From NCBI GenBank assembly GCA_937873695.1, contig CALMYL010000007.1, positions 186,001 to 250,000 of the forward strand: DNA of 64,000 nt, read 5' to 3'. A program made the position numbers and the translations under genes. This document shows, in pieces, positions 1 through 64,000 of the stretch (position 1 is its first letter; the number at the start of each line of letters is the position of its first letter). The stretch comes from an uncultured Ignavibacteria bacterium (GTDB taxonomy: Bacteria; Bacteroidota; Ignavibacteria; Tepidaquicellales; OLB5). The notes beneath the pieces were generated by a model. That model was not told the DNA's origin and searched no databases. It saw nothing but the letters and a program-made list of their open reading frames with translations.

Positions 1-1732
1 GTGAGCGCGATTGTTTGGCTGAATCAAGGTGCGAATCAAGCGTAACAAGCTCAATATTAAAATCACCCAGTATATTAGGCAGTATTGTGGATGTTATACC
101 GTGTGAAAAGTTTATAGCAATGCGGAATTTCCGGCGGTTGATAATTTCTTTATCAAGCAGCGAAATGAAGCGCTCGCTGTAGCTTTCATAGGTTCTTTCG
201 GCGTAATTAATGGAGCCGATCTTATCAAACGGAATAGGGCGCGCATCGTTTGAAATACAAAGCCGCTCAATTGATTTTATCTTTGCCGAAGAAAGATCTT
301 TTCCGTTTGAATCAAAAAATATTATGTCACACCTTGATGAATCAAAAGGAGATTTCCTTACAAAGATCCCGCCGGAAGCTTTGCCTTTGCTAAGCTCCTG
401 TCTGAGGATCGGGATAGGGGTTGTTTGGTAATCAAGCACGGTTACACCGCTTGAAAGCAGCCCGGATGTAATTGAACCTTTAATCATAAGCGATACATTA
501 TCAATATCGCGGGATATAAGTATTTTTGACTCAAGCCCCGCGAATACCCCGTATGCCATGCCCAGTTTTGCGCTGAAATCGGGGGTAATCTCTATGTTGC
601 TTAAACCTGTTATGCGTGAATCCGTAAAGAGGGTATCTTTCCATCTTTCTTCCCAAATAAGATTTTTGGTTACAATGGAATTGCTGTCAACAGTTTTTTG
701 CGGCCATATTTTTACATCGCTGCGTATGGTAACATTATTGCCAACTGCAACATTGCTGCCAAGGAATACATTCTCATTTATCCTGCAGTTAGTCTTTATC
801 TTCACGCCGTCGCAGATAACATCGTGGGTAATTTTTGAGTTCTCTTCTATGGAAACATTATTCCACAAAATAGAATCCTTCACCACTGCGCCGGGCGCAA
901 TGTAACACCGTGACCCGATAACCGAGTTGATAACTTTTGCGTTTCTTGATATTTTTGTTCCGCCGGAAATAATGCAACCGTTCTTCAGCAATCCTTTTGC
1001 CAGCGGAAGATTAATTTTGCCTTTCAGCGCTTCAAGGTTTGTTTTGATATAATCATCCAAAGAGCCGATATCGCGCCAGTAACCGCCCAGCGTGGCGCCG
1101 TACAACGGCATTTTGTTCTTAAGCAGGTAGGGGAAAAGATCCTTAGAAAAGTCACAATCAGCTTTGCTGCCCCGGGCTTTGGGTACAAGCCCAAGGGTAT
1201 CTTTTTCAAGTACATAAATGCCGGTATTAATGGTGTCGCTAAAGACCTCGCTCCATGAGGGTTTTTCGAAAAATTTTGTGATCTTTCCGTCTTTATCGGT
1301 GAGTACAATTCCAAACTGCAAAGGATTCTTTGCGCGGGTAAGCACAAGTGTAGAAACAGAATTTCTTTTTTCGTGAAACTTAATTGCCTGAGAGAGATCA
1401 AAATCGGTAACCACATCACCGCTGATTATAATGAACCGGTCATTGATAAGTTCATAACCGCAGTAAACTGCTCCGGCTGTGCCGTAATCAGCATCGGGTT
1501 TAACATACTGTATCTTTACGCCGAATTTTTTACCGTCTTTAAAATAATCCCGGATTATTTCAGCCTGGTGATACAGAATCATTATTATATCGGTTATCTC
1601 ATGTTTTTTGAGAAGCTCAATAATGTGCTCAATGATAGGTTTATTCAAAAGCGGTGTCATTGGTTTAGGAATATTCGCCGTAAGCGGTCTTAGCCTTGTG
1701 CCGAACCCGCCTGCCATCACAACTGCCTGCAT
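1..1732 (-). CDS. Mannose-1-phosphate guanylyltransferase / phosphomannomutase fusion (partial, runs off left edge)
   Basis: Sugar-nucleotide enzyme expected to make GDP-mannose or a related NDP-sugar for surface glycans. Reading from the ATG at 1732, the first ~235 residues are a nucleotidyltransferase domain with MAGGFGTRLRPL (residues 6-17), then KPMTPLLNKP and an ISGDVVTDFD metal-binding segment. Residues ~245-360 are a hexapeptide left-handed beta-helix (repeats such as GSRCYIAP, SNVAVGNN). From ~375 a phosphohexomutase domain begins. Its phosphoserine loop reads VRKSPFD instead of the usual TxSHNP, as I recall for this fused subfamily. The frame is open to base 1, so the C-terminus is missing. 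The gene is open through 577 codons. Substrate (mannose or glucose) cannot be decided here. Confidence 0.88.
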   Translation of the reverse strand, partial: MQAVVMAGGFGTRLRPLTANIPKPMTPLLNKPIIEHIIELLKKHEITDIIMILYHQAEIIRDYFKDGKKFGVKIQYVKPDADYGTAGAVYCGYELINDRFIIISGDVVTDFDLSQAIKFHEKRNSVSTLVLTRAKNPLQFGIVLTDKDGKITKFFEKPSWSEVFSDTINTGIYVLEKDTLGLVPKARGSKADCDFSKDLFPYLLKNKMPLYGATLGGYWRDIGSLDDYIKTNLEALKGKINLPLAKGLLKNGCIISGGTKISRNAKVINSVIGSRCYIAPGAVVKDSILWNNVSIEENSKITHDVICDGVKIKTNCRINENVFLGSNVAVGNNVTIRSDVKIWPQKTVDSNSIVTKNLIWEERWKDTLFTDSRITGLSNIEITPDFSAKLGMAYGVFAGLESKILISRDIDNVSLMIKGSITSGLLSSGVTVLDYQTTPIPILRQELSKGKASGGIFVRKSPFDSSRCDIIFFDSNGKDLSSAKIKSIERLCISNDARPIPFDKIGSINYAERTYESYSERFISLLDKEIINRRKFRIAINFSHGITSTILPNILGDFNIELVTLDSHLDSAKQSRS

Positions 1733-1928
1733 AGTATTTTTCCTTTAAGTGACCTCACCCCCGGCCCCTCTCCGAAGGAGAGGGGAGAAGATGTAAAAAT
1801 TATTATTCTTCAATAAACGATATGTTTCACATTCTGGTGTTTTTTGTTCCAAAGGGGCTCTATCGGAGCCGGTCCTGCAATTCTGCGTAACGGGATAACG
1901 TTTCACCTTTGACGTTTCACGTTTGACG
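1733..1928. repeat. Intergenic hairpin and short direct repeats
   Basis: The gap between lemA and the guanylyltransferase holds a perfect 9-base-arm hairpin at 1765-1785 (CCCCTCTCC / GGAGAGGGG around GAA), preceded by a CCTCACCCCCGG tract. A second hairpin GGCTC/GAGCC lies near 1857-1871. At ~1904-1930 the word TTTGACGTT occurs twice with TTTCAC between. No ORF is supported. It looks like dispersed intergenic repeat material; the first hairpin could also act as a terminator for lemA-distal transcripts. Confidence 0.5.
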
Positions 1929-2546
1929 TTATTTATTTTCTTTCTTCTTATCGAAATCAAAATTCACATCAGGGGCTTTATCTGTTCCCGGGGCTGATTT
2001 GAAATACTGCTTTTCTTTAAAGCCCATTATCTTCGCTGTAATAAGCGTAGGAAATCTGCGAACAGATGTATTGTATTCCTGTACGGCTTCATTGAATTTT
2101 TTTCTTTCAACCGAGATCCTGTTTTCGGTGCCTTCAAGCTGTGACTGAAGCTGGAGGAAATTTTCGTTGGCTTTAAGCTGCGGATAATTTTCAGCTACAA
2201 CAAGCAAACGGGAAAGAGCGCCGGAAAGTTTATCCTGGGCATCCGAGAATTGTTTGAATTTTTCTTCATCACTCAGGTCATCTGTGGAAAGCTTGATCTG
2301 TCCTACCCTTGAACGGAGTTCTGTTACTTCGGTTAAAACGCCTTTTTCAAAATCAGCGTAACCCTGCACGGTTTTTACAAGATTAGGAATAAGATCAGCC
2401 CTGCGCTGGTATTGGTTTTCTACCTGTGCCCAGGCCTGGTTAACTTTTTCATCCTGCTCTACAAGAGAGTTATACCCGCAGCCCGAAAGGGATGCGATGA
2501 CTATCAGAAGTAATGTAAAATTGAAAATATTTTTAATTTTGGGCAT
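1929..2546 (-). CDS. lemA: LemA family lipoprotein
   Basis: A 205-residue LemA protein. The N-terminus is a lipoprotein signal with lipobox LSGC (residues 20-23), so the mature protein is probably attached to a membrane by Cys23. It continues with the family signature EQDEKVNQAWAQVENQYQRR and DLIPNLVKTVQGYA, then long amphipathic helices, and ends in a charged tail. LemA proteins form an antiparallel helical bundle; their biochemical role is not settled. LemA is often followed by TPM-domain genes, but none is next to it here. Start is ATG; length is typical. Confidence 0.9.
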   Translation of the reverse strand: MPKIKNIFNFTLLLIVIASLSGCGYNSLVEQDEKVNQAWAQVENQYQRRADLIPNLVKTVQGYADFEKGVLTEVTELRSRVGQIKLSTDDLSDEEKFKQFSDAQDKLSGALSRLLVVAENYPQLKANENFLQLQSQLEGTENRISVERKKFNEAVQEYNTSVRRFPTLITAKIMGFKEKQYFKSAPGTDKAPDVNFDFDKKKENK

Positions 2547-2682
2547 AATTTTAGTATAATTTTAGGGAAAATTACGAAAGATAGTAATTAAATACAATTT
2601 GAAAAGAATTGCGGAAAATCAGGGGAATTTATCAAATTGGCGGATGAAAATTACCGGAGGACAGGTTGAATTACAGCGGCTC

Positions 2683-2913
2683 TTAAAGAATCTTATTTTT
2701 TACAGTGATATCTGTGCGGTAATACTCATTACTCTGCTCATTTACGTAGAATAGTGAAGCAAAAAACAAAAGCAGAAAAACCAGTACTTTAATCAATTCA
2801 TACTTAAACAACTTAATGAATTTATAAGCTGATGATCTTGATATTAATGTTTGAGGGGCATCAAAAAAAAATGTTGTGTTTTGCATTGATATAAAATATA
2901 AAATATTTTTCAC
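2683..2913 (-). CDS. Possible small single-pass membrane protein
   Basis: A 76-codon frame, starting GTG (or ATG at the tenth codon, 2886). It has one clear hydrophobic stretch (LIKVLVFLLLFFASLFYV, about residues 41-58) followed by a polar tail. I recognise no family. It lies alone in the gap between lemA and the PhoX-like gene, and its composition is AT-rich like intergenic DNA, so it may be fortuitous. Reported because a membrane segment followed by a short charged end is a common small-protein layout. Confidence 0.25.
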   Translation of the reverse strand: MKNILYFISMQNTTFFFDAPQTLISRSSAYKFIKLFKYELIKVLVFLLLFFASLFYVNEQSNEYYRTDITVKNKIL

Positions 2914-3029
2914 ACTTTCAAATACAAATTTTGTTAAAATTAATAAACTTAGTATTATGATTATGTTAAGAAGCGGTTATTAAACCGGCCATATTGTTAG
3001 AACAATAAAAAATATGCTTGTGACATAAC

Positions 3030-3061
3030 AAAAGTCCCGCATTTACCGTGCGGGACTTTTT
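3030..3061. terminator. Bidirectional intrinsic terminator
   Basis: Ten-base arms AAAGTCCCGC and GCGGGACTTT enclose a nine-base loop, with T-runs on both strands. It sits 33 bases beyond the stop codon of the minus-strand PhoX-like gene and can end its transcript. Confidence 0.85.
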
Positions 3062-3093
3062 CATTCAATTAACAGCTAATAACAAACTGTATT

Positions 3094-4836
3094 TTATTTT
3101 ACAAGGACCATTTTTTTTGTCTCTTTATAATCAGGTGCTTCGAGTGTGTACAAATATACTCCGCTTGAAAGCTGAGATGCATCAAAATCAACCGAATAAT
3201 TGCCAACAATTATTCTCTGGTTCACAAGTGTTTTAACAAGCTGACCTTTGACGTCATAAACCCTGATCGCTGTATTGCCATCTTTGGGAACCGAGAATTT
3301 AATAGTTGTAGAAGGATTAAACGGGTTTGGAAAGTTTTGATTCAGTTCATATCTTTTAGGAACTGAACCGCCTTCACCTTCTATGCCTACAAGCGGAGAG
3401 AAACCTGTAATACATACAGTTGTAGAAACATTGAAAGGCGCACCGTTACTGCCTGAAGGATGCTGTACGTTTATGAAGAAATTATTGTAATCCGGTGTGA
3501 AGTATCCGCCGGTTGCTTCTGCACCCTTTGGAAAGTTAGCGAATCTTTTTAAATCGTTTACGGTAGCGTTTGGTGTGCTGAGGCTTAAAGCATATACTTC
3601 GCATACCCAGTTTGATGATGATGTTATGTATGAGGGCTGTCTTCCGCGTGTGCCGCTGATGAGATCTTCCTGCAAATAGATGATATTTCTTGCACGGTCT
3701 ATCTGGATATTATCAACAGATGCGAAATTTGTTTTTCCGTCTGATGCCGTGCCGCCTTCAACCAGAACGCTTAATCCAAGTGTAACGGGATCGAGTTTTA
3801 ATACTCTGCCGTACGGATCATCGTACCTGTTGGAACCAACATGTTTCGGAACCAGATGATTTGCAACAACTCCGCCATTTGTTATGAATGATGAAAGATC
3901 AACTGAATCAGCACCGGTTTCGGCAATATAAATATTCCCCGCAGCATCCATATCGATATCTTCAAGCCTGATAAACAAGGTAGCGCCTAACCTTTGTGCA
4001 ACAGTGCGCGCATTGTTTAAAGAATCCCTGTTCATAGGCAGGGGCAGCCATGTACCCGAATTACCGACCTGTTTATAAGCATATAACTGACCCGCGGTGT
4101 AGTCACCAAAAGTATTGGCAACAAATTTAAAGAAACATCCGCCTGAAAAATCATCTGTAAGGTATACTGTTCTGCCGTCAGGCATTACCTGTGCCGCTTC
4201 ATGTGAGAATCTTCCCATCTGGAACATCTTTCTTAAAGCGGTATCACCCTGCACATTGCACTCAACCATCCACCCGAAATTCAGGTACTTTTTATAGCCG
4301 CCAAAATCTGTTGTATCACGGATACCTGCGCCATTATTATATAATTCCAGGTTGCTGTTTGGCGGAAATTCTTCCGTTGTCAGGATATTTCCGTTTGCAA
4401 GTATGCCGTTACCGCCTGCGCAGTTGGTTCTGGTTAATCCAATGTGCGCGAAATTCATATGCTTGAACGGTCCGGTAGGATACCACGAATTTCCGACTTT
4501 TGAAACAGTCATTGTGGTTGCGCCGCCGCCATCACCTAAAAAGGTATTTGTATCAGCGGTTTCATGGTTAATAAATAACCATCCGTTAGTGCTGGAGCCA
4601 TTGTTGGGAACATACATAATAAAATCATTTACACCCCTGGAAGGTTTGGTAGTGCCGTTACTTAGTACAACAGGCTGACCCTGCTGAAACACTATAGAAA
4701 ACTGGAAACCGGGGGGAAGAAGCAGATAATTTGTGGATGCAAAAGCAGTATCAATTGGCGTAAACGGGTAACCCTGGGCCAAAGAAGAACCCGCAGCCAT
4801 AAAAACCAATAACAAAGAAAGAATGAATTTTTTCAT
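3094..4836 (-). CDS. PhoX-like (DUF839) secreted protein with T9SS sorting domain
   Basis: About 580 residues. An in-frame GTG lies four codons upstream, but ATG at 4836 gives a clean signal peptide (MKKFILSLLLVFMAAGSSLAQ region) and is preferred. The body carries PhoX/DUF839 hallmarks in order: FINHETAD, TTEEFPP, GRFSHEAAQVMPDG, YLTDDFSGGCFFKF, FASVDNIQIDRARNIIYLQED and GAEATGGYFTPDYNNFFINVQHP. These acidic segments match the calcium/iron-binding propeller face of PhoX-type phosphatases. The last ~85 residues are a T9SS type A domain (NQNFPNPFNPSTTIKF ... YDVKGQLV ... SSGVYLYTLE ... KKMVLVK), so export through the outer membrane is expected. Phosphatase activity is inferred only; DUF839 members are not all enzymes. 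Confidence 0.85.
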   Translation of the reverse strand: MKKFILSLLLVFMAAGSSLAQGYPFTPIDTAFASTNYLLLPPGFQFSIVFQQGQPVVLSNGTTKPSRGVNDFIMYVPNNGSSTNGWLFINHETADTNTFLGDGGGATTMTVSKVGNSWYPTGPFKHMNFAHIGLTRTNCAGGNGILANGNILTTEEFPPNSNLELYNNGAGIRDTTDFGGYKKYLNFGWMVECNVQGDTALRKMFQMGRFSHEAAQVMPDGRTVYLTDDFSGGCFFKFVANTFGDYTAGQLYAYKQVGNSGTWLPLPMNRDSLNNARTVAQRLGATLFIRLEDIDMDAAGNIYIAETGADSVDLSSFITNGGVVANHLVPKHVGSNRYDDPYGRVLKLDPVTLGLSVLVEGGTASDGKTNFASVDNIQIDRARNIIYLQEDLISGTRGRQPSYITSSSNWVCEVYALSLSTPNATVNDLKRFANFPKGAEATGGYFTPDYNNFFINVQHPSGSNGAPFNVSTTVCITGFSPLVGIEGEGGSVPKRYELNQNFPNPFNPSTTIKFSVPKDGNTAIRVYDVKGQLVKTLVNQRIIVGNYSVDFDASQLSSGVYLYTLEAPDYKETKKMVLVK

Positions 4837-5016
4837 AAAATTATTCACGGTTTAGTTTATATATATTTTTGTTTAACAAATTCTATTGTGGAGTAACAAA
4901 AATAACCGTGAACAGTTAGGGTTTGATTAGAGGAGATTTAACAGATTGTTTTCTTAAAGTTAAATTATTGCGCAGGGTTTAATATGGCATAAACAATTGT
5001 ACATCAGCATGACTTT

Positions 5017-5916
5017 TTACCCTAAGATTACTGCATAAATTATTGCAGCAGCGCCCGAGAGCATCATTAAACCATCCAGGACAAAGTAGAACCAAAGTTC
5101 TGAGCGGGTTCGGGAACTGAACTTGTAGATTGCGGCAGCTATCAAAACAGGAAAATTAAGGATCGTGATTTCCTGCGCCGGAAAGCTGAAAAAGATCAGT
5201 GATATCCCGGCAAGCAGTGAGAGCAGCAAACTGAAAAAGAAAAGATTTTTTATACGACCATGAGAGAGTATGGTGATCAGACTCTTAATCCCCTGTTGAG
5301 TATCAAGCTCTTTATCCCGCAGGTCAAACAGAATACAGATGGCAAAAAGAAAAAAGAACCGGTTAACCAGGAAGATTGTATGTGATCCATTCCAGCCGGA
5401 ATTACTTATTACAACAGGCAGATATACTGTAACCATGCTCCACATCAAAGCCAGGTATATCGTTTTTCCGATGAAATACTTTCTGAATAATACAAACGGC
5501 CCGCGGGGCAGCTTTCCGGAGGAATAAAGGAATGTAAGAATTATCAGCGGCAGCAATTCCCATATATGACCTGTTAGCAGAGTTACCGAATAAACCGATA
5601 CTGCCGCACCGGCAAGGAACAGTACTGTTAGAAAAAGTCTGTGAGAAGCGCTCCATTTTTCCCTGGGTGAAAGCTGCGTGTGGGTTGAAGGTAAAAGCCA
5701 GTGAAGCGAATAACTGCAAAGCGTGCCCGCAGCCGTAAAAAGGATCAATTTGCTGCTTATTGCGGCTGAAAAGAAAACAGAAGTATACAAGCTCATAATA
5801 AGGGCACAAATGGTTATGAAGATATTAGAAAAAACAAAAAATCTCAGAGCCTTAAGCGGCAAAGGATATTTGCTGAGCTGGTTAAACACTCCGGCTTTGA
5901 TGAAGTGATGTAACAT
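5017..5916 (-). CDS. UbiA-superfamily-like membrane protein, first Asp motif missing
   Basis: A 299-residue protein with about eight hydrophobic segments. The second aspartate motif of UbiA prenyltransferases appears as FDLRDKELDTQQGIKSL (about residues 197-213). The place of the first motif (NDxxDxxxD in UbiA) has CSYSLHWLLPST instead, followed by REKWSASHR. UbiA enzymes attach prenyl chains to aromatic or other acceptors using both motifs to bind Mg-diphosphate, so this member either uses another chemistry or is not catalytic. It stands alone, 44 bases upstream of DUF190 in the transcription direction. Fold assignment is fairly firm, substrate unknown. Confidence 0.7.
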   Translation of the reverse strand: MLHHFIKAGVFNQLSKYPLPLKALRFFVFSNIFITICALIMSLYTSVFFSAAISSKLILFTAAGTLCSYSLHWLLPSTHTQLSPREKWSASHRLFLTVLFLAGAAVSVYSVTLLTGHIWELLPLIILTFLYSSGKLPRGPFVLFRKYFIGKTIYLALMWSMVTVYLPVVISNSGWNGSHTIFLVNRFFFLFAICILFDLRDKELDTQQGIKSLITILSHGRIKNLFFFSLLLSLLAGISLIFFSFPAQEITILNFPVLIAAAIYKFSSRTRSELWFYFVLDGLMMLSGAAAIIYAVILG

Positions 5917-5960
5917 TGGATGGATGCTGGATCTTGGGCTATGTTTTTAGTTATTCAAAT

Positions 5961-6299
5961 CTAATTTGAACCGTACTTAATGATCTTTACTTTTTCCTCG
6001 GTTATAAGTGAGCTGCCTATCATGCCGGTTTCTTCAAACACACCCTTAAGACGGTTTATGTTCTCTTCGGTATCGGCAATTTCTATGACAATAGGCAGAT
6101 CGCTTGAGAGCTCAAGCAGGTCGCTGGTATGGATCAGACTGGCTTTGCCAAAGCCCGTGATGCCGCGCAGTACGGTAATACCCGCGTATTGGTGCTCTCT
6201 GAGGTAGTTAGTTAAATATTTGTAAAGATTTTTTCCTTCATATTTATCGCTTTCACCGATAAATATTCTTAGCAGTGTTCCGGTGGATTCATTTTGCAT
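5961..6299 (-). CDS. DUF190 protein, partner of the fluoride channel
   Basis: A 112-residue cytoplasmic protein with the DUF190 pattern: LLRIFIGESDKYEGKNLYK, then AGITVLRGITGFG and a C-terminal LPIVIEIADTEENI segment. The fold is a ferredoxin-like, PII-related domain. DUF190 genes are frequently found next to crcB/fluC, and here the gene follows crcB by 142 bases on the same strand. A role in fluoride tolerance is inferred from that neighbourhood; no biochemical role can be read from the sequence. Confidence 0.85.
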   Translation of the reverse strand: MQNESTGTLLRIFIGESDKYEGKNLYKYLTNYLREHQYAGITVLRGITGFGKASLIHTSDLLELSSDLPIVIEIADTEENINRLKGVFEETGMIGSSLITEEKVKIIKYGSN

Positions 6300-6441
6300 G
6301 ATCTTTATTCCCGCTTGTGCAGGAACCCATTAAGTTAGGCGTTTAAGTAATTTTTTTGCGCCAGGAATTAAAAATCATTTTGTTATTACAATACCACTAT
6401 AAATAATAACAGATATTCGTTTTAATTTGTTGCCGCAGCGC

Positions 6442-6819
6442 TCATTTAGCAAGTATTACGGCAAGCTCTTTGCCGGCATAAACGGCGGCAACGCACAGAA
6501 TAACATTCAGCGCAAGGTTAAGGGCAAACAGCATCATCTGGTTAAGCTCCATCAGCCTGAAAGACTCGTATGCGAAAGCTGACATTGTTGTGAATCCGCC
6601 AAGCATCCCGATAGTTATAAAATCGCGCATTTCAGGAGAAATATTCCTGCCAAGCGAAACGGAATAGATAATGAATCCTAAAACAAAGCTGCCTATTATG
6701 TTAACGGTAAGTGTTCCGAAAGGGAATGAAGGCAGCAGGTTATTGATATAGCGCGATACAAGATATCTGGATACCGCACCTATGAAACCGCCGACACCTA
6801 TGTATAGTATATTCAGCAT
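6442..6819 (-). CDS. crcB: Fluoride channel CrcB/FluC
   Basis: A 125-residue, four-helix inner-membrane protein that lets fluoride out of the cell as a dual-topology dimer. Family signatures are present in order: GVGGFIGAVSRY (residues ~8-19), FGTLTVNIIGSFVLG (~39-53, with the conserved Asn of the pore) and GMLGGFTTMSAFAYE (~72-86, the Phe-box and sodium-site region). Length matches the family. I looked for a fluoride riboswitch in the 196 bases upstream and found no GGNGATGG...CTGATG pattern; instead there is a repeat-like hairpin (6943-6996). Confidence 0.92.
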   Translation of the reverse strand: MLNILYIGVGGFIGAVSRYLVSRYINNLLPSFPFGTLTVNIIGSFVLGFIIYSVSLGRNISPEMRDFITIGMLGGFTTMSAFAYESFRLMELNQMMLFALNLALNVILCVAAVYAGKELAVILAK

Positions 6820-6874
6820 TGTTCAAAAATATGAATATATGTGAGAATATTAAAGGGTTTTAATTGATTACACT

Positions 6875-6996
6875 ATGCAGCAGCCGGGTGCAGGCTGAAC
6901 GCGCAGTGACTTTCTTTTTGCAAGCCCTGCCAAAACTCCCCCGTTGTTGGTCTTGTATGACTTAAACTGCTTCAGCAGGAGAAGTTGACCAACAAC
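6875..6996 (-). repeat. Structured intergenic element sharing sequence with the neighbouring gene's 3' end
   Basis: A hairpin with 10-base arms GTTGTTGGTC (6943-6952) and GACCAACAAC (6987-6996) encloses a smaller CTGC...GCAG stem. Beside it, 6917-6937 is identical at 20 of 21 bases to 7065-7085, which lies inside the last codons of the NnrS-like gene. On the minus strand it can be read as VLAGLAK, against VLARLAK in the protein. It is either a dispersed repeat or a duplicated gene end. Confidence 0.5.
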
Positions 6997-7015
6997 AAAT
7001 AACTGCCCAATTCTT

Positions 7016-8110
7016 TTAACCCGTGCTGCACGCCGGCACAACGGGATGATTTAATGAACCGTGCTTTGCAAGCCTTGCCAAAACTACCATATTCACAAAA
7101 AACCCTATGATGGCAATACCGTTAAACATACCAGCCCACATTTTATAACGGGCAACTTCAGGAAATACTGCGACCACGCGGAAAAGCAGCGTAACATTAA
7201 GGAGTATATACCATATATAAAGCGATTTTCCGAAGGGGCTGATCTTAAGATTCAGTACGGCGGGCAGAATTACGGGAGCATGCGCAAAGATCATCATGAA
7301 TACAAATCCCAGAAAAAAAGCATGAAGTGAAGCATCATAAAATGAACCAAAGTACGCACCGAAAGCGAAGAACAGACCTGTAAGCACAAGCCATACATAT
7401 CCGGTTATAAGCAGCAGCCCGGAATAGAAGCTCTGCCCCGGTTTTTTAAGTGAATGTATTGCCATATCATATTTAAACAGCCACAGGGCGGAGCCTATCA
7501 TTGAAACAGCAGAAAGTATACTGCCAACTGCCGAATGAAACGGGAGAAAGATGCCTGCAAAAAATAATGATATTAAAATTATCAGTGCAGACTGCTTAAT
7601 AACTGTTTTCCTCAGCAGAATAAAACGGGAAAGTTCAAGACGCTCCCCCGTTATGGTCAAAAACAAAAAAGCTATCCACCACATTACAACCGAAGGATAA
7701 AAAGATGTTTTAAACAGAACAGCATTGCCGACAAGGTAACACAATGCGCCTGCCATCATGATCAATATATGTATTCCTTTGTGCTTAACGTAAACCATAT
7801 AATAGATACCTGTTAATCCTGCGGCTCCGAGTACCAGGAAAACATAAGCAGTTTTTGGCATAGCCAGCAGAAAGAAAATAATACTTGCTGCATTCAAAGC
7901 CGGAACCAATAATGCAATTCTGTTCGGGTAACTTACGCTGCGCTCTATGCAAATGAGTGTTCCTAAAAACGAGCCAACCATCAACGCACCATGCTCGCCT
8001 GATGGCAGAGTTACAGGCAGGTTCCACCCTATGCGGAACCATCCGGAAAATATTCCGGTAAGTAAACTTATCAAAACCAGCGGAAGTATGAGTATGTGTT
8101 TGTTCTTCAT
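7016..8110 (-). CDS. NnrS-like polytopic membrane protein
   Basis: About 364 residues from the ATG at 8110. A longer frame from a TTG at 8164 exists but would begin inside an FNR-like site, so the shorter form is preferred. It has roughly ten to twelve hydrophobic segments and a late HAFFLGFVFMMIFAHAPVILPAV stretch (two sub-segments with His) that resembles NnrS, a haem/copper membrane protein tied to nitric oxide stress and denitrification. An early GEHGALMVGSFLGTLICIERSV segment also resembles NnrS-type repeats. The last ~25 residues may derive from a repeat (see 6875-6996). It is transcribed divergently from doxX. NnrS relatedness is likely, exact function not. Confidence 0.6.
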   Translation of the reverse strand: MKNKHILILPLVLISLLTGIFSGWFRIGWNLPVTLPSGEHGALMVGSFLGTLICIERSVSYPNRIALLVPALNAASIIFFLLAMPKTAYVFLVLGAAGLTGIYYMVYVKHKGIHILIMMAGALCYLVGNAVLFKTSFYPSVVMWWIAFLFLTITGERLELSRFILLRKTVIKQSALIILISLFFAGIFLPFHSAVGSILSAVSMIGSALWLFKYDMAIHSLKKPGQSFYSGLLLITGYVWLVLTGLFFAFGAYFGSFYDASLHAFFLGFVFMMIFAHAPVILPAVLNLKISPFGKSLYIWYILLNVTLLFRVVAVFPEVARYKMWAGMFNGIAIIGFFVNMVVLARLAKHGSLNHPVVPACSTG

Positions 8111-8164
8111 GTTTATTTTTGTTTTACATCTGAACAAAAATAAAAACTTTCCCGGCCAGTTCAA

Positions 8165-8178
8165 TTGACTTATATCAA
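8165..8178. promoter_or_regulatory. Putative FNR/CRP-type binding site
   Basis: TTGACTTATATCAA matches the FNR consensus TTGAT-N4-ATCAA with one mismatch. It lies between the divergent NnrS-like gene (centre about 61 bases upstream of its ATG) and doxX (about 124 bases upstream). Position and the NnrS link make oxygen or NO control plausible. Confidence 0.5.
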
Positions 8179-8295
8179 GTGAAAATCAGCTTAAAAAGGG
8201 CAATTAAGGGATATAAATCATAAACTTTCCGGGCATTTGTCATTTTTCCGCGGGAAATACAACGTTATTTTTGAACTGAAAGGGGGGCTTAAACC

Positions 8296-8730
8296 ATGTA
8301 CCTTCTTCATAAAATAGATGTATGGTCAGAAAAACATCACCCGCTCTGGCTGGATTTCTTCCGCGTACTGCTTGGAACAGTCCTTGTTTGGCAGGCATTA
8401 TATTTTATAGCAAACAGAAGCGCAATTGTGCAGATAGTTGACCAGTATGGCTTTGGATTTTATACCATGACTGCGGCGCACGCAGTAATTGGTATTCACC
8501 TGGTTGGCGGCGTGCTGATATTTTTCGGACTTCTCACAAGATTCGCTGCCGCTATTCAGCTGCCGGTTTTGCTGTGCAACATTATTTTTATCGTGATCCC
8601 GAACGGGTTCATGTCGCTAAGATCGGAAACTGAACTAACGGTCATAATTTCAGCGCTTGTTATGCTTTTCCTTTTCGAAGGCTCCGGGCATTACTCGCTG
8701 GATAGTTACTTAAAAAGTCAAGAAAAGTAA
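8296..8730 (+). CDS. DoxX family membrane protein
   Basis: A 144-residue protein with four hydrophobic helices and the DoxX layout: FFRVLLGTVLVWQALYF near the N-terminus, then IGIHLVGGVLIFFGLLTRFAA and PNGFMSLRSETELTVIISALVMLFLFEGSGHYSLDSYL at the end. A strong ribosome-binding site (AGGGGGG) lies 8 bases before the ATG. DoxX proteins sit in the inner membrane and have been linked to quinone or redox functions; the substrate here is unknown. The divergent FNR-like site suggests redox-responsive control. Confidence 0.82.
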   Translation: MYLLHKIDVWSEKHHPLWLDFFRVLLGTVLVWQALYFIANRSAIVQIVDQYGFGFYTMTAAHAVIGIHLVGGVLIFFGLLTRFAAAIQLPVLLCNIIFIVIPNGFMSLRSETELTVIISALVMLFLFEGSGHYSLDSYLKSQEK

Positions 8731-8789
8731 CTTATTGAGATTTCTTTATTTGTAATATTTCGTAAAGTGACTGCGAAATTGCTGATTTT

Positions 8790-8873
8790 TTTATCCCGGG
8801 GTTCTACCGCTGTCCTTCTGTAGGGACACCATTTGCAATAAGCAAAATTGCGGAGTGCCTCGGGGTTTTTTAT
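8790..8873 (+). terminator. Structured element ending in a T-run after doxX
   Basis: Between doxX and the next gene is a compact GC-rich stretch with a TGTCC...GGACA hairpin nested inside CCGC...GCGG, ending in GGGGTTTTTT. It can terminate the doxX transcript. The unusual multi-stem form suggests a dispersed repeat rather than a simple terminator. Confidence 0.45.
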
Positions 8874-8945
8874 TTAAAAATAATGTAAAATAGAATTGAA
8901 ACACTTCCATTAATTAGTTAAACTTGCGGAACCAAATTTTATGCA

Positions 8946-9824
8946 ATGATCAAAACCACAGCAATCGTTTTTCTGCTCTTCGTAATTTTTCTTCAGAATA
9001 ATTTCGCACAGTGTTCAGATGCCGGAGTTTGTACAATAGGCAGGCACCAGGTAAATGAAATGGCAGTACGAAAGAACCATATTTATTTCGGGGTAAATTT
9101 TGGCTCAAGCGGCAAAGAGCCCGATATTAACGGCAATACAAATGATCTGAGTATTGTATCGTTTAAACTTGAAGCGGATATTGACCTGAAGAATAATTTC
9201 AGGGTAAATGCCTCTGTTCCTTACACGCTGATATCCGGTCCGCTTGGTGAAAATAACGGGGTTGGCGATGTTGAAGCGGTATTTTCTAAAATGTTCAGGA
9301 TAAAAAAGAAGCACCTGCTGACATTTTTCCTTGGCGGAAAGTTTGCAACGGGTAAAGTTAACTCAAGTGATTCACTGCCGCAGCGATATATGCCGGGACT
9401 CGGAACCAACGATATCATTGCGGGCGCGGTTTACACCGGTGTGAATTATTTTTTTGGCGTTGGTTACCAGAAACCCTTTGGCAGAAGCGCGAACTATATC
9501 ACGCGGTTAAAAAGAGGCGATGATGTTTTTTTCCGCGCGGGTTTTTTTGAGGAATTCAGCAAGGTAAGCGTAAAAGCAGAAATTTTGACTATCTTAAGAA
9601 TTCAGGAGTCGAGTGTGTTAAGCGGTGTAAGCACAGAAAATTTTGTTGATGTTTCTAACAGCAACGAAGCGCAGGTAAACCTGCTTGCTACGGTAGGTTA
9701 TAAAGCATCTGAAGATATTTCGGTGACATTACAGGCAGCACTGCCTTTTTTGAAGCGCGATTATAATTTTGACGGGCTTAAGAGAAAATTCACAATCGGT
9801 GCGGCGCTATCGTATAATTTTTAG
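8946..9824 (+). CDS. Predicted outer-membrane beta-barrel protein
   Basis: A 292-residue protein with a signal peptide (about residues 1-21, ending ...NNFAQ) followed by a cysteine-containing start QCSDAGVCTIG. The rest alternates hydrophobic and polar residues in the pattern of transmembrane beta-strands with Gly/aromatic girdles (for example IYFGVNFGSS, LLTFFLGGKFATG, VNYFFGVGYQKPFG) and ends in a terminal aromatic strand TIGAALSYNF. The final Phe is the classic BAM-recognition residue. It probably forms a barrel in the outer membrane. I recognise no specific substrate. The start is ATG at 8946, because the ATG at 8941 hits a stop at once. Confidence 0.7.
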   Translation: MIKTTAIVFLLFVIFLQNNFAQCSDAGVCTIGRHQVNEMAVRKNHIYFGVNFGSSGKEPDINGNTNDLSIVSFKLEADIDLKNNFRVNASVPYTLISGPLGENNGVGDVEAVFSKMFRIKKKHLLTFFLGGKFATGKVNSSDSLPQRYMPGLGTNDIIAGAVYTGVNYFFGVGYQKPFGRSANYITRLKRGDDVFFRAGFFEEFSKVSVKAEILTILRIQESSVLSGVSTENFVDVSNSNEAQVNLLATVGYKASEDISVTLQAALPFLKRDYNFDGLKRKFTIGAALSYNF

Positions 9825-9949
9825 ACTCCTGCATCGAAAATTATGTAATTGTACAGATTTACAGATGAATTTTTTTGGCTAGCGTTCGAATCTTTTGTAA
9901 TTCTTTTAGAGAAAAAATCGTTATATATTGTGGTAAATACATCTGAATT

Positions 9950-10162
9950 ATGAAAGAAACGGAAATAATTTTTGTCGTAGAAGAGTCAAATGAAGGTGGA
10001 TTTGAAGCTAAAGCTTTAGGACATTCCATTTTTACTGACGCTGACGACCTGGAATCACTCAAATCCAGGATCAAAGATGCTGTTAAGTGTCATTTTGAGG
10101 ATAATGAAATACCTTCGGTTATAAGGCTTCATTTCATAAGGGAAGAGTTAATAGCTGTATGA
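9950..10162 (+). CDS. HicB-like antitoxin
   Basis: A 70-residue protein with the HicB partial-RNase-H-like pattern: a first strand EIIFVVEESNEGGFEAKALG, then TDADDLESLKSRIKDAVKCHF and a short end. Its stop codon overlaps the start of the HicA-like gene by four bases (ATGA), typical of a translationally coupled toxin-antitoxin pair. Antitoxin-first order is the reverse of the commoner hicA-hicB order but known. No C-terminal DNA-binding domain is present, so autoregulation would need another factor. Confidence 0.75.
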   Translation: MKETEIIFVVEESNEGGFEAKALGHSIFTDADDLESLKSRIKDAVKCHFEDNEIPSVIRLHFIREELIAV

Positions 10163-10404
10163 AATTACCCAGAGACCTTAATGCAATTCAGTTCATTAAA
10201 TTACTTAGAAAATTAGATTACGAAGAAACACGTCAGTCGGGCAGTCACATTAGATTGACCCGTAAAACAACAGAGTCCGAACATCATATTACTATACCAA
10301 ATCACAATCCTATAAAATTAGGTACATTAAACAATATACTGAAAGATATTTCGATGCATCTGGATATTAATAAAAATGATTTGTTAAGGGAACTTTTTGA
10401 TTGA
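10159..10404 (+). CDS. HicA/YcfA-type mRNA interferase toxin
   Basis: An 81-residue double-stranded-RNA-binding-like fold toxin. Visible motifs: DLNAIQFIKLLRKLDYEETRQSGSHIRL, containing the catalytic-type His in GSH, then HHITIPNHNPIKLGTLNNILKDI, the conserved HicA core. HicA toxins cleave mRNA unless bound by HicB. It directly follows the HicB-like gene with a four-base overlap. The longer C-terminus (SMHLDINKNDLLRELF) is usual for this branch. Confidence 0.8.
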   Translation: MKLPRDLNAIQFIKLLRKLDYEETRQSGSHIRLTRKTTESEHHITIPNHNPIKLGTLNNILKDISMHLDINKNDLLRELFD

Positions 10405-10426
10405 TAGAAATATGAGGATCAGATAA

Positions 10427-11125
10427 GTGAGAATTATTCTTTTTCTAATATCGTTTATGTTCATCTTTTCCTGCTCCAAGCAGAATGTGAAATCTGATAA
10501 CACAAACAAAACAGTAAATAAAACTGATTCGACTCTTTCAAACAAGATAACACTAACTGAGAACCAGAAAAAAGTTTTGGATGGCGCGAAGAAATGTCTT
10601 GAGGCGAAGTTCAGCTATGATATGACAATGGGCTATTATGTGTGTACTTACAAAGATGGAGAGAACACAGGTTCGAAAGTTTTCCCGGGGGGTGATGTTG
10701 CCCCTGATATGGGCGTATGCACTGATGTAATTATCCGCGCTTTGCGCTGGGGCGGGGTTTGTGACCTGCAGGAAGAAATCTATAATGACCTGAAGGCAAA
10801 CTGGAGTGATTACCCGATGTCGAGATGGTCAGCCAAAAAGCCTGACCCGAATATTGATCAGCGAAGAGTACCTGTTTTAATGGTTTGGTTTGGCAAGTAC
10901 TGGCAGAATATTGACGCGGCAAAAGAAAGTGACTTCCAGCCGGGTGATGTTGTTGCATGGGATATGAACGGTGATGGCTGGGGAGATCATATCGGAATAG
11001 TCTCAGATATGTATGGATCTGATGAATTGTTGAAGCTTATCCATAACTTTCCCGACCCCGGTTACGTAGCAGAAGAAGATGTGCTGAATGAGTGGACAAT
11101 TATTGGGCATTATAGAATTAAATAG
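10427..11125 (+). CDS. DUF1287 lipoprotein
   Basis: A 232-residue protein starting with GTG (the nearby ATG meets a stop after four codons). Residues 1-16 form a lipoprotein signal ending FIFSC, and a Thr/Asn/Lys-rich linker follows. The DUF1287 domain shows VCTDVIIRALRWGGVCDLQ, DPNIDQRRVPVLMVWFGKYW, FQPGDVVAWDMNGDGWGDHIGIVSD and a final HNF..PGYVAEEDVL. The Cys-His arrangement (CTDV ... DHIG) resembles NlpC/P60-like papain-fold enzymes, so a cell-envelope amidase or hydrolase role is possible but unproven. It follows HicA by 22 bases. Confidence 0.82.
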   Translation: MRIILFLISFMFIFSCSKQNVKSDNTNKTVNKTDSTLSNKITLTENQKKVLDGAKKCLEAKFSYDMTMGYYVCTYKDGENTGSKVFPGGDVAPDMGVCTDVIIRALRWGGVCDLQEEIYNDLKANWSDYPMSRWSAKKPDPNIDQRRVPVLMVWFGKYWQNIDAAKESDFQPGDVVAWDMNGDGWGDHIGIVSDMYGSDELLKLIHNFPDPGYVAEEDVLNEWTIIGHYRIK

Positions 11126-11132
11126 CTAAAAT

Positions 11133-12578
11133 TTAGCCAGCATCTATCCTTTCCATCAGCCATTTTTTGTGAATGACGTTTTTTACCTGCAGTAAACTTT
11201 CCCTCAGTTCTTTAGATGTCTTTGAATTTCTTCCTGAACCAAATGCGGGTAATTTTAGATAATATGAATAGAAATTTCTGTACTGCTCGTTATATATCGG
11301 GTTCATCAGGCTTTCTTTCTGTACAAAATGCCTGAATGAATCAGCTGCAGAAATTGCCTGCTCCATTAATCCTGCATCGTAACAAAGCCTAAGCTGCAAT
11401 GATCTGAGGTTAAATTTATACGAAACAGTTTTGACATTCCCTATTTTTGATAAATGCCCGAGCGCTTCATCATACTTGCCGCGTTTGCTCAATAGCTCGG
11501 CCAAAGAATAATTTATCCAGAAATTCTGTTCTTCGGGGTCAAGCTTCGGGCCGTATTCCTTTATGAATTTCTCCGCTTCTTCAATTCTGTCAAACTCTAT
11601 GTAAGCGCTGAAAAGATTGTTATACCTGTTGTTATCAAAATAGTCATCTTCATCAAAAGAAGTTATTCCGTTATTGAGTCCGAATAACAGTATATCCAGT
11701 TTTTCTTCAAGGAATTTTACATCTTCCGTCAAATAGTAATTCTTGTGGCAGAAGTTTATAATTATAGAAATAATATTAAAACAATCTTTGTGTCCAAGTT
11801 CATTAAATGATCCGTAGAAAGCATTCTTTAATTTTTGAAGATCATCAATGTTGTTGTTTTTCAGCAGAAGAACCCGCAGGTATGCCATGTTTAGCGTTGG
11901 GAACTCAAGGTACTCAGGGTTCTTTTGAAGAAACGTAATTATTTCATCTAAAAAAATAAGTTTTGGCGTGTAGTTTATTATCTGGCTTTGGTTCAGATGG
12001 TAGAAATGGTCCGCAAGCATTCTGAGCAGAAAAAAATAGGTGAGGTATTTCTGTTCATCAAAAAGCTCTGTGTTTGGTTTATTGCTTTTTGTAGCCGCAA
12101 AAGCCCTGCTGTACAGATATTTCCTGTAGAATGACATAAAATATTTATCAAGAAAATCATCAGGATTTTCTGCTTTCAAAGCTTTGGCTTCCTTTAATCC
12201 TTCATTAAGTATTTTTTCAGAAAGTTTCTTCAGGTTCGGCACGCCGGCAATATTATCCAGCAGGAACCTTTTCTATAGAATAGATTCCCTGCGGAATGCA
12301 TTTACAGCCAGATATTCTTCGGTTAGCTGCTGCAGATTGCTCATAAGCACCCTGAAAAATCCGTCATTATACTCCGCCTTACCAAAGAGTTTTTTGAAAA
12401 CATATTCTTTTTCAAGTTTTTCAGCAGGGTATTCAGGAAATTGTTTTCTTATATATTCAAACAGCTTTATGAGCGCTTTGTTAGTATTAAAGTACGGTGA
12501 TCTGATAAAACTATTCAGTTCTTTAAGCCGGGTTTTATCAAGACTTTTTACTAATAAAATCAAACCACTGTTGTTCAT
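11133..12578 (-). pseudogene. Helical-repeat family protein (paralogue A), interrupted by one in-frame TAG
   Basis: Read from the ATG at 12578, this is a ~481-codon gene homologous over its length to the intact genes at 16226-17662 and 32823-34301. After 101 codons (...NAFRRESIL) a TAG stop occurs at 12273-12275. The same frame then continues without shift (KRFLLDNIAGVPN...) to a normal stop at 11133. A GTG at 12242 could restart the downstream part. The N-terminus holds the family signature KELNSFIRSPYFNTN ... LFEYIRKQFP; the C-terminal part has TPR-like helices (AEKFIKEYGPKLDPEE, YDEALGHLSKIG) and the family end IHKKWLMERI. Either a recent nonsense mutation, a read-through codon or a sequence error. 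Function of the family is unknown to me. Confidence 0.75.
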
Positions 12579-12799
12579 AACCGCATTAAATTTAATGTAC
12601 TTACCAAAAACTTACCAATTTTAGTGATACAGATCTGTTAAACAAATTTAAAATTTATTCCTGAACGGGAATAGTTAAACAATAAGAAAAAAAATTTGTG
12701 TAAATATACTCAAAAATTTAATATTCTGAGCTTTTTTGATACAATACACCCGCAAAAAATCAGTAACAATTTTCAAAAAGATTCTTTGTTACAAGCGCA
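12579..12799. other. Divergent intergenic region upstream of paralogue A and the FN3 gene
   Basis: An AT-rich 221-base gap between two genes reading outward. It must carry both promoters. A direct repeat ACTTACCA occurs near 12599 and 12610. I see no clear operator or terminator. Confidence 0.4.
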
Positions 12800-12835
12800 G
12801 TGAATGAAGTAACTTTGTTAAAAATTTTAGTGCTG

Positions 12836-13117
12836 ATGAACGAATTTTATATACGGGGATTTAATGTAACCAGGGGAGATGAAAAAGGAGAAGTTAACAT
12901 AAGCTGGGATTCTGTAAACGGGGCGCATTTATACATCATTCAGTTTGCCGGTGCGGGAAACAGATACAAAGAATGGAAAGTAGCGGATATAATAAACGAA
13001 TATTTCTATACTCTTAATGGCTTAAAGAATAACAGATCTTATTTTTTCAGGGTAGCTGCTGTAAACAGCAGCAAACAAGGACCGTGGAGCAGAAAAATCA
13101 AAAAAAACATTATATAA
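12836..13117 (+). CDS. Small fibronectin type III domain protein
   Basis: A 93-residue protein from the ATG at 12836; a GTG at 12800 would add 12 residues. Almost all of it is one FN3 domain: GEVNISWDSVNGAHLYIIQFAG, FYTLNGLKNNRSYFFRVAAVNSSKQGPWS, with the conserved Trp of strand B, the Tyr/Leu pair and the final PWS. There is no signal peptide, so it appears cytoplasmic, which is unusual for a lone bacterial FN3 domain. It precedes a T9SS-exported propeller gene and may be a cut-down relative of such secreted proteins. Function unknown. Confidence 0.65.
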   Translation: MNEFYIRGFNVTRGDEKGEVNISWDSVNGAHLYIIQFAGAGNRYKEWKVADIINEYFYTLNGLKNNRSYFFRVAAVNSSKQGPWSRKIKKNII

Positions 13118-13182
13118 ATTTTATTTTAAATAGCATGATAAGTCCAAGAGATGCAATGAATTAATTTTTTTTGATTCAAATA

Positions 13183-13290
13183 AGCTGAATTAATCCTGAA
13201 TAGCGGATTAATCCTGAATAGCGGATTAATCCTGAGTAGCCGGATTATTCTTTAATAACCGGATTAATTTTGTAGAGCTGAATTAATTTT
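13183..13290 (+). repeat. Imperfect 18-19 base tandem repeat upstream of a T9SS gene
   Basis: About five and a half copies of a unit like GATTAATCCTGAATAGCG; the first two are the closest, the later ones drift (TAATAACCG, TGTAGAGCTG) and are 19 long. Each early unit contains the palindrome GGATTAATCC. The array ends about 30 bases before the start codon at 13319, so it lies in the promoter or leader of that gene. The rest of 13118-13318 is AT-rich with nothing else recognised. Confidence 0.75.
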
Positions 13291-13318
13291 AAAGAACGTA
13301 AACTTAATTATACAGAAT

Positions 13319-14518
13319 ATGAAATCATTAATAATCATTCTGGAATTTCTGATAATCTCTTCTTCCATTTCTCAGTGGCAGCCCATAAACAGCGGAATAT
13401 CCGGTACTATAGTCAGAGGGATAACTTCAAACGGTCAGTATTTATTTGCCGCATCTGACGGCTATGGAATGTATCGATCAACAAACCAGGGAAACAACTG
13501 GATTCTGGCAAATTCCGGAATAACCAATAACAGTCTTTGGGCTATTCGGGAAATATCAGGGGTCTTATTTGCGGGATCTTTTTCGCCCAATTCAGTTTCC
13601 CGTTCATCAAATAACGGTGATAACTGGATAAATTTAGGTTTAAGCAGCATAAGAAATTTTATCTCACACAACAGTTATATTTATGCTGTTGACTGGAGCA
13701 CCGGAGTTTACAGGTCCACTAACTCAGGAAACTCATGGATCCCGGTTAATTCAGGCATTTCAGGAGGAGGGTTCTGGCCGATAATTTCTGCAAACGGTAT
13801 CCTGTATGTTGGAGGCGCAGCAGGTGTTTTTAAATCTACTAATAACGGAGATAACTGGGTTAACTCAAATTCAGGTTTAAATGCCGGGAATGTATACTCG
13901 CTTGCGGAATTATCGGGTGATATTTTTGCAGGTACCTCATACGGGGGAGTGTACAGATCAACAAACTCGGGTAATAACTGGAGTGTTTCCAATACAGGCA
14001 TGGGAAACCTGACAGTTTACGCTCTATATAAAACAGGCAGCATTCTTGCTGCCGGTACATCAACCAATGGGGTATATTTTTCTTATGATAACGGCAGCAC
14101 CTGGTCATTCAGCAATCCGGGCCTTACTTCAACAAACGTAACAGAACTGTACAGTGATAATAATTACTTATATGCAGGAACGCTTGGTGGAGGCATTTAC
14201 AGAAGACCTTTAATCGAGATCATGTCAGTTGTTCCTGTTTCAGGTGAAGTACCTGAAAGCTTTTCACTTTCGCAGAATTATCCGAATCCTTTTAATCCGG
14301 TTACAAATATCACGCTGCACATTGCCGAAAGCGGGTTTGTAACATTAAGGGTTTTTGATCTGACCGGACGAGAAGTAATAACGCCGGTTAATGAAGTACT
14401 GCATTCCGGTATTTATAAAGTTGATGTGAATATGTCTGAATTCCCTTCAGGTGTTTATTTCTACAGACTTGAATCAGGGAAATTTTCTGAAACAAAAAAA
14501 ATGATATTAACAAAATAA
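13319..14518 (+). CDS. T9SS-exported beta-propeller (BNR/Asp-box type) protein
   Basis: A 399-residue secreted protein: signal peptide (residues 1-19), then about seven Asp-box repeats of the type MYRSTNQGNNWILANSGIT, VYRSTNSGNSWIPVNSGIS, VFKSTNNGDNWVNSNSG. Such repeats build sialidase/sortilin-like propellers that usually bind or display rather than cleave. No sialidase active-site Arg triad is evident. The C-terminal ~85 residues are a T9SS type A sorting domain (SQNYPNPFNPVTNITLH ... FDLTGREV ... SGVYFYRLE ... KKMILTK). The gene is followed by a small membrane-protein gene and preceded by a tandem repeat array. Ligand unknown. Confidence 0.85.
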   Translation: MKSLIIILEFLIISSSISQWQPINSGISGTIVRGITSNGQYLFAASDGYGMYRSTNQGNNWILANSGITNNSLWAIREISGVLFAGSFSPNSVSRSSNNGDNWINLGLSSIRNFISHNSYIYAVDWSTGVYRSTNSGNSWIPVNSGISGGGFWPIISANGILYVGGAAGVFKSTNNGDNWVNSNSGLNAGNVYSLAELSGDIFAGTSYGGVYRSTNSGNNWSVSNTGMGNLTVYALYKTGSILAAGTSTNGVYFSYDNGSTWSFSNPGLTSTNVTELYSDNNYLYAGTLGGGIYRRPLIEIMSVVPVSGEVPESFSLSQNYPNPFNPVTNITLHIAESGFVTLRVFDLTGREVITPVNEVLHSGIYKVDVNMSEFPSGVYFYRLESGKFSETKKMILTK

Positions 14519-14530
14519 ATATTAATAACT

Positions 14531-14710
14531 ATGGGATATTTTGATAAACTTTCAGATTACTACAGATCAGAGCAGTTTAATAAAGACGGCAAAAGATTTG
14601 AAAAACAGGTAAAAAATTCCTTCCTTTCAACTGCAATAATAATTGGAGCCGTATTCCTGCTGATAGCTGTATTGGTAATTATCGGTGGATTGCAGTCGCT
14701 CTTTGGCTGA
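14531..14710 (+). CDS. Small single-pass membrane protein (59 aa)
   Basis: A short frame beginning ATG GGA TAT TTT GAT 12 bases after the preceding T9SS gene. It encodes MGYFDKLSDYYRSEQFNKDG, a charged N-terminal half with FEKQVKNSF, then one long hydrophobic helix (about residues 33-55, including TAIIIGAVFLLIAVLVIIGG) and a short LQSLFG end. No family is recognised. Tight spacing to the upstream gene and the clean soluble-then-membrane layout support it as real. A terminator follows at 14784. Confidence 0.6.
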   Translation: MGYFDKLSDYYRSEQFNKDGKRFEKQVKNSFLSTAIIIGAVFLLIAVLVIIGGLQSLFG

Positions 14711-14783
14711 AAAACCGCGCCATTTTTATTTGTTATGATCGTTTTACCGCAGTTAAAGGGTACATACCCGTTGCAGCAGAACA

Positions 14784-14811
14784 AGGTCCGTGTAATTCAC
14801 GGACTTTTTTA
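14784..14811 (+). terminator. Intrinsic terminator
   Basis: Stem GTCCGTG / CACGGAC with a short loop, followed by six T. It ends transcription of the T9SS-propeller/small-membrane-protein unit before the DMT transporter gene. Confidence 0.8.
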
Positions 14812-14853
14812 TTTTCCGTCAATGATTTATCTTGCATAAAATATTTTTGATAA

Positions 14854-15750
14854 ATGGAAAGTAAACCGCAGGATCAGTCACTGGCAAAAGGAATAGTTTC
14901 AGCGCTTGTTGGGCTCTTTTTCCTCTCGCTCATAGCGGTATGTGTTAAGCTTGCCGGAAAAACCGGCGCCCAGCTTGGCTGGATTGTATTCATGCAGTAC
15001 ACTGCTGCGTTTGCGCTTTCCCTGCTTCTAAGCGCAAAAGATAAATTCAGGAACATTAGACCCGCAAATTACCCTCTTGAAATTCTCAGAGGTTCCGCGG
15101 GAGTTATTTCATTCTTATTGTTTGCCGCGGCAATGACGGAAATACCGATGGTAGACGCATCGCTGCTGCAGAACACGGCGCCTATTTTTATCCCGATAAT
15201 TGGATTAGTGTGGCTTAAGGATGTTGTTGAAAAAAGAATATGGCTTGGCATATTGATAGGGTTTATCGGGATAGTCCTTATAATAAAACCTGATGGCAAT
15301 GTATTTAAGGCGGGCGATCTTATAGGGCTGGCATCTGGAATCCTGCTGGCGATAAGTTATGTTGCAATGAGAATAATAACAAAGTCAGATGGATTTAAAA
15401 CGATACTATTCTATTTTTCTCTTTCAGCCATGATACTTTCTTTACCGCTTGGTATAATTTACTGGTCAGATCCGCCGATTGAAGGCTGGCTGTACTCTCT
15501 TGCCGGGGGAGTGCTGCTTGTGGCATATCTTAATATGCAGCAATATTCATACAAACACACAGAGGCCTCAAAGCTCAGTCCATTCAATTATTTTGTGGTT
15601 ATTTATATAGGCTTAATGGATTGGTGGCTTTTTGGCCATGTGCCTGATACGCTTACTATTATAGGCATTGCCGTTGTTAGTATTGGCGGGATCATCGCAA
15701 TATTAAAACATGAAGAAGGCAAAAAAGAACTTAAGCACACATGGCATTAA
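14854..15750 (+). CDS. EamA/DMT-family transporter
   Basis: A 298-residue inner-membrane protein with ten hydrophobic helices in two EamA repeats. The first repeat ends with the typical ILRGSAGVISFLLFAAAMTEIPMVDASLLQNTAPIFIPIIGLVWLKD pattern (positions about 73-122), the second with SPFNYFVVIYIGLMDWWLFGHVP near 246-268. DMT exporters move metabolites or drugs out of the cell; the substrate cannot be predicted. Start is ATG; the gene is probably a single-gene unit, with its own promoter after the terminator at 14784. Confidence 0.85.
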   Translation: MESKPQDQSLAKGIVSALVGLFFLSLIAVCVKLAGKTGAQLGWIVFMQYTAAFALSLLLSAKDKFRNIRPANYPLEILRGSAGVISFLLFAAAMTEIPMVDASLLQNTAPIFIPIIGLVWLKDVVEKRIWLGILIGFIGIVLIIKPDGNVFKAGDLIGLASGILLAISYVAMRIITKSDGFKTILFYFSLSAMILSLPLGIIYWSDPPIEGWLYSLAGGVLLVAYLNMQQYSYKHTEASKLSPFNYFVVIYIGLMDWWLFGHVPDTLTIIGIAVVSIGGIIAILKHEEGKKELKHTWH

Positions 15751-15846
15751 ATGTTTATTAAGGATGTTTTGTAGTTAAAATGACTACAGCTATTTAAGCA
15801 ATTTCGTTATTACCCGTAATGAGTAATTTGTGTTATTATTGCTCAT

Positions 15847-16218
15847 ATGGAACAGAAAAAATCAATAAGTATTACAGTATTAACGGCATTGTTTCTTTTA
15901 TGTTTGCTTGCAATGAGCATTCAAAGCATGGTTATACAGGACATGACCCCTGAAAACGCTGAATTTGTTTCCAAAGATAGTGAAATAGCTTCTTTGAAGA
16001 ATGAAATTGAGATGCTAAAAGCTGAAAAGGAACTTAAAACTGCAGGAATTGGATCTGCTGCCGTAAATGTTCTGGTATTGCTGCTGTTTTCAGCATCAGC
16101 GGGAATTTTATCAGCGTATTATGTGAAAAGAAAAACCCGGTCATTATGTCATTGTAATAACAGAAGGCTGAAGCTGATGAAAAAGATCTCTGAGGATAAA
16201 CTGAATTTAAGGAGCTGA
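15847..16218 (+). CDS. Small membrane protein with central coiled coil
   Basis: A 123-residue protein with a first membrane helix (SITVLTALFLLCLLAMSIQ, ~9-27), a short coiled-coil stretch rich in Lys/Glu (DSEIASLKNEIEMLKAEKELK, in two heptad-like blocks, ~44-64), a second membrane helix (AAVNVLVLLLFSASAGILSAYYV, ~71-93) and a basic tail with a CHC pair. No family is recognised. It converges on paralogue B of the helical-repeat family, with only seven bases between the stops. Confidence 0.55.
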   Translation: MEQKKSISITVLTALFLLCLLAMSIQSMVIQDMTPENAEFVSKDSEIASLKNEIEMLKAEKELKTAGIGSAAVNVLVLLLFSASAGILSAYYVKRKTRSLCHCNNRRLKLMKKISEDKLNLRS

Positions 16219-16225
16219 TAACTGT

Positions 16226-17662
16226 CTAATTCAGTTCGTTTATTTTTTCAAGCATCCAGTCTTTATGCGGAGTATCTGTTTTTTCTACCTCCTGTTTCAG
16301 CAAGCCCGCAGAATAAATCACATCATTTTTCCCCTTCTTCAATTCTCTAAACGAGAGCAAACGGTTAACAATATTCAAAAATCCTGAAAATCTCAATTTC
16401 TTAAGATCAGATATTTTTGTATCATTTTGAATGAAATGTTTTGAGGAATCAATAAGGTATCTTATTTCCTCAAAATGCTCCAGTTCATATGCTGTGATAA
16501 GCTCCCACCGCCTGATGTTGAGTTTATCAACAAAATTAGTATGTTTTATTTTTGAAAGATATTTCAGGGTTTCATTGAATTTTTTTTGTTTCATTGTGAA
16601 TTCGATCATTGCATGGCAGTAATAATTATCCATAACTTCAGGCTCAAGCATGGTCTTGTATGTATCAATAAAAGTTTTCGCCCATTTAATTTCGCCTGCA
16701 GATACTGCCGATCCTGCGACGTTTTTATAAAAAGCGCCGTCCATGTTTTTAACTTTATCAATACTGTAAATTGAATTATCTATCATAAAACGGTATATCC
16801 CGTATTCATGCTGCGCGAAATCTGTAATCCCTGATTCAATTTTTTTTTGGCAGAAATTTGCAAGCGCCACAAAGAAGTTATACTTCTGCTCACCGCTTAA
16901 ACTTCCCAGATTATTTTCAAGCAGTTCTTTAAGCTCGTAAAAATATGATGCATCCTCTTCGTAAACCAGCATAAAGGCAAGATAATATATTTTCGTAATG
17001 ATATCCTTTTCAACAGGGGTATTTCTGTAATACTCCAGAAATCTTACGAGGAAATCATTTTTAGCGGGTACGTTTATTTCACCCTGCATAAAGATCCAGT
17101 TGTAATTGTTATCAATGATATCGATAAAATATCCCATGGTTAAGTTATCATTCACTGTTTTGATGCTGCCGGCAGTTTGGTAATGCCTGTCCTGCTGTAT
17201 CATATAATTCTGCTTAAGTACTTCAGCAAGATATTTGTTGCTGTGGTAGCCTGTTACATCTTTGTTTTTTTCCAGTGTGATCTCTGTTCTTGCCATTACT
17301 CTTTCAAAGACTTTACCAAGTCCGCGCTCAAGCAGCCCTTCGCAAAGGTTCAGTTCCCGGACGGCGGTTCTTCTGCCGTAAGTTTTCAGTTCAATGAATT
17401 TTTCGGCAAGCCTGGTAAGGTCATATATAAGATTCTTTAAAGTACCGTAATTGAATTTTTTCCCGGGGAAGATCTTTTTATAAATTATCTCACGCCCGGT
17501 CTCTTCAGAAATAAGCTTATCGGATCCTTTTGATACAACTTTCCATAATTTTACAACTGCAGATTTACGGTTGAAATATCCTGAGCACACTAAATCATCA
17601 AATTCTTTCATTTCAGTTTTAGTAAATGAACCAAGAATATCAAAAAGAATACTGTTTTCCAT
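16226..17662 (-). CDS. Helical-repeat family protein (paralogue B), function unknown
   Basis: A 478-residue soluble, all-helical protein without signal peptide or membrane segment. It shares with the genes at 11133-12578 and 32823-34301 an N-terminal block (EMKEFDDLVCSGYFNRKSAVVKLWKVV ... KKIFPGKKFNYGTLKNLIYDL, in two parts) and a C-terminal end HKDWMLEKINEL. The middle reads like degenerate TPR pairs (AKTFIDTYKTMLEPEVMDNY, NETLKYLSKIKHTNFVDKL). The family is recurrent in Bacteroidetes-like genomes as hypothetical proteins. It is transcribed divergently from a T9SS-exported propeller gene at 17912, 249 bases away. Role unknown; helical repeats suggest protein-protein contacts in the cytoplasm. 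Confidence 0.7.
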   Translation of the reverse strand: MENSILFDILGSFTKTEMKEFDDLVCSGYFNRKSAVVKLWKVVSKGSDKLISEETGREIIYKKIFPGKKFNYGTLKNLIYDLTRLAEKFIELKTYGRRTAVRELNLCEGLLERGLGKVFERVMARTEITLEKNKDVTGYHSNKYLAEVLKQNYMIQQDRHYQTAGSIKTVNDNLTMGYFIDIIDNNYNWIFMQGEINVPAKNDFLVRFLEYYRNTPVEKDIITKIYYLAFMLVYEEDASYFYELKELLENNLGSLSGEQKYNFFVALANFCQKKIESGITDFAQHEYGIYRFMIDNSIYSIDKVKNMDGAFYKNVAGSAVSAGEIKWAKTFIDTYKTMLEPEVMDNYYCHAMIEFTMKQKKFNETLKYLSKIKHTNFVDKLNIRRWELITAYELEHFEEIRYLIDSSKHFIQNDTKISDLKKLRFSGFLNIVNRLLSFRELKKGKNDVIYSAGLLKQEVEKTDTPHKDWMLEKINELN

Positions 17663-17911
17663 TTTATTTTGGGGTTAAATTTCAGTGAAAGATAATTGAA
17701 AAAAACATTAAAAAGGGCGCAAAAAATAAATAATTTACCGAAATTCTGAGTGAAAACCAGTGAAAAATTTCTTTTGAGTAATTTATATGATTAATTAAAT
17801 TCGTATCTGAATTTTTAATATCAAAATTCATATAAGAAATTAAAGAATTCACATCATAAAACTTTGGCGGGTATTCGTACTTTCCCGGTTTAACTTAAAA
17901 ATAATTTTAAA

Positions 17912-19402
17912 ATGTTAAATAAATTAAAATTCCGGCTATGTACTTTTGTCTTTTTGTTTTTCCTGATTGTGCAAAGTGTTTTCAATGTTGAAAATTGTAT
18001 TGCTCAGTTTCAGCCGGATTTTCGGCTGACAAATGACCCGTTCCCTTCGTCTACATCATACAATAACGCAAAATGTATTGCCGTAAGCGGCTTGATCGTG
18101 CATGTTGTATGGCATGACGCGCGTAACACTGTTAATAATTACGAAATATACTATAAACGCTCAACGGATGGAGGCTTAAGCTGGGGTTCTGATACGCGTC
18201 TGACAAATACGAATAATTCTTCATCGGAACTTGTTTCCGTTTCAGTATCCGGTTCCCATGTTCACATTGTATGGCTGGATTACCGTGATGGTAACGCTGA
18301 AATATACTATAAACGCTCTACGGATGAAGGTTCCACCTGGGAGGCCGATCTGCGGCTTACAAACAATACATTTGATTCACAAAGTCCTTCGCTATCAGTA
18401 TCGGGGCAGTTTTTGCATACAGTTTGGTATGATAATCGCGATGGTAATTATGAAATTTATTATAAACGTTCCACAGATGGAGGCGTAAGCTGGGGTACAG
18501 ATACACGGCTGACGAATAATACCGGTCAGTCATGGTATCCTTCAGTCTCAGTATCGGGCTCAGGCGTTCATGTTGTATGGTATGACGGACGTGACGGCAA
18601 CGATGAAATATATTACAAACGCTCAACGGATGGCGGCGTAAGCTGGGGAGCGGATACGCGTCTAACCAATAACACATCTTTATCGCAACGTCCTTCCGTA
18701 GCTGCAGCAGGTACTGATGTACATGTTATATGGACTGACTTTCGCGACGGAAGTGATGCCGAAATATATTTTAAACGTTCCACGGATAGCGGCGCTAACT
18801 GGGAAACAGATACCCGTCTGACCAACAGCATTGGTAATTCATACTATCCTTCTGTAACAGTATCCGGTTCAGCGCTGCATTTGGTATGGTCTGATAATCG
18901 TGATGGTAACCAGGAAATATATTATAAAAGATCAACAAACAGAGGTTCAATCTGGGGAGCAGATACGCGGCTTACGATAAATATTCCGGGAATATCATTT
19001 CTTCCTTCTGTTGCGGTATCCGGTCCTGCAGTACACGTTGTTTGGTCTGATGACCGTAACTCAAATTTTGAGATATACTACAAACGCGATTCAACAGGAA
19101 ATCCAACCGGAATAATAAACATAAATTCGGAGATTCCTGAACAATTTTCTTTAAGCCAAAATTACCCGAATCCATTTAATCCCGTTACTAATATTAAGTT
19201 TAGTATTGCAAAATCCGGCAAAGTAAAACTTGCAGTATACGATATTACCGGAAAAGAAGTGATGATTCTGGTGAACGTAAATTTAACGGCTCGTACTTAT
19301 AATGCCGATCTTGACGCATCAAAACTGGCATCAGGCGTTTATTTGTACAGCCTCGAAACAGATGATTTTGCGGTTACCAGGAAAATGGTTGTGGTAAAAT
19401 AG
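17912..19402 (+). CDS. T9SS-exported seven-bladed propeller protein with near-identical repeats
   Basis: A 496-residue protein with a long N-terminal signal (to about residue 32), then seven repeats of ~52 residues built on VHVVWxDxRDGNxEIYYKRS, TDGGxxWGxDTRLTNN and SVSVSG. The first strand (DFRLTND) and the seventh, shortened repeat would close the ring. The repeats are also very alike in DNA, pointing to recent duplication. The Asp-box motif STDGGVSWG occurs in each. The C-terminal ~85 residues are a T9SS sorting domain (SQNYPNPFNPVTNIKF ... YDITGKEV ... SGVYLYSLE ... KMVVVK). No catalytic residues of sialidases are evident; a binding or display role is more likely. Confidence 0.85.
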   Translation: MLNKLKFRLCTFVFLFFLIVQSVFNVENCIAQFQPDFRLTNDPFPSSTSYNNAKCIAVSGLIVHVVWHDARNTVNNYEIYYKRSTDGGLSWGSDTRLTNTNNSSSELVSVSVSGSHVHIVWLDYRDGNAEIYYKRSTDEGSTWEADLRLTNNTFDSQSPSLSVSGQFLHTVWYDNRDGNYEIYYKRSTDGGVSWGTDTRLTNNTGQSWYPSVSVSGSGVHVVWYDGRDGNDEIYYKRSTDGGVSWGADTRLTNNTSLSQRPSVAAAGTDVHVIWTDFRDGSDAEIYFKRSTDSGANWETDTRLTNSIGNSYYPSVTVSGSALHLVWSDNRDGNQEIYYKRSTNRGSIWGADTRLTINIPGISFLPSVAVSGPAVHVVWSDDRNSNFEIYYKRDSTGNPTGIININSEIPEQFSLSQNYPNPFNPVTNIKFSIAKSGKVKLAVYDITGKEVMILVNVNLTARTYNADLDASKLASGVYLYSLETDDFAVTRKMVVVK

Positions 19403-19776
19403 AAATGATTCAAAATAGTCCGGTTATCATCCTGTAAAGACAAAGGAATTGTTTTTATTAACCTTATATTTATCAATATTTTGCACAGAATCCTGAATAA
19501 ACACTATTATATAGGGTTTATCAAAAACCTATACCTTGCTTCCAATCAATAAAACCGCTATATTTGTATGATAATTAATGTTTATGCATTGAAAACTGGC
19601 GCTCCTAAAAGCGTCATTTTTGTTCTATACACCCCACCTTAGACGGGAAAATAAATTCAAACACATAATTATTGAAAGGTTTCCGGTTTTTGAGGAATCT
19701 TTCTGTTGTATCCTGGGGTTCAGGATTTGTTCACGATCAAATAAATAAAAAAATATATACAAATGAGGCTTAACAA
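19403..19776. other. 374-base gap between a T9SS gene and nusA; rimP absent
   Basis: It contains a likely terminator near 19597-19622 (TGGCGCT / AGCGTCA, then TTTTT) and a small hairpin ATCCTG/CAGGAT near 19709-19725. No reading frame resembling RimP, which usually precedes nusA, is present in any frame. The remainder is AT-rich and must hold the nusA operon promoter. Confidence 0.6.
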
Positions 19777-21069
19777 ATGAAATCTGAGATAGTTGATTCC
19801 TTTTCACAAATGGTGAAGGATAAAAAAATCGATAGGGACCTTCTTGAAAGTATTATCAAGGAAGTGTTCGGCATGATGATAAAGAAAAAATACGGCCAGA
19901 ATGCAAACTACGATGTGATAGTAAATATGGATAAGGGCGATATTGAAATGTATCTATCAAAGGCTGTTGTAGAAACAGTCGCTGACCCCGAGACTGAAAT
20001 TACTGTTGAAGAAGCGAATGAGCGCTCAGGTGAGGAGCTTGAAGTTGGCGATGATTACACCGAAGTGCTTGATTACGTTACTTTCGGCAGAAGGCATATT
20101 GTTAACCTTAAGCAGAACCTGAACCAGAAGATAAGAGAAGTTGAAAAGGAAATTATCTATAACGATTACAAAGATCTTGTAGGCGAAATTATTGTCGGTG
20201 AAATATACCAGATAAAGCCTCACAGTATACTGCTAATTCATAACGGGCATGAGATACAGTTCCCCAAAGGCGAGCAGATACAGCGCGAGCGTTATAAAAA
20301 AGGTGAATCGGTAAGAGTGTATGTAAAAGAAGTTTCAAAAAAATCATCAGGTCCGCCTTCAATAATAGTATCGCGCTCAGCGGATGATTTCTTAAAGAAA
20401 TTGTTTGAGCTTGAAATACCCGAAATTTATGACGGCGTTATTGAAATAAAAGGCGTTGCCCGTGAGCCCGGCGAAAGAGCCAAAGTTGCGGTGTATTCAT
20501 ACGATGACAGGATAGACGCTGTTGGAGCATGCGTAGGTATGAAGGGTATCAGGATACACTCAATAGTACGCGAGCTTGCCAATGAGAACATTGACGTAAT
20601 AAATTACAGTGATGATATTGGTTTGTATATCGCAAGAGCATTGGCTCCCGCAAAACTTAAGGATATTTATCTTGATAAGGCCAATAAGGTAGCAAAAATT
20701 GTTGCAGATGAAGACCAGATATCACTTGTTATCGGCAAGAACGGACAGAACATAAAGCTTGCAAGCAAGCTTACCGATTACGAAATTGATGTAGAGCGCA
20801 ACAGCGGCAGACCCAAAGATATTGAAGAAGCGCTTGAGCGCGAGCTTGAACTGCAGGCTGAAGAAGCTGAAGATGAGGAGCTTGATGAAGAAGTGGATTC
20901 AAACGAAGAGGAAAACGATAACATTCCCGAACTTCCTAAAGATATGAAGGATGCCGGCGATAATGACGATGAAGAAGAAACCGAAGAAGACACAGAAGAT
21001 GATAATGACGATGAAGAAGACGAAAGTGATGAAGAGGAGAATGTAAAAGCAGAAGAGGAAAAGAAATAA
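19777..21069 (+). CDS. nusA: Transcription termination/antitermination factor NusA
   Basis: A 430-residue NusA. The N-terminal RNA-polymerase-binding domain covers ~1-125, the S1 domain ~130-190 (GEIIVGEIYQIKPHSILLIHNG), and KH1 and KH2 follow with VGACVGMKGIRIHSIVREL and LVIGKNGQNIKLASKLT (~315-332). NusA binds RNA polymerase and nascent RNA to modulate pausing and termination. After KH2 comes a very acidic tail (residues ~355-430, Glu/Asp runs), longer than in many homologues. It starts the operon with infB, rbfA, truB, ribF, rpsO and pnp. Confidence 0.97.
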   Translation: MKSEIVDSFSQMVKDKKIDRDLLESIIKEVFGMMIKKKYGQNANYDVIVNMDKGDIEMYLSKAVVETVADPETEITVEEANERSGEELEVGDDYTEVLDYVTFGRRHIVNLKQNLNQKIREVEKEIIYNDYKDLVGEIIVGEIYQIKPHSILLIHNGHEIQFPKGEQIQRERYKKGESVRVYVKEVSKKSSGPPSIIVSRSADDFLKKLFELEIPEIYDGVIEIKGVAREPGERAKVAVYSYDDRIDAVGACVGMKGIRIHSIVRELANENIDVINYSDDIGLYIARALAPAKLKDIYLDKANKVAKIVADEDQISLVIGKNGQNIKLASKLTDYEIDVERNSGRPKDIEEALERELELQAEEAEDEELDEEVDSNEEENDNIPELPKDMKDAGDNDDEEETEEDTEDDNDDEEDESDEEENVKAEEEKK

Positions 21070-21159
21070 GCTCCCGTCCCGCAGAGTTAAGTTAAGCGGG
21101 CTGCTTTTAAACTGAACACAACAAAGAAGCAATTTAATAAAGAAGGTAAAAAAAATTTA

Positions 21160-24132
21160 ATGCCCGAAACAAACAAAGGTTCAAAAGGAATACAGATATC
21201 AAAGATTGCCAAAGAAGTCAACAGGCAATCCGGCGAAATACTTGAATACCTGAAGCGCATAGGTGTTGAGGTCGGCGGCGTTATGTCTAAAGTTGATGAA
21301 AGTGCATACCATAAGGTTTTAGGGCATTTTAAGAGCGATCTTGAGGAAGCCGAAAAGCATAAACAGAAGCTTGTTGAGTTTAAGAAAAAGCACAAAGGCA
21401 TAGAAATTGCCGAGATTGAAGAAGAGGTTAAAAAGGAAAAAGAAAAGAAGCTTAAGGAAGAAGAAGAGAAGCAAAGGAAAAAGGAAGAAGAAGAAAAAGT
21501 TAAGGTTGACAGGGAGTCTCAGTTACAGAAGGATCTCGAAGAAAAACGCAGGCTTATTAAGGAAAAAGAAGAAGAGCTTGAAAAACAGAAGTTAAAGGAA
21601 GAAGAAGACAGAAAAAAGGCTGAGCTTGAGGCGCAGAAGCCCGGGATAAAATCAGCTGAAGTTAAACCCGCGGAAGAAAAAACTGACGCAGAAAAAACTC
21701 CCGGCGTAAAAACAGCCGGCGAAAAAACACCTGAGAAGGTTCAGCCTGAAGTAAAACCGGCAGATACCAAGCCGCTGGTTACAAAGACAGGAATATTTTC
21801 TAAGCAGGGCGGTGATTATAAAGGGAAAAGACATGATGACCGTTTTGGCAAAAAGCAGGGCGGCTATAAGGGTAAAAGCCAGGGTACAGGTACCGGCCAG
21901 GGAACACAGACGCCGGGCGGTAAAAAGCAGGGCGGTTACCAGGGCAGGAAAACCGGCGGTACATTTGAACGCGTTACAATAAAGGACGATTTCCGCAAGA
22001 ATAAAAAACCCGCCCCGGGGCAGAAACCGGGATTTAAAAAACCGTTCACTTCCCGGGAAGATGAAAAGAAAAAAGATGATAAAGGAGTTGTAAAGCCGGC
22101 AACAGAAAATGCAGATACGCTTGCGAAGAAACGTGATTTTGATAAGAACCTAAAATCAAAGAAACAGAAATACCAGGATGGCGCTGAGGCTAAGAAAAAG
22201 AAAAAATTAGCTGATGAAGAGGTTACTGCGGAAATTGAAGAAGCAATTCGCGAGACAATGGCGAAGATGGATGAATCAGGTTCATCAACTGCGCGCCAGC
22301 AGTTAAGAAAAAGAAAAAAGAAAGAACGTTTAGAGCAGGAGCTAAAAGAAGCCGAAGAGACTTTAGCGCGTGCGAACATTATCCAGGTAACAGAATATGT
22401 TTCTACTTCAGAGCTTGCTGTTTTAATGAGCATTGAAGTTAGCGCGCTTATACAGAAATGTTTTGAGCTTGGCATGATGATAACCATTAACCAGAGGCTT
22501 GATAAAGACCTTATCACCCTTCTTGCCGATGAGTTCGGGTTCAAGATCGAGTTCCAGAAGGAATACGAAGTTGATGCCCTTGCAGATACAATTGATGACG
22601 AAGGCAAGCTTCTGCCAAGGCCGCCTGTTGTTACTATTATGGGTCATGTAGATCATGGTAAAACTTCACTTCTTGATTATATCCGCAAAGCCAGCGTTGT
22701 TGCAGGTGAAGCGGGCGGTATTACTCAGCACATTGGCGCATACCAGGTAAAACTTGATGACGGAAGACTGATATCATTTCTTGACACACCGGGTCATGAA
22801 GCGTTTACCGCTATGAGAGCGCGCGGCGCGCAGATAACGGATATTGTTGTATTGGTAGTAGCCGCTGATGACAGCGTAATGCCTCAGACAATTGAAGCTA
22901 TCAATCACGCGCTTGCCGCAAACGTGCCTATTGTTGTTGCTATAAATAAAATAGATAAACCGGGCGCTGACCCCACTAAAATAAAAACACAGCTCTCAGA
23001 AAAAGGCGTGCTTGTTGAAGAATACGGCGGCAAATACCAGTCAGTTGAAATTTCAGCAAAAGCAGGAACCAATGTTGATAAACTGCTGGAGAAAATCCTG
23101 GTTGAAGCGGAAGTGCTTGACCTGAAGGCTAACCCTGATAGAAACGCGCGCGGAGCGATTGTTGAAGCCAAGCTTGATAAAGGCAAAGGTATCACCGCTA
23201 CCGTACTTGTTCAAAAAGGTACGCTGCATACAGGTGATTCATTTGTAGCAGGTAACTTTAACGGCCGGGTGAAGGCAATGTATGATGAACGCGGGCATAA
23301 AGTAGCAAAAGCATTACCCGCAACACCTGTTCAGGTACTCGGATTCGATGGTATGCCGCAGGCAGGTGATGTGCTGGTCTCTATGGATAGCGAACGCGAA
23401 GCAAAGGAAATTGCGCTTAAGAGACAGCAGCTTAAACGCGAACAGGATTTCCGCCAGGTGAGATTCATTACGCTTGACGATATATCCAAACAGATAAAAG
23501 AAGGTAAACAGGTTGATCTTAATGTTATCATCAAGGGTGATGTTGATGGTTCAGTTGAAGCGCTGTCTGACTCACTGTTAAAACTCGGTACCAGCGAAGT
23601 TAAAGTAAGTATCATTCATAAAGCTATCGGTGAAATTACAGAGTACGATGTGCTGCTTGCAGCTGCATCAAGCGCAATAATAGTGGGCTTTAATGTAAGG
23701 CCTAACCTGAAAGCAAGAAAACTTGCTGAGAGTGAAAAAGTTGATATCAGGCTGCATAATATCATATATGATGTTATTAACGAGATGAAGCTTGCTCTTG
23801 AGGGTCTATTGGAACCTGAAAAAACCGAAGAGATACTGGCAACGGTTGAAGTTCGCGAAACATTCAAGGTACCTAAAATAGGTACAGTTGCAGGATGTTA
23901 CGTGCTTGATGGTAAGGTTGTAAGGAATAATAAAGTAAGGCTGCTGCGCGATGGTTTTGTTGTCTTTGATGGTCATATAAACGCATTGAAAAGATTTAAG
24001 GATGACGTCAGGGAAGTTGAACAGGGATTTGAGTGCGGCATCAGTCTTGAAAATTATAACGATATCAAGGTTAAAGATATCATAGAATCATACACAATTG
24101 TAGAAACCAAGCGTAAACTGGAGCAGAAGTAG
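21160..24132 (+). CDS. infB: Translation initiation factor IF-2
   Basis: A 990-residue GTPase that delivers initiator tRNA to the 30S subunit. Residues ~1-50 contain the IF2 N-terminal motif (ISKIAKEVNRQSGEILEYLK), then ~300 residues of Lys/Glu/Gly-rich low complexity, a second IF2_N block around 405-460, and the G domain: GHVDHGKTSLLDY (G1, ~494), DTPGHEAF (G3, ~542) and NKID (G4, ~597). Domains II-IV follow with the C2 fMet-tRNA region at the end. The long charged linker makes it larger than many homologues but is normal for this phylum. It is 90 bases after nusA. Confidence 0.97.
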   Translation: MPETNKGSKGIQISKIAKEVNRQSGEILEYLKRIGVEVGGVMSKVDESAYHKVLGHFKSDLEEAEKHKQKLVEFKKKHKGIEIAEIEEEVKKEKEKKLKEEEEKQRKKEEEEKVKVDRESQLQKDLEEKRRLIKEKEEELEKQKLKEEEDRKKAELEAQKPGIKSAEVKPAEEKTDAEKTPGVKTAGEKTPEKVQPEVKPADTKPLVTKTGIFSKQGGDYKGKRHDDRFGKKQGGYKGKSQGTGTGQGTQTPGGKKQGGYQGRKTGGTFERVTIKDDFRKNKKPAPGQKPGFKKPFTSREDEKKKDDKGVVKPATENADTLAKKRDFDKNLKSKKQKYQDGAEAKKKKKLADEEVTAEIEEAIRETMAKMDESGSSTARQQLRKRKKKERLEQELKEAEETLARANIIQVTEYVSTSELAVLMSIEVSALIQKCFELGMMITINQRLDKDLITLLADEFGFKIEFQKEYEVDALADTIDDEGKLLPRPPVVTIMGHVDHGKTSLLDYIRKASVVAGEAGGITQHIGAYQVKLDDGRLISFLDTPGHEAFTAMRARGAQITDIVVLVVAADDSVMPQTIEAINHALAANVPIVVAINKIDKPGADPTKIKTQLSEKGVLVEEYGGKYQSVEISAKAGTNVDKLLEKILVEAEVLDLKANPDRNARGAIVEAKLDKGKGITATVLVQKGTLHTGDSFVAGNFNGRVKAMYDERGHKVAKALPATPVQVLGFDGMPQAGDVLVSMDSEREAKEIALKRQQLKREQDFRQVRFITLDDISKQIKEGKQVDLNVIIKGDVDGSVEALSDSLLKLGTSEVKVSIIHKAIGEITEYDVLLAAASSAIIVGFNVRPNLKARKLAESEKVDIRLHNIIYDVINEMKLALEGLLEPEKTEEILATVEVRETFKVPKIGTVAGCYVLDGKVVRNNKVRLLRDGFVVFDGHINALKRFKDDVREVEQGFECGISLENYNDIKVKDIIESYTIVETKRKLEQK

Positions 24133-24140
24133 GTTTATAA

Positions 24141-24443
24141 TTGCCAAAGCTATATGAATATTTGGGAATTATTGTATTGTTCTATTCAAACGAGCATACT
24201 CCAATACATGTTCACGGAAATTATCAGGGATCTGAATGCAGGGCAGAAATAATTGTAGTAGATGGCAGGATCGTTAAGATAATTTTTAAAAGAGTTAAAG
24301 GAAGAAAGCAATTACCGGCTTCAAAGTTGTCTGCATTTAAGAAACTGGTTAATAAATACTCAGAAGATATTGTTAAAAAATGGGTGGATTATTTTGTTTA
24401 TAATAAACCAATAAAACCCAAAAGAATAACAAAAGTAATCTAA
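24141..24443 (+). CDS. DUF4160 protein
   Basis: A 100-residue protein starting with TTG, which fits the conserved family N-terminus (LYEYLGIIVLFYSNEHTPIHVHGNY). That segment, with the paired His of IHVHG, is the DUF4160 hallmark. A basic C-terminus follows (KRVKGRKQLPASKL ... KPIKPKRI). DUF4160 genes are commonly paired with DUF2442, as here (next gene 3 bases on), and the pair is often discussed as a toxin-antitoxin-like module; function is not established. It is inserted between infB and rbfA, nine bases after infB. Confidence 0.82.
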   Translation: MPKLYEYLGIIVLFYSNEHTPIHVHGNYQGSECRAEIIVVDGRIVKIIFKRVKGRKQLPASKLSAFKKLVNKYSEDIVKKWVDYFVYNKPIKPKRITKVI

Positions 24444-24446
24444 ACA

Positions 24447-24707
24447 ATGGCTGTTAAAGAAGAAATAATAGAGATAAAATCTGCAATTTATCTAAAAGAC
24501 TACCAGTTGAAATTGTTATTCAATGATGGCAAAAGCAGAACGGTAGATTTCGGTGATTTTCTAAAGAAATCGCATAATCCGATGACAAAGAAGTTCCTTA
24601 AGAAAACTCTGTTTCAGGATTACACAATTAAATACGGCGATCTGGTTTGGGGTGATTATGAAATGTGTTTCCCAATTTGGGATCTATATGAGGGCAAGAT
24701 TTCGTAA
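24447..24707 (+). CDS. DUF2442 protein
   Basis: An 86-residue protein with the DUF2442 beta-rich pattern: AIYLKDYQLKLLFNDGKSRTVDFGDFL, then FLKKTLFQDYTIKYGDLVWGDYEMCFPIWDLYEG. It directly follows DUF4160 and completes the usual pair. A second DUF2442 gene is found at 31001. Small-protein modules of this sort are often of mobile origin; here the pair interrupts the conserved infB-rbfA junction. Confidence 0.82.
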   Translation: MAVKEEIIEIKSAIYLKDYQLKLLFNDGKSRTVDFGDFLKKSHNPMTKKFLKKTLFQDYTIKYGDLVWGDYEMCFPIWDLYEGKIS

Positions 24708-24742
24708 GTGGCAGTGAATTTGTGTATGTTTAGAATTATTAT

Positions 24743-25144
24743 ATGTCAATTAGAACAGAAAAAGTAGCGGAAGAAATTAAGCATCAGCTTGCGGGAATAT
24801 TAAGCAGGGATCTGGCTGAGCTGCACCTTGGGCTGGTGACAGTCACACGCGTGCGCATAAGTAAAGACCTGAAGAATGCCAAAGTGTATGTCAGTTTTAT
24901 AGGCAACAAGGAATCAACCGAAGTTTGCCTAGAAAAAGTGAACAGCCGGAAAAAACAGATAAGAATGCATCTGGGTTCAAGCATGCATTTAAGATATGTG
25001 CCCGAGCTGGATTTTTATTTTGATGATAACATGGAGTACGCCAGCAGGATAGATGAGATAATAAAAGAAATCCATAAGGATGATAGTGCTGACTTGGATA
25101 CATCCGGGGATACAGGCAGCGGCCAAGAAAGCAGCGATCAATAG
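24743..25144 (+). CDS. rbfA: 30S ribosome-binding factor A
   Basis: A 133-residue KH-like protein needed for 16S rRNA 5'-end maturation and growth in the cold. It shows RTEKVAEEIKHQLAGIL near the N-terminus, VTVTRVRISKDLKNAKVYVSF (~31-51) and LRYVPELDFYFDDNMEYASRID (~93-114), all typical of RbfA. A short Ser/Asp-rich tail follows. It ends three bases before truB. Confidence 0.95.
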   Translation: MSIRTEKVAEEIKHQLAGILSRDLAELHLGLVTVTRVRISKDLKNAKVYVSFIGNKESTEVCLEKVNSRKKQIRMHLGSSMHLRYVPELDFYFDDNMEYASRIDEIIKEIHKDDSADLDTSGDTGSGQESSDQ

Positions 25145-25147
25145 TTA

Positions 25148-25891
25148 ATGATCCCGGGAGCAGAAGCTATGAGTATTGAAGTTATTGGCGATGAATTCTG
25201 GCAGCTTAGCTGGGATGAAAGACACAATGCCGCGAGTAAAGAAGGTATTGCACTGCTCTTTGATAAACCGAAAGAATACACCAGCGCAAGGATAGTAAAT
25301 ATTGTTAAAAAATTCCTTAATGTGAATAAAGCGGGACACTCAGGTACACTTGACCCCAAAGCGACGGGTTTGATGGTGGTATGCACCGGCAAGAAGACAA
25401 AGTCACTTAACGAACTGCTTGGATGCGATAAGGAGTATGAAGGTATTATGGTGATTGGTGAAAGGACCAAAAGTTATGATACTGAAACAGAGGTTTTTGA
25501 AAAGTCAGATATTTCGCATATCACAGATGAAAAAATTGCCGCTGCGGTAAAAGAGCTTACCGGCGAAATAAGCCAGGTACCTCCCATGTTTTCTGCGGTA
25601 AAACATAAAGGCAAGCCGCTTTATAAGATGGCACGCAAAGGTGAAACCATGGAAAGAGCGCCAAAGCAGGTAAATATAAAAGTATTTGAAGTTGGCCCCC
25701 TTAGCGGCGGTGAGCTGGCATTCAGGGTGCATTGCTCAAAAGGTACATACATAAGGTCGCTGGCAAGTGACCTGGGCGATAAACTTGGAGTCGGGGCGTA
25801 TCTAAAAGAACTAAGAAGAACAAAAATAGGCGACCTGGATATCAAAAACGCTCTTGGCACCGAAGATTTTATTAACAGGAACAGAAAATAG
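25148..25891 (+). CDS. truB: tRNA pseudouridine-55 synthase
   Basis: A 247-residue TruB that makes pseudouridine 55 in tRNA T-arms. The catalytic Asp sits in GHSGTLDPKATGLM (about residue 66), followed by YEGIMVIGERTKSYDTE, GEISQVPPMFSAVKHKGKPLY and the late motif CSKGTYIRSLASDLG. It lacks the extra C-terminal PUA domain, as in many short TruB proteins. Start ATG at 25148; a later in-frame ATG (25169) is possible. It ends immediately before ribF. Confidence 0.95.
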   Translation: MIPGAEAMSIEVIGDEFWQLSWDERHNAASKEGIALLFDKPKEYTSARIVNIVKKFLNVNKAGHSGTLDPKATGLMVVCTGKKTKSLNELLGCDKEYEGIMVIGERTKSYDTETEVFEKSDISHITDEKIAAAVKELTGEISQVPPMFSAVKHKGKPLYKMARKGETMERAPKQVNIKVFEVGPLSGGELAFRVHCSKGTYIRSLASDLGDKLGVGAYLKELRRTKIGDLDIKNALGTEDFINRNRK

Positions 25892-26848
25892 ATGAACGTA
25901 TACAGGGATATAAAAGAAGTATCATTTGATAAGAAAACGGCGGTAACAATTGGCACATATGACGGGCTTCACCTTGCCCACAGGCAGATAGTGAATAAAG
26001 TAACATCACTTGCTAAGGAAAAAGGGCTTCGTTCTTTTATAGTAACATTCGAGCCTCATCCGCAGGAAGTTTTGAAGAACAAGACTCCCGATATTAAACT
26101 ACTGACTGCAATTGATGAAAAGCTGAGACTTTTTGAAACTGCCGGAATTGAAAATGTGCTGGTGATCAAATTCACAGAGGAGTTTTCCAAAACCGACGCG
26201 AGAGAATTCTATAAGGATTATATAGCAGGCAGTATAGGTTTAAGCGATCTTGTAATAGGATATGACCATCTTTTTGGCAGGAACCGCGAAGGCAGCATTG
26301 AGACATTAAAATCATTGGCCGGCGAATTTGGTTTTGAAATACACCGCGTTGATGAAATTGATGTTGATGGCAGACCGGTAAGCTCAACCCGAATAAGGCA
26401 TGCGCTGGCTGAGGGCAACATTGAAGAAGCCAACAAACTGCTGGGATATGAATACGGATTTGACGGTGTGGTTGTGGAAGGCGATAAAGTTGGCAGAACA
26501 ATTGGGTATCCTACGGTTAACTTAAAGCCGGTTAAAGAAAACAAAGTAATGCCCAAAGAAGGTATTTACTGCGTAAGGGTTATACATAATAATACAGAGT
26601 ATTACGGAATGATGTATCACGGTTTCCGGCCTACTTTGAGCGAAGGCATAAAACGCGCTCTTGAGGTGCATATATTTGATTTCGATAAAACGGTATATGG
26701 CGAAAAGATAACAATAAGTTTTCTGGTAAGGCTGCGCGGCGATAAAAAATTCTCAGGTAAAGAAGAACTTATAGCGCAGATAGATAAAGATAAAGAAGAT
26801 TCACTGAATTACATAAACGAATTAAGAAAAAATAAAATTAAACAATAA
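25892..26848 (+). CDS. ribF: Bifunctional riboflavin kinase / FAD synthetase
   Basis: A 318-residue enzyme making FMN and FAD. The N-terminal nucleotidyltransferase part has TIGTYDGLHLAHRQIV (~15-30, the HxxH-like site), FEPHPQEVL, and VIGYDHLFGRNREGS; SSTRIRHALAEGNIEEANKLLG links to the C-terminal flavokinase, which carries GRTIGYPTVNL (~203-213) and the GIYCVRV core. Order and length are as expected for RibF. It starts directly after truB and precedes rpsO by 27 bases. No FMN riboswitch is present. Confidence 0.96.
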   Translation: MNVYRDIKEVSFDKKTAVTIGTYDGLHLAHRQIVNKVTSLAKEKGLRSFIVTFEPHPQEVLKNKTPDIKLLTAIDEKLRLFETAGIENVLVIKFTEEFSKTDAREFYKDYIAGSIGLSDLVIGYDHLFGRNREGSIETLKSLAGEFGFEIHRVDEIDVDGRPVSSTRIRHALAEGNIEEANKLLGYEYGFDGVVVEGDKVGRTIGYPTVNLKPVKENKVMPKEGIYCVRVIHNNTEYYGMMYHGFRPTLSEGIKRALEVHIFDFDKTVYGEKITISFLVRLRGDKKFSGKEELIAQIDKDKEDSLNYINELRKNKIKQ

Positions 26849-26875
26849 ATAATAATTTAAGGAGCAAAACCAAAG

Positions 26876-27145
26876 ATGTTAACCAAAGAAGCAAAGCAGG
26901 AGATCGTAACAAAGTACGGAGCAAATGCGAAAGATTCAGGCAAAACCGAAGTTCAGATAGCTATTTTAACAACAAGAATTAACACACTTACCGAAAGCCA
27001 TTTTAATACAAAGAAAAAAGATAACCACTCAAGGCTGGGACTCTTAAAAATGGTTGGTAAAAGAAGAAGACTGTTAAAATACCTGGAAAACAAAGATATC
27101 AACAGGTACAGGGCAATAATCAAAGAATTAAATATAAGAAAATAA
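26876..27145 (+). CDS. rpsO: 30S ribosomal protein S15
   Basis: An 89-residue S15, which binds 16S rRNA. Motifs: [50 protein letters not shown] (split over ~43-72), ending with [13 protein letters not shown] Shine-Dalgarno-like AAGGAG lies before the ATG. The rpsO-pnp order is conserved; the 196-base gap to pnp is highly structured. Confidence 0.97.
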
Positions 27146-27153
27146 TTTCATAC

Positions 27154-27309
27154 GGGCTGTTATAAGCAAAAGCGGTTATTCTGTAAAAACAGGGCGACGA
27201 AATAAAGTTCGTGCATCATTGGTTCCCGGGCTGTATTTCGCCATCCTGCTTTAGGCATAATAGGTATATTGTGTTAAAACAGAGTAACTCCTTGAATGCA
27301 TAACAGCCC
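27154..27309 (+). ncRNA. Nested-stem leader RNA upstream of pnp (candidate autoregulatory element)
   Basis: Three nested pairings: a perfect 10-base closing stem GGGCTGTTAT (27154-27163) / ATAACAGCCC (27300-27309); a middle stem 27172-27183 with 27280-27291 (9 of 12 identical to the reverse complement); and an inner stem 27190-27204 with 27234-27248 (12 of 15). They lie between rpsO and pnp, ending 32 bases before the pnp ATG, and 3' of the closing stem is the ribosome-binding site AAGGAG. In E. coli the pnp leader forms a long stem cleaved by RNase III for PNPase autoregulation; by analogy this could do the same. Structure is read from the sequence; regulation is inference. Confidence 0.55.
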
Positions 27310-27341
27310 TTAATTAATTTAAGGAGATAAAAAAAACAAAC

Positions 27342-29483
27342 ATGGTAACAGTAAAAGAAATGGATCTTGGCGGAAGAACGCTGAGACTTGAAACAGGCAA
27401 ACTTGCCAAACAGGCAAGCGGTTCTGTGCTTGCAAGGTACGGCGATACAGTAGTGCTTTGCACAGTAGTAGGAGCTGATGAGCCTAAAGAAGGAATGGAT
27501 TACTTTCCTCTCCAGGTTGAGTTCCGCGAAAAAACTGCGGCTGTCGGAAAAATTCCCGGCGGCTTTTTTAAACGCGAAGCCAGACCAAGCGAAAAAGAAA
27601 TTTTAACAGCAAGGCTTATTGATAGGCCGATAAGACCGCTTTTCCCTGAGGAATTTATGTGCGAAGTGCAGGTTATATGTACAGTGTACTCAAGCGACCA
27701 GGAAAACGACGCAGATGTAATTGCAGCCGTAGGCGCATCAGCTGCGCTGATGGTATCAAACCTTCCGTTCGAAGGTCCGATGGGTGAAGTAAGGGTCGGC
27801 AGAGTGAACGGTGAGTATATCGTTAATCCTACCCACACCCAGCTTAAAGATAGCGATATGGATATGGTTATCGGCGGAACGACTGATTCAATTGTAATGG
27901 TTGAAGGCGATGCTAAGGAATTAAGCGAAGCCGACATACTTGGCGCAATTAAATTTGCCCATGAGAACATCAAGAAGATATGCGCAATGCAAACGGAGTT
28001 TGCGGCTGAGCGTAACGTCACAAACCGCGAAGTTAAAGCGGCTGAATATGACCAGGAGCTTAAGAATGCTGTGAAAGAACTTGCAGCAAAAACTATCAGC
28101 GAAATTCACAGAAGTGATGTAACCAAGGATGAAAGAAGCCAGAAGTATAAAGAGCTTTATGAATCTATTACCGAAAGCTTAAAGGAAAAATTCCCCGAGC
28201 AGGATAAAATAATTGCAAAGCATTTTGATGATATCCAGTATTACGATATGAGAGAAATGATACTTACCGAAGGCAGAAGGCTTGACGGAAGGAAAACAAC
28301 TGAAATAAGACCTATAACATGTGAAGTTGGATATTTGCCGCGCAATCACGGTTCAGCTTTGTTTACACGCGGAGAAACGCAGAGCTTAACCTCCATGACG
28401 CTTGGCACAAAAAGTGACCAGCAGATAATTGACGGATTAATGCCCGAAGATAAGAAGCGGTTCATGCTTCATTATAACTTCCCGCCGTTTTCAACCGGTG
28501 AAACCGGAAGGTACGGCTCAACAGGCAGAAGAGAGATCGGTCATGGTCATTTAGCCGAAAGGTCACTCGAAGGAATGCTTCCTTCGGAGGAAGAATTCCC
28601 GTATACAATCCGTATAGTAAGCGATATTCTTGAATCAAACGGTTCTTCATCAATGGCTACTGTTTGCGCAGGCACGCTTGCGCTGATGGATGGCGGCGTT
28701 GGTATTAAGCGCCCGGTTGCGGGTATTGCAATGGGACTTATAAAAGAGGGCGAGAGAGTCGCGGTGTTAAGCGATATATTAGGTAACGAAGATTTCCTTG
28801 GTGATATGGATTTCAAGGTTTGCGGAACATCAGAAGGTATTACAGGACTGCAGATGGATATTAAAATAAAAGGCGTATCATTTGAAATTATGGAAACTGC
28901 TTTGGCACAGGCAAAAGAAGGCAGAATGCATATTCTTGGTATTATGAAGGAAGCTATTTCAGAGCCAAGGGCTAAGATATCTGATTACGCTCCGCATCTT
29001 TATACAATGACAGTGCCTGTTGATATGATAGGCGCGGTTATAGGACCGGGCGGAAAAAATATCAGGCATATCATTGAAATGTCAGGTGCTGAAATTAATA
29101 TTGATGATGACGGAACAGTGGTAATCGCGGCGCTCTCGGGTGAATCAGCAAGCATCGCTCAGTCAATGATTGCCAAGATAACCGAAGTACCCGAAAAAGG
29201 AAAGACCTACAACGGCAAAGTTGTAAAGACAACCGATTTCGGCGCATTTGTAGAAATACTGCCGGGCAAAGAAGGTTTGCTGCATATTTCGCAAATTGAT
29301 AAGAAGCGTGTTGCCAAGGTTGAAGATGTGTTAAAACGCGGTGATATGATAACCGTTAAGGTTCTTGAAATCGACAGCAAGACCGGAAAGGTATCACTTA
29401 GCCATAAAGCAGTGATGGAAGATGAAGAAAAAGCCTCTAAGGGAGTAACTGAAGAAGCTAAGACGGAAGAAAAACCGGCTTAA
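27342..29483 (+). CDS. pnp: Polynucleotide phosphorylase
   Basis: A 713-residue 3'-5' exoribonuclease using phosphate. It has two RNase PH domains (first with GDTVVLCTVVG and FFKREARPSEKEIL; second with GRRLDGRKTTEIRPI, RGETQSLTSMTLGT and FPPFSTGETG), a linker helix domain, a KH domain (GAVIGPGGKNIRHI, ~563-576) and an S1 domain (GKVVKTTDFGAFVEILPGKEG, in ~625-645). A short charged C-terminal tail follows. It acts in RNA decay, often with RNase E- or helicase-containing complexes. A strong terminator lies 40 bases downstream. Confidence 0.97.
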   Translation: MVTVKEMDLGGRTLRLETGKLAKQASGSVLARYGDTVVLCTVVGADEPKEGMDYFPLQVEFREKTAAVGKIPGGFFKREARPSEKEILTARLIDRPIRPLFPEEFMCEVQVICTVYSSDQENDADVIAAVGASAALMVSNLPFEGPMGEVRVGRVNGEYIVNPTHTQLKDSDMDMVIGGTTDSIVMVEGDAKELSEADILGAIKFAHENIKKICAMQTEFAAERNVTNREVKAAEYDQELKNAVKELAAKTISEIHRSDVTKDERSQKYKELYESITESLKEKFPEQDKIIAKHFDDIQYYDMREMILTEGRRLDGRKTTEIRPITCEVGYLPRNHGSALFTRGETQSLTSMTLGTKSDQQIIDGLMPEDKKRFMLHYNFPPFSTGETGRYGSTGRREIGHGHLAERSLEGMLPSEEEFPYTIRIVSDILESNGSSSMATVCAGTLALMDGGVGIKRPVAGIAMGLIKEGERVAVLSDILGNEDFLGDMDFKVCGTSEGITGLQMDIKIKGVSFEIMETALAQAKEGRMHILGIMKEAISEPRAKISDYAPHLYTMTVPVDMIGAVIGPGGKNIRHIIEMSGAEINIDDDGTVVIAALSGESASIAQSMIAKITEVPEKGKTYNGKVVKTTDFGAFVEILPGKEGLLHISQIDKKRVAKVEDVLKRGDMITVKVLEIDSKTGKVSLSHKAVMEDEEKASKGVTEEAKTEEKPA

Positions 29484-29524
29484 TTTCAAATAGCAAATAA
29501 CGAAAAAGTAAATTTCAATTCACG

Positions 29525-29562
29525 AAAGCCTGTTCAATGTAAAATTGAACAGGCTTTTTTTA
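29525..29562 (+). terminator. Strong intrinsic terminator after pnp
   Basis: Arms AAGCCTGTTCAAT and ATTGAACAGGCTT with a four-base loop, followed by a T-run. It closes the nusA-pnp transcription unit. Confidence 0.92.
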
Positions 29563-29647
29563 TGATAATTACTCATGCAGTAGCTAAATCATTGCGTAAA
29601 ATTTTAGATTTAAACCTTAAGAAAAGCATACAGCTTTAAAGATAATA

Positions 29648-30265
29648 TTACGCTGTAGCGAAAGTATTTCGGGCTACATTACCAACTGCATTTGAACTTA
29701 CTAAGTCGAAAGTTCCTCCAATTAATCCGCCTACTACTGGAATAGCTTTGCCTAAATTTAGAATACCCTTTTCCCCAAATTTTGTTATTAATCTGAAACC
29801 AATTCTTTGATTTATTTTCTTAATGGCTTCAAAGCTTATCTTTTTGATTGCAACTTTACTTAGTTTGTTACCAAATACAATACCCATGTTTTTTAATACA
29901 TCCTTAATGCCATTTCCCAATAAACATGCATATACTAAAGTCCTAACGCGATCATCTTTGGCGTCATAGCCACCCATTACTGCAATAGTGGCACACATTC
30001 TAACCTGAACATATAAGACACTACTCACATTTGCAGGTATTGTAACTGGCATTGTTATAAGACCACCCAGTCCACTTAAAAAGCCGCTCGTAAAGCATTT
30101 AGTATTTTGCCAGCGAATAAATGAGTTTATTTTATCCTCAAGTGAACCTTCCCTTCTTAGGTAGGTTTGAGCTAACTCCTCAGCTGATTCTAAATGCCCT
30201 AAACCATTAATGGCTTTGTCATATGTCCAGTCAAGGACTTGACTTATTTTATTTTTTTCTTTCAT
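29648..30265 (-). CDS. EcsC family membrane-associated protein
   Basis: A 205-residue EcsC-domain protein. It shows AINGLGHLESAEELAQTYL near the start, then SGFLSGLGGLITMPVTIPANVSSVLYVQVRMCATIAVMGGYD (about 62-103), a hydrophobic core typical of EcsC, and a Gly-rich membrane-like end IPVVGGLIGGTFDLVSSNAVGNVA. A strong ribosome-binding site (AAAGGAG) precedes the ATG. The function of EcsC domains is not settled. It lies 129 bases downstream of an HTH gene on the same strand; together they look like an accessory module. Confidence 0.75.
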   Translation of the reverse strand: MKEKNKISQVLDWTYDKAINGLGHLESAEELAQTYLRREGSLEDKINSFIRWQNTKCFTSGFLSGLGGLITMPVTIPANVSSVLYVQVRMCATIAVMGGYDAKDDRVRTLVYACLLGNGIKDVLKNMGIVFGNKLSKVAIKKISFEAIKKINQRIGFRLITKFGEKGILNLGKAIPVVGGLIGGTFDLVSSNAVGNVARNTFATA

Positions 30266-30394
30266 ATTTTCTCCTTTAAGAAATTATTGAACTATTTATT
30301 TCAAATTTATATTCATTATAATTTATCAACAATAGGTTCAGTTACTCATTTTTTTGGGTATAAGTACTTATATCACTATAGTTAAATTCTGATG

Positions 30395-30748
30395 CTATGT
30401 TTTTTCATCAAATATTTTTTTTACTGCCCGCAAAATTATTGGACTCAATAGTAAGCTTGTAGTGACAATTGGAGACAAAATCGGAATCAGAGTAGAAACG
30501 GAAGCAATGCCTACTACAACAGGTACACTTTTGAGTATATCTAAAATTGTTTCTTTTCCTTTTGGGGAGTCCAGGATTTTTTTCAGATTCATCAATTTAT
30601 CAGCAGCTTTATTTTTTTTCCAAGTAATTCCATCTTTTTCCCACCGGATTAATGTTTTTGTCGAAATACCAATTATTTGAGCAAGTTGTTCTCTTTTCAG
30701 GCCCAGAATATCTCTTATTGCCTTTATATCTTCTTTTTCTAATTTCAT
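30395..30748 (-). CDS. XRE-type HTH regulator with C-terminal membrane segment
   Basis: A 117-residue protein. Residues ~7-36 form a helix-turn-helix of the XRE type (IRDILGLKREQLAQIIGIS followed by TKTLIRWEKDG). After a basic linker, residues ~68-108 are hydrophobic (VPVVVGIASVSTLIPILSPIV ... LLLSPIILRAV in pieces) and could insert in the membrane. An HTH joined to a hydrophobic tail is unusual. A 14+4+14 inverted repeat 49 bases upstream is a natural autoregulatory operator. It is followed by the EcsC gene on the same strand. Confidence 0.7.
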   Translation of the reverse strand: MKLEKEDIKAIRDILGLKREQLAQIIGISTKTLIRWEKDGITWKKNKAADKLMNLKKILDSPKGKETILDILKSVPVVVGIASVSTLIPILSPIVTTSLLLSPIILRAVKKIFDEKT

Positions 30749-30796
30749 ATATACTTTAACTCAATAGTTTGATAAAGGTTCCCAAATTATATAATA

Positions 30797-30828
30797 AAGG
30801 TAGACAAATATACGTATTTGTCTACCTT
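30797..30828. promoter_or_regulatory. Long inverted repeat, probable operator for the HTH gene
   Basis: Perfect 14-base arms AAGGTAGACAAATA and TATTTGTCTACCTT separated by TACG. It lies 49 bases upstream of the HTH start codon and in the gap (30749-31000) shared with the divergent DUF2442 gene. No T-run, so an operator is favoured over a terminator. Confidence 0.7.
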
Positions 30829-31000
30829 GCAAGAGAATTGTTTGTGTAAATTATTGATATATAGTGAATTAATTTATATTTTGTAGCAGTGCACATTTTC
30901 TGCATACATTTGATTGCAAATTGTAAACCATTTTATATTAATTAAATTGTATATAATTTGATAAGTGTCCGAAACTTTAAGATTCTATTATTCCATTAAA

Positions 31001-31264
31001 ATGATATATTTAATTAAAGAAATAGTTTCAGCAGAACCATATAAACTAAAACTTAAGTTCAATACCGGTGAAATAAAACTTATTGATCTTGAGCACAAAC
31101 TGCTTGAATGGTCCAAAACCCCTGATAGTAAATTTAAGAAATTGTTAGAACCTGAATATTTTGTTACTGTAAAATATAATGATGAAATAGAATCTGTTTA
31201 TTGGGATAACGGTATCGACCTCTCGCCGAATGTTTTATATGATATGGATTTAATAGAAGCATAA
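31001..31264 (+). CDS. DUF2442 protein (second copy)
   Basis: An 87-residue protein from the ATG at 31001; a GTG at 30965 would add 12 residues. It shows the DUF2442 pattern: IYLIKEIVSAEPYKLKLKFNTG, IKLIDLEHKLLEW, then FVTVKYNDEIESVYWDNGIDLSPNVLYD in two parts. No DUF4160 partner is adjacent, unlike the pair at 24.1 kb, so it may be a solitary remnant. It is divergent from the HTH/EcsC genes across a 252-base region holding the inverted repeat. Confidence 0.78.
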   Translation: MIYLIKEIVSAEPYKLKLKFNTGEIKLIDLEHKLLEWSKTPDSKFKKLLEPEYFVTVKYNDEIESVYWDNGIDLSPNVLYDMDLIEA

Positions 31265-31288
31265 AAGCGCAGAAGAGTTTAGAACTTG

Positions 31289-31312
31289 GCCTCGATTTTC
31301 GGGGCTTTTTTA
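31289..31312 (+). terminator. Intrinsic terminator
   Basis: Stem GCCTCGA / TCGGGGC (one G-T pair) with a three-base loop, followed by six T; it ends the DUF2442 transcript before the symporter gene. Confidence 0.7.
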
Positions 31313-31352
31313 TTTTATAAACCCTATATTTGCAGATAACTAATATTTGCAA

Positions 31353-32822
31353 ATGAACTTCTCATATCTTGATCTGATAATTGTTGTAGTGTACTTAGGC
31401 GGTGTAACCGCTTACGGTATAATCAAAGGCGGCAAGCAGAAATCAGCCCGTGACTATTTTGTCAGCGATAAAGCAATCCCCTGGTGGGCTGTATGCTTTG
31501 CCATAGTTGCCACAGAAACAAGCGCTCTGACATTCATCAGTGTGCCGGGTGTTGCATATGTTGGTAATCTCAATTTTCTACAAATTGCTATTGGCTATAT
31601 ACTTGGCAGAATTGTCGTAAGCTGGTTCATGCTTCCAAAGTACTACGAAGGTGAGCTGCTTACAGCGTACGCATACCTTGGCAAAAGATTCGGCGCTAAA
31701 ACAAAGAATACGGCTTCAACTGTATTTATGGTAACCCGTGTGTTTGCTGATGGCGTTAGATTGTACGCAACGGCAATTCCGCTGGCGTTGCTGCTTAAGG
31801 GGTGGAATGTTTTCCCAACTGCACCCGATTGGCAGATATATACATATTCAATAATAATTATTGCTGTAATTACTCTGGCATACACATATTTAGGCGGCGT
31901 CAGGGCTGTTATATGGACTGATGTGATACAAATGTTCATTTACATTGGCGGCGGAATACTTGCTGTTTATGTGCTGAGCGGTAAAATGACAATGGGATTC
32001 GGCGAAGCAATCTCGCAGCTTGGCGTGCAGGGCAAGCTTAACTTTTTTGATTTTTCGTTTGATTTCACCAAACCCTATACAATACTTGCGAGTGTTATTG
32101 GCGGGGGATTCCTATCAATGGCTTCGCATGGAACGGACCAGTTAATTGTACAAAGGTTACTTACTACCGATTCACTTAAATCCTCACAAAAAGCGCTTAT
32201 TACAAGCGGATTTATCGTGTTCATGCAGTTTGCGCTCTTTTTGTTCGTGGGTTCGTTGCTCTATATATTCTTTAATGGCGAAGCAATGAAATCAGATGAG
32301 GTATTCCCGAAATTCATAATCAACTATATGCCAAGCGGCATATCAGGTGTAATCATCGCTGGATTATTAGCGGCGGCTATGTCAACTCTTTCGGGATCAA
32401 TTTCAGCACTCTCATCAACACTGGTTGAAGATATTTATAAGCCGTACTTTGGCAAAGGTAAAACAGATGTTCAGCTTCTTAAAGTATCAAAAGTAATTGC
32501 ATTATTATGGTGCGGGGTATTAGTACTTTCAGCATTTTTGTTTATGAATTCATCGCAGTCTGTTGTGGTGCTTGGATTATCAATAGCATCTTTTACGTAC
32601 GGCGGTTTATTGGGTACATTCCTGCTGGGAGTGTTCTTTAAGCGAATCAGCCAGGTACCGGCAATATTTGGTTTTCTGTGCGGTATCACGGGAATGATAT
32701 TCATAATCTACTTCACAAAAATCGCATGGACCTGGTATACATTGATAGGAGTAACCATAACTATGATTATGGCGAATCTGCTATCGATAGTTGTTAAACC
32801 AAAAAATACCGCTGAAGTTTAG
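31353..32822 (+). CDS. Sodium:solute symporter (SSS family)
   Basis: A 489-residue inner-membrane transporter with about 13 helices. Motifs: an N-terminal LIIVVVYLGGVTAYGI, the SSS core GGKQKSARDYFVSDKAIPWW, then FAIVATETSALTFISVPG, YYEGELLTAYAYLGKRFG and, further on, GIIAGLLAAAMSTLSGSISALSS-like residues near 330-350. This last stretch contributes to the Na2 site in SSS proteins. Substrate could be a sugar, amino acid or vitamin and cannot be read. The ATG at 31353 is preferred over a TTG two codons upstream. Its stop abuts the stop of the convergent helical-repeat gene. Confidence 0.88.
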   Translation: MNFSYLDLIIVVVYLGGVTAYGIIKGGKQKSARDYFVSDKAIPWWAVCFAIVATETSALTFISVPGVAYVGNLNFLQIAIGYILGRIVVSWFMLPKYYEGELLTAYAYLGKRFGAKTKNTASTVFMVTRVFADGVRLYATAIPLALLLKGWNVFPTAPDWQIYTYSIIIIAVITLAYTYLGGVRAVIWTDVIQMFIYIGGGILAVYVLSGKMTMGFGEAISQLGVQGKLNFFDFSFDFTKPYTILASVIGGGFLSMASHGTDQLIVQRLLTTDSLKSSQKALITSGFIVFMQFALFLFVGSLLYIFFNGEAMKSDEVFPKFIINYMPSGISGVIIAGLLAAAMSTLSGSISALSSTLVEDIYKPYFGKGKTDVQLLKVSKVIALLWCGVLVLSAFLFMNSSQSVVVLGLSIASFTYGGLLGTFLLGVFFKRISQVPAIFGFLCGITGMIFIIYFTKIAWTWYTLIGVTITMIMANLLSIVVKPKNTAEV

Positions 32823-34301
32823 TTATTGATCTGCAGAACCGGCAAGCATTTCTGCTGTTTTGTTCAGCAGCCAGTTCTTGTGGTTAACCATTTTTTGTGC
32901 CTCAAGCTTTGCTTTTATTTTCCGGAGCGCTCCTTCTTTTTCAGGAAAGCTCTTTGCTTTGATTAGACCGGTTAGGGCGTTTATGAAGTGAAGGTTCACC
33001 TCTTTAAATATCTCTGAAAAATCCTCACGGCTTGTTATTATATGTCTGAAAGAATCCAGCACATTGATGCATGATTCATAGTGTCCCTGCTCAAAATAAA
33101 TGATCGCAATATGTGTTTTAACATCTGATGCGTAGAAAGGATTTTCGAGATCGACACTGCTTAGAAATTTTAATGCAGAATCGTAATCCTTTTTCACGTA
33201 TGCTATTATTCCCCTGGCGTGGTTATAAATGCTTTCACGGGAATCTTTGTTTACCAGCCCGATATTATTTTCGATAAACTTTTCACTCCAGCTTATCTGG
33301 TTAAGCCTTACGGTAGTAAAAACAATATTCCTGAACGTGAGCTGGCTTATTGTACCCCCTGTTCTTAATGCAAGAGTGTTATATTTTATTTTGAGTTTTA
33401 CCACTTCGAATTCATTCCAAACTCCGTCTTCTAAACCGTCATTAACAAGCTGAATTGCTATATTGTGCAGTGAGTCCAGCAGCGATGCCAGTTCGTAAAT
33501 GCTGAACTTGTGCGCGTTTTCAAGGATGCTGTTCTTAAAATTATTGAAGTTTTCGGTATTGCTTTCAAGCATTGCCGCCAGCCTGTAGTAATAAACACCA
33601 ATCATATCGCTGTACTGGTAATTGTTATCATTAAGGTATTTAAGTATATGCCTGAAATCCAGTTTATCCAGCACTTCTTTAACCAGGTCCTTTTCATGTT
33701 TAATATTGAACGATGACATGTTCGCATTGAGATCAATTGCAATTCTTGTCAGCTCTGTAATGAAATAATATATCAGGTAATCACCGGTTTTCATTACGTT
33801 ATCTGCCGCATATTTTTGCCGGTCTCTTGAAAGCAGAAATTGTGTTTTTATGGTCTCAAGTTTATGAAGATGGAAGAATAAAGGATGTATCATGTGTGTT
33901 GTATCAAGCAGATCCTTTTCGATTTTTTTCAGTTTGCTGCCGAATATGTTATCAAGTCTTTTGGTGTTAAGCTCACTTAGTATATCCAGTTCCTTATCGT
34001 TAATGTTCTTATTCCGGTATTTGTTTATCCCCAGGAACTCCAGCGCAAGCTGTAACAACTGTGATGACAGGTTCTTCATTATCTGTTCATTATAAGGTTT
34101 CCCGGGGAAGAGTTTGCTAAAAAGAACTTCCTTTTCAATTTTCTCCTTTTCGGGGTCAGGATACTGCTTTCTGATGAGACCGAACAACTTAACAATATTA
34201 CGGTTGGTGTTAAAGTAAGGCGAGTTTATAAAATCACCCAGCTCTCTGATTTCTGTTTGATCTAAGGAACTGATCACCTGAATAGCTTTTGACGTGTGCA
34301 T
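32823..34301 (-). CDS. Helical-repeat family protein (paralogue C), function unknown
   Basis: About 492 residues from the ATG at 34301; an upstream TTG/other in-frame start at 34364 would add a poor, Cys-rich extension. The N-terminus shows the family block RELGDFINSPYFNTNRNIVK, LFGLIRKQYPDPEKEKIEKE, then LFPGKPYNEQIMKNLSSQLLQL; the C-terminus ends HKNWLLNKTAEM. The middle is all helix, with TPR-like units (SIYNHARGIIAYVKKDYDSA, YEQGHYESCINVLDSFRHII-like). No signal peptide or membrane segment. It reads away from the T9SS-exported propeller unit at 34.5 kb, as the other two paralogues do at 13 and 18 kb. Confidence 0.72.
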   Translation of the reverse strand: MHTSKAIQVISSLDQTEIRELGDFINSPYFNTNRNIVKLFGLIRKQYPDPEKEKIEKEVLFSKLFPGKPYNEQIMKNLSSQLLQLALEFLGINKYRNKNINDKELDILSELNTKRLDNIFGSKLKKIEKDLLDTTHMIHPLFFHLHKLETIKTQFLLSRDRQKYAADNVMKTGDYLIYYFITELTRIAIDLNANMSSFNIKHEKDLVKEVLDKLDFRHILKYLNDNNYQYSDMIGVYYYRLAAMLESNTENFNNFKNSILENAHKFSIYELASLLDSLHNIAIQLVNDGLEDGVWNEFEVVKLKIKYNTLALRTGGTISQLTFRNIVFTTVRLNQISWSEKFIENNIGLVNKDSRESIYNHARGIIAYVKKDYDSALKFLSSVDLENPFYASDVKTHIAIIYFEQGHYESCINVLDSFRHIITSREDFSEIFKEVNLHFINALTGLIKAKSFPEKEGALRKIKAKLEAQKMVNHKNWLLNKTAEMLAGSADQ

Positions 34302-34581
34302 TGTTATTACTTTTATTTGGCAAAATAGCTTAAAATTTACATTAAAACAACAAATTCTTTTCATTTCAACGGAGAAGGGATGTTACTTTCGGGTAATATT
34401 TTCAGATTGATGGGCGTGTGTGACTTTTGTGTGTCTCAAAATTGCAAATCAGCCCTGATTTCGCACAATTTATTGCATTTGTATTGCTGTGCATTTGTTA
34501 CTTATGCAGGCTGAATTCTTTGTTTGCCTTAGCTATGAGGAATATCTTTGTATCACTATTAAAGTTCAGAGAGTATTTGCA

Positions 34582-34800
34582 ATGAAAAGAAAAGACAGCA
34601 ATAAGAAAGTGACCAATGAAAAAGTGAACTTCGGAAACCCGGAACTTGAACTGAAACTAATGGAGAATGAACTTTTCGGGTGGCTTATAAGCAGCGCATA
34701 CCAGAGCTATAGCCTTGAGGATATTCAGATTAAGAAAAGGAAAACTAAAAATAATAAATCTAAAAAAATTAATAACAAAAATAAAAGGAGCCCGAAATGA
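34582..34800 (+). CDS. Small very basic protein, coupled to the following T9SS gene
   Basis: A 72-residue frame from the ATG at 34582; a GTG at 34489 in frame would add 31 residues. The middle (NPELELKLMENELFGWLISS) can form an amphipathic helix, and the end is extremely Lys/Asn-rich. No family is recognised. Its stop overlaps the next gene's start by four bases (ATGA), and the ribosome-binding site AAAGGAG of the next gene lies inside it, so the two are translationally coupled. It could serve mainly as a leader frame. Its basic tail suggests nucleic-acid or membrane contact. Confidence 0.5.
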   Translation: MKRKDSNKKVTNEKVNFGNPELELKLMENELFGWLISSAYQSYSLEDIQIKKRKTKNNKSKKINNKNKRSPK

Positions 34801-36023
34801 AGATACTTAAATTACTGATTCTGATATTTGCGATCTGCTCATCTGTTTACCCGCAGTGGCAGCAGCAAAATACCCCCGATAATACAACATGGTATTTTGA
34901 CCTGGAAGCTATCAGCCAAACTACAGTATACTGTGCCGGAGGAAAGATGCTGAAAACAGTGAACGGTGGCACTACATGGAGCCCGCTGACAATTGCAGGT
35001 TACACTTCCACAGTATGGGGAATATCATTTTACAACTCTTCAACCGGCTGGGGATGCGGATTTACAGGAAAGATATTTAAAACTGAAAATGGCGGCGGCC
35101 AGTGGAGTACTGTTACGGTCGGTACGGAAGCTTTCAGGGATATATTGTTTGTAAATCAATCAACCGGTTTGGTTTGCGGTGATATAGGCAGGCTGTACAA
35201 ATCTACCAATGGCGGGGCTAACTGGACGGCAAAAAATCCGGGGACAACATTGACGCTGAGAAGTATTGCTAATTACAATTCAAATTGGTTCTGGATGGGC
35301 GGAGGTGACGGTTCAGAAGGCGTGATCGTGAGATCAACCAACGGCGGTGACAGCTGGTCAACAATGCAGACTTTTGATAGACCAATAGAGAAAATTCAGT
35401 TCGTTAATTCCACGACCGGTTTTGCTTCCAGCGACAGCAGGGTATATAAATCAACCAACAGCGGTGTGAACTGGGTTGATATAAATCTTCCCACTTCGGG
35501 ATATTTTTTAACGTTCCACATGGCAAATGCCAATATAGGTTACGCATCTAACTGGGATAACACCTATAAGACCATGGATGGAGGAGCAACTTGGTTTGAA
35601 CAGAATACAGTTCTTCCAAACACTTCAATGAATGATATTGAGTTTGCTCCCGGCAGCACTTCTGTTGGATGGATGTGCGGTACAGATGGTGCAATGGTTT
35701 ATACCAATAACAGCGGGGGCGGAGCTATTGGTATTGAACCTATTTCAGGTAATGTACCCGATAAGTATTCCTTAAGTCAGAATTACCCGAACCCGTTCAA
35801 TCCATCAACAAACATTAAGCTGCAGATCGCCAGATCGGGATTTGTGAAACTGACAGTTTATGATGTATCAGGCAAAGAATCTGCCGTTTTGGTGAATGAA
35901 AATCTCGCAGCCGGCGAATATGAAGTTGATTTCAATGCTTCAAAGCTGACAAGCGGAGTGTATTTCTACAGGCTTGAATCGAAAGATTTTACCGAGGTAA
36001 AGAAAATGGTTCTTGTAAAATAA
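34797..36023 (+). CDS. T9SS-exported Ycf48-like beta-propeller protein
   Basis: A 408-residue secreted protein: signal peptide (to ~residue 20, ending VYPQ), then propeller repeats of the Ycf48/Asp-box kind, for example TGWGCGFTGKIFKTENGGG, STGLVCGDIGRLYKSTNGG, VYKSTNSGVNWVDI and VGWMCGTDGAMVYTNNSGG. The repeating GWxxGxxGxIxKTxxGGxxW pattern is the usual photosystem-assembly-like fold, used here in an exported protein. The C-terminal ~80 residues are a T9SS sorting domain (SQNYPNPFNPSTNIKL ... YDVSGKES ... SGVYFYRLE ... KKMVLVK). It starts inside the end of the small basic gene. Confidence 0.85.
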   Translation: MKILKLLILIFAICSSVYPQWQQQNTPDNTTWYFDLEAISQTTVYCAGGKMLKTVNGGTTWSPLTIAGYTSTVWGISFYNSSTGWGCGFTGKIFKTENGGGQWSTVTVGTEAFRDILFVNQSTGLVCGDIGRLYKSTNGGANWTAKNPGTTLTLRSIANYNSNWFWMGGGDGSEGVIVRSTNGGDSWSTMQTFDRPIEKIQFVNSTTGFASSDSRVYKSTNSGVNWVDINLPTSGYFLTFHMANANIGYASNWDNTYKTMDGGATWFEQNTVLPNTSMNDIEFAPGSTSVGWMCGTDGAMVYTNNSGGGAIGIEPISGNVPDKYSLSQNYPNPFNPSTNIKLQIARSGFVKLTVYDVSGKESAVLVNENLAAGEYEVDFNASKLTSGVYFYRLESKDFTEVKKMVLVK

Positions 36024-36057
36024 CAAACAATAGTTTTTAACCGAAAAAGAAAAACAA

Positions 36058-38616
36058 ATGAAAAGAAAATTTTCAATAATAGCAGTTTTAATAATAATGA
36101 TAACTTCGGGAGCGCTTATTTTCCCGGGGATAACTGCACCGGATGATGCGGGATCAAACAAAGCTGAATTATATACTGTAACCAATCGGGTTAAGGGTGC
36201 TGAAACGTATAAAGATGAAATACAATATTTTGCTGACTGGAACTATCCTTACGGACAGAATATACCGCCTGATGTTTACAACAGAATGTGGAACGATGTA
36301 AAAAGTGTACCAAGTGAAAATGAAATTGATGCTCCCGTGGTTGATAATTGGCGGGTATTGGGGCCGTACGGAATGAAAGATGATCAGTCTTCGGCTAAAT
36401 ACACCGGCAGAATACTTGATGTTGAGGTTGATAATACGTCTTCTATCAGGGTTGCAACGGCAACAGGCGGTCTGTGGGGTTACTGGGGACTTTTTCCGCT
36501 GCCTCTAAGCGATGACCTGAATACTCTTGCAATAGGTTCATTTGATACTCACCCGAACGATAACAACATAATACTTGCAGGTACCGGTGAATATTATACA
36601 GGCTCGCCAAGTTACCAGAAAGTGGGAACAGGGCTCTGGAGAACTTCAAATGGCGGTAATACATGGGGGCAGGTAACAATGTCACCCACTCCCCAGGGAT
36701 TTTCCAGGATAAGATACTCAAGACAGAACCCGAATATTGTTCATGCAGTAACTGTTGACGGTTATTACCGCTCAACAAACGGCGGAAGCAACTGGAGCCG
36801 GGTACTTACCAATTCTTTTTGTTTTGATCTGGCAATTGACCCAAGCAACAACAATTATATTTATGTTACCTATAACGGGGGAATGAAAAGGTCCACTAAT
36901 GCAGGCGCAAGTTTTTTTAATATCGGAACAAACGGAAGCGGGTTTCCGCAGAGCGAAGTAGGCAGAATTTCCATAACGGTTTGCCAGGCAAACCCGACCA
37001 CCTTATACACGGGAGTTGAGCTGGACAGCAACGATGCGATGCTGGGTGTATTCAAATCCACAAATTTTGGCGCTAACTGGACTAATGTTTCGCCAGACTC
37101 TAATGTACTGGGCGGACAGGGCAATTATGATAATGTTATTGCAGCCTGCCCTACTAACTCTAATATAGTGCTTTTTGGCGGGATAAGGATGTGGAGAACA
37201 ACCGACGGCGGATTGAACTGGGTAAGGAATCTCTCACCGGAAATTCATGCTGACCAGCATGCAATAGTCTGGAAAAACGGGAATGAAGTATATGCGGGCA
37301 ATGACGGAGGTTTATGCTACTCAACAAATGCCGGTTTAAACTGGGTAAGCAATACAAACATTTTTCCTGTTACGCAGTTTGTGAATCTTTCTGTGGGAGA
37401 TGATAATACAAATATAATTGCAGGCGGCTCCAGGGATAACGGAATGTGCGTTACTACAAACGGCGGTTTAACATGGACACAGACTCTTGCCGGTGACGGC
37501 AGCGGTGTGGCAATTGATCCTTTGAATGCGAACAGGATATTTATGACAAGCGGGGTTTATAACGGGGCTTTTGCGTGGAAGCGGTTTACATCAACAAACT
37601 ATGGAATGAACTGGACCGAAGTAACTGACCCGGTGTTTGACCCCGCAAGAACAGGCTATACTAAAATGCGATGCGATCGCAACGTTCCCGCGAGGTTTTA
37701 TACAAACCTGGGACCGCATATTTACAGAACATCAAACAACGGGGCAAGCTGGTCTAAACTGAATGCCGCAGCTTTTCCTGATTCATCAATTCTGAATTTC
37801 AGTGTTTCACAAAATGGCGGCCTTGTATATGTGTGCCTGAATGCGACTCCCCCGGTTGCAGGAACAAAACTGCGGGTTTTTGATAACGGCGTTTGGCAGG
37901 AGCGTTCAAGCGGCTTGCCTTCCGGACAGAATGTCAGAATGGTTGGAGTGCATCCATATAACGTTAATGATGTATATGCCGTTATGAACGGTGTGGGTAC
38001 ACCAACACAGAAAATTTACAAATCAACAAACCAGGGTATCACCTGGGCTAATATTACCGGCAATATTCCGGATGTTCCTTTAAGCGATATTGTTGTTCAT
38101 CCTTCAAACCCCAATAAACTGTTTTTAGGCACGCAGCTTGGCTGCTACCGCTCAACTAATGGCGGCGTAAACTGGCACAGGTGGAATAACGGAATGCCTG
38201 ACGCTACAGTTATTACAGAGCTTAGTTATATAGATAGCGCCAATGCCGGAAAGTTTTATATAGTGGCGGCTACTTACGGAAGAGGGATCATAATCCGTGA
38301 AGCATCCGGAGATGACCCCAACGGTATTCAGCCGATTAGCGGCAATATTCCAACAGCGTTTTCACTTGACCAGAACTACCCGAATCCGTTTAACCCGGTT
38401 ACAAACATAAAATTCGGGATCCCGAAAGCAGGAAATGTAAAGATCGTGATCTATGATATCAGCGGCAGGGAGGTGACCAGGCTGGTGGACCGGGAGTTAA
38501 AAGCAGGTTACTATAATGCGGATTTTAACGCAGCTAATCTGGCAAGCGGGGTTTATTTCTACAGGCTTGAATCCAAAGATTTTACCGACGTAAAAAAGAT
38601 GGTACTTGTGAAATAA
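36058..38616 (+). CDS. Large T9SS-exported sortilin/VPS10-like propeller protein
   Basis: An 852-residue protein with a signal peptide (to ~25), a ~90-residue N-terminal region (YKDEIQYFADWNYPYGQNIP), then many Asp-box repeats: LWRTSNGGNTWGQV, YYRSTNGGSNWSRV, MKRSTNAGASF, VFKSTNFGANWTNV, MWRTTDGGLNWVRN, IYKSTNQGITWANI, CYRSTNGGVNWHRW. Such long arrays fold into one ten-bladed or two linked propellers. The end is a T9SS sorting domain (DQNYPNPFNPVTNIKF ... YDISGREV ... SGVYFYRLE ... KKMVLVK). The tail is close to that of the preceding gene, suggesting related origin. No peptidase motif is evident. A terminator follows. Confidence 0.85.
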   Translation: MKRKFSIIAVLIIMITSGALIFPGITAPDDAGSNKAELYTVTNRVKGAETYKDEIQYFADWNYPYGQNIPPDVYNRMWNDVKSVPSENEIDAPVVDNWRVLGPYGMKDDQSSAKYTGRILDVEVDNTSSIRVATATGGLWGYWGLFPLPLSDDLNTLAIGSFDTHPNDNNIILAGTGEYYTGSPSYQKVGTGLWRTSNGGNTWGQVTMSPTPQGFSRIRYSRQNPNIVHAVTVDGYYRSTNGGSNWSRVLTNSFCFDLAIDPSNNNYIYVTYNGGMKRSTNAGASFFNIGTNGSGFPQSEVGRISITVCQANPTTLYTGVELDSNDAMLGVFKSTNFGANWTNVSPDSNVLGGQGNYDNVIAACPTNSNIVLFGGIRMWRTTDGGLNWVRNLSPEIHADQHAIVWKNGNEVYAGNDGGLCYSTNAGLNWVSNTNIFPVTQFVNLSVGDDNTNIIAGGSRDNGMCVTTNGGLTWTQTLAGDGSGVAIDPLNANRIFMTSGVYNGAFAWKRFTSTNYGMNWTEVTDPVFDPARTGYTKMRCDRNVPARFYTNLGPHIYRTSNNGASWSKLNAAAFPDSSILNFSVSQNGGLVYVCLNATPPVAGTKLRVFDNGVWQERSSGLPSGQNVRMVGVHPYNVNDVYAVMNGVGTPTQKIYKSTNQGITWANITGNIPDVPLSDIVVHPSNPNKLFLGTQLGCYRSTNGGVNWHRWNNGMPDATVITELSYIDSANAGKFYIVAATYGRGIIIREASGDDPNGIQPISGNIPTAFSLDQNYPNPFNPVTNIKFGIPKAGNVKIVIYDISGREVTRLVDRELKAGYYNADFNAANLASGVYFYRLESKDFTDVKKMVLVK

Positions 38617-38943
38617 TTTTTAGACCATATCAATTAAACCCCCAATTTAAAAATATGGTTATTAGCACAGGGCTGAGTATTCAGCCCTGTTTTTTTATGT
38701 ATCAAACCAAAATTTTCTGATCTGTACATTGATTATGCTGTTGTTGTTTTGACTCTGCAATTTAAAAAGATGTTCCCATTGCATGCCTGTTCGTTTTTTC
38801 CTTTTAAATATACCGGAAAACCAATTAAACCTTTTATGTATCACCTTGTCTTATAGGTACAAAAGGGTTATAACCACCTGAAAGAGCATAAAAAACATCA
38901 AAAATTGAAGAAAAACACAATAAATACTAAAGGAGACATAAAA
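38617..38943 (+). terminator. Intergenic region with terminator after the propeller pair
   Basis: A clear terminator lies at 38668-38697: arms CAGGGCTGA / TCAGCCCTG, short loop and seven T. The following ~245 bases are AT-rich and hold the promoter of the lipoprotein gene; nothing else is recognised. Confidence 0.85.
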
Positions 38944-39930
38944 ATGTTTAAATTATTAAAACCATCAAAAAAAGTGTTGATTCCGGCTATAGCGGCGGTA
39001 TTTTCACTTTACATGGCAGCATGTAACGATAACTCAGTTGAGGAATCGCAGACAGACGACCAGTACATAACTGAAGTGGTAACAAACGGATACTCGAACA
39101 GTGCGGATGACGACGATAACTTAATGAGATCTGAAGTCACAGATTTTGATGACGGCGGCGCTGTTGGCGACTTTGACGGAGATACACCCATTGATTCATT
39201 AATGAGGTGGGGCAGAATAGTAACAGGCTCTAGCGCAACAGTAACTATCACTACAGAAGGCGACAGCCTGAAGTATGCCAATATTACAAGAACTATTACA
39301 GGTAATTATGTAATAGTTGGTTTAGTTGGCGGAGTAGTTGATACAATATTCAAACCCTATACACAGGAATTCAGAAGGATCGCTGTATTCAGAAGGGTCA
39401 ACAATAATCCGCGTCCCAGAAACAACTGGAGACTGTACAAAGTATCAATGGTTGACGGCAGAACAACATCACCGCAGAATAGTGATGACTACGTGCAGAT
39501 GCAGCAGATACAGGTATATGTGAACGGTACATTAACATATACATTCGCAGGACCTGATTTTACACAGAATATTTTCATCACAAGACATCCTAACTGGAAT
39601 GGTGCAGGTATACCGGAAGTAAACGCAGGTGACCAGGTAAGATTTGTTGTAACTACGCAATCATCACAATCAGAGCAGGATATAGTTGCATGGCACTGGG
39701 GCAAACGTAACTTTGGATTCCACAGGGAACCGTTTGTAATGACAAGCGAAACTCCGAGCGGTTCAGGCTGGATAAGAACATTTGATAAAACATTCACAAT
39801 ACACGCAGGTCATAACCGCGGCAGGTTCAACGGGTTCATAAGCGCATCAACACGCAAATCACTTTATGATGATTCACCGGTTGAATTCGCAAGCGATGCA
39901 GTGGGCACACCTTACAGAGTAAGGCCGTAA
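38944..39930 (+). CDS. Hypothetical lipoprotein with acidic N-terminal region
   Basis: About 328 residues from the ATG at 38944, which has AAAGGAG nine bases upstream; an earlier TTG at 38905 is in frame but lacks this site. The signal ends in a lipobox-like YMAAC (Cys near residue 23). A very acidic stretch follows (SADDDDNLM, DFDDGGAVGDFDGD). The rest is beta-rich with no family recognised; it includes ADxVRFVVTTQ-type strands and a WHWGKRNFGFHREPF segment. It would be anchored to a membrane, probably surface-facing. No sorting domain. Confidence 0.65.
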   Translation: MFKLLKPSKKVLIPAIAAVFSLYMAACNDNSVEESQTDDQYITEVVTNGYSNSADDDDNLMRSEVTDFDDGGAVGDFDGDTPIDSLMRWGRIVTGSSATVTITTEGDSLKYANITRTITGNYVIVGLVGGVVDTIFKPYTQEFRRIAVFRRVNNNPRPRNNWRLYKVSMVDGRTTSPQNSDDYVQMQQIQVYVNGTLTYTFAGPDFTQNIFITRHPNWNGAGIPEVNAGDQVRFVVTTQSSQSEQDIVAWHWGKRNFGFHREPFVMTSETPSGSGWIRTFDKTFTIHAGHNRGRFNGFISASTRKSLYDDSPVEFASDAVGTPYRVRP

Positions 39931-39994
39931 ACGTCTTCTCTCTGAAATATATGCAGGCTCAAACAGTAATGACCTGCAGGCTGTAAAACAGTAA

Positions 39995-40036
39995 ATAAAG
40001 CCTTCCGGCTCCCCCCGGAAGGCTTTTTATTTTGGC
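39995..40036 (+). terminator. Strong intrinsic terminator after the lipoprotein gene
   Basis: Arms AAGCCTTCCGG / CCGGAAGGCTT flank a CTCCC loop and end in TTTTTATTTT. The remaining gap to 40228 is AT-rich with an AAGGGGG ribosome-binding site just before the next ATG. Confidence 0.9.
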
Positions 40037-40228
40037 TCGCCTCACAGAATCATGATTTGCTGCATTCCGGAAACTGGTTTTAAAATATTTATAAACAATC
40101 ATTAAACACATTTTATACAGTATTAAGGCTAATTATTATAGCTATAAGTTTCCTCTTTACTTACCCAATATTGCTAACTATCTTAGCTAAACACAAATTT
40201 AAATTATTTCATAATCAAAGGGGGACTT

Positions 40229-41572
40229 ATGAAAGCAAATTTAATATTCAAATTGCTTGCCGCTGCATTACTGATCTTCTTTCTGACATTCACCACAACA
40301 AATTTGATTTCACAAAGCTGGACTGCACTTGGAACCGGCGCTAACAATTCCGTAAATGCATCGATTGTATTTAACGGAGAGCTGATAGTAGGCGGTGATT
40401 TTACATCTATCGGCGGCATAGGCGCAAACCGAATTGCAAAATGGAACGGTTCATCGTGGTCAGCATTAGGACTGGGAACCAACGGCAGCGTATACGCAAT
40501 GATAATATTTAACGGAGAGCTTATAGTAGCCGGAAGCTTTACGCAAGTGGGCGGTGTATCGGCTACACGCATAGCAAAATGGAACGGCAGCAATTGGCTG
40601 CTCTTTGGATCAAACAATGGTTTTAACAATGATGTTCTTGCGCTTGCAGTATACAGCAGTCAGCTTTATGCGACGGGAAGGTTCACCAACAACGGGTTGA
40701 ACCGGATCGCCAGGTGGAACGGTACAGCATGGCAGCAGCCCGGTCTGGGGTTGAATGAGCATGCACATGCGCTTGCTGTTTATAACAACGAGCTTGTTGT
40801 TGGCGGGGGATTTACAACAGCGGGCGGTATAAGCGCGAACAGAATTGCAAAATGGAATGGTACAGCATGGACTTCGCTTGGGCTTGGAATGAATAATGAA
40901 GTATATTCGCTTGCTGTACTGAATAACGAGCTCTACGCGGGCGGTGACTTTACGCAGGTTGGCGGAGTTGGTGTTAACAGAATTGCCAAATGGACAGGGA
41001 GCTGGAGCAATCTTGGTACCGGTGTAAACGGTTCGGTTGATGCTCTTTTCAGTTATGGCGGGCTGATATTGGCAGGCGGCGGATTCACCAGCGCGGGGGG
41101 AGTTGGAGCAAACAGGTTCGCTGCGTGGAACGGGAGTAACTGGATACCATACGGTACAGGAATGAATAACGATGTATTAACTATCGCTGTTTACACAAAT
41201 ATCATATATGCAGGCGGCGATTTTACCACTGCAAGCGGTACTACAGTGAACAGGGTTACAAGGTGGAGCATGCCTGTTGCGATACAGACAAACGGAAATG
41301 AAATACCGGAGAATTATTCGCTGGGACAGAATTATCCGAACCCGTTTAACCCGGTAACAAAAATTAAATTTGAACTGCCATCAGACGGCTTAACTTCACT
41401 GATAATATATGATAACTTAGGAAGAGTAGTGGAAGAATTAGTAAACAAGAATCTCACTGTCGGTTCATATGAGGTGAATTTTGATGCATCAAACTATTCC
41501 AGCGGTGTGTATTATTATGAGCTTACTTCAGGAAGTTACAGGGATGTAAAGAAAATGACTTTGGTAAAGTAA
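40229..41572 (+). CDS. T9SS-exported protein with seven ~46-residue repeats
   Basis: A 447-residue protein with a signal peptide (to ~28) and seven tandem repeats. The consensus can be written as WxxLGxGxNxxVYALAVYNN, ELxxGGDFTxxGGVGANRIA and KWNG; examples begin at WTALGTG, WSALGLG, WLLFGSN, WQQPGLG, WTSLGLG, WSNLGTG and WIPYGTG. Seven beta-rich units of this size fit a seven-bladed propeller. The C-terminal ~85 residues are a T9SS sorting domain (GQNYPNPFNPVTKIKF ... YDNLGRVV ... SGVYYYELT ... KKMTLVK). AGGGGG before the ATG supports the start. Ligand unknown. A terminator follows at 41606. Confidence 0.85.
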   Translation: MKANLIFKLLAAALLIFFLTFTTTNLISQSWTALGTGANNSVNASIVFNGELIVGGDFTSIGGIGANRIAKWNGSSWSALGLGTNGSVYAMIIFNGELIVAGSFTQVGGVSATRIAKWNGSNWLLFGSNNGFNNDVLALAVYSSQLYATGRFTNNGLNRIARWNGTAWQQPGLGLNEHAHALAVYNNELVVGGGFTTAGGISANRIAKWNGTAWTSLGLGMNNEVYSLAVLNNELYAGGDFTQVGGVGVNRIAKWTGSWSNLGTGVNGSVDALFSYGGLILAGGGFTSAGGVGANRFAAWNGSNWIPYGTGMNNDVLTIAVYTNIIYAGGDFTTASGTTVNRVTRWSMPVAIQTNGNEIPENYSLGQNYPNPFNPVTKIKFELPSDGLTSLIIYDNLGRVVEELVNKNLTVGSYEVNFDASNYSSGVYYYELTSGSYRDVKKMTLVK

Positions 41573-41603
41573 CTAAGAATAACTCAAGTATCTGATGTAA
41601 CTA

Positions 41604-41641
41604 CTGCCCGGTCTTTTAAAAAAGGCCGGGCGTTTCTTATT
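41604..41641 (+). terminator. Intrinsic terminator
   Basis: GCCCGG ... CCGGGC stem, extended by a TCTTTT/AAAAGG-type pairing, then GTTTCTTATTTT. It closes the repeat-protein gene; the following 170 bases are AT-rich promoter region. Confidence 0.75.
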
Positions 41642-41812
41642 TTGATTTATGTTAATTTCTTAACAACTTAACACAATCTTAACCACATAATTATATGAGA
41701 TTTATCATGGTATTTTTTGACATTTATCATTGTTAAAAGTTTTGAATTTGGTTAGCTTTGTATTAAGATTCAGTTCAGAAACTGTTAGCTCAAAAAAAAG
41801 GAGCGGTGAACA

Positions 41813-42391
41813 ATGAAACGAATTATTCTGATTGCTTGGATGCTCTTATTTTCAAGTATTGCGGCATATTCTTCAGATATAAAAAATAACCGCGAGCTTT
41901 TCCTGAAATTATACCAGGAAGAAAAGCTGGCTTATGACCTTTACGGAGAATTTTATGAAAGATGGTCACTGGGTGTTTTTAATAAGGTGCAGCAGCGCGA
42001 AGCAAAACATGTATGGTGCGTTGAAAGAATTATGGATAACTACGGTTTTGATTATAATACCAATACAATTGCCGGTTCATACCCCGATAGGGATATACAG
42101 AAGATATATGATGACCTGACGGTCAAAGGATGCATCAGCGATCTGGCTGCTTTGGAAGCTGCGGCGTACATAAAGGAAAAACACATTTCCCAGCTGCGCG
42201 AAAGGATCCGTTACCAGGAAGATGAATATGTTGTAAAAGTTATTTTCCTTATGGAAAGTGCTGCGCAAAGCCACCTGAGAGCATTTGTAAAAAGTATAAG
42301 ACTCTCCGGTTCAGATTACAGCCCGGTATTTCTTACAGATGATGAGTTCAGCAGAATTATGGAAACGGATAAAACCATTGCCGGCGAGTGA
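41813..42391 (+). CDS. Secreted DUF2202 ferritin-like protein
   Basis: A 192-residue protein with a signal peptide (to ~20) and a four-helix DUF2202 domain: LFLKLYQEEKLAYDLYGEFY with the first Glu pair, VQQREAKHVWCVERIM with ExxH, ALEAAAYIKEKHISQL, and IFLMESAAQSHLRAF with ExxxxxH. These Glu/His positions match the carboxylate-bridged di-metal site of ferritin-like proteins. The substrate or metal is not known. A GGAG ribosome-binding site precedes the ATG. A terminator follows at 42417. Confidence 0.85.
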   Translation: MKRIILIAWMLLFSSIAAYSSDIKNNRELFLKLYQEEKLAYDLYGEFYERWSLGVFNKVQQREAKHVWCVERIMDNYGFDYNTNTIAGSYPDRDIQKIYDDLTVKGCISDLAALEAAAYIKEKHISQLRERIRYQEDEYVVKVIFLMESAAQSHLRAFVKSIRLSGSDYSPVFLTDDEFSRIMETDKTIAGE

Positions 42392-42416
42392 ATAGTGTAA
42401 ACAAATGCTGAATTAC

Positions 42417-42441
42417 AGACCCCAATTTGGGGTCTTTTTTT
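42417..42441 (+). terminator. Intrinsic terminator
   Basis: AGACCCC / GGGGTCT stem, five-base loop, then a T-run; it lies 26 bases after the DUF2202 gene. Confidence 0.9.
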
Positions 42442-42539
42442 ATATATTAACGGATTTTTTGGTATTTAATGAAATTGTACAAAAACGTATATTTAGCGAT
42501 TAATTTTTCTAAAAACCATAAATTACTATTAAATCAGAT

Positions 42540-43145
42540 ATGCCCAATTTAGTACTAATCAGACACGGACAGTCACAATGGAACCTTGAAAACCGCTTTA
42601 CAGGATGGATAGATATACCGCTTTCACCTAACGGTGAAGAAGAAGCAAGAAGTGCCGGAGAGAAGATAAAAGGAATGAAGTTTGACCACGCATTTACATC
42701 TGCACTTGTAAGAGCGCAGAAAACATATTCAATTGCAGCACAGGTTGCGGGATTTAATAACCTGGTTTGCGAAAAAGATGAGGCGCTGAACGAAAGAATG
42801 TACGGTGACCTGCAGGGGCTGAACAAAGATGAGTGCCGCGAAAAATTCGGAAAAGATCAGGTCCATATCTGGCGCAGAAGTTATGACATTCCCCCTCCGG
42901 GAGGAGAAAGTCTTAAGAATACCGCAGAGCGCGTTTTGCCCTATTATTACAAAAGGATTGAACCGATGCTCCGCGAAGGAAAGAATATTCTTATTGTTGC
43001 CCACGGTAATTCGCTCAGAGCATTGATAATGCACCTAGAAAAAATGAGCGGAGAGGATATTGTTAAGGTTGAAATTCCAACCGGCGTGCCGATATTGTAT
43101 GAGCTTGATAATGATTTGAATATAGTTTCAAAGAAAGAACTGTAG
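42540..43145 (+). CDS. gpmA: 2,3-bisphosphoglycerate-dependent phosphoglycerate mutase
   Basis: A 201-residue histidine phosphatase fold enzyme interconverting 3- and 2-phosphoglycerate in glycolysis. It has LIRHGQSQWNLENRFTGW with catalytic His8, the dPGM motif ALNERMYGDLQGLNK (Glu near 83), IPPPGGESL and the second catalytic His in VAHGNSLRAL (~150). It is shorter at the C-terminus than E. coli GpmA (about 250), as in many bacterial dPGMs. Monocistronic as far as seen. Confidence 0.93.
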   Translation: MPNLVLIRHGQSQWNLENRFTGWIDIPLSPNGEEEARSAGEKIKGMKFDHAFTSALVRAQKTYSIAAQVAGFNNLVCEKDEALNERMYGDLQGLNKDECREKFGKDQVHIWRRSYDIPPPGGESLKNTAERVLPYYYKRIEPMLREGKNILIVAHGNSLRALIMHLEKMSGEDIVKVEIPTGVPILYELDNDLNIVSKKEL

Positions 43146-43461
43146 TGATCTTTTCAACCGCCAAAACCGCTAAGAACGCAAAGTGTTTATAATTGGATTG
43201 CATTATCCGCAATGACATATTTTTTTTTGATTAGCCCCGCTCTTTAGAGCGGGAGTTTAAGCATACCCATGTTAAGGGCTTTCTTGACTTATTGAGCACT
43301 GCGAAAGAAGTAGACCTGAATTGTTTTAACGAGTATTGAATAAGTATGATAGAAACAAATTTTTCAATTAGATTGATTTGCCTTCTTAAGCTGACTCGCA
43401 GAGAATACTCATCAAATGCCTGGCGGTCTTTGCGTCTTTGCGGGAAATTATTCTTTTAAAT
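43146..43461. repeat. Intergenic element with inverted CTTTGCG ends and a perfect internal palindrome
   Basis: A 17-base word CCGCTAAGAACGCAAAG (43167-43183) recurs inverted at 43428-43444 with two changes, framing ~260 bases. Inside is the perfect palindrome at 43236-43253: CCCGCTCT, TT, AGAGCGGG. No frame is supported. It looks like a dispersed repeat, possibly a small non-autonomous element. Confidence 0.5.
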
Positions 43462-44016
43462 ATGACAGAATACGATAAAGCATTAGAAATAGTCCATGAA
43501 TTTGTTAAGAACGAAAACCTGCGCAAACATATGTATGCCGTGGCGGAAGCAATGCGGCAATATGCCCGCAAGTACGGCGAAGATGAAGATAAATGGGCAT
43601 CGATTGGGTTGCTGCATGATTTTGACTGGGAGATTCACCCCACTGCAGAAGAACACCCCATTAAGGGCAGCGCAATTTTAAAAGAGCGCGGTTACAGTGA
43701 TGAAATCGTTCGCGCAATACTTTCACATGCTGACTATACCGGGTTTGAAAGAATTTCCCTGATGGAAAAGACTCTCTTTGCCGTTGATGAACTCTCCGGC
43801 TTCATTGTAGCCTGCGCGCTTGTGCAGCCCACAAAAAAACTTGCTGATGTGAAGACAGAATCAGTTGTAAAGAAAATGAAGAAGAAAGAGTTCGCGCGCA
43901 ACGTGAATCGTGATGATATAATTAACGGCGCAGCGGGACTTGGTGTGCCCCTTGAAGAACACATTGAATTCACTAAAAACGCAATTGTTGGTATTGCGGA
44001 TAAGATGGGGATGTAG
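43462..44016 (+). CDS. HD-domain hydrolase
   Basis: A 184-residue protein from the ATG at 43462; an in-frame TTG at 43438 falls within repeat sequence and is not preferred. HD-domain metal ligands are visible: LRKHMYAVAEAM (His), GLLHDFDWE (His-Asp), HPIKGSAIL and ILSHADYTG (His-Asp). These proteins hydrolyse phosphate esters, often nucleotides. The small HD family without a fused RelA or PolA domain is usually annotated as HDIG protein. Substrate unknown. It is followed by the fRMsr gene 80 bases on. Confidence 0.85.
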   Translation: MTEYDKALEIVHEFVKNENLRKHMYAVAEAMRQYARKYGEDEDKWASIGLLHDFDWEIHPTAEEHPIKGSAILKERGYSDEIVRAILSHADYTGFERISLMEKTLFAVDELSGFIVACALVQPTKKLADVKTESVVKKMKKKEFARNVNRDDIINGAAGLGVPLEEHIEFTKNAIVGIADKMGM

Positions 44017-44025
44017 GGGAAGTGC

Positions 44026-44066
44026 TTCCCGCAAAGCGGGACCGGCAAAAAACGCCGGGGTTACAA
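44026..44066 (+). repeat. Two short hairpins between the HD and fRMsr genes
   Basis: CCCGCAAAGCGGG (44028-44040) and CCGGC ... GCCGG lie side by side. The first plus the following GAC matches the core of the repeats found in the carotenoid operon at 55.5, 59.4 and 62.7 kb, so it may be a decayed copy. Confidence 0.35.
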
Positions 44067-44096
44067 GTTGCAGGTTAAATATCTCTGATCAACAGA

Positions 44097-44576
44097 ATGC
44101 CAGAAGAAATTAAGATAGACGAAAATCTCACTAAAGCGGAGCGGTATGAACAACTGCTGCCGCAGATAAAGGCGTTAATCTCAGGTGAAAGTGATGTTAT
44201 TGCGAATCTTTCTAATATATGCGCTGTGTTAAAGTATAATATGCAGGGTTTCTTCTGGGTGGGGTTTTATACCATTAAAAATAGTGAGCTTGTTCTGGGT
44301 CCTTATCAGGGTCCCGTAGCGTGCACGCGTATTCAGTTGGGCAAAGGCGTATGCGGTGCTGCCGCTCTGCGGCGTGAAACCATAATTGTACCCGATGTTG
44401 ATAAATTCCCGGGACATATTGCCTGCAGCAGTTTATCCAGGAGTGAAATTGTGATTCCGTTGTTTAACGGTGATGATGTAGCAGGAGTTCTTGATGTTGA
44501 TTCCGATAGCCTTAACATGTTTGATGAAGTTGATAAGAAGTATCTTGAAGAATTGTGCGGTTGGGTGAAGATTTGA
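44097..44576 (+). CDS. msrC: Free methionine-(R)-sulfoxide reductase (GAF domain)
   Basis: A 159-residue single GAF-domain enzyme that repairs free Met-(R)-sulfoxide using thioredoxin. The family motif is complete: FFWVGFYTI, LVLGPYQGPVACTRIQLGKG, VCGAAALRRETIIVPDV and FPGHIACSSLSRSEIVIPLF. The three cysteines in ACTRI, GVCGAA and IACSS correspond to the catalytic set known from yeast fRMsr. Length is normal. It is cytoplasmic. Confidence 0.92.
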   Translation: MPEEIKIDENLTKAERYEQLLPQIKALISGESDVIANLSNICAVLKYNMQGFFWVGFYTIKNSELVLGPYQGPVACTRIQLGKGVCGAAALRRETIIVPDVDKFPGHIACSSLSRSEIVIPLFNGDDVAGVLDVDSDSLNMFDEVDKKYLEELCGWVKI

Positions 44577-44598
44577 TAACCCTCACCCGTAACTAGTG

Positions 44599-44788
44599 TA
44601 AACCGTTAAAACGGTTTATAGGTGTATTAAATTTTTTTATCCCACGGATAAATCCGTGGGCTGTAAATATGTTGAGGCTTAATTTTTATAAGTTGTGCTG
44701 AATGCTTATTCTTATTTATTTACTTTAGCCCATGACTTTAGTCATGGGATGATTGAATTATTAATTTTGGTGAACCGTTTCAACGGTT
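44599..44788. repeat. Cluster of four REP-like perfect palindromes
   Basis: Within 190 bases are TAAACCGTTAAAACGGTTTA (44599-44618), CCCACGGATAAATCCGTGGG (44641-44660), CCCATGACTTTAGTCATGGG (44729-44748) and AACCGTTTCAACGGTT (44773-44788). The first three have 9+2+9 design with AA or TT in the middle, the fourth 7+2+7. The outer pair and inner pair resemble each other. The gap 44577-44871 has no gene. The design resembles REP/BIME units mobilised by IS200/IS605-type (RAYT) transposases, but no such gene is in the window. Confidence 0.75.
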
Positions 44789-44871
44789 TACCGCAACTTA
44801 AATTTTCATTTCAATCCAACGGATAGCTTCGCGGGTTAAAAAATCAAAGCAACTGAATTTTAAATTGAAAT

Positions 44872-47397
44872 TTGAAATTAACTCCAATAATACTAATTTT
44901 ATTTACCTTACAATTATATTCACAGCAAACAGGTGATTCGCTCCTCTATGTCCCGATTAATGATTCATTAAAAAACGCAATTGATTCAACCCGCACGGGT
45001 GATATTGACGCTATTATAGAATACTCCGCAAGCGATTCTGCAATATTCGATGTATCAGGCGATAAGCTTATGCTTTATGGCGATGCACAGCTAAAACATA
45101 AGGAGTATGATCTCAAAGCAGCACGAATTACTCTTTTCCGCGAAAGTTCAATAATGGAAGCAAACGGAATACCCGATACAAGCAAACCAGGAAAATTCAT
45201 AGGCATGCCAATCTTTATGGAAGGCTCAAAGAGATACGATGCCAACAAACTGCGTTATAATTTTTCTACCCGCAAGGGTGTTATTGATATGGGTTCAACC
45301 GAGCTTGAAGGCGGGTATTACCTTGGTGAAAAAATCAAAAAAGTTGATGAAGATATTTTCTTTATAAAGAATGGCCGCTACACAACCTGTGATAAAGCAG
45401 AGCCTGATTATTATTTCGGAAGTCCGAAATTGAAAATTATACAGGGTGATAAGGTCATAGCTGAACCCGTTTACCTGTTTATTGATGATGTGCCTATATT
45501 CGCGCTGCCGTTCGGAATATTTCCGAATCATTCCGGCCGCTCAAGCGGCATTATACCCCCGGCATACGGCGAAGACCCGACCTACGGCAGGTACTTATCG
45601 CATCTCGGATATTTCTGGGCAATCAATGATTATGTTGATCTTGCATTGCAGGGCAATTATTATACCAAGGGCAGAATAGACCTCAGCTCACGCTTCCGCT
45701 ATGTGCTGCGGTATAAACTTTCGGGGAGTGTTGATGTGGGCGGCTCACGTATCAGACTGGGCGAAGTGACCGATAACGATAAAACTTTCAGTGATGAATG
45801 GCGCATTGGTGTCTATCACAACCAGACGATTAATCCGACAACTACGCTGAACGCGAATGTAAATTTTTTGAGCAGTAAAAATTATTACAATACTTCTACA
45901 AATAATCTTGATGACCTGTTAAGGCAGAACGCTTTATCAAATGTAACATTAAGCAAGTTTTGGGAAGGTACTCCGAACTCGCTGACATTGAATTACTCCC
46001 GTGACCAGAACTTAACTACGGGCGAAATACTGCAGACCATTCCGCTGGTTTCATTTAACCGCAGTCAAACCTTCCCGTTCCGCGGAGAAAATTCTTCTTT
46101 GCTTGACCCCAGGTGGTATGAACAGATATCGTATGCGTATAATTCGCAGTTCAAATATATTGATGAGAAGCGGTTGGTTAATTCCGCAATTATTGACGGT
46201 AATTTTAACAGGAATACAAGGGGCGGTTTAAGACAGGCTGTAAATATTAACGCGCCCTTAAAAGTTTCTGAGTTCAGTTTTTCGCCATTCTTTAATTACA
46301 CAGAGATTTGGTATAACAAATCAGTTGAAAAAACTTTCAATCCTGTTGATAGTACGGTTACAATAAATAACATTGAAGGATTCAAAGCATTCAGGTATTT
46401 TAATACAGGTGTGTCGCTTTCAACCAGACTCATAGGCTTGTTTAATACAAGAATTTTTGGAGTTCGCGGGTTCAGGCATACGGTAACACCGGCTGTAACC
46501 TACAGCTATACCCCTGATTTCAGCGAACCGCAGTGGAATGCGTACAAAACATACACAAACCAGTTCGGGCAGGAAGTAAAGTATTCCATTTATGAGCGTG
46601 AAGTATTCGGGGGGGCGCCAATTGGTGAGCAGCAGGCGCTGAATTTTTCGGTTGGAAATGTATTTGAAATGAAAGTTAAAGATACTGATTCCACTGACAA
46701 AAAATTTCAATTGCTGAATTTAAGTGCCGGTATAAATTACAATTTTGCTGCTGATAGCTTAAGGTTTAGTGAGCTTGGTTTAAGCTACCGCACGCAGATA
46801 GGTGACTTCCTGAACATAGGCGGCGGCGCGACTTTCAATTTGTATAAGTATGTTGATGGGGTTGGCAGGGTTAACAGGTTTTTATGGAATGAAGATAAAA
46901 AAATAGCGCAGCTTACAAATTTTAATATATCGCTATCAACAACACTTGCCGGCGGGCAGATAGTTGATGAGGTTGATTCAACCACAGCTGAAGAAGAGCT
47001 GAGCGAAACAAGCACACAGGAAAGCGAGTATGTTGGCATGTATGGCGATAAGCCTATAGATTTTTCCATACCGTGGTCAGTGACGCTGAATTACAATTAC
47101 AGCATTAGTCAGCCTAACCCAAGTGTGATCTCAAAATTTTCAAATATTTCGGGTAACCTGAATTTCAATTTAACCCGTAACTGGAAAATAACATTTTCCG
47201 CAGGGTATGATATATTCCAGCAGCAATTCTCAACTCCGTACATTACATTGTACCGCGACCTGCATTGCTGGGAAATGAGCTTTAACTGGGTGCCAACAGG
47301 TATTTACAGGGGATATAAGTTTGAGCTGAGAATAAAAGCTCCACAGCTGCAGGATGTAAAAGTTACAAGACAAACGAATTACAGGGGAGTCTTTTAG
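44872..47397 (+). CDS. LptD/OstA-like outer-membrane LPS-assembly protein
   Basis: An 841-residue protein starting TTG, with a signal peptide (residues ~1-18). Residues ~55-190 form an OstA/LptA-like jellyroll (ISDASxxx type: SASDSAIFDVSGDKLMLYGDA, KLRYNFSTRKGVIDM, KNGRYTTCDKAEPDYYF). Then a large beta-barrel follows with many strands such as LALQGNYYTKGRIDLSSRF and ending ...VTRQTNYRGVF. The domain order and size are as in LptD, which inserts lipopolysaccharide into the outer leaflet. The CxxxxP segment TTCDKAEPDYYF is typical of Bacteroidetes LptD. It is preceded by the palindrome cluster. Confidence 0.85.
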   Translation: MKLTPIILILFTLQLYSQQTGDSLLYVPINDSLKNAIDSTRTGDIDAIIEYSASDSAIFDVSGDKLMLYGDAQLKHKEYDLKAARITLFRESSIMEANGIPDTSKPGKFIGMPIFMEGSKRYDANKLRYNFSTRKGVIDMGSTELEGGYYLGEKIKKVDEDIFFIKNGRYTTCDKAEPDYYFGSPKLKIIQGDKVIAEPVYLFIDDVPIFALPFGIFPNHSGRSSGIIPPAYGEDPTYGRYLSHLGYFWAINDYVDLALQGNYYTKGRIDLSSRFRYVLRYKLSGSVDVGGSRIRLGEVTDNDKTFSDEWRIGVYHNQTINPTTTLNANVNFLSSKNYYNTSTNNLDDLLRQNALSNVTLSKFWEGTPNSLTLNYSRDQNLTTGEILQTIPLVSFNRSQTFPFRGENSSLLDPRWYEQISYAYNSQFKYIDEKRLVNSAIIDGNFNRNTRGGLRQAVNINAPLKVSEFSFSPFFNYTEIWYNKSVEKTFNPVDSTVTINNIEGFKAFRYFNTGVSLSTRLIGLFNTRIFGVRGFRHTVTPAVTYSYTPDFSEPQWNAYKTYTNQFGQEVKYSIYEREVFGGAPIGEQQALNFSVGNVFEMKVKDTDSTDKKFQLLNLSAGINYNFAADSLRFSELGLSYRTQIGDFLNIGGGATFNLYKYVDGVGRVNRFLWNEDKKIAQLTNFNISLSTTLAGGQIVDEVDSTTAEEELSETSTQESEYVGMYGDKPIDFSIPWSVTLNYNYSISQPNPSVISKFSNISGNLNFNLTRNWKITFSAGYDIFQQQFSTPYITLYRDLHCWEMSFNWVPTGIYRGYKFELRIKAPQLQDVKVTRQTNYRGVF

Positions 47398-47505
47398 AGG
47401 CATAATGTCAAATATCAAAATCCAAATAACAAATTGCCGGAATCTTGTGACATTTAATGTATTAAATTTGTTCTGTTAGAATAACTGAATTAGAAATGTA
47501 AAAAG

Positions 47506-47525
47506 ATTCCCGCTTTCGCGGGAAT
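47506..47525 (+). promoter_or_regulatory. Hairpin just before dapF
   Basis: ATTCCCGC / GCGGGAAT arms around TTTC end 11 bases before the dapF ATG. It covers the position of a ribosome-binding site and may lower or control translation; it may instead be a common REP-like repeat. Confidence 0.45.
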
Positions 47526-47536
47526 GATAAGAAGAA

Positions 47537-48382
47537 ATGAAGTACGAATTATACAGCGGCGCGGGGAATGATTTTGTGATGATAAATAACATCACAGAAA
47601 AAATTGCTTTTGATAAGCAGATGGATCTTACCATTAAGATTTGCAATGAAAACTTCCCAAAGATCGATGGAGTAATTTTCGCAGATAAGCCTGTAAATGA
47701 TAGTTCAGCGGTTAGAATGAATTATTACAACCGTGATGGCAGCTTTGGCGCAATGTGCGGCAACGGTGCAAGATGTATTGCTATGTTCGCCTTCAAGAAT
47801 GATATTACAGATAAACGTAAGTTCACACTTGAAGCTGTTGATGACGTTTACTCCGCTGAAATTGTAAGTGATGAGATTGTTACGATAGGTTTTCCTGAAC
47901 CAAAAGAAGTTAAGACTGATATCAGGATTGCCGATACTGCGGGAAAGCCGCTTAATGTTAGTTATACCAATGTTGGTTCAGATCACATAATACTTTTTAT
48001 CAATGAGGATATTAATAAGCTTTACCTTAACTGTACGGATATGGATAAACTTGATGTTGATAATTTGGGCAGAATGCTGCGGTTCCACCAGGATTTTGAT
48101 CCAAGGGGCGGGAATGTTAATTTTGCTGATCTTCTGCCGGATGGCACAATCAGGCTTCGTACTTATGAGCGGGGAGTTGAGCGCGAAACGCTTGCCTGCG
48201 GCACAGGGATTATTTCAACCGGTATCATTGCTATGTTGAAAAAGGGGATAAGCCCACCCGTGAAAATAAAAGTGCAAAGTGGTGAAGTGCTGCTGGTAAA
48301 TGGCAGGATTGAAAACGGAAGAATAGCGAATTTAAGCTTAACCGGCAGCGCCCGAAAGTTTGGTGAGGGAAATATATACTAA
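47537..48382 (+). CDS. dapF: Diaminopimelate epimerase
   Basis: A 281-residue enzyme that epimerises LL- to meso-diaminopimelate for lysine and peptidoglycan synthesis. It shows SGAGNDFVMINNI near the start (residues 7-19), the first catalytic Cys in MCGNGARCIAMFAF (~Cys74), and the second in TLACGTGIISTGIIA (~220), together with GSDHIILFI. Both cysteines are present, so it should be active. It is probably monocistronic; a hairpin covers its leader. Confidence 0.95.
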   Translation: MKYELYSGAGNDFVMINNITEKIAFDKQMDLTIKICNENFPKIDGVIFADKPVNDSSAVRMNYYNRDGSFGAMCGNGARCIAMFAFKNDITDKRKFTLEAVDDVYSAEIVSDEIVTIGFPEPKEVKTDIRIADTAGKPLNVSYTNVGSDHIILFINEDINKLYLNCTDMDKLDVDNLGRMLRFHQDFDPRGGNVNFADLLPDGTIRLRTYERGVERETLACGTGIISTGIIAMLKKGISPPVKIKVQSGEVLLVNGRIENGRIANLSLTGSARKFGEGNIY

Positions 48383-48390
48383 AATTTATT

Positions 48391-48476
48391 TGCGAGACTG
48401 CTTTAGCGGTCGAAGCAATCTCATGGATTGTTAAGATTGCTTCACTAACGGGGTAAACGCCCCTTCGCTCCTCGCA
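48391..48476. repeat. Nested multi-hairpin repeat between dapF and the methyltransferase gene
   Basis: A closed 86-base unit: outer TGCGAG (48391-48396) / CTCGCA (48471-48476); a GACTGC/GCGGTC hairpin; a perfect 10-base pair GAAGCAATCT (48412-48421) / AGATTGCTTC (48434-48443); and GGGG/CCCC. No frame or T-run, so a dispersed structured repeat is likely. Confidence 0.65.
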
Positions 48477-48494
48477 AAATATTACATAATAATT

Positions 48495-49175
48495 ATGATA
48501 TTTTTTAAACGAATACTAGCAAGAATTTACAGGGTTATAAATCCGCCTAAGAACATAGAAGAGGAATTCCACGCTAAATATTATTACAGTAAGGTGTGGG
48601 CTGATACTTACTTCATGGGCAAAAAGGTATTTAAGTGTCCCAACGACCTGTGGATATACCAGGAAATACTCTGGGAAACCAAACCCGATGTAATTATTGA
48701 GTGCGGCACGTTCCACGGCGGCAGTACTTTGTATTACGCAAAACTGTTTGATATGATGGGGCTTGATGGCGAGATCATAACAATTGATGTTGACGCTATG
48801 CCCGATATGCCGCAGCATCCAAGAATAAAATATTTAATGGGCTCCAGTACTTCCGGAGAGATCATTTCACAGGTTAAAGAACTGATTAAAGATAAGAAGC
48901 GGGTTATGGTGATATTGGATTCAGATCACTCATGCGATCATGTATATAATGAGCTTGAGCTTTATCACGGATTCGTAACCACGGGGCAGTACCTGGTGGT
49001 AGAGGATTCCAACATCAACGGTCACCCTGTATATTCAGGCTTTGGACAGGGTCCCGGACCCATGGAGGCGATGGAAAAATTTCTTCCAAGTCACCCGGAA
49101 TTTGAGACCGACAGCTTGAGGGAAAAGTTTTTTATGAGCTTTAACCCGAAGGGATATTTGAAGAAGATTAAGTGA
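48495..49175 (+). CDS. CmcI-like SAM-dependent methyltransferase
   Basis: A 226-residue protein resembling CmcI and rhamnosyl O-methyltransferases. It has the Rossmann motif DVIIECGTFHGGSTLYYAKL (~residues 57-76), GEIITIDVDAMPDMP (~87-101), then VMVILDSDHSCDHVYNEL (~131-148) and YLVVEDSNINGHPV (~158-171), which holds the catalytic acidic cluster. The early KCPNDLWIYQEIL segment is also typical. The methyl acceptor is likely a sugar or glycan but cannot be named. Confidence 0.82.
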   Translation: MIFFKRILARIYRVINPPKNIEEEFHAKYYYSKVWADTYFMGKKVFKCPNDLWIYQEILWETKPDVIIECGTFHGGSTLYYAKLFDMMGLDGEIITIDVDAMPDMPQHPRIKYLMGSSTSGEIISQVKELIKDKKRVMVILDSDHSCDHVYNELELYHGFVTTGQYLVVEDSNINGHPVYSGFGQGPGPMEAMEKFLPSHPEFETDSLREKFFMSFNPKGYLKKIK

Positions 49176-49218
49176 GCATAAAGAGTAATTACAGATTTCT
49201 TAAGTCAGCATGCAATAA

Positions 49219-49246
49219 AAAACCCCGCTAAAAAGCGGGGTTTTGT
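49219..49246. terminator. Bidirectional intrinsic terminator
   Basis: AACCCCGCT / AGCGGGGTT stem with A-rich upstream and T-rich downstream flanks. It serves the convergent methyltransferase and redoxin genes. Confidence 0.88.
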
Positions 49247-49291
49247 TTTATCCTTGGGGGGATGTTTTTTATGAAATTGATGCTTTAAAAA

Positions 49292-50452
49292 TTATTTTTC
49301 GCTTATCAGCTTCAGGTGATCCTTTACCATACCAAAATCATGTTCATTAACATTGTAGTCCCAGTCAATGTATGATATCATTCCGGATTTATCTATAATG
49401 AATAATGTCCTGTTGTTATAACCCAGCATATTAAAACTTCTGTATGCTGATGATATAGCACCGAACATATCGGCAACAAGCTTAACATTTTTTACCTTCA
49501 TATCATGTTTCCATTTATCTATCAGCTCAAGGCTTGCATTGCTTATCATTAATATCTCAACATCATCAGTTGTACCAAGCTGACTATTGGAAATACTCTG
49601 AAGTGTCTGCTGCTCTGCGAATGCATCAAAGGAGGTCAGCTCCATCGCGCAGCTCATGCTGAATGGCGCGGGATAAAATGCTATGATAACATTTTTCTTT
49701 CCATAGTAATCACTAAGCTTGCCTTCAATTCCGGCAGCAAACGGAGTGTTATCGCCTAAGGCTGTATAAGTGAATTCAAAATCAACCGCTTTATCACCCG
49801 GGAAAAGTAACTTATCGTTAAATACCAGTTTGCTGTTCGGGTCATCAATGTTTAACTGCGCGAAAAGTTCTTTCTGTACTGTGCGCAATTTTTCTCCTTC
49901 GCCTCTATAATCATGGCTGGCATATGTGATTTTATTGTTTCTGTCAACAACATATACAAATGCGCCATCGGAAGCCGAATTCCATTTTGAAATACCGAAC
50001 GAATTAGCCATATCCATGTTTACATCAGGTGCCATATCAAAATCATATCCATTATTGTTCAGGTATTCCCTTACTGCTGACTGGTCATTGTTTGTGACAA
50101 TAAGTACTTTTAAGCTTCCACGGTAGAACTGCCACTCATACGGTTCGCCAAATGCCATTCCATCTGCAAAGTATGTTTCAAACGCTGAAGTCATAACTTC
50201 AGCATAGTTATTTTTAGCAGAAATATCAGGCATGAACGCTATCAGAAGAATTTTATCTTCTTTGTAATTGTACAGATGGGTTGATGATCTAAGGCCTGCG
50301 GTCAGATCGTAATTGTTTTCGTACAAAAACTCGGGGTTGGGAGAAGTTTCGCCAACATTCAGTCCGTTATTGCCTGAATAAGAAATACCCGGTAGTAATA
50401 AGATTGCCAGAATTGCCGCAAAAAAGCCCGATTTTAAAGGAATTTTGTTCAT
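49292..50452 (-). CDS. Exported tandem redoxin protein, only second domain keeps a peroxidatic-type Cys
   Basis: A 386-residue protein with a signal peptide (to about residue 27, ISYSGN). It has two thioredoxin-fold redoxin domains. The first (~30-195) has ILLIAFMPDISAKNNY where the peroxidatic site would be, with no Cys. The second (~220-386) has VIIAFYPAPFSMSCAMELTS (~256-275), the AhpC/TSA site with its Cys, followed by VEILMISNASLELIDKWKHD. The arrangement suggests one active and one degenerate domain. It may act as a periplasmic peroxiredoxin or thiol reductase. No partner gene is adjacent. Start is ATG. Confidence 0.75.
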   Translation of the reverse strand: MNKIPLKSGFFAAILAILLLPGISYSGNNGLNVGETSPNPEFLYENNYDLTAGLRSSTHLYNYKEDKILLIAFMPDISAKNNYAEVMTSAFETYFADGMAFGEPYEWQFYRGSLKVLIVTNNDQSAVREYLNNNGYDFDMAPDVNMDMANSFGISKWNSASDGAFVYVVDRNNKITYASHDYRGEGEKLRTVQKELFAQLNIDDPNSKLVFNDKLLFPGDKAVDFEFTYTALGDNTPFAAGIEGKLSDYYGKKNVIIAFYPAPFSMSCAMELTSFDAFAEQQTLQSISNSQLGTTDDVEILMISNASLELIDKWKHDMKVKNVKLVADMFGAISSAYRSFNMLGYNNRTLFIIDKSGMISYIDWDYNVNEHDFGMVKDHLKLISEK

Positions 50453-50545
50453 TTTACCTGATCTTTAAGTTATGTGTTTTTGTTTATAAGAGTTTTACTG
50501 TTTGAGCCGGGAATTGTTCCCTAATGCAAAAAATAATTACACCTG

Positions 50546-52864
50546 TTAAAAATATGTGAAAACTATATCAAGCATATGGTCACCCTGGTAGCGGTTCAAA
50601 AACGGCAGCATAAATCCATTGCGTATAATTACCTGAGAAAGGTCAGATGATTTCTTCATCAGCGCGTTGTAGTTCACGTTGGGGAACATCGCAATTATCC
50701 TGCCGATAGGGTAATAAGGATCTTTCACAAAGCGCTCTTTGTGCTGTTTTATTTTTTTCGTCAGTGTTGTTGAATCGATCTTAACGCTGTCATTTTGTGT
50801 TACAAATTCATACTTATGAATGTAAACGCTGTCGCCAATGTAAACAGGAAGTTCGTCCCTGGTTACTTCATCAAACACCGATAGATGCACATCATACAGG
50901 CCGCTTTCAAACGGTGATGATTTAAATTTCACGGAATAATTCAGCATCGCAAAAGGTTTAAGGATAAGTATATTTTTTATTTCTTCGGTATCAAAGAATT
51001 CTTCAACATTTCTCTCCGAAAAAATATTGGCGTAAGTATCAAATGCAGCGGTATCGTTATCAATTGGTGTAAGCTGCAGGTGTGTTTTATACCTGCCGAA
51101 CTCCTCGTTTTCGGAATTTAAGCTATCAAGTATTGAAGCGTCAGCTATCTGCCACCGGAGAGTAATTGTCTGCGGGTTCATCCCAAAGTTTGAGTTATCG
51201 ATCCGGAATTCGTTAAGCACAAGCTTCTTACCGAATGAAATTTCATCAGAGCCCAGTTGTTTGCTGCCGTTGGTTATTGGCACAATATGTTTTCCGGTTG
51301 AATCTTTATCACCGCCGCGCCTGTAATAAATCTTGCTATCGGATATATAGAAGATCCTGTAGTCTCCGATTGACTCTGATTTGTAGCTGAGTTTATTCAG
51401 CTTATCTATCAAAAGGTCGCTTCTTACAATGAAGAGCTTTATCTTTTTTTCCTCAATGAACTTTCTAACTTCAAGTATGTTCAGTTTAAGCTGCTCTTCT
51501 TCCCGTTTTTTCCTTGACATTTTTTTAGATACGGGAGGATCCACCGCGAAAAAGGTAGGGATAGTATCACTGTTAAACCTTGCAGGATCATTGGAAATAA
51601 CCTGAAGCGGGTATATATCATAGTAACCCTGTACCATCTCGAAATAGATCTTATCGCCGGGCTCGAGGTAGTTTATATCTATCAGGCGGCGGGTAAGCTC
51701 GGCAACTTCGTAAGTATCCTCGCGGTATGCCTGCTGGTAATAAAAGCTCCATATCATATTTACAACAATGATTATTACCGAGCCTCCTATGAGGATATAT
51801 TTCCTGAGGTCGCTTAACTGCCAGATAGCGAAAGGGAAAAACAGTATTGAATTCAGCACAATGTAGCGTGATATCATGTTGGTTCCCCCGGAACCAACGA
51901 TACCCGAAAACATCAACAGGATAAGTTCAATTATATTAAACAGCAGAAACACTCTGAGCAGTGAAAAATTCCCTTTAAAGCCGTTATGTTTTTTGCGGAT
52001 AGTACGGTAAATCTTCCATAGGCCAAGCACTGTGGTTACAGGCGCAATGTAAAAGATAAAGAATGGGTACTGGATACTCCTTTGTAAAAAACCCGCGCTG
52101 CTCAAGCCCGCGTATATCTTTGTGGTTTCTTTGATAAAGAAAAACATATCTCCGTAGTCGTGGTAATTTTGCCAAAGCCACCATGCGATACTTATATATG
52201 ATATCATTGACCAGCCGAAGTTGATATAAAGCTCTTTACCCAGCCTGTACTTGCGGTAGGAAAGTATGATGACCATTATCACAAACGCAATCGTAAAAAA
52301 CCAACCTTCATAGCGGAGCAGGTTGGCAAGATTAAGAGATACCGCCGCAATTATAAGATATATATGGCTTTTAGAGCGCATGTTGAGCTCATCATACCAC
52401 TTGATGAAGTAATAAAACGCGGCCGTTACGAAAAAGAAGAACGGGAATTCAGGCATTGCCGATGTACTTAGCCATACCTGGAACGGAAATACCGCGTAGA
52501 TCAGGCAGGAAATAACAGCAATTTCTTTGGTGAAGATCTTTTCTATCAGCAGGTAAAGGTACACAAGTGTTAGCACAGAAAATATTGTGCTTGAAAGCAC
52601 AGGCGCCAGGGTAAGATCTTTAAACAGCCAGATGAACATGCCGTTCAGCCAGAAATGCGTACTTAGCCACACACCTGAATAAACCCGGGGCGACTGCAGC
52701 CAGTCCCATGAAATAACTGTCCTGCTGTAATCATCGGCCGTCAGCCATCTAAGCCCGCTGTTAATGACAACAAGCTGAAAAACGATCTTGAATAATATCA
52801 GTGAAGATATTACATAGATCTTTTCTTTAAAAAGCCGTGATATATATTCTAAGTACTTTTTCAA
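50546..52864 (-). CDS. GT39/PMT-like membrane glycosyltransferase
   Basis: A 772-residue protein starting TTG. The first ~400 residues hold about ten to twelve membrane helices with RWLTADDYSRTVISW (residues ~39-53), the acidic motif of GT-C transferases, and FPFQVWLSTSAMPEFPFFFF later on. The C-terminal ~350 residues form a soluble domain with beta-rich segments (FVVRSDLL, RITLRWQIADASI-type). Members transfer sugars from lipid donors to proteins or glycans on the outer side of the inner membrane. The specific acceptor cannot be named. It stands between the redoxin and cyclic-nucleotide-fold genes. Confidence 0.72.
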   Translation of the reverse strand: MKKYLEYISRLFKEKIYVISSLILFKIVFQLVVINSGLRWLTADDYSRTVISWDWLQSPRVYSGVWLSTHFWLNGMFIWLFKDLTLAPVLSSTIFSVLTLVYLYLLIEKIFTKEIAVISCLIYAVFPFQVWLSTSAMPEFPFFFFVTAAFYYFIKWYDELNMRSKSHIYLIIAAVSLNLANLLRYEGWFFTIAFVIMVIILSYRKYRLGKELYINFGWSMISYISIAWWLWQNYHDYGDMFFFIKETTKIYAGLSSAGFLQRSIQYPFFIFYIAPVTTVLGLWKIYRTIRKKHNGFKGNFSLLRVFLLFNIIELILLMFSGIVGSGGTNMISRYIVLNSILFFPFAIWQLSDLRKYILIGGSVIIIVVNMIWSFYYQQAYREDTYEVAELTRRLIDINYLEPGDKIYFEMVQGYYDIYPLQVISNDPARFNSDTIPTFFAVDPPVSKKMSRKKREEEQLKLNILEVRKFIEEKKIKLFIVRSDLLIDKLNKLSYKSESIGDYRIFYISDSKIYYRRGGDKDSTGKHIVPITNGSKQLGSDEISFGKKLVLNEFRIDNSNFGMNPQTITLRWQIADASILDSLNSENEEFGRYKTHLQLTPIDNDTAAFDTYANIFSERNVEEFFDTEEIKNILILKPFAMLNYSVKFKSSPFESGLYDVHLSVFDEVTRDELPVYIGDSVYIHKYEFVTQNDSVKIDSTTLTKKIKQHKERFVKDPYYPIGRIIAMFPNVNYNALMKKSSDLSQVIIRNGFMLPFLNRYQGDHMLDIVFTYF

Positions 52865-52977
52865 TTAACAATGGAACTTCTTAAGATAATAACGGATGTT
52901 TTTCAATTAATACTGCTCCGGGTTTTACTTTCCGCTCTTTATTGTTTTGATATTTCTCAATATTATCAAACTACCGG

Positions 52978-53472
52978 TCAGTTTGCACCGCCGTTCAATT
53001 TGTGCTTCATCGTTCTGTTTTCTTTGTACAGTTCGTCAAGTTTTTCACCAAAGAATTCAAGGAATTTAAGAAGTGTTTTGTTGCCAAGCCTGGATTCTTT
53101 CTTCACCAGTTCTTCAAAATCGGGTTTAGCGAAGACGATCAGTCTCGTAATTTCCGAGGCGACAGCGCTAACGGTGTGAGTTGTTTCACTGAATAGATGC
53201 ACTTCCGAAAAATAGGCGCCCTCTGCAAGTTCTTTCAGCAAAAGCTCTGAGCCGTTATTTTCTGAAATTATCCTGACCGAGCCCTTAACGATTATATAAA
53301 AACAAAGACCAATTGTTCCGTGCGTAAATATCTTTTCATTTTCTGAAAAATCACGGATATGAGATATTTCAAGCAGAGATCTTATTTCAGTGCCCGAGAG
53401 TTCACTGAATAAAGGGCATTCCTTTATTCTTGTTTTCAGCAGGTTCTCTTCTGAATTTTTTTTGGCGAACAT
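52978..53472 (-). CDS. Stand-alone cyclic-nucleotide-binding fold protein
   Basis: A 164-residue protein with a Crp-like beta-roll: LFSELSGTEIRSLLEISHIR, IFTHGTIGLCFYIIVKGSVRI, LLKELAEGAYFSEVHLFSET and THTVSAVASEITRLIVFAK. The phosphate-binding cassette keeps Glu (SEVHL) but not the usual Arg-Thr/Ser pair, so ordinary cAMP binding is doubtful. No helix-turn-helix follows; the end is a charged helix. It is likely a sensor or scaffold rather than a DNA-binding regulator. It follows the histidine kinase gene by 36 bases on the same strand. Confidence 0.75.
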   Translation of the reverse strand: MFAKKNSEENLLKTRIKECPLFSELSGTEIRSLLEISHIRDFSENEKIFTHGTIGLCFYIIVKGSVRIISENNGSELLLKELAEGAYFSEVHLFSETTHTVSAVASEITRLIVFAKPDFEELVKKESRLGNKTLLKFLEFFGEKLDELYKENRTMKHKLNGGAN

Positions 53473-53508
53473 TTTTAGTGTTGTTAAATTTTAACAGATT
53501 CACAGACT

Positions 53509-54738
53509 TTATACCGCGGAACTTTTATCCAGCCTGATGCGGAATGTTGTTCCCTTGCCGGGCTCGGATTCCTTCACAAACAGCTTTCCTTTGTGATATG
53601 TTTCTATGATACGTTTGGAAAGGCTAAGTCCCAGCCCCCACCCGCGCAGCTTTGTGCTGTAACCCGGGCGGAAGATATCTTTCTTAAAGCGCAGATCAAT
53701 ACCTTTGCCTGTATCGGTTACATCAATAAATATGTGGCTGCCTTTTTCTTCTATATCAAAGGTAATGCTGCCGGCGGAATTTTCTATGGCATCAAGCGCG
53801 TTTTTTGTGAGGTTTTCTATTACCCACTCAAACAGCTCGCGGTTAACAAGCGCGGTTGAAGTGGTGAGCCCTTTGATCTCCAGGTCAATTTTCTTTTTCT
53901 GGTGACCCTCAAAGGTACCTTTGCTGATGCTTGGAATTCTTATTTCAAAATACTTTACAACTTTTTCAATTATTTCGTGAATATTTTCAGGCTTCAGGTC
54001 AGGCTTTGAGCCTATCTTACTGAAGCGGGTCGCTATTTTACTAAGACGCTCGATATCGTTAGACATTTCTCCGGCAAGCTGTGTTACCTTTGGCGGATCT
54101 GCTGCCGCCGCTTTGATAAGCTCGTTCCACCCCATCAGAGAAGAAAGCGGCGTGCCAAGCTGGTGCGCGGTTTCTTTGGAGAGCCCCACCCATATGTTGC
54201 TTTGCTCTGTGCGCTTTATGTAATTAAAACCAAAGTACCCCAGGAAAATAAATATTCCCGCGACGGCGAACTGGATAATAGGCAGCTGCTTTAAGCGGTC
54301 AACAATTTTTGACTGCCCGTAATGCACATAGCTTAGCACAATGGAATCCTGAAAGGTAACTTTTATAGGGGGATTTATCCCGTCCATTTCCACAATCATT
54401 TCCTTTATGAGCTCAACCTGCTGCGCGCGGGGCAGGGTGCTGTCAATTTCAAGGTTCTTTGTGAAAGTGGGCTCCATAGATTTCGCGTCGGTAACTATAA
54501 TAGGGAAGTTGATGGTGTTAGAGCTTACCACATTGCTCAGCACAAAGTTATATTCACCTGATTGCGACTCATCAGTGGCGATATACTCAATAGCCTTGGC
54601 GTAAAGGTTGGCTATTTCGCGCTCACGCTCCAATATATCAGAGACGAGCACCTGCGTATAAATAAGTGTAGCAATGATAATTACCACACCGGTTACAAGC
54701 AGCGCTATTTTTATATTTGCCGAGCCGTAGCTTTTCAT
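53509..54738 (-). CDS. Orphan sensor histidine kinase
   Basis: A 409-residue membrane kinase: helix 1 (~10-30), an extracytoplasmic domain of ~120 residues, helix 2 (~150-170) and a cytoplasmic kinase core. The H-box is KETAHQLGTPLSSLMGW (phosphorylated His near 193), the N-box NLTKNALDAIENS, G1 DTGKGIDL, F FRPGYSTK and G2 RGWGLGLSLSKRI. No response-regulator gene is adjacent; the next gene on the strand is the cyclic-nucleotide-fold protein, which may be a partner. The signal is unknown. Start is ATG. Confidence 0.88.
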   Translation of the reverse strand: MKSYGSANIKIALLVTGVVIIIATLIYTQVLVSDILEREREIANLYAKAIEYIATDESQSGEYNFVLSNVVSSNTINFPIIVTDAKSMEPTFTKNLEIDSTLPRAQQVELIKEMIVEMDGINPPIKVTFQDSIVLSYVHYGQSKIVDRLKQLPIIQFAVAGIFIFLGYFGFNYIKRTEQSNIWVGLSKETAHQLGTPLSSLMGWNELIKAAAADPPKVTQLAGEMSNDIERLSKIATRFSKIGSKPDLKPENIHEIIEKVVKYFEIRIPSISKGTFEGHQKKKIDLEIKGLTTSTALVNRELFEWVIENLTKNALDAIENSAGSITFDIEEKGSHIFIDVTDTGKGIDLRFKKDIFRPGYSTKLRGWGLGLSLSKRIIETYHKGKLFVKESEPGKGTTFRIRLDKSSAV

Positions 54739-55218
54739 AATAATTTAGAAAAATAACTGATAGGGTTAACAATAAAAATATATTTCCCGTTACCAAAATA
54801 TGGCAGAATTTGCAGAAAATGCCTGTTATATGTTTTTCAATAATATGCAGACAAATGAGAGCATTATGTGTGGTTTGATCTTTTTGGAGTTTATTATATG
54901 ATGGTGAGAAGACGGCATGTTTTATGAAAAGTTTATGCGGATAATCTTTCACGGGAATACTGCAAATAATGCATAAAATGGCGATATTAAACAAAAATTC
55001 AGCACAAAAAGCGCTGAATTCTTTCACAATTGCTTTTACTTTTCTTTGTCAGAATTGCTGTTGTTGGTTAGATTTGTATACAGAAAAAGATACTAAGTAG
55101 ATATTAATGATCAAGTTTTATTATCCTCTCTAAAGCGTACCTGTATATTCAGTTAATACTAAATGCGGGTACGGGATAATGCTTCAAAACGGATAGCCGG
55201 GTGATAAGCCCGGTTATT
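54739..55218. other. 480-base gap downstream of the carotenoid operon, with terminator-like hairpins
   Basis: On the minus strand it holds a hairpin just past the crtI stop (AACCGGGC / GCCGGGT-like, 55193-55216) and a second (AATTCAGC / GCTGAATT, about 54995-55022) followed by TTTTTG, both able to end the carotenoid operon. The remainder is AT-rich and must contain the histidine-kinase promoter. A 129-codon frame here lacks coding character. Confidence 0.6.
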
Positions 55219-56790
55219 TCATTTACGGCTGATTATTTTTTCGGCGGCAAGTTTGCCGGAAAGTATTACAAGCGGTATACCTCCGCCCGGATGGGCTGAG
55301 CCGCCAGTGAAGTAAAGGCCTTTATATTGTTTTGAGCCATTTGGCTGACGCAAAAATGCCGCATTCCGGCTGTTGGATGATATTCCGTATATGCTGCCGC
55401 TGTAGCTTCCGGTTTCTTCTTCAATATCCTGCGGCGTCATTATGGATTCGGTTTCTATTTTATCTTTTATATCATACCCGGTTAAAGCTTTTATTTTAGC
55501 GAGGATTGTTTCTTTGATTTCATTAAGACCCCCTTCCCGCTGAGGCGGGACAAGCTGTCCGGCAAAGCCGGACACTCCCCACCGAGAGACCGGTTCTTTG
55601 ACTCGGTAAGGGGGAGACATGAATTGGGGATTTGAGCTTGTGCTGTTTGGAGCATTTATCATCACAAACCAGTTCTCTTTACCCGGGGGCGCATCAGCCG
55701 GTGAAAATTTAGAGGAGACGTAAATGTAAATTGTGGGATCAGTCGGATATACTTTTTTATCAAAGAGTTCTTCAAATTCCTTTTTGTAATCAGCGGAAAA
55801 CAAAATATTGTGTGTATCCAGTTTTTGTGATGTTAGGTTAACGCCCCAGTAGAACACAAGAGCTGATGAAGAGGGCTCGAGTTTGTTATATTTTTTCGCG
55901 GCGGAGCTTTTGTTATCATTTAACAATTTGCCGTATGTTGAATACACATCAGCATTGGAGATCACTGCATCACTTAATATTTCTTTACCGCCGGTGAGAA
56001 TTCCTTTAACATTTTTTCCATCCGTAATAATTTTTTCAACGGGTGAATTGAAACAAAATTTTACGCCTTTTTTTATGGCGAGCTTGTACAGCGCATCTGT
56101 TAATGAGAACATTCCGCCTGAAGCGTAATATCCGCCAATAGTATATTCAACATGAGAGATGATGTTTAATGTTGCGGGGCATTTGTAGGGGTCACTGCCG
56201 TTATATGTGGCGTAGCGGTTAAAAAGCTGAATTATTTTTTCATCTTTAAAGAATAAGCGGTTAGCTTCATTCATAGTGCGGAATGAATCAATTTTTGGCA
56301 GCTTAAAAAGGGTTTTAAGCGCCTTCAGGTTTGTGTAAGTCTTCGGACTGTAAAGATCTTTAAATAGAAAAATATCAGCGGTCAGCTCATAAATCGTTTT
56401 GCAGTATTCCAGATACTTATAAAGCGCTTCTTTTTTTTCGGTTGTGTTTGCTTCAATTTCAGTGACAAATTTTTCTTTATCTGAATACGCGTTTAGTATT
56501 GTTCCATCAGGGTAATAGTATCTGCAGAGGTTATCCAGTTTATTCAATGTGAGCCACTCGGCAGGGTTTTCGCCAACTGATTCGAAAAGCTCATTAATTA
56601 CAAAGGGCATTGTGATAAGCGAGGGACCCGTATCGAACCTGAATCCGTTACGTGTTATTGAGCGGGCTTTGCCGCCGGGTGTTGGATTTTTCTCGTAAAC
56701 GGTAACATCATATCCCGCATGCGCAAGTCTGATTGCTGCGGATAGTCCGCCGAGTCCTGAGCCGATGACGGCGATTGAGATGGTTTTCAT
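55219..56790 (-). CDS. CrtI-type carotenoid desaturase with an in-frame repeat insertion
   Basis: A 523-residue FAD enzyme of the phytoene desaturase family, last in the carotenoid operon. It has the dinucleotide fold VIGSGLGGLSAAIRLAHAGY (~8-27), then YEKNPTPGGKARSI and GFRFDTGPSLITMPF, and the C-terminal GLYFTGGSAHPGGGIPLVIL. Between NAPNSTSSNPQF and NEIKETILAKI is an extra ~31-residue stretch (SPPYRVKEPVSRWG... to ...PPQREGG) that is encoded by a palindromic repeat element (55528-55615) and is absent from the paralogue at 57900. It may act in further desaturation or 3,4-desaturation; which CrtI paralogue uses phytoene cannot be decided. Confidence 0.85.
   Translation of the reverse strand: MKTISIAVIGSGLGGLSAAIRLAHAGYDVTVYEKNPTPGGKARSITRNGFRFDTGPSLITMPFVINELFESVGENPAEWLTLNKLDNLCRYYYPDGTILNAYSDKEKFVTEIEANTTEKKEALYKYLEYCKTIYELTADIFLFKDLYSPKTYTNLKALKTLFKLPKIDSFRTMNEANRLFFKDEKIIQLFNRYATYNGSDPYKCPATLNIISHVEYTIGGYYASGGMFSLTDALYKLAIKKGVKFCFNSPVEKIITDGKNVKGILTGGKEILSDAVISNADVYSTYGKLLNDNKSSAAKKYNKLEPSSSALVFYWGVNLTSQKLDTHNILFSADYKKEFEELFDKKVYPTDPTIYIYVSSKFSPADAPPGKENWFVMINAPNSTSSNPQFMSPPYRVKEPVSRWGVSGFAGQLVPPQREGGLNEIKETILAKIKALTGYDIKDKIETESIMTPQDIEEETGSYSGSIYGISSNSRNAAFLRQPNGSKQYKGLYFTGGSAHPGGGIPLVILSGKLAAEKIISRK
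55528..55615 (+). repeat. Palindromic repeat element (copy C), translated inside the CrtI gene
   Basis: Four nested or adjacent stems: outer CCCCCTT (55529-55535) / AAGGGGG (55608-55614); CCCGC/GCGGG (55536-55549); perfect GTCCGGC/GCCGGAC (55557-55573); ACCGAG/CTCGGT (55581-55607). The core GCGGGACAAGCT is shared with copies at 59.4 and 62.7 kb. Confidence 0.8.
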
Positions 56791-56851
56791 TGAAAACGGG
56801 TAATTTGTTATAATGCATTGACACAGTCAATGCAGTCCAAAGGGACAACGT

Positions 56852-57862
56852 TTACATATCAAAATTCATGTTGGGGTATAATGAGCGAAGGCGCTCGTGA
56901 TGTTTTGAATCAGGCAGCCGGGAATATTTTCTGCGCTCGCTGCGGTTTATAAGGTAAAGTCCCGTCAGTTTCAGCTTTTCGGCGGTGCTTACAAATCTTC
57001 TGTCGGAATAAACATCATAACCGTATGCTTCAATTTCGTTAAGTATGCGGGAATATATTTTATACATCAGCACAACAGTTGTCCTGGAGCCATCGTTGGT
57101 TAAGTAGGGAAAGCCGTGGGTTGAAAGCTCATAATAAGCGCGCGCTCTATCTATATTAAAGCGCATCATCATCGCGAAATTCTCGTTCATATTGCCGCGG
57201 GCAATATCACTTTCGGAGTATTCAAAACATTTCAGTTCTTCCGCCGGAAGGTATATCCTTCCCATCCGGTAATCTTCTTTTATATCGCGCAGGATGTTAG
57301 TTAGCTGCATTGCCTTGCCAAGATAAACAGCATATGGCAGCGCGGCTTTATGCGTGTACCCGAAAATCTCCGTCATAATGAGACCAACTACAGAGGCTAC
57401 TTTGTAGCAGTAGTTTTCAAGCTCTGCAAAAGTGTTATAACGCTTATGTTCAGTATCCATGCAGACACCTTCAATGAGATCGTGGAAGTATTTGCGGGGA
57501 ATTTTGTATTTGATCACTGTCTGTGCAAATGCGGAGCGGTTGATATGTGCGGGAATAACCTGTTTGATATCAAGGGAATTTATGTTTTCTTCTATTGTAT
57601 AATACACTTCATCAAGAAAAGAATTAAGCTCGTTAAACTTTTCACGGATATTTTCGGCTGATGTCATAACGCTTCCATCAACAATATTATCAGCGTAACG
57701 GCAGAAGGTATATACAGCATACGCGGCTGCGCGCTTTTCTTTTGGCAGCAGGAAAGATGAAAAGTAAAAACTTTTCGCAAAGTTGCGCGTGTAATCTCTG
57801 CATTCATCAAAAGTGCAGTGCATCGGAGTTATGGAATCAACAGTGTGTAGTATTTCCTTCAT
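56852..57862 (-). CDS. crtB: Phytoene synthase
   Basis: A 336-residue enzyme joining two geranylgeranyl diphosphates into phytoene. Motifs: FAKSFYFSSFLLPKEKRAAAYAVYTFCRYADNIVD is visible over ~30-65 with the first Asp-rich site YADNIVDG, and the second is NILRDIKEDYRMGRIYLPAEE near 188-208. The Asp motifs bind Mg-diphosphate. It lies between two CrtI-type genes in the operon. No GGPP synthase is in the window. Confidence 0.92.
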   Translation of the reverse strand: MKEILHTVDSITPMHCTFDECRDYTRNFAKSFYFSSFLLPKEKRAAAYAVYTFCRYADNIVDGSVMTSAENIREKFNELNSFLDEVYYTIEENINSLDIKQVIPAHINRSAFAQTVIKYKIPRKYFHDLIEGVCMDTEHKRYNTFAELENYCYKVASVVGLIMTEIFGYTHKAALPYAVYLGKAMQLTNILRDIKEDYRMGRIYLPAEELKCFEYSESDIARGNMNENFAMMMRFNIDRARAYYELSTHGFPYLTNDGSRTTVVLMYKIYSRILNEIEAYGYDVYSDRRFVSTAEKLKLTGLYLINRSERRKYSRLPDSKHHERLRSLYPNMNFDM

Positions 57863-57899
57863 TCGTGATTAGTTATTTACCAAAATCAGTTTTACCGGA

Positions 57900-59372
57900 T
57901 CAATTAATCAGCTTTTCAACAATTTTTGCCGAAGAAAGCACGCCGGGCAAGCCTGCGCCGGGGTGAGTGCCTGCGCCGACAAAATACAGGTTTTCAAAAT
58001 CTTCTGAGCGGTTATGCGGGCGGAACCATGCTGACTGCGTGAAGATAGGTTCCACCGAAAACGCTGAGCCAAGGTAGCTGTTTAGCGTACCTTCAAAATG
58101 CAGCGGATCGATGTAATGCTCCGCAATTATGTTCTCTTCCAGGTCCGGCAGGTATGACTCCTGAAGGAACCGCATAATTTTATCTCTGTACGGTTTTGCT
58201 TCAGTCCTCCAGTCAATCCCCGATGCCTGGTGCGGAACAGGCGAAAGTACGTAAAATCCTTCGCAGCCATCCGGTGCTATGGAGCTATCCGTGATGGTTG
58301 GCATATGCAAATATAATGAAAAATCTTCAGCTAAAATCTTACGTTTAAATATATCATTCAGCAGCTCTTTATATCTTGGTCCCAGTATAATATTATGATG
58401 CGCAATGCTGCCATCATTGTATCGTTTTTTTGTGCCGAAGTATATCACAAAAAGCGACATACTGTAGCGCATATTTTCAATTTTGCGGTCAGAATATTTG
58501 CTGCGGTACTGCTTATCGATCATGCTGCGGTAGGTGTAGGCAACATCAGCATTTGAAACAACAGCATCAGCGGGAATGAAGGTATTATCCGCAAGCTTAA
58601 TGCCTGTAACTTTTTTATCCTTTACGGTAATTTCCTTTACATCAACATTGTAGTGAATTTTGCCGCCAAGCTCACCGAATAATTTTACAAGTCCTTGTAC
58701 AACCGTTCCGGTACCGCCCATGGCGTAGTGAATGCCCCACTCGCGCTCCAGATAATGGATAAGAGCGTAAATTGAGGTTGTATCAAACGGGTTGCCGCCA
58801 ACCAACAGCGGATGGAAAGAAAAACACTCACGCAGAAATTCATTCTTAATGAATTTGGACGCGTATTGATAAACTGTTTTATGTGATTTCAGCTTTATCA
58901 TATCGGGCACAATTTTCATCATATCGTTAAACTTATTGAAGGGTTTATCAGCCAGTTCAACAAATCCCTTTTGGAAGATCGCCTTCGTTGTCTTTATGAA
59001 ATCCAGGTAACCCTGTTTATCTTCAGGGCTGAATTTTTCTATCTGGCTGAGAGTAAAATCAGTATCTGAATTGTAATCGAAAAATTCCCTTTTATGATTG
59101 AATATCCTGTAGAACGGATCAAGCGGTTTAAGCGTGAAGTAATCTTCCTTCTTTTTCCCGGCGAGCTCAAACAGTTCATCAAATAAGAAAGGAGCTGTGA
59201 TAACAGTCGGGCCGCCATCGAACTTAAAGCCGTTTTTTTCAAATACGTAAGCCCTGCCGCCGGGTTTATCCAGTTTTTCGAAGATTTCCACATCATAGCC
59301 TTTGACCGCAAGGCGTATAGCCGCGCCTAGTCCGCCAAATCCGCTGCCGATAACAATTATTTTTTTCTTCAA
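57900..59372 (-). CDS. crtI: CrtI-type phytoene desaturase
   Basis: A 490-residue FAD enzyme starting TTG at 59372 ([20 protein letters not shown]); a longer frame to 59432 would take its first 20 codons from a repeat and is rejected. It contains [17 protein letters not shown]-like residues, [20 protein letters not shown] and the C-terminal [20 protein letters not shown]. No insertion between SPVPHQASG and the following helix, unlike the paralogue. Together the two CrtI proteins would carry phytoene through to lycopene and possibly beyond. Confidence 0.9.
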
Positions 59373-59378
59373 GATGAC

Positions 59379-59453
59379 AACACACCCCGTCTCTGCCAGT
59401 GCAGAGCCACCCTCCCGCCTTTGGCGGGACAAGCTTCTTGAGAGGGGAATTTA
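59379..59453. repeat. Palindromic repeat element (copy A)
   Basis: About 75 bases: CACCCCGTCTCTGC at one end, a CCCGCC/GGCGGG hairpin (59414-59428), the core GCGGGACAAGCTT, and GAGAGGGGAATT at the other end. It separates the crtI and lycopene-cyclase genes and is very close to copy B at 62.7 kb. Confidence 0.78.
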
Positions 59454-59750
59454 TTTTTTTAGTTTACGGGAAAAGAATTCCCACAATGAAATGTTCATAG
59501 TAATAAGTGAAAAGCCATATATAAAATCTTCAACGGGGATTGTAAATAGCCTGATGCCAAGATAAAATCCCTCGCCATACTGTACAATTGGCCGCCAAGT
59601 GAGGTACCCGTTGACAATGAATATCAGTACAAACATTACGCACCAGAAAATCCAGAACTTTTTGTTCACAAGAAGCTTTGTCCGTAGAAAAACATCAAAT
59701 AATACAGCCAGTACTACGGATATAAATGCGAGAATTGTGTACTCCTTCAT
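59451..59750 (-). CDS. Lycopene cyclase subunit (CrtYd-like)
   Basis: A 99-residue membrane protein with three helices and the lycopene cyclase domain signature TIPVEDFIYGFSLITMNISLWEF (about 70-92), where the PxEDFxYG motif is characteristic of heterodimeric cyclases. It overlaps the preceding CrtYc-like gene by four bases (ATGA), fitting a two-subunit enzyme. Such cyclases form beta- or epsilon-type rings on lycopene. One ring or two cannot be decided from sequence. Confidence 0.85.
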   Translation of the reverse strand: MKEYTILAFISVVLAVLFDVFLRTKLLVNKKFWIFWCVMFVLIFIVNGYLTWRPIVQYGEGFYLGIRLFTIPVEDFIYGFSLITMNISLWEFFSRKLKK

Positions 59751-60070
59751 TTTTTCTCCGCTTTCATATTGCGGGTAAAGTATTTAACGCTTTCCCATGT
59801 AAAGAGTCCGCAAAATGGAATTATGATAAAAAAGAGAATCTCTTCAATGGGCAAACCGAATATTTTGAAGCCGACAGTGTAAAGAGGATTAAAGCTCCAG
59901 TGCCCGCGGGCTGTTACAAAGATATCCCAAATGGTGAATATTACAAACGGTATCAATATTGCGTACACTAGTCTTGAGGGATATCTGTAGAAATCCATTT
60001 TTTTGCTGAAGCTTAAGACCAGCGGAGCAGCAACACTTACGGCAAGTACGATGAAATATTCTGTTTGCAA
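59747..60070 (-). CDS. Lycopene cyclase subunit (CrtYc-like)
   Basis: A 107-residue membrane protein starting TTG, with the family motif LPIEEILFFIIIPFCGLFTWE (in ~73-93; PxEExxFF), also preceded by ARGHWSFNPLYTVGFKIFG. It is the partner of the following CrtYd-like subunit. Its start region (TATTGCAAACAGAA) matches that of the CruF-like gene upstream base for base. Confidence 0.85.
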   Translation of the reverse strand: MQTEYFIVLAVSVAAPLVLSFSKKMDFYRYPSRLVYAILIPFVIFTIWDIFVTARGHWSFNPLYTVGFKIFGLPIEEILFFIIIPFCGLFTWESVKYFTRNMKAEKK

Positions 60071-60078
60071 TATATTAC

Positions 60079-60891
60079 TTAATTTGTTCCTTCGGGATCA
60101 ATTGTATCAGTATGTTTTTTATCCTTAAATATTTTTACAAGCACAATTATTATTACAAAGTGAAGCAGTCCGAATACAGTTATTGTTATATAACTGCCGA
60201 ATATGTTGATCACAGCAAAATTCAGAATATTTATCAGCAGAATTAGCGCAGGTATTTTGTATAACACTGAGCTGTAACTGGTACTTTTGTGCCATTTTAT
60301 GAGCTGTGAGAATGTAACAATGAATAAAAGCCCAATTGCATACCAGCTTACAAAATTCTGCATGGGTATGGCTGAGCCGCTCCACAGCCAGAATTTATTC
60401 ACAAATGCGGCGAACGGTTCAAGCAGTATATCAATAGCAAGAATGAACACGGAAGCGATAGCTATAGCAGAAATTTCAGAGCTGCCCCTTAGCAGGAATC
60501 TTGCGGCCAATAGCGAGCAGGCAGCAAGTGTAAACCATGCGAACATAATCGCAAGCGGTACGCCGCCTATGTGGGGAGCAAGTATGCCCGTGTAACGGTA
60601 ATCACCAAAGGGGAAACCTGTGGTAACGCCCCAGTATTCAATGAACCATGATGCCATAAAAATTACTGCCGTTGTAATAACAACAGAAAGAAGGTCCGCC
60701 AGTTTGGATAGGATGATGAAGGTTATAAGAGCCTGCAGCCCGAGAAAAATTGTAGTTGTCCACAGGTAAGCGCTGCCGAACTCTGTAAACATGATAATAA
60801 ACCCGACCGGGAACATTACAATTAAAATTCCCGTAAGTACTTTTAAAAATAGTCCTGCTAAAGTATTATTTTCCTGAAGTTCTGTTTGCAA
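60079..60891 (-). CDS. cruF: CruF-like carotenoid 1',2'-hydratase
   Basis: A 270-residue membrane protein starting TTG. It shows the CruF/DUF422 pattern: SWFIEYWGVTTGFPFGDYRYTG, LAPHIGGVPLAIMFAWF, AIDILLEPFAAFVNKFWLW and GSAIPMQNFVSWYAIG. CruF adds water to the psi-end of a monocyclic carotenoid, giving a tertiary alcohol that can then be glycosylated. Its presence beside a cyclase and a CruC-like glycosyltransferase supports a monocyclic, 1'-hydroxylated carotenoid product. It overlaps the next gene upstream by 26 bases. Confidence 0.85.
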   Translation of the reverse strand: MQTELQENNTLAGLFLKVLTGILIVMFPVGFIIMFTEFGSAYLWTTTIFLGLQALITFIILSKLADLLSVVITTAVIFMASWFIEYWGVTTGFPFGDYRYTGILAPHIGGVPLAIMFAWFTLAACSLLAARFLLRGSSEISAIAIASVFILAIDILLEPFAAFVNKFWLWSGSAIPMQNFVSWYAIGLLFIVTFSQLIKWHKSTSYSSVLYKIPALILLINILNFAVINIFGSYITITVFGLLHFVIIIVLVKIFKDKKHTDTIDPEGTN

Positions 60892-61435
60892 TATACATAT
60901 CTTTTGTTGCTTTGGATATAAAGGTTTCCAGGTCGCCTTCCAGTTTATCTTTCATCTGCTCACTTAAGAATTTTTCACCCAGCACTCCCGCTAAAAAATG
61001 AATATCGCTGGCTTTTTCGCGTGTCATTGAAATTTTGAACAGGAAAACTATTTTGGTCTTTTTTTCAACCGGCTGGCTTAATATGCCCTGGCAAAAAAGA
61101 TAATCGTTGGTTTTATCTTTTGATTCAAACAGCAGTGTATCACCTGAGCTTTTATCTTCAAGTACAAATGTTAAGTTGTAGGGTGTGGCAAGCGGAGCTT
61201 CTACTCTGTATAGCCATTCGCTTTCTTTATCGTTGAGCTTGCTAACGCTTACTATGTTCGGGAAGAACTTAGGATATATCTGGAGATCTTTGATGTAGTT
61301 TGCGACAAAATCTTTATCAAGCCCTATAGAAGTATTGCGCTCTACTTCGGCTGACATTGTGAATGATACGGTTTCTGACCTTAGAGCTGTAACGCTTAAT
61401 ACTAAAACAGAAACAATAAGTAATATACTTTTCAT
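60866..61435 (-). CDS. Secreted SRPBCC-like protein in the carotenoid operon
   Basis: A 189-residue protein with a signal peptide (to ~20, TALRSE). The rest reads like a START/SRPBCC lipid-binding fold: VEAPLATPYNLTFVLEDKSS, LFCQGILSQPVEKKTKIVFL and a long C-terminal helix EQMKDKLEGDLETFISKATKDM. It sits between GT2 and cruF and may bind or carry a hydrophobic carotenoid in the periplasm. Fold assignment is tentative; role is inferred from the neighbourhood. Confidence 0.6.
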   Translation of the reverse strand: MKSILLIVSVLVLSVTALRSETVSFTMSAEVERNTSIGLDKDFVANYIKDLQIYPKFFPNIVSVSKLNDKESEWLYRVEAPLATPYNLTFVLEDKSSGDTLLFESKDKTNDYLFCQGILSQPVEKKTKIVFLFKISMTREKASDIHFLAGVLGEKFLSEQMKDKLEGDLETFISKATKDMYIANRTSGK

Positions 61436-61462
61436 AAAAAAATTAATGTGACTATAAATTTG

Positions 61463-62575
61463 TTATTTGTTATCTTCTGCGGGATTGTAAACGCGGCCTT
61501 TCCATTTTGCGCCTGAGCCGGATTTTATCCACCGCCATGAATTCATGGCAATTACCGGAACCGATAATGCGCCAATGGGATGCAGAAGTGTTGAAATGAA
61601 ACCAAGCTTAAATCTTGCTGAAATAATTGCCCTTATGAAGTACAGTATAAGTACCTGAAAACCGGTCAAAACGAGCAATAAATTTAAGCTGAATTGCAAA
61701 GATAGCTGAATAAAAAATAACAAAAAAGGAATAAAAAACAGCAAAAAATAGAGCAAATTCACAGAAAACAGCGCAATTGAGGAGAATTCAAATCCCGCGA
61801 AAATGTTCTTGCTGAAGCCATTCCATATCTCGCCAAAACTGCGGTACATTCTAACGCTTAGCATATGCTGGCCATCTTCAACTATCAGCTGCATGCCGTG
61901 CTCCTTAATTTTGCGCGCAAGCCATACATCTTCAACAATGGCGTTTTTTACTGAGTCGTGCCCGCCGATAGCCGCATATGCTGTTCTTTTAAACAGCATA
62001 AACGGACCAATACCGATTGAAAATTTTACAAATCCTTTTTTATCCACAAAGTAAAATGGCAATAGCAGCATTACTGTGAACCACAGCATCGGCATGATAA
62101 TTTTTTCAGCGAAGCTGACCATGGTCATTTTAGGGAAGAGTGTAACCATATCGGCATTTCTGTGAAGGGCAATTGTTATGGAATCACGCAGTGAATTTGC
62201 GTTATGCAATGTATCGGCATCAGTGAACAAAATGTATTCACCTGTGGAAGCATCATATAGCTGTTTGCATGCGAAACATTTTCCCGTCCACCCTTTTTCA
62301 AGCGGCTTGCCGCTGAGTATTTTTAGTTCAGGGTGTGACCTTTGAATATCAATCAGCAATTCACCTGTTTTATCATCTGAATTATCATTCAGCACAATTA
62401 CTTCATATGAAGGATAATCCTGCACCAGCAATGAGTTGACAATCTGTGATATGTTGTGCTCTTCGTTCCTTGCAGGAATTAATACTGATACAAAGGGGAG
62501 ATCGCTATCCGGAATTTTGGAGTAATTTTTTCTGCGGAGGATATAGAGATTCCATATGCAGATGAGCATTAGCAC
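61463..62575 (-). CDS. Glycosyltransferase family 2, CruC-like
   Basis: About 370 residues from a GTG at 62575. The open frame extends 17 codons farther upstream (YYNILITAILF) and would complete a membrane helix, but no common start codon is available there. The GT2 core shows FVSVLIPARNEEHNISQIV, EVIVLNDNSDDKTGELL, FTDADTLHNANSL and VEDVWLARKIKEHGM, followed by three to four membrane helices. The layout matches CruC-type glycosyltransferases that glucosylate the hydroxyl introduced by CruF. Sugar specificity is inferred. Confidence 0.8.
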   Translation of the reverse strand: MLMLICIWNLYILRRKNYSKIPDSDLPFVSVLIPARNEEHNISQIVNSLLVQDYPSYEVIVLNDNSDDKTGELLIDIQRSHPELKILSGKPLEKGWTGKCFACKQLYDASTGEYILFTDADTLHNANSLRDSITIALHRNADMVTLFPKMTMVSFAEKIIMPMLWFTVMLLLPFYFVDKKGFVKFSIGIGPFMLFKRTAYAAIGGHDSVKNAIVEDVWLARKIKEHGMQLIVEDGQHMLSVRMYRSFGEIWNGFSKNIFAGFEFSSIALFSVNLLYFLLFFIPFLLFFIQLSLQFSLNLLLVLTGFQVLILYFIRAIISARFKLGFISTLLHPIGALSVPVIAMNSWRWIKSGSGAKWKGRVYNPAEDNK

Positions 62576-62683
62576 GAAGAGTATTGCCGTTATTAGTATG
62601 TTGTAGTAAAGCAGTGAGATCCTTTATTTATTATAATTTAGTTTTGATAAACAGAATTAACCTTGTATTCGTTAAATATTATG

Positions 62684-62757
62684 ATAACACACCCCGTCTC
62701 TGCTAAAGCAGATCCACCCTCCTGCCATGGCGGGACAAGCTTCTCGAGTGGGGAATT
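62684..62757. repeat. Palindromic repeat element (copy B)
   Basis: About 75 bases nearly identical to copy A: ACACCCCGTCTCTGC, a CCTGCC/GGCGGG hairpin, the core GCGGGACAAGCTT and GAGTGGGGAATT. It lies between the acyltransferase and glycosyltransferase genes. Confidence 0.78.
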
Positions 62758-62771
62758 AAAACAACGTGATT

Positions 62772-63473
62772 TTAATCAAACGATTTGTTGCGTGAATCTT
62801 TTCCGCGGAAGATGGTTTTGAAGGGGTTAAGATTCCCTGCGGTCACATCATCGCGTAATTTATCAAGCTGTGCTTCCAGATTAGACCTTAAGTGTTCTGT
62901 AAAATCGCTATCTGATTTACCGGTAAACAATTCAGGTTTGCCTATCGAAATAAATACTTCGGGGCGCTGTTCCATCATGTACTCATACCTGAAGCATACG
63001 GGTACAAGGTTAACTCTGCCGGTTTTTTCCGCGATCTTTGTGATACCTGAAAAGAATTTTAACGGGCGCCTATCCTGCGGCACCATATCACCCTGCGGGA
63101 AGATCCACAAATACCTTGCTGAATCTTTTAGCAGCTCCGCTGCGTAGTTAAGTGATCTGATTGCTTCAGCCGGGACTTCCCGGTCAACAGAAAACACGCC
63201 TATATATTTAAAGAAAGAATACTTCTTCAATTGTTTTATATCCATCATAAGGTAGTCATCTTTTTTCATTACGCGGTTTGTAAGGTAATATGCAATAAAG
63301 CCATCCCACCAGTTTGAGTGGTTTGCATACATTATTACCGGCAGCGAACTATCTAATGATGCAAGGTTCTTTTCACCAGCCAAATGGATCGCATAAAAAT
63401 GTTTCTTTTGCAGTCTTTTATGATAAAAAGCAAACAGGCTGCCGATGAATTTATTTTTCTTCGCGGCTATCAT
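62772..63473 (-). CDS. PlsC-type acyltransferase, CruD-like candidate
   Basis: A 233-residue acyltransferase. It has the catalytic NHSNWWDG (NHx4D, residues ~51-58), then FSVDREVPAEAIRSLNYA and the substrate-binding WIFPQGDMVPQDRR (~118-131). These are blocks I-III of the PlsC family. As first gene of the carotenoid operon, beside CruC- and CruF-like genes, it is a good candidate for CruD, which acylates the carotenoid glucoside in green sulfur bacteria; a phospholipid acyltransferase remains possible. Confidence 0.78.
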   Translation of the reverse strand: MIAAKKNKFIGSLFAFYHKRLQKKHFYAIHLAGEKNLASLDSSLPVIMYANHSNWWDGFIAYYLTNRVMKKDDYLMMDIKQLKKYSFFKYIGVFSVDREVPAEAIRSLNYAAELLKDSARYLWIFPQGDMVPQDRRPLKFFSGITKIAEKTGRVNLVPVCFRYEYMMEQRPEVFISIGKPELFTGKSDSDFTEHLRSNLEAQLDKLRDDVTAGNLNPFKTIFRGKDSRNKSFD

Positions 63474-63635
63474 TCAGTCTGCTAAAATAGCTTTTAAGAA
63501 ATTTTTAAAAAATCCAATATCAAATTGCTATGTAGTATATGACGGCTACTAAAAAAAATAAAAAAAATTGCTCATGTAAACTGCTCATAATTATGAAAAT
63601 ATGAAAACATACCGAAAAACCCGAGAAAATTGCTC

Positions 63636-63664
63636 TTGACAAACAGAAAATTATACGCTATTAT
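63636..63664 (+). promoter_or_regulatory. Sigma-70-type promoter for the right-edge gene
   Basis: TTGACA (63636-63641), a 17-base spacer and TATTAT (63659-63664). A leader with a TTGCCGT/ACGGCAA hairpin and the palindrome ATTATTGCAATAAT follows before the ATG at 63745. The form differs from the Bacteroidetes TTTG/TAnnTTTG pattern. Confidence 0.65.
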
Positions 63665-63744
63665 TGCCGTAGTTAAAGGGACGGCAATTATTGCAATAAT
63701 GAAAATCCCGTAAAATGGAACAAAAATAAACAATATTTAAGAAA

Positions 63745-64000
63745 ATGAAATTTAATTTAACAACAGCTCTATTTTTTGCGTTATTAAGCATTTTTTCGGT
63801 TAATTCACAATCAGTGAATAATGTCGTTTGGGAATCACCTTCTTATGAAATGAGTTTTCGGGGTACAACCGGTTCAAACAAATCACCCGGGGAAGGATCA
63901 GAGCCAATATTTAATTCAGGTTTTGATTTTACCTCGGCGGGAGATTATTACAATTCACAATCAAACCTGAGTGTAATATCATTTACTCTGACTAAGCCCG
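63745..64000 (+). CDS. Secreted protein (partial, runs off right edge)
   Basis: An ATG start 81 bases after the predicted -10 box encodes a signal peptide (MKFNLTTALFFALLSIFSVN, then SQ), and an Asn/Ser/Gly-rich mature start (NNVVWESPSYEMSFRG, FDFTSAGDYYNSQSN). The frame is open to the end of the window. No domain can be assigned from 85 residues; a T9SS-exported protein would fit its style. It is divergent from the carotenoid operon. Confidence 0.65.
   Translation, partial: MKFNLTTALFFALLSIFSVNSQSVNNVVWESPSYEMSFRGTTGSNKSPGEGSEPIFNSGFDFTSAGDYYNSQSNLSVISFTLTKP

Follow-up and report, generated by a model that had tools for sequence, protein, structure and literature searches.

A conserved, structured pnp leader in one Ignavibacteria genus, with a predicted Shine-Dalgarno switch that may serve PNPase autocontrol

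The window analysed here is a 64,000-nt stretch of DNA from an uncultured member of the Ignavibacteria, in which a 156-nt leader element (27154-27309) sits between rpsO and pnp. The element starts with GGGCUGUUAU, leaving 8 nt between the rpsO stop codon (rpsO ends at 27145) and the first stem arm, and finishes with AUAACAGCCC, from which 32 nt (27310-27341) lead to the pnp ATG at 27342. The span of 156 bases and the distance of 32 bases to the pnp start given in the initial annotation are thus correct. The features of the locus are as follows.

26876..27145, + strand: rpsO (ribosomal protein S15), the gene 5' of the element; open reading frame with Pfam Ribosomal_S15, E 3.8e-32
27154..27163, + strand: P1 5' arm, GGGCUGUUAU; leading 5 bases invariant in 13/13 genus members
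27170..27184, + strand: P2 5' arm, with a Shine-Dalgarno (SD)-like AAG(A/C)GG pairing to the anti-SD; from fold and alignment
27190..27248, + strand: P3 hairpin, whose near-invariant base (CAGGGCGACGAAA / UUUCGCCAUCCUG) includes CxA and AxC mismatches; in 13/13, distal stem covarying
27209..27229, + strand: apical part of P3, closed by a U27209.G27229 wobble; wobble invariant in 13/13, surrounding pairs covarying
27254..27275, + strand: P4 hairpin, differing among relatives in both sequence and length; predicted fold
27279..27293, + strand: P2 3' arm; from fold and alignment
27288..27293, + strand: anti-SD CUCCUU within the P2 3' arm, pairing extendable to 27297; predicted SD pairing
27300..27309, + strand: P1 3' arm, AUAACAGCCC; predicted fold
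27308-27313 with 27319-27324, + strand: small SD-masking hairpin CCUUAA/UUAAGG, which may start at the last CC of the P1 3' arm; predicted
27321..27326, + strand: pnp SD AAGGAG; GGAGA in 13/13 genus members
27342..29483, + strand: pnp (polynucleotide phosphorylase); open reading frame with Pfam RNase_PH, PNPase, KH_1 and S1 domains

The neighborhood is an otherwise ordinary translation gene cluster, within which a DUF4160/DUF2442 gene pair (24141-24707) lies between infB and rbfA (names assigned by eye); a further DUF2442 gene is found at 30965-31264.

The region 27100-27360 has a minimum free energy of -61.7 kcal/mol (z = -3.62), which was equaled by none of 200 dinucleotide shuffles, and the element by itself reaches -59.0 kcal/mol, a stability matched by 3 of the 6386 156-nt windows taken from both strands of the 64 kb at steps of 20. 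Its G+C content (0.42) is near that of the whole window (0.40). Perfect 10-bp inverted repeats 100-200 nt wide are not rare per se, as nine occur in the window, including the element's own; the significance of the element rests on the nesting of its stems and on their conservation, not on the 10-bp inverted repeat alone. Elsewhere in the window, a palindromic, strongly folding sequence (55525-55625) is located inside an open 523-aa frame on the minus strand (55219-56790), which by eye is of the phytoene desaturase type. It has four further partial copies elsewhere in the genome (approximately 47-57 nt, 85-93% identical), and possibly represents the in-frame insertion of a repeat into the gene.

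In the predicted fold, P1 and P2 are stacked and close a three-way junction with the long P3 hairpin and the P4 hairpin. The nested complementary stems of the initial annotation are therefore present, but the architecture is more than nested stems, with P3 and P4 placed side by side within P1 and P2; three features had been missed there, namely P4, the anti-SD in the 3' arm and the near-invariance of the P3 base.

We aligned the leaders of the 13 genus members. In P3, 88.9% of the cells are paired and 13 pairs are changed on both sides, giving a covariation of 0.319 versus 0.119 +/- 0.019 in shuffled alignments (0/500 as high), while slid partners reached at most 0.094. The lower 13 positions of P3 show no variation except at two positions in one sequence: the 5' strand of the base is identical in 13/13, and the 3' strand is altered in that single member, so that the CxA mismatch is kept throughout and the AxC mismatch in 12/13. 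The near-invariance of this base, with both mismatches included, points to recognition by a protein. In P1 and P2, 88.3% of the cells are paired, versus 42-55% when the arms are slid, and covariation is weak, with three pairs changed on both sides and 146/500 shuffles matching it, since the arms scarcely differ between members; at one P2 pair, some members have U-A and others A-U. Selection on the stem in relatives is thus strongly supported for P3, and P1 and P2 are conserved with weak covariation. The initial annotation had suggested looking for covariation in the rpsO-pnp regions of relatives, and the compensatory changes are indeed there, in P3. A pnp leader with a conserved RNA structure is real.

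Among the 59 genomes searched, rpsO was matched in 58, and pnp lies downstream of it in 58/58. The element is present in 13/13 genus genomes, as one copy each and exclusively between rpsO and pnp, where the gaps of 187-252 nt share a common architecture. A covariance model of P3 recovered the known site in all 13 members and gave no convincing match in the other 46 genomes; a weak match in G042 (E 0.022) was treated as chance, as the stretch reads by eye as protein-coding, and further weak matches were obtained in G024 (E 0.44) and as a second match in G001 (E 0.45). A P3-like pattern was found in 10/44 genomes of the order, every one in the genus, and the three genus members that it missed have loops longer than the pattern allows. 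The exact P3 motif occurred in nine stretches, with one match each, among approximately 85,000 species genomes, every one of them from MAGs of Ignavibacteria or Chlorobi (OLB5 among them). In the one examined member of a sister genus in the same family (L019), the gap is 177 nt and harbors a similar but diverged stem, and a U.G also seems, by eye, to lie at the same distance; in another family member (L027), the gap is 65 nt, without stable structure.

A class-wide trait was rejected, since 22/28 other order members with an rpsO match have gaps of 10-65 nt and the P3 pattern is limited to the genus. Gaps of at least 100 nt occur in 6/28 other order members and 5/15 further class members, and by eye 10 of these 11 look unrelated to the element (L047 was left out). 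Judging from these sequences, the element is confined to one genus, plus one diverged look-alike in the family, and is not Ignavibacteria-wide. Two class relatives (L062 and L063) have a long rpsO-pnp gap with a terminator-like hairpin after rpsO followed by a distinct stable hairpin, without sequence relationship to the genus element; stems in pnp leaders may have arisen repeatedly. An SD-like motif before pnp is lacking in 8/12 of the long leaders outside the genus (order and class), versus GGAGA in 13/13 genus members. The window had no Rfam match at the gathering score, which excludes a known RNA family at this cut-off, and the 14 family loci (L006-L019), searched at E up to 5, gave one chance-level match only (suhB, E 1.7, L010 1145-1188), outside the leader.

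No intrinsic terminator (stem plus T run) was found on the + strand at 26700-27400, and a terminator between rpsO and pnp was ruled out, as the stem has no T run. Nor was a promoter found on the same strand over the same range, in a scan for the sigma-70-like type. Because of these two results, rpsO and pnp are probably co-transcribed. The genome encodes RNase III (TIGR02191, 222 bits, above the cut-off), and a long double-stranded stem is present in the pnp leader 3' of rpsO, an anatomy that, as predicted, suits an RNase III substrate.

We evaluated the accessibility of the pnp SD in predicted folds at 37 °C, which include no magnesium, ribosomes or proteins. CUCCUU or CUUCUU is present in 11/13 P2 3' arms, and its partner in P2 varies more and is often mismatched. 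Over the 13 genus sequences, the mean unpaired probability of GGAG was 0.55 in the intact leader and 0.53 when P3 was cut with both strands still annealed, fell to 0.13-0.19 across four cut points when the upstream strand was removed, and rose again to 0.49 when the anti-SD was removed as well. In the window sequence, the predicted anti-SD:SD pairing probability is approximately 0.94 after loss of the 5' arm. Compared with surrogates in which the pairs are permuted and the pairing is retained, the strand-removed value was 0.127 versus 0.534 +/- 0.070 (0/60 as low) and the drop in openness was 0.418 versus 0.053 +/- 0.066 (0/60), a combined null that overstates independence because the 13 sequences are related. 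With plain dinucleotide shuffles as the control, 4/13 sequences stand out at 0.04 or below.

The closure is uneven across the genus: L017 and L018 show none beyond the null, it is weak in L012, and in L014 it varies with the cut site. In the tree, several forks of which are weakly supported, L017 falls in neither of the two main groups and L018 lies outside the group of L006, L012, L016 and relatives, so that SD closure may have disappeared on two occasions or been acquired repeatedly. Outside the genus, truncation scans of 12 leaders, four of which have an SD-like motif (L019, L020, L021 and L058), revealed the open-then-closed pattern in none; the L019 leader is structured without a predicted SD closure, and L058 stays at low openness until the last ~70 nt. 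Taken together, the structure is conserved and covarying and the predicted pairings are mutually exclusive, and an anti-SD lock governed by strand digestion has in silico support in most, not all, members.

E. coli supplies the textbook example of PNPase control by way of a cut leader, and PNPase reportedly acts there on a leader structure that is double-stranded. According to a review (PMC8708148), the E. coli transcript is cut by RNase III between rpsO and pnp, which destabilizes the pnp mRNA. The genus element resembles the E. coli leader in placing a long nested stem between rpsO and pnp on what is probably a shared mRNA, but differs from it in sequence and shape, and E. coli has a T-rich, terminator-like hairpin after rpsO, of a kind not found in the window at 26700-27400. 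In silico, the E. coli K-12 SD stays open without the 5' arm (0.58, truncations at nt 100-180), whereas the window leader is closed at truncations from nt 30 to 138 (at most 0.18, and 0.00-0.03 at most points) and reopens to approximately 0.3 at nt 144, where the anti-SD is lost. The likeness to an E. coli PNPase leader claimed in the initial annotation thus holds for the conserved, covarying pnp leader, the RNase III gene and the suitable anatomy, but not for the SD response to loss of the 5' arm, which is a comparison added here and not a literature-defined trait of the E. coli type. Judged from these folds, the signal may be like that of E. coli (strand removal by PNPase), with a different read-out. 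In E. coli K-12, the small RNA SraG is annotated antisense across the pnp leader (L076 2684-2899).

The occurrence outside Proteobacteria that was stressed in the initial annotation is not new, as several precedents show. PMC5872136 describes, in the part on pnp, an RNase III-cut hairpin in the rpsO-pnp intergenic region of Streptomyces; S. coelicolor is thus a likeness from outside Proteobacteria, and differs in having intergenic promoters and a terminator, with no anti-SD lock among the features described in that part, the comparison being one by description. RNase III repression of PNPase is also listed for B. burgdorferi, S. pyogenes and C. jejuni in the relevant section of the review (PMC8708148). 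For S. pyogenes, the section of PMC6431027 on the pnp 5' UTR has RNase III-dependent cuts and a 22-nt upstream piece thought to be duplexed with the pnp mRNA, data that suggest an E. coli-type duplex mechanism (PMC6431027); this species belongs to a distant phylum and is likened here by description. In the open-licence literature, we found no paper on an Ignavibacteria pnp leader, nor one describing a lock of this anti-SD type on the gene.

The leader is probably an autoregulatory device of pnp, as far as the modeled folds can tell. It would be made on one transcript with rpsO, and the P3/P2 stem would probably be a target of RNase III cutting. For as long as the upstream strand remains paired, the P2 3' arm and its anti-SD would be kept off the pnp ribosome-binding site and pnp would be translated. 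When PNPase is abundant, it would digest the upstream strand from the new 3' end, and the CUCCUU thus released would pair with AAGGAG and turn translation off, a role that the small CC...GG hairpin would take in a few species, with the net effect that PNPase restrains its own production. We hold this cis-acting sequence of RNase III cut, strand digestion by PNPase and anti-SD shut-off, by which PNPase would limit its own synthesis, to stand at even chances. A more specific form of it, which we put forward tentatively and rate below an even chance, is that the leader reads exonuclease activity, with the annealed upstream strand as the input, the competition among the SD mimic in the 5' arm, the anti-SD and the true SD as the output, and the P3 base as a docking site for the cutting enzyme or PNPase.

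The conserved P3 base also bears on a different reading, in which S15, PNPase or another RNA-binding protein recognizes the base and the junction and controls pnp translation without RNase III cutting. The kept sequence of the base, including CxA/AxC in 12/13 (5' strand 13/13), goes beyond what an ordinary double-strand nuclease would be expected to require, and an invariant U.G wobble lies within an otherwise covarying P3 stem. S15 binds three-way junctions with a G.U motif, and the leader has a predicted three-way junction and the invariant U.G in P3, the comparison being one by presence of the two parts. In E. coli, PNPase is also said to repress pnp translationally, independently of RNase III, which would favor a leader of the binding type. 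However, the S15 leaders that we know of precede rpsO, and none follows it, a placement that speaks against S15, and the anti-SD arrangement is a better fit to strand removal than to simple binding. We consider control by binding unlikely, though worth keeping in mind.

A cut in the stem might instead only process the transcript, separating rpsO from pnp, protecting the mRNA ends and fixing a ratio without feedback; the location between two genes needing different output, the long double strand and the lack of a terminator between rpsO and pnp would all agree with it. Such an element leaves the conserved anti-SD, the closure that follows removal of the 5' strand and the near-invariant P3 base unexplained, and we rate it as rather improbable. 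PNPase is a cold-shock protein in several bacteria and two exclusive folds are predicted in the leader, as would be expected of a temperature sensor that refolds in the cold so that PNPase is made; the intact fold is, however, very stable in the 37 °C prediction and the modeled switch is driven by strand removal, not temperature, making a sensor highly improbable. Finally, chance or a decaying mobile palindrome without a role is scarcely credible, even though the same genome has the dispersed palindromic repeat at 55525-55625 with its four further partial copies, since the element is in a fixed position in 13/13 with a near-invariant core. A chance origin of P3 is contradicted by its strong covariation, and a dispersed repeat by the single copy; the sole extra high-scoring match to the P3 model is the same site on the opposite strand (G006).

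That RNase III controls pnp beyond Proteobacteria has been reported before; what would be new here is the anti-SD CUCCUU in the P2 3' arm with its predicted on/off step. The near-invariant, mismatched helix at the base of P3 is a candidate for sequence-specific recognition within double-stranded RNA, which is uncommon. That a genus of uncultured Ignavibacteria has an unrelated RNA in this position suggests that the same control problem has been solved again, with a more explicit switch: if PNPase autocontrol through the anti-SD lock is true, the mRNA would itself signal whether the strand upstream had been eaten.
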